A DNA stretch of 6,839 nucleotides from Planctomycetaceae bacterium (lineage in GTDB: Bacteria > Planctomycetota > Planctomycetia > Pirellulales > Pirellulaceae). The notes beneath the pieces were generated by a model. That model was not told the origin of the DNA and did no database searches. It saw only the letters and a list, made by a program, of their open reading frames with translations. The stretch is from the NCBI GenBank assembly GCA_002708345.1, contig PANG01000036.1:14638-21476 (forward strand), in the 5' to 3' direction. Position 1 is the stretch's first letter. Each line of letters begins with the position of its first letter. Positions 1 to 6,839 of this stretch are shown here, piece after piece. A program made the position numbers and the translations under genes.

Positions 1-2615
1 CCATCGTACGTCACCAGGAGCTTCCAGTTTTCCTCGATACACCAGCGATAGAGCAACGTTTTTTCCGGGTCGGCAAGGTCGGCGATGTCATGGGCATAGC
101 TTTCCCCCAGCAAGTGAGTGCGGAGCGGTCCCCGGTTGGAAGACTGGTCCACAAGGTCGATGCCTTCCATCTCTGCTGGCGGTTCAAGCCCACATGCCCG
201 CAGCACGGTAGGGGCAATATCGATACTACTGGCCAGTTGCTGGCGTAATCCTGGCCGCACCTTCCCCGGCCAGCGAACCATGATGGGTGTCCGGGTTCCA
301 CCCTCAAAGGGTGATTGCTTGGAACGAGGTGCAAAGCTCGATCGCCAGCCCTCGGGAACCTTGACATCAGGAGTCCGCTGGATCCAACCATTGTCCGTCA
401 CGAAGATGACGATCGTGTTATCTCGCTGGTCCTTCTTGTCGACGTAGTCAAGCAGCTGGCCACAGGTTTCATCAAACCACTCGCACATCGCGTAATAGCG
501 AGCCAGCTGAATCGGTCGGCCTGTCGCCTGGTACTTGCTGAGCAAACGCTCCGGAGGATTGTGGGGAGTGTGAGGCAGGAACGGGGCGTACCAGAGGAAA
601 TAGGGTTTCTCTCCTGCACCGTCAATAAAGTCAAAGATCGGCTTGAGTCCCTGGCGGCCGATCTTCAGCCCCTCGTCTCCATGCCGTCCTCCCCGGTCCG
701 GATCACCGTGTGTCATGCCGTGAGTAAAACCACCGCGGGAGAAATTTCCCTCCCACCACTTGCCACTCTGGTGACTGAGATAACCGTGCTCGGCAAGCAG
801 TTTCGGGATCGTGGCAACCCGATCAATATTGCTAATCAATTTTTCCCGTTGCTGACGAAAACCTGGATCCTTTCGTAGCGCCGCGCGTTCCACACCCTGC
901 GGGGGTGACGGGTCGTTCCCGGTAATCCTGTGCTGGTGCGGATAAAGTCCCGTGATCATCGTTGCCAGCGATGGCCGGCAGAGGGCCGTGGGAACATAAC
1001 CGCGCACGTAGGTGGCACTTTCCCGGGCCAGCTTGTCGAGCGAGGGAGTCTTGATGACAGGGTGGCCCATAAAGCCAAAATCGGTCCAGGTCTGATCATC
1101 CGAGATGATCAGGATCACGTTGGGGCGATCGCTTCCCAGTGCTCGGGCTGATTGGCGTGGACGTGCCTTTCCCTGGGACTGCTGACGGTCCTCTCGCAGC
1201 GGGAATTTCTCTCGTGAGTACTCGCCCCCGTGCTTGTCCCTGAGTTCATCACAGCGCGATCGCATCGCCGCAAGCTGGCTGGCAAACTTCGAATCGGTCG
1301 CATGGTTAACCAGCTGGTCAGGATCCTTCTCCAGGTCATGAAGAAACTCAAACGGTGGATCCTGTTCGAAATACCGTGCATAGACCCACCGTTCACCGCG
1401 GACACCCTCGTACTTGGGGATTCGACCTGGCACATGCATCAGGTGTTCACAGAGAAAATCTGTCCGCCAGCTGTCGGGCTTTTCACCTGCCAAAAGCGGC
1501 CCCAGTCCGCGGCCCTGGTACGACTCCGGCACCTCCACCCCCGCCAGCTGCACGATCGTCGCGGGAATGTCAATGTTCAGCGCAACCTGGTCAACCAGCT
1601 TTCCGCGGAAACCGTCCTTCGCCCGCGGATCATGAATCACCAGCGGCACACGCAGCGATTCCTCGTAATGGGACCATTTGCCGGCAAATCCCCGTTGTCC
1701 CAGGTAGTAACCATTATCTCCCGCGTAAACGATAATCGTGTTATCTGAAAGCCCCGCCGCCTGGAGTTGTTTCACCACGCGGCCAACCACGTGATCTACT
1801 CCACTGATCATGCGGTAATAACCACGGATATTCTTCTGGTACTTTTCTTCCGTATCCCACCGCCAGAAGTATCGCTGGCGATTCAAGCCTCGCTTGAGGA
1901 ATTCTGGATGCGACTCAAAGATCTCCGGGGCCGCCAATCGAGGCGACGCGATCGTAGAATCCTCGTAAAGATGCGCGACAGCCTTCGGGAACGGGTAATG
2001 ATTCTGCTTGTCACTGTCCTCGGCATGCGGAGCATTAAAACTGACCGACAGGCAAAACGGCTTGTCTTTCACCTGCTGGGAGAGAAACTCGATTGCCAGG
2101 TCACCGGCAATCTGGCTCACATGGCGAGTCGAACCATCTGCCTGGGGCTTGTGATACGGGTTGCGGTTCAGTGGTTTGAAATAATGGAACATCTCCTCGG
2201 TGACACCACGTTCCACCCCCACTCCGAACTTGCCCACGAATCCCGTCTGGTATCCATTCTGCTTGAGCAGCGCGGGATAACTGAGTGACGTCTGCTCTCT
2301 TGTGATTGGCACGGTTCGAAAAGTGTAACGGTGCGATCGTTCGTAGAGGCCCGTGAATATCGAGGCCCGGCTGGCAGCACAAATCGATGTCGTTACAAAC
2401 ATGTTCCGAAAACGGACACCCTCTCGCGCCAGCTCGTCCACGTTGGGTGTCTGGATTACCGGGTGCCCGGCACACCCCATCTGGTCCCAGCGTTGATCAT
2501 CGGCAAGGAAAAAGATGATGTTGGGCTGTTCGGCTCCCTGTCCAGTCGGACAGAAACTGGAAGACAAAAGCAGCGCGAGCAGCCACGTCGCTGAACGGAA
2601 GGGCAGAGGTGCCAT
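1..2615 (-). CDS. Secreted tandem (two-domain) sulfatase, 3' end beyond window
   Basis: This is one open frame of 871 codons with no stop, read directly on the minus strand; it leaves the window at the left edge, so the C-terminus is missing. Residues 1-28 look like a Sec signal peptide (basic start, then a WLLALLL core). Sulfatase domain 1 covers about residues 30-470: metal ligands D39/D40, formylglycine motif C79-A-A-S-R83, K129 (GKFG), H197 (APHAED), D300-N301-G302, K313. A hydrophilic linker (about 475-495) leads to domain 2 from about residue 496: D506/D507, C546-R-P-S-L550, K619 (GKWWEG), H682 and H685, D741-N742-G743, K766. Sulfatases hydrolyse sulfate esters using a formylglycine made from the motif Cys; the substrate here is unknown, with sulfated polysaccharide an inference. 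Domain 2 lacks the motif's usual arginine. The ATG at 2615 has GGAG 6 nt upstream. It is the last visible gene of the operon, 65 nt after the PPC gene. The sulfatase assignment is firm; activity of domain 2 is uncertain. Confidence 0.93.
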   Translation of the reverse strand, partial: MAPLPFRSATWLLALLLSSSFCPTGQGAEQPNIIFFLADDQRWDQMGCAGHPVIQTPNVDELAREGVRFRNMFVTTSICAASRASIFTGLYERSHRYTFRTVPITREQTSLSYPALLKQNGYQTGFVGKFGVGVERGVTEEMFHYFKPLNRNPYHKPQADGSTRHVSQIAGDLAIEFLSQQVKDKPFCLSVSFNAPHAEDSDKQNHYPFPKAVAHLYEDSTIASPRLAAPEIFESHPEFLKRGLNRQRYFWRWDTEEKYQKNIRGYYRMISGVDHVVGRVVKQLQAAGLSDNTIIVYAGDNGYYLGQRGFAGKWSHYEESLRVPLVIHDPRAKDGFRGKLVDQVALNIDIPATIVQLAGVEVPESYQGRGLGPLLAGEKPDSWRTDFLCEHLMHVPGRIPKYEGVRGERWVYARYFEQDPPFEFLHDLEKDPDQLVNHATDSKFASQLAAMRSRCDELRDKHGGEYSREKFPLREDRQQSQGKARPRQSARALGSDRPNVILIISDDQTWTDFGFMGHPVIKTPSLDKLARESATYVRGYVPTALCRPSLATMITGLYPHQHRITGNDPSPPQGVERAALRKDPGFRQQREKLISNIDRVATIPKLLAEHGYLSHQSGKWWEGNFSRGGFTHGMTHGDPDRGGRHGDEGLKIGRQGLKPIFDFIDGAGEKPYFLWYAPFLPHTPHNPPERLLSKYQATGRPIQLARYYAMCEWFDETCGQLLDYVDKKDQRDNTIVIFVTDNGWIQRTPDVKVPEGWRSSFAPRSKQSPFEGGTRTPIMVRWPGKVRPGLRQQLASSIDIAPTVLRACGLEPPAEMEGIDLVDQSSNRGPLRTHLLGESYAHDIADLADPEKTLLYRWCIEENWKLLVTYD

Positions 2616-2621
2616 CAGATT

Positions 2622-2625
2622 CTCC
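2622..2625 (-). promoter_or_regulatory. Ribosome binding site of the tandem sulfatase gene
   Basis: GGAG on the minus strand lies 6 nt before the ATG at 2615 and supports that start. It sits in the 65-nt gap after the PPC gene. I found no convincing promoter or terminator in that gap, so the gene is probably read from the upstream operon. Confidence 0.6.
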
Positions 2626-2680
2626 AGGTCAAGAACGTAATCGGTCCTGGCAAAATTCTATGTGAGGAATCCGGGCCACA

Positions 2681-5074
2681 CTAGCGGGCCGGCGGCAGCA
2701 CCGAGAGCCTGGCTTCCGCCGTGTACGGGTTCCCACCGGGCATTGCCGTGACCCGCACTGTAAGTGGCATGTTGAGGCGGGACGTAAGTGATTCCGCGCA
2801 GCGGATCCTGAGAACTCCCTCTCGCTGGCCAGCCGGCAACTTGACCGGATCTGCAACCATGTCCTTGATATGCTCGGGCGGCACCAGTTCCACCAGCACA
2901 TCCCCTTCCAGCCCTCGTCCCCGGTCAACAGCGAACTGGACATCCAGCGTCTCTCCCGGCTGGTAGAACATCGCCGCCGGTTTAACCTCGACCTGGAGTT
3001 GCCCCGGATCGACCAGCACGATGATCTGGTCATTCTGTTCATTCGATGTGTAACTCACCTTGTGCTTCCCACCCTGGCCATCGTCCTGGAGAGAGACTCC
3101 CATCACGACTGTTCGACTGGTCCGGCCGACTTCCATCCACGGCGCCAGCTTGATGGGGTAGGTAAACTCGGTAGCCCCCGCCGGGACGACAATCGTCGGT
3201 CCGGTCACTCCCTGAAGGTGGCGGACCTGGCGATCTCCAAGGCTGACCGTGATCGGGCCGTCATAGCCGGTCCGCTCGATCGAGAAGGTGCGGAAGAAAG
3301 TACCGCCCCGGGGAGCATACTCTGACTGGAAAATCCCCACGATCTTGTAGGGAGTGGGCATGGCAACGGCGAGGGTGAGTTCGTCGATTAACAGGTCGTC
3401 TGCGGTGGCGGCCGGCTGGGTAGCCACGCGATGGAACCTCATGTCCTCGACCATCGCCGTTCCAGAAACTTTCACCGGCACGATCCCGATGGTGGCATCG
3501 GCAGGAACCTTGAAGCCAAGGGATATCTCGTTCTTCCCTTCCGGGATCTTGTCTGAGGTAATTTCGAATCCCTCTGGAAGACCTTCCACTGACAACTGGA
3601 TTTCACCGTTAAATCCACCCTGCCGCTGTGCCGTGATCTTGATTTTTCCCTCTGCTGCCCGGTTCACGGTCAGGGTGTCCGCGGTGAGCGTGAGCTGGAA
3701 ATCTTTTTCCGGTTCCACCACTGGGCCGGCAACAAGGCGATAGGCAAAGGCCGGTCCCCCGCGGAAGGCAAAACGGTCTCGCACCTGCACCTGGTATTTT
3801 CCATCGGCAGGCACGGTAAAAGTCAACTTCGAATCGGGCTGGCCACCTTGGTCATCCGACCGGGCAAGCTCTTTCCCCTCGCCATCGAGCACCACGAGAA
3901 CAGAATCAAGCGGGGATCCCAGCCGGGCTGCTCGCACTTCCAGTTCAATCTTCTCGTCCCTGGCCGCTTCTAGCCACCAGGTATCTTTCTCGCCGGCCCT
4001 GTCAACTCGGCCGTTAAAAACAGCGGGCAACTCCCGTGCAGTGGGGTCCCCCTGGTCGACTTCCAGGTACTCTGCCACCTCGCTCGTCTCCAGCTGAAAG
4101 CTGTTGGTCAACTGGCCACCCACTTCCAGCCGCGTCAGCCAGACCGGGGTGCCATCGTCGGGGATTGTCACCCGTGCTTTTCTCGTCCCCAGGTTCTGCC
4201 CAGCCAGTTCCAGCTGCACCTGCTCTCCGCGGATCCATCCCAGCGGGTAAACTCCCTCGACATAAGCCCGATCGGTGACTGTCAGCCGGTAGACGTAGTC
4301 CTGGAGCCCGGCAAACTGCACATCATGAATACGCAACTGGTAGAGACCTGTCCGGGGGGCAACAAACGAGAGCCGCGAATCCGACCCGATGGCATCGGTA
4401 TTTTCTGCAAGTCGCCGGCCATCCGGTCCCCGCAGTTCCAGGTGTGAATCGAGCGGGGATCCGAGTCGGGCCGCCATCACCTCGCAGGTATAACCCTTCC
4501 CCTGCTCGGCCTCAAAGGTCCAGCAGTCCACATCCTCGCGAGGGAAAATACGGCCATTGATGGTGACCGGCAGTTGAACCCGGGTGGGGACTGGTGTGCC
4601 GTCGATCTCTTCCTCCACGATCTCCGGCAGATCACCAATCACGAACTTCCTGGTGGCTGTGGCTCCCTGGCTTGTCCAGACGCGCCAGCGTCGAAAGCCC
4701 AGCGGTGCATCCTCGCCAATCACCACCTCGCCTGCCTGGTCCTTGGGGTAGTCCTCCTTTGCCTGGGAGGCTGGCATCGGGATCCGTGGTCCCTCGAACC
4801 AGGTGGTACTGTCGGCCCGCTTGATGGTCAGGCTTGCCTGCACGCCCGGCCCGATCATCTGGAAAGGACACTGCTCGTGAAGGTAATGCCCTCCCACGTT
4901 GAACTTGACCGTCGTCCCCTGCTGTCCACCCGCCGGGAAAATATAAGCGGCCGAGGGAGTCTCCGCTGCCGTGACAGACGTCAACAGCGCGATCAGCAGC
5001 AGTGGTATCCAGTGACGGCGTTGAGAACAAGTCGTTGACATCAAACCCCCGGGAGAATCACTTCCCCAGGCCAC
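2681..5074 (-). CDS. Secreted protein with two PPC domains and Ig-like modules
   Basis: This encodes a 797-residue non-enzymatic-looking exported protein. A Sec signal peptide has its basic region at QRRHW (18-22), its hydrophobic core at about 23-36 and likely cleavage near A36/A37. An IPT/TIG-like beta segment (about 43-83, with PAGGQQGTTV) follows. PPC domain 1 is about 169-267, a second IPT-like segment about 273-305, and PPC domain 2 about 349-448. Beta-rich, probably Ig-like regions fill 457-540 and 690-795. Both PPC domains contain an identical AARLGSPLDS. PPC domains occur in many secreted proteins and are thought to aid folding, targeting or substrate binding; no catalytic motif is visible. 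Start choice: the GTG at 5074 shares one base with the DUF1501 stop (TAGTG) and has GAGGAG 8 nt upstream, suggesting translational coupling. An ATG at 5041 would give a shorter, more typical signal peptide and cannot be excluded. Its role is probably surface binding or scaffolding for the neighbouring enzymes (inference). Confidence 0.88.
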   Translation of the reverse strand: MAWGSDSPGGLMSTTCSQRRHWIPLLLIALLTSVTAAETPSAAYIFPAGGQQGTTVKFNVGGHYLHEQCPFQMIGPGVQASLTIKRADSTTWFEGPRIPMPASQAKEDYPKDQAGEVVIGEDAPLGFRRWRVWTSQGATATRKFVIGDLPEIVEEEIDGTPVPTRVQLPVTINGRIFPREDVDCWTFEAEQGKGYTCEVMAARLGSPLDSHLELRGPDGRRLAENTDAIGSDSRLSFVAPRTGLYQLRIHDVQFAGLQDYVYRLTVTDRAYVEGVYPLGWIRGEQVQLELAGQNLGTRKARVTIPDDGTPVWLTRLEVGGQLTNSFQLETSEVAEYLEVDQGDPTARELPAVFNGRVDRAGEKDTWWLEAARDEKIELEVRAARLGSPLDSVLVVLDGEGKELARSDDQGGQPDSKLTFTVPADGKYQVQVRDRFAFRGGPAFAYRLVAGPVVEPEKDFQLTLTADTLTVNRAAEGKIKITAQRQGGFNGEIQLSVEGLPEGFEITSDKIPEGKNEISLGFKVPADATIGIVPVKVSGTAMVEDMRFHRVATQPAATADDLLIDELTLAVAMPTPYKIVGIFQSEYAPRGGTFFRTFSIERTGYDGPITVSLGDRQVRHLQGVTGPTIVVPAGATEFTYPIKLAPWMEVGRTSRTVVMGVSLQDDGQGGKHKVSYTSNEQNDQIIVLVDPGQLQVEVKPAAMFYQPGETLDVQFAVDRGRGLEGDVLVELVPPEHIKDMVADPVKLPAGQREGVLRIRCAESLTSRLNMPLTVRVTAMPGGNPYTAEARLSVLPPAR
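3902..3931 (-). repeat. Conserved motif copy in PPC domain 2
   Basis: These 30 bases encode AARLGSPLDS (residues 382-391 of the PPC protein). They match the stretch at 4445-4474 at 25 of 30 bases by eye. The five differences leave all ten residues unchanged. This is a family-typical PPC motif seen twice, not a mobile or regulatory repeat. Confidence 0.65.
4445..4474 (-). repeat. Conserved motif copy in PPC domain 1
   Basis: These 30 bases encode AARLGSPLDS (residues 201-210 of the PPC protein), identical in protein to the copy in PPC domain 2 and lying 543 bases from it. The flanking PPC sequence is clearly more diverged than this core. Confidence 0.65.
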
Positions 5075-6414
5075 TAGAAAAGCTCCTCGATGACCCGGCC
5101 TTCGCCTGGCACGATGGGTATCGGGCGTCCCTCTGCTGTCCGGTATTCCGTTTTTGGATCGATACCCAGTCCATGGTAAATGGTCGCAGCCAGGTCGGCC
5201 GGTCCAAAGGGTGTCGTGGCAGGCTTCTCGGCTCGCTCATTAGAAGCTCCCACTACGCGGCCTCCCTGGATACCACCTCCTGCCATGGCAATCGCGCTGC
5301 TGGGACCCCAGTGGTCCCGTCCGGCGGAGGGGTTAACACGTGGCGTGCGACCAAACTCACCGGTCACCAGGACCATCGTCGTCTCGAGCATCCGCCGTTC
5401 CTCCAGGTCCCGCAGCAGCGTTGCAAGGGCACTATCAAGTTGCCAGAGCAGGTCATTCTTGAGGACGTGGAAGTTGTTGTAATGGGTATCCCAGTTACTG
5501 TGATCGATGAACGTGCAACGGACACCGGCCTCCACCAGTCGCCGTGCCATCAGGCAAGACTGTCCCAGGGAATGACGGCCATACTGGTCCCGCAGCTTGT
5601 CCGCCTCACGATGAATATTAAAAGCAGCCTTGGTCGCACTGGAGGTCATCAGGTCGAATGCCTTTTGCTGGTAGGTGCTCATTGCCCGCACCCCCTTGTT
5701 GGCTCGCGCCTCTTCAGCTCGCTCAAAGCGATTGACACGTGAAAGCAGTTCCCTCCGGGAGCCAAGTCGATCGGCGGCAATATCGATCGGCGGGACAAGG
5801 TCGGGTACGGCAAAATTGGGAGCATTCGGATCCGCCTCAACGACAAACGGGGCAAACGAGGAACCGAGGTCTGCCGACCCGCCACTGTTATGCATCTTCG
5901 GCAGGCAGACGTAGGGCGGTACCGGCCCACGGGGCCCCAGTTGCTGGGCGATAACCGAACCGTAGCAGGGCTTCTGATTATTCGGCTTCAATCCGGCGTT
6001 GAATCCCCCCTGGGGATGGTAGCCGGTCAGCATCCAGTGGTCGGCCGGTCCGTGGCCAGAGTTGCTGTGACCGAAGGAGCGAACCAGCGAGAGCTTGTCC
6101 ATCTGCTGCGCCAGTTGCGGGAGGTGCTCACAGAGCTGGATTCCTGGCACGTTGGTGTTAATCGGATCAAATTCGCCTCGGAATTCCGCCGGGGCATCCG
6201 GCTTCATATCCCAGGTGTCGATGGTGGAAAGTCCTCCCTGCAGGAAGACAATGATCAACGACACATCACTTTTTGATTTTCCCTTTTCCGCTGCAATCGC
6301 CTTTTGCTGGAGCAACTGGGGCAGGGTAACACCCATTCCAAAAAGCCCCGCCGCCCCGTAGCGCAACATGTCACGACGACTGGTTCCATCACAGAATGTC
6401 TTCTGTCGCTTCAT
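5074..6414 (-). CDS. DUF1501 domain-containing protein, probably Tat-exported
   Basis: This 446-residue protein, counted from the ATG at 6414, is a full-length DUF1501 member, a family abundant in Planctomycetota and of unknown function. Its fold is placed in the alkaline-phosphatase-like superfamily that also holds sulfatases. The N-terminus carries a twin-arginine-type motif SRRDML (12-17) followed by a hydrophobic stretch to about residue 42, which suggests Tat export of a folded, possibly metal-loaded protein. Family motifs visible in order are FLQGG (57-61), STIDTWDMKP (63-72), GHGPADHW (120-127), DHSNWDTH (304-311), GEFGRTPR (352-359) and GRDHW (365-369); their Asp and His residues are plausible metal ligands, which is inference. 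Start choice: GGAGGAG ends 6 nt before the ATG at 6414. A GTG at 6432 and an ATG at 6420 are in frame, but the first has no upstream purine run and the second abuts it. The gene begins 24 nt after the DUF1553 stop, and its stop overlaps the next GTG by one base. Confidence 0.95.
   Translation of the reverse strand: MKRQKTFCDGTSRRDMLRYGAAGLFGMGVTLPQLLQQKAIAAEKGKSKSDVSLIIVFLQGGLSTIDTWDMKPDAPAEFRGEFDPINTNVPGIQLCEHLPQLAQQMDKLSLVRSFGHSNSGHGPADHWMLTGYHPQGGFNAGLKPNNQKPCYGSVIAQQLGPRGPVPPYVCLPKMHNSGGSADLGSSFAPFVVEADPNAPNFAVPDLVPPIDIAADRLGSRRELLSRVNRFERAEEARANKGVRAMSTYQQKAFDLMTSSATKAAFNIHREADKLRDQYGRHSLGQSCLMARRLVEAGVRCTFIDHSNWDTHYNNFHVLKNDLLWQLDSALATLLRDLEERRMLETTMVLVTGEFGRTPRVNPSAGRDHWGPSSAIAMAGGGIQGGRVVGASNERAEKPATTPFGPADLAATIYHGLGIDPKTEYRTAEGRPIPIVPGEGRVIEELF
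5083..5088 (-). promoter_or_regulatory. Putative ribosome binding site for the PPC gene, inside DUF1501
   Basis: GAGGAG on the minus strand lies 8 nt before the GTG at 5074 and also encodes the Glu-Glu near the C-terminus of the DUF1501 protein. It favours the overlapping GTG start. The alternative ATG at 5041 has only a GGGGG run 4 nt upstream. Confidence 0.45.
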
Positions 6415-6420
6415 CGTCAT

Positions 6421-6427
6421 CTCCTCC
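6421..6427 (-). promoter_or_regulatory. Ribosome binding site of the DUF1501 gene
   Basis: GGAGGAG on the minus strand sits 6 nt before the ATG at 6414 and decides between three in-frame starts (6432 GTG, 6420 ATG, 6414 ATG). It lies in the short gap after the DUF1553 stop codon. Confidence 0.7.
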
Positions 6428-6438
6428 GGCACAGGCTG

Positions 6439-6839
6439 CTAGTGGTTAAACATAAACTCCAGCGAGTTCATCATGCTCCATGAAAGATCTTCGGCCGCAT
6501 GACGTCGGTCGGGTTGGCTGTTTATATATTCTACGCCATTTTTCTTCTCATTCGAATCCGGAAATCGAGCGAAAAATGTCAGGTAGAGTTCATCAACAAG
6601 GTGGTCATTTTCCGGGTAACTGGCAAGTATTTCGGCAACCTGACCGCCTGCGTGTGAAATTTTCCTGTGAATTACCGGTGAATTAAGCACGTGCAGAACC
6701 TGTCCCACCGTCGGTTCTGAAATACGCTCGCAGTCACATGCCGTGACTCGTGATGGTCGGCCAAACAGCTTCAGCATGTAATGCGGCACCTGGCTATCCC
6801 AGAGCTGGATCGCCCGACTCCCTTCCGGCACACCGTCAA
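6439..6839 (-). CDS. DUF1553 (PSD1) protein, C-terminal part only
   Basis: The frame is open to the right edge and gives the last 132 residues of a larger protein; the N-terminus is outside the window. The residues match the typical end of PSD1/DUF1553 proteins: LFGRPSR, then CDCERISEPT with the paired cysteines, VLHVLNSP, DELYLTFFARFP, and a closing MNSLEFMFNH. In Planctomycetota such proteins usually carry an N-terminal signal, often a cytochrome c-like segment (PSCyt1), and a DUF1549 (PSCyt2) domain before DUF1553; none of that can be seen here. Their biochemical role is unknown. The DUF1553-DUF1501 order with a 24-nt gap is the common arrangement for this pair and suggests co-transcription and joint function. 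An in-frame GTG at 6831 is internal to the domain and should not be taken as the start. Confidence 0.92.
   Translation of the reverse strand, partial: DGVPEGSRAIQLWDSQVPHYMLKLFGRPSRVTACDCERISEPTVGQVLHVLNSPVIHRKISHAGGQVAEILASYPENDHLVDELYLTFFARFPDSNEKKNGVEYINSQPDRRHAAEDLSWSMMNSLEFMFNH

What the first reader, a model, noticed from the sequence alone, without database searches (positions are those of the whole stretch)
1..2615. Two sulfatases fused in one open reading frame
Read on the minus strand from ATG 2615, the frame runs 871 codons to the window edge without a stop. It holds two complete sets of sulfatase motifs: C79/D300/K313 in domain 1 and C546/D741/K766 in domain 2. All key codons sit in the same phase. 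Most S1 sulfatases are single-domain, and neighbouring sulfatases are normally separate genes. The linker (about residues 475-495) is hydrophilic, with no second signal peptide, so both domains would be exported on one leader. A bifunctional enzyme removing two sulfates from one polymer, or a catalytic plus binding pair, is possible. The domains are clearly different subfamilies, not a recent duplication.
Basis: partly seen in the sequence, partly recalled or inferred. Interest (0 to 1): 0.7.

Follow-up and report, generated by a model that had tools for sequence, protein, structure and literature searches.

The report
Two-headed sulfatase, second head atypical
The window encodes most of a probably secreted protein made of two different sulfatase-type domains in one chain; the joint is real and shared by relatives, and the second domain belongs to a group that has lost the signature arginine thought to be needed to switch sulfatases on.

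Summary
The fusion is real. An 871-codon minus-strand frame (3-2615) holds two sulfatase folds; a 98% identical relative is 934 aa, so about 63 residues lie beyond the edge. The joint is no sequencing error: contigs from other genome bins align without gaps across the linker, and both domains show equal purifying selection (dN/dS 0.09-0.10; linker higher). The same two domain types also occur fused in the opposite order, as adjacent genes and apart.

The parts
3..2615 (-). Open reading frame of the two-domain sulfatase (871 codons in the window; about 63 more expected beyond the edge)
   Evidence: P0002 (98% identical) is 934 aa
2532..2615 (-). Putative Sec signal peptide, residues 1-28 (judged by eye, no predictor run)
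   Evidence: sequence; helix 7-19 in the model
1206..2534 (-). Domain A, residues 28-470, S1_25-like sulfatase
2367..2381 (-). Domain A activation motif C79-A-A-S-R83
2223..2231 (-). Domain A K129-F130-G131, the Lys-x-Gly hallmark of S1_25
   Evidence: PMC6315715 passages
1713..1718 (-). Domain A metal ligands D300-N301
1677..1679 (-). Domain A sulfate-binding lysine K313 (role by recalled analogy)
1131..1205 (-). Linker, residues 471-495, variable and hydrophilic; dN/dS 0.43 (L001), 0.54 (L002), 0.26 (L015, 20 codons) against 0.09-0.10 in the domains
   Evidence: low pLDDT at 482-495
3..1130 (-). Domain B, residues 496 to the window edge, Leu-signature sulfatase domain (C-terminus cut off by the window)
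966..980 (-). Domain B non-canonical activation motif C546-R-P-S-L550 (Leu in place of Arg)
753..761 (-). Domain B K619-W620-W621 (Trp in place of the His of K-x-H)
570..572 (-). Domain B H682 (position of the acid/leaving-group His; role by recalled analogy with arylsulfatase A)
390..395 (-). Domain B metal ligands D741-N742
318..320 (-). Domain B sulfate-binding lysine K766 (role by recalled analogy)
2681..5074 (-). Upstream gene with PPC (pre-peptidase C-terminal) domains, 797 aa
5074..6432 (-). Upstream gene DUF1501, 452 aa
6439..6837 (-). C-terminal part of a PSD1 (DUF1553) gene, open at the window edge

Best explanation
A secreted two-headed sulfatase. Domain A is an S1_25-type, formylglycine-dependent exo-3-O-sulfatase of a 6-deoxyhexose (fucose or rhamnose). 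Domain B is a second full sulfatase fold from a conserved Leu-signature branch (C-x-P-S-L, K-x-W) that keeps the metal site, the cysteine and the sulfate-binding lysines, and probably removes a second sulfate from the same algal or EPS-type glycan, or from the product of A. The flexible linker keeps both heads on one substrate after export on one leader. Shown here: the fusion, its conservation, both predicted folds, the residue pattern. Inferred: export, catalysis by both heads, the sugar, and conversion of Cys546 to formylglycine without the usual Arg.
Against: B lacks both residues that handle formylglycine: Arg (Leu) and His (Trp). The SulfAtlas paper found nine Ile/Leu sequences among 4,058 and suggested that they may be inactive. 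Two of 96 B-A domain A sequences have Gly at the cysteine in the alignment. The two-domain model does not place the heads (pTM 0.57). Foldseek ranks 6hr5 only fifth by E-value for the two-domain model. No NCBIfam model reaches its cut-off for this protein. Substrate evidence is indirect: a GH78-type rhamnosidase lies near the gene in only 3 of 79 loci. One of 8 genomes has no FGE hit, and none of 8 has an anSME hit over the cut-off.
Confidence: 0.58

Rival explanations
1. Domain B is a pseudo-sulfatase: it is not converted to formylglycine and serves to bind or position the sulfated glycan for domain A.
For: Arg replaced by Leu in 165 of 165 and 20 of 20 sequences, and K-x-H turned to K-x-W. 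The SulfAtlas authors suggested that Leu/Ile forms may be inactive. 52 of 55 readable other sulfatases in the fetched loci keep Arg.
Against: The cysteine, both metal-ligand pairs and the lysines are kept. B evolves under the same constraint as A. B is mostly a gene of its own: 46 of 55 matches in the phylum sample lie in frames under 600 aa (at least one of them, G009/L015, is a fusion cut by the contig end), which does not fit a helper module for A.
Confidence: 0.25
2. Domain B is an active hydrolase of the alkaline phosphatase superfamily but not a sulfatase (for example a phosphomono- or diesterase or phosphonate esterase).
For: Pfam Phosphodiest also matches, best stretch residues 500-573 (60 bits). 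The formylglycine-handling residues are lost.
Against: For B-only proteins Pfam Sulfatase scores far above Phosphodiest (for example 150 against 40 bits in L046). The 50 structural neighbours shown are all sulfatases or sulfamidases. The two sulfate-binding lysines are kept.
Confidence: 0.1
3. The fusion only fixes co-export and equal amounts; the two heads act on unrelated substrates.
For: The two-domain model does not place the heads against each other (pTM 0.57). A and B also occur fused to other partners (TPR-like, 3-keto-disaccharide hydrolase, esterase, M1 peptidase).
Against: The pair is found fused in both orders, as separate genes within 3 kb in 7 of 79 loci, and often in the same genome when unlinked: A at 430 bits or more in 13 of 17 genomes of B-only loci, B in 20 of 26 genomes of A-only loci (26 of 30 such loci tested; no background rate measured).
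Confidence: 0.06
4. Artefact: a sequencing or assembly error hides a stop or joins two genes.
For: The gene runs off the window edge and no genome is held.
Against: Gapless alignment through the linker to L001 and L002; P0002-P0004 encode the fused protein at 82-98% identity.
Confidence: 0.01

Closest known systems
S1_25 sulfatases: P36_S1_25 of Formosa agariphila (PDB 6hr5) and SWF4 of Wenyingzhuangia fucanilytica
   Different: Here the partner is a second sulfatase domain; the substrate of the window protein is untested
Two-sulfatase-domain gene of planctomycetes P1 and P2 from Porphyra (PMC4807772, passage read)
   Same: One gene, two sulfatase domains of different origin, in planctomycetes
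The nine Arg-to-Leu/Ile FGly-sulfatase-like sequences of Planctomycetes and Lentisphaerae in the SulfAtlas paper (PMC5066984, section 7 and passages read)
   Same: Leu (or Ile) where the signature has Arg, in Planctomycetes and relatives
   Different: Treated there as rare and possibly inactive, in a set chosen partly by presence of the signature; here a branch with Leu fixed and the rest of the active site kept. Whether those nine belong to this branch was not tested
S1_16 sulfatase 9fo1
   Same: Best sequence match of domain B in the PDB (126 bits)
   Different: Only 28% identical in the structural alignment; 9fo1 has the usual Arg (alignment)

Membership tests
S1_25 (domain A) | Closest by sequence and structure to a characterised S1_25 enzyme | tested here: met
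S1_25 (domain A) | Gly in place of the conserved His of K-x-H (KFG), reported as a subfamily trait | tested here: met
   K129-F130-G131; 46 of 46 A-B sequences have Gly, but only 33 of 96 B-A and 27 of 40 others; trait from PMC6315715 passages
S1_25 (domain A) | Assignment by the SulfAtlas profiles | not testable with these tools
   SulfAtlas not held
S1_25 (domain A) | Exo-3-O-desulfation of fucose or rhamnose | not testable with these tools
   needs enzyme assay
FGly-dependent sulfatase, family S1 (domain B) | Sulfatase fold and Pfam Sulfatase match | tested here: met
FGly-dependent sulfatase, family S1 (domain B) | Metal ligands D-D and D-N, sulfate-binding lysines | tested here: met
FGly-dependent sulfatase, family S1 (domain B) | C/S-x-P/A-x-R activation signature | tested here: not met
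   C-R-P-S-L; Leu in 165 of 165 and 20 of 20
FGly-dependent sulfatase, family S1 (domain B) | His of G-K-x-H | tested here: not met
   Trp in 165 of 166 and 20 of 20
FGly-dependent sulfatase, family S1 (domain B) | Cysteine converted to formylglycine | not testable with these tools
   needs peptide mass spectrometry

The most novel reading that the evidence does not exclude
Domain B represents a large, overlooked branch of sulfatase-fold enzymes that works without the canonical formylglycine signature: either a maturase recognises C-x-P-S-L, or the enzyme uses an unmodified cysteine and a different active-site arrangement (for instance the Arg next to the cysteine, 18 of 20, or its R-H-G-D segment, Arg 19 of 20 and His 16 of 20). 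Fused to an S1_25 head, it would form two-headed enzymes for multiply sulfated 6-deoxyhexose glycans.
Probability: 0.17. Interest if true: 0.75.

Novelty: new variant of a known kind. Interest (0 to 1): 0.45.

Why it matters
The Arg of the C-x-P-x-R signature is described as an essential, formylglycine-stabilising residue (PMC5066984), and motif-based annotation uses it. A branch in which Leu is fixed while the rest of the active site is kept gives a natural test of whether that Arg is required, and suggests that such proteins are missed by motif searches. The pairing with an S1_25-like domain in both orders points to a shared substrate and makes these proteins good candidates for finding what the branch does.

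Tried and rejected
Sequencing error or assembly joint: rejected. Recent tandem duplication: rejected, A and B of P0002 share 124 of 375 aligned residues. The two domains always being separate genes in close relatives: rejected, the close relatives are fused. One single origin of the A-B order: not settled. Holding the A-B rows together is rejected on the domain A tree (p-AU 0.00012, 21 against 85 rows) but not on the domain B tree (p-AU 0.27, 20 against 76 rows). These are quick trees of thinned sets (A 181 to 108 rows, B 165 to 97); long rows L033 and P0119 were taken out of the A test and P0119 out of the B test, while the long A-B row L014 stayed in. Placement of the two heads: not resolved. 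Substrate from neighbours: 3 of 79 loci gave a rhamnosidase of the type searched. Motif literature search (CXPXL, C-X-P-X-L, CRPSL, CxPSL): one unrelated paper. Other searches: from the capped listings I opened seven papers, each as passages or one section, and judged the rest by title only. So this does not show that nothing is in print; subscription papers are mostly missing. PMC6388578 (passages) reports fusions of sulfatases with glycosidase domains and says that conservation of key residues, Arg55 among them, in 2,040 PVC sulfatases matched the SulfAtlas set; that is no support for the Leu form being common.

Corrections made on the way: mis-sorted up to three A-B proteins whose B match is split (P0102, P0103, P0107), corrected; their A domains stand among the 40 'others' and their B domains are not counted. 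The L002 rows used a wrong offset and are void; one search replaces them. The W of K-x-W is biased in the loci, because a scan pattern contained GKWWE. The one search set was not picked by motif, but its profile was built from Leu members and a strict cut was used, so Arg-bearing distant relatives would fall outside it.

Full report
Observation. The minus-strand frame from ATG 2615 runs 871 codons to the window edge. Pfam finds Sulfatase in two stretches and SGSH_C in two; of seven NCBIfam models listed none reaches its cut-off. The closest homologue, P0002, is 98% identical over the whole query and 934 aa long, so about 63 residues are missing.

The joint is real. L001 (another genome bin, 88% identical) aligns in one gapless block over 871 residues, and L002 over 778. 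dN/dS against L001 is 0.099 in A, 0.099 in B and 0.43 in the linker; against L002 0.093, 0.090 and 0.54; against L015, whose contig begins inside the linker, 0.090 in B and 0.26 over 20 linker codons. Two equally constrained domains in one frame around a more relaxed linker is what a working fused protein should show.

The pair in nature. Among 121 proteins (the window's plus the best 120 of 2,181 hits, a sample biased to two-domain proteins), 34 are A-first and 87 B-first; P0039 is a fragment holding only the end of A. Three of the B-first proteins (P0031, P0051, P0055) have three Pfam Sulfatase stretches. In three of the 7 (L033, L075, L076) frames overlap or B is split, so a broken fusion is possible there, and L015 among the 47 is a fusion cut by the contig end. 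In a sample of 195 genomes of the phylum of L003's genome, 42 have a B domain at the cut used, with 55 matches: 9 of 55 lie in frames over 800 aa and 46 of 55 in frames under 600 aa (at least one of these, G009, the contig-cut L015), so B is usually a gene of its own (for most genomes only 8 candidates were scored, so counts are lower bounds; the long frames were not all checked for A). Of 20 such single-frame B genes read with their flanks, 2 (L082, L085) have an A gene within 3 kb. When unlinked, the partners often share a genome: A at 430 bits or more in 13 of 17 genomes of B-only loci (a fourteenth has only a 275-bit match, taken as another sulfatase), B in 20 of 26 genomes of A-only loci (26 of 30 such loci tested). 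No background rate was measured, and these are sulfatase-rich bacteria.

Evolution. Pairwise distances of A and B within 145 fused proteins correlate at r 0.94 (0.965 within A-B, 0.963 within B-A; near-duplicates not removed), and none of 500 permutations reaches this. The A-B label needs at least 4 changes on the A tree and 5 on the B tree. One clade of A-B rows is rejected on the A tree (p-AU 0.00012) but not on the B tree (p-AU 0.27). The order has probably been made more than once, or A halves have been exchanged; a single origin on the B side is not excluded.

Maturation. FGE-type proteins (PF03781, a broad family) are found in 7 of 8 genomes carrying A and B (seven with A-B fusions, one with adjacent genes, L048; none in L016's genome). 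Anaerobic maturases are over the cut-off in 0 of 8, with weak matches in 7 of 8. Domain A should be matured by FGE; whether FGE accepts C-R-P-S-L is the open question.

Setting. Upstream on the same strand lie a PSD1 gene (cut), DUF1501 and a PPC-domain gene. Of 16 A-B loci, L003 (65% identical) has the same order PSD1-DUF1501-PPC-AB with gaps of 30 bases or less; L004, L005, L007 and L013 have it with a second DUF1501 and, where typed (L004), a Gfo/Idh-type oxidoreductase in between; L006 and L019 have parts of it; the other nine show none of it upstream, several on short contigs. PMC5615132 (passages) reports sulfatases often beside planctomycete cytochrome genes and suggests a role in carbohydrate breakdown.

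Prior art. A planctomycete gene with two sulfatase domains was reported in 2016 (PMC4807772 passage), and the SulfAtlas paper split proteins with several sulfatase modules and noted nine Leu/Ile forms that may be inactive (PMC5066984 passages and section 7). The finding is therefore a variant of a known kind; what is added is that the Leu form is a conserved branch with an otherwise kept active site, paired with S1_25-like domains in both orders.

Noticed in passing
window 2681-6837: PSD1, DUF1501 and PPC-domain genes precede the sulfatase on the same strand; the same order recurs in L003 and, with extra genes, in L004, L005, L007 and L013.
   Followed up: partly
P0031, P0051, P0055: Proteins of about 1,420-1,430 aa with three Pfam Sulfatase stretches (B, A and a third). 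The third has C-R-P-S-R in the two sequences printed, P0031 and P0051.
   Followed up: partly
L046, L049, L055, L066, L017, L028, L038: B domains fused to a putative esterase (L046, L049, L055) or an M1 peptidase (L066), and A domains fused to a 3-keto-disaccharide hydrolase (L017) or TPR-like repeats (L028, L038).
   Followed up: partly
L015: A contig labelled Bacillota carries a contig-cut fusion end 92% identical to the window; its genome (G009) was drawn as a member of the same phylum as L003's genome, so the record title looks wrong.
   Followed up: no
B-A proteins: In the alignment 2 of 96 B-A sequences have Gly in place of the domain A cysteine, and 62 of 96 have Val where the A motif has Ala (C-x-V-x-R).
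   Followed up: no
L095-L098: A more distant branch of single B genes (367-430 bits) with V-C-[SR]-P-S-L and G-K-[FYH]-W also keeps Leu and Trp.
   Followed up: no
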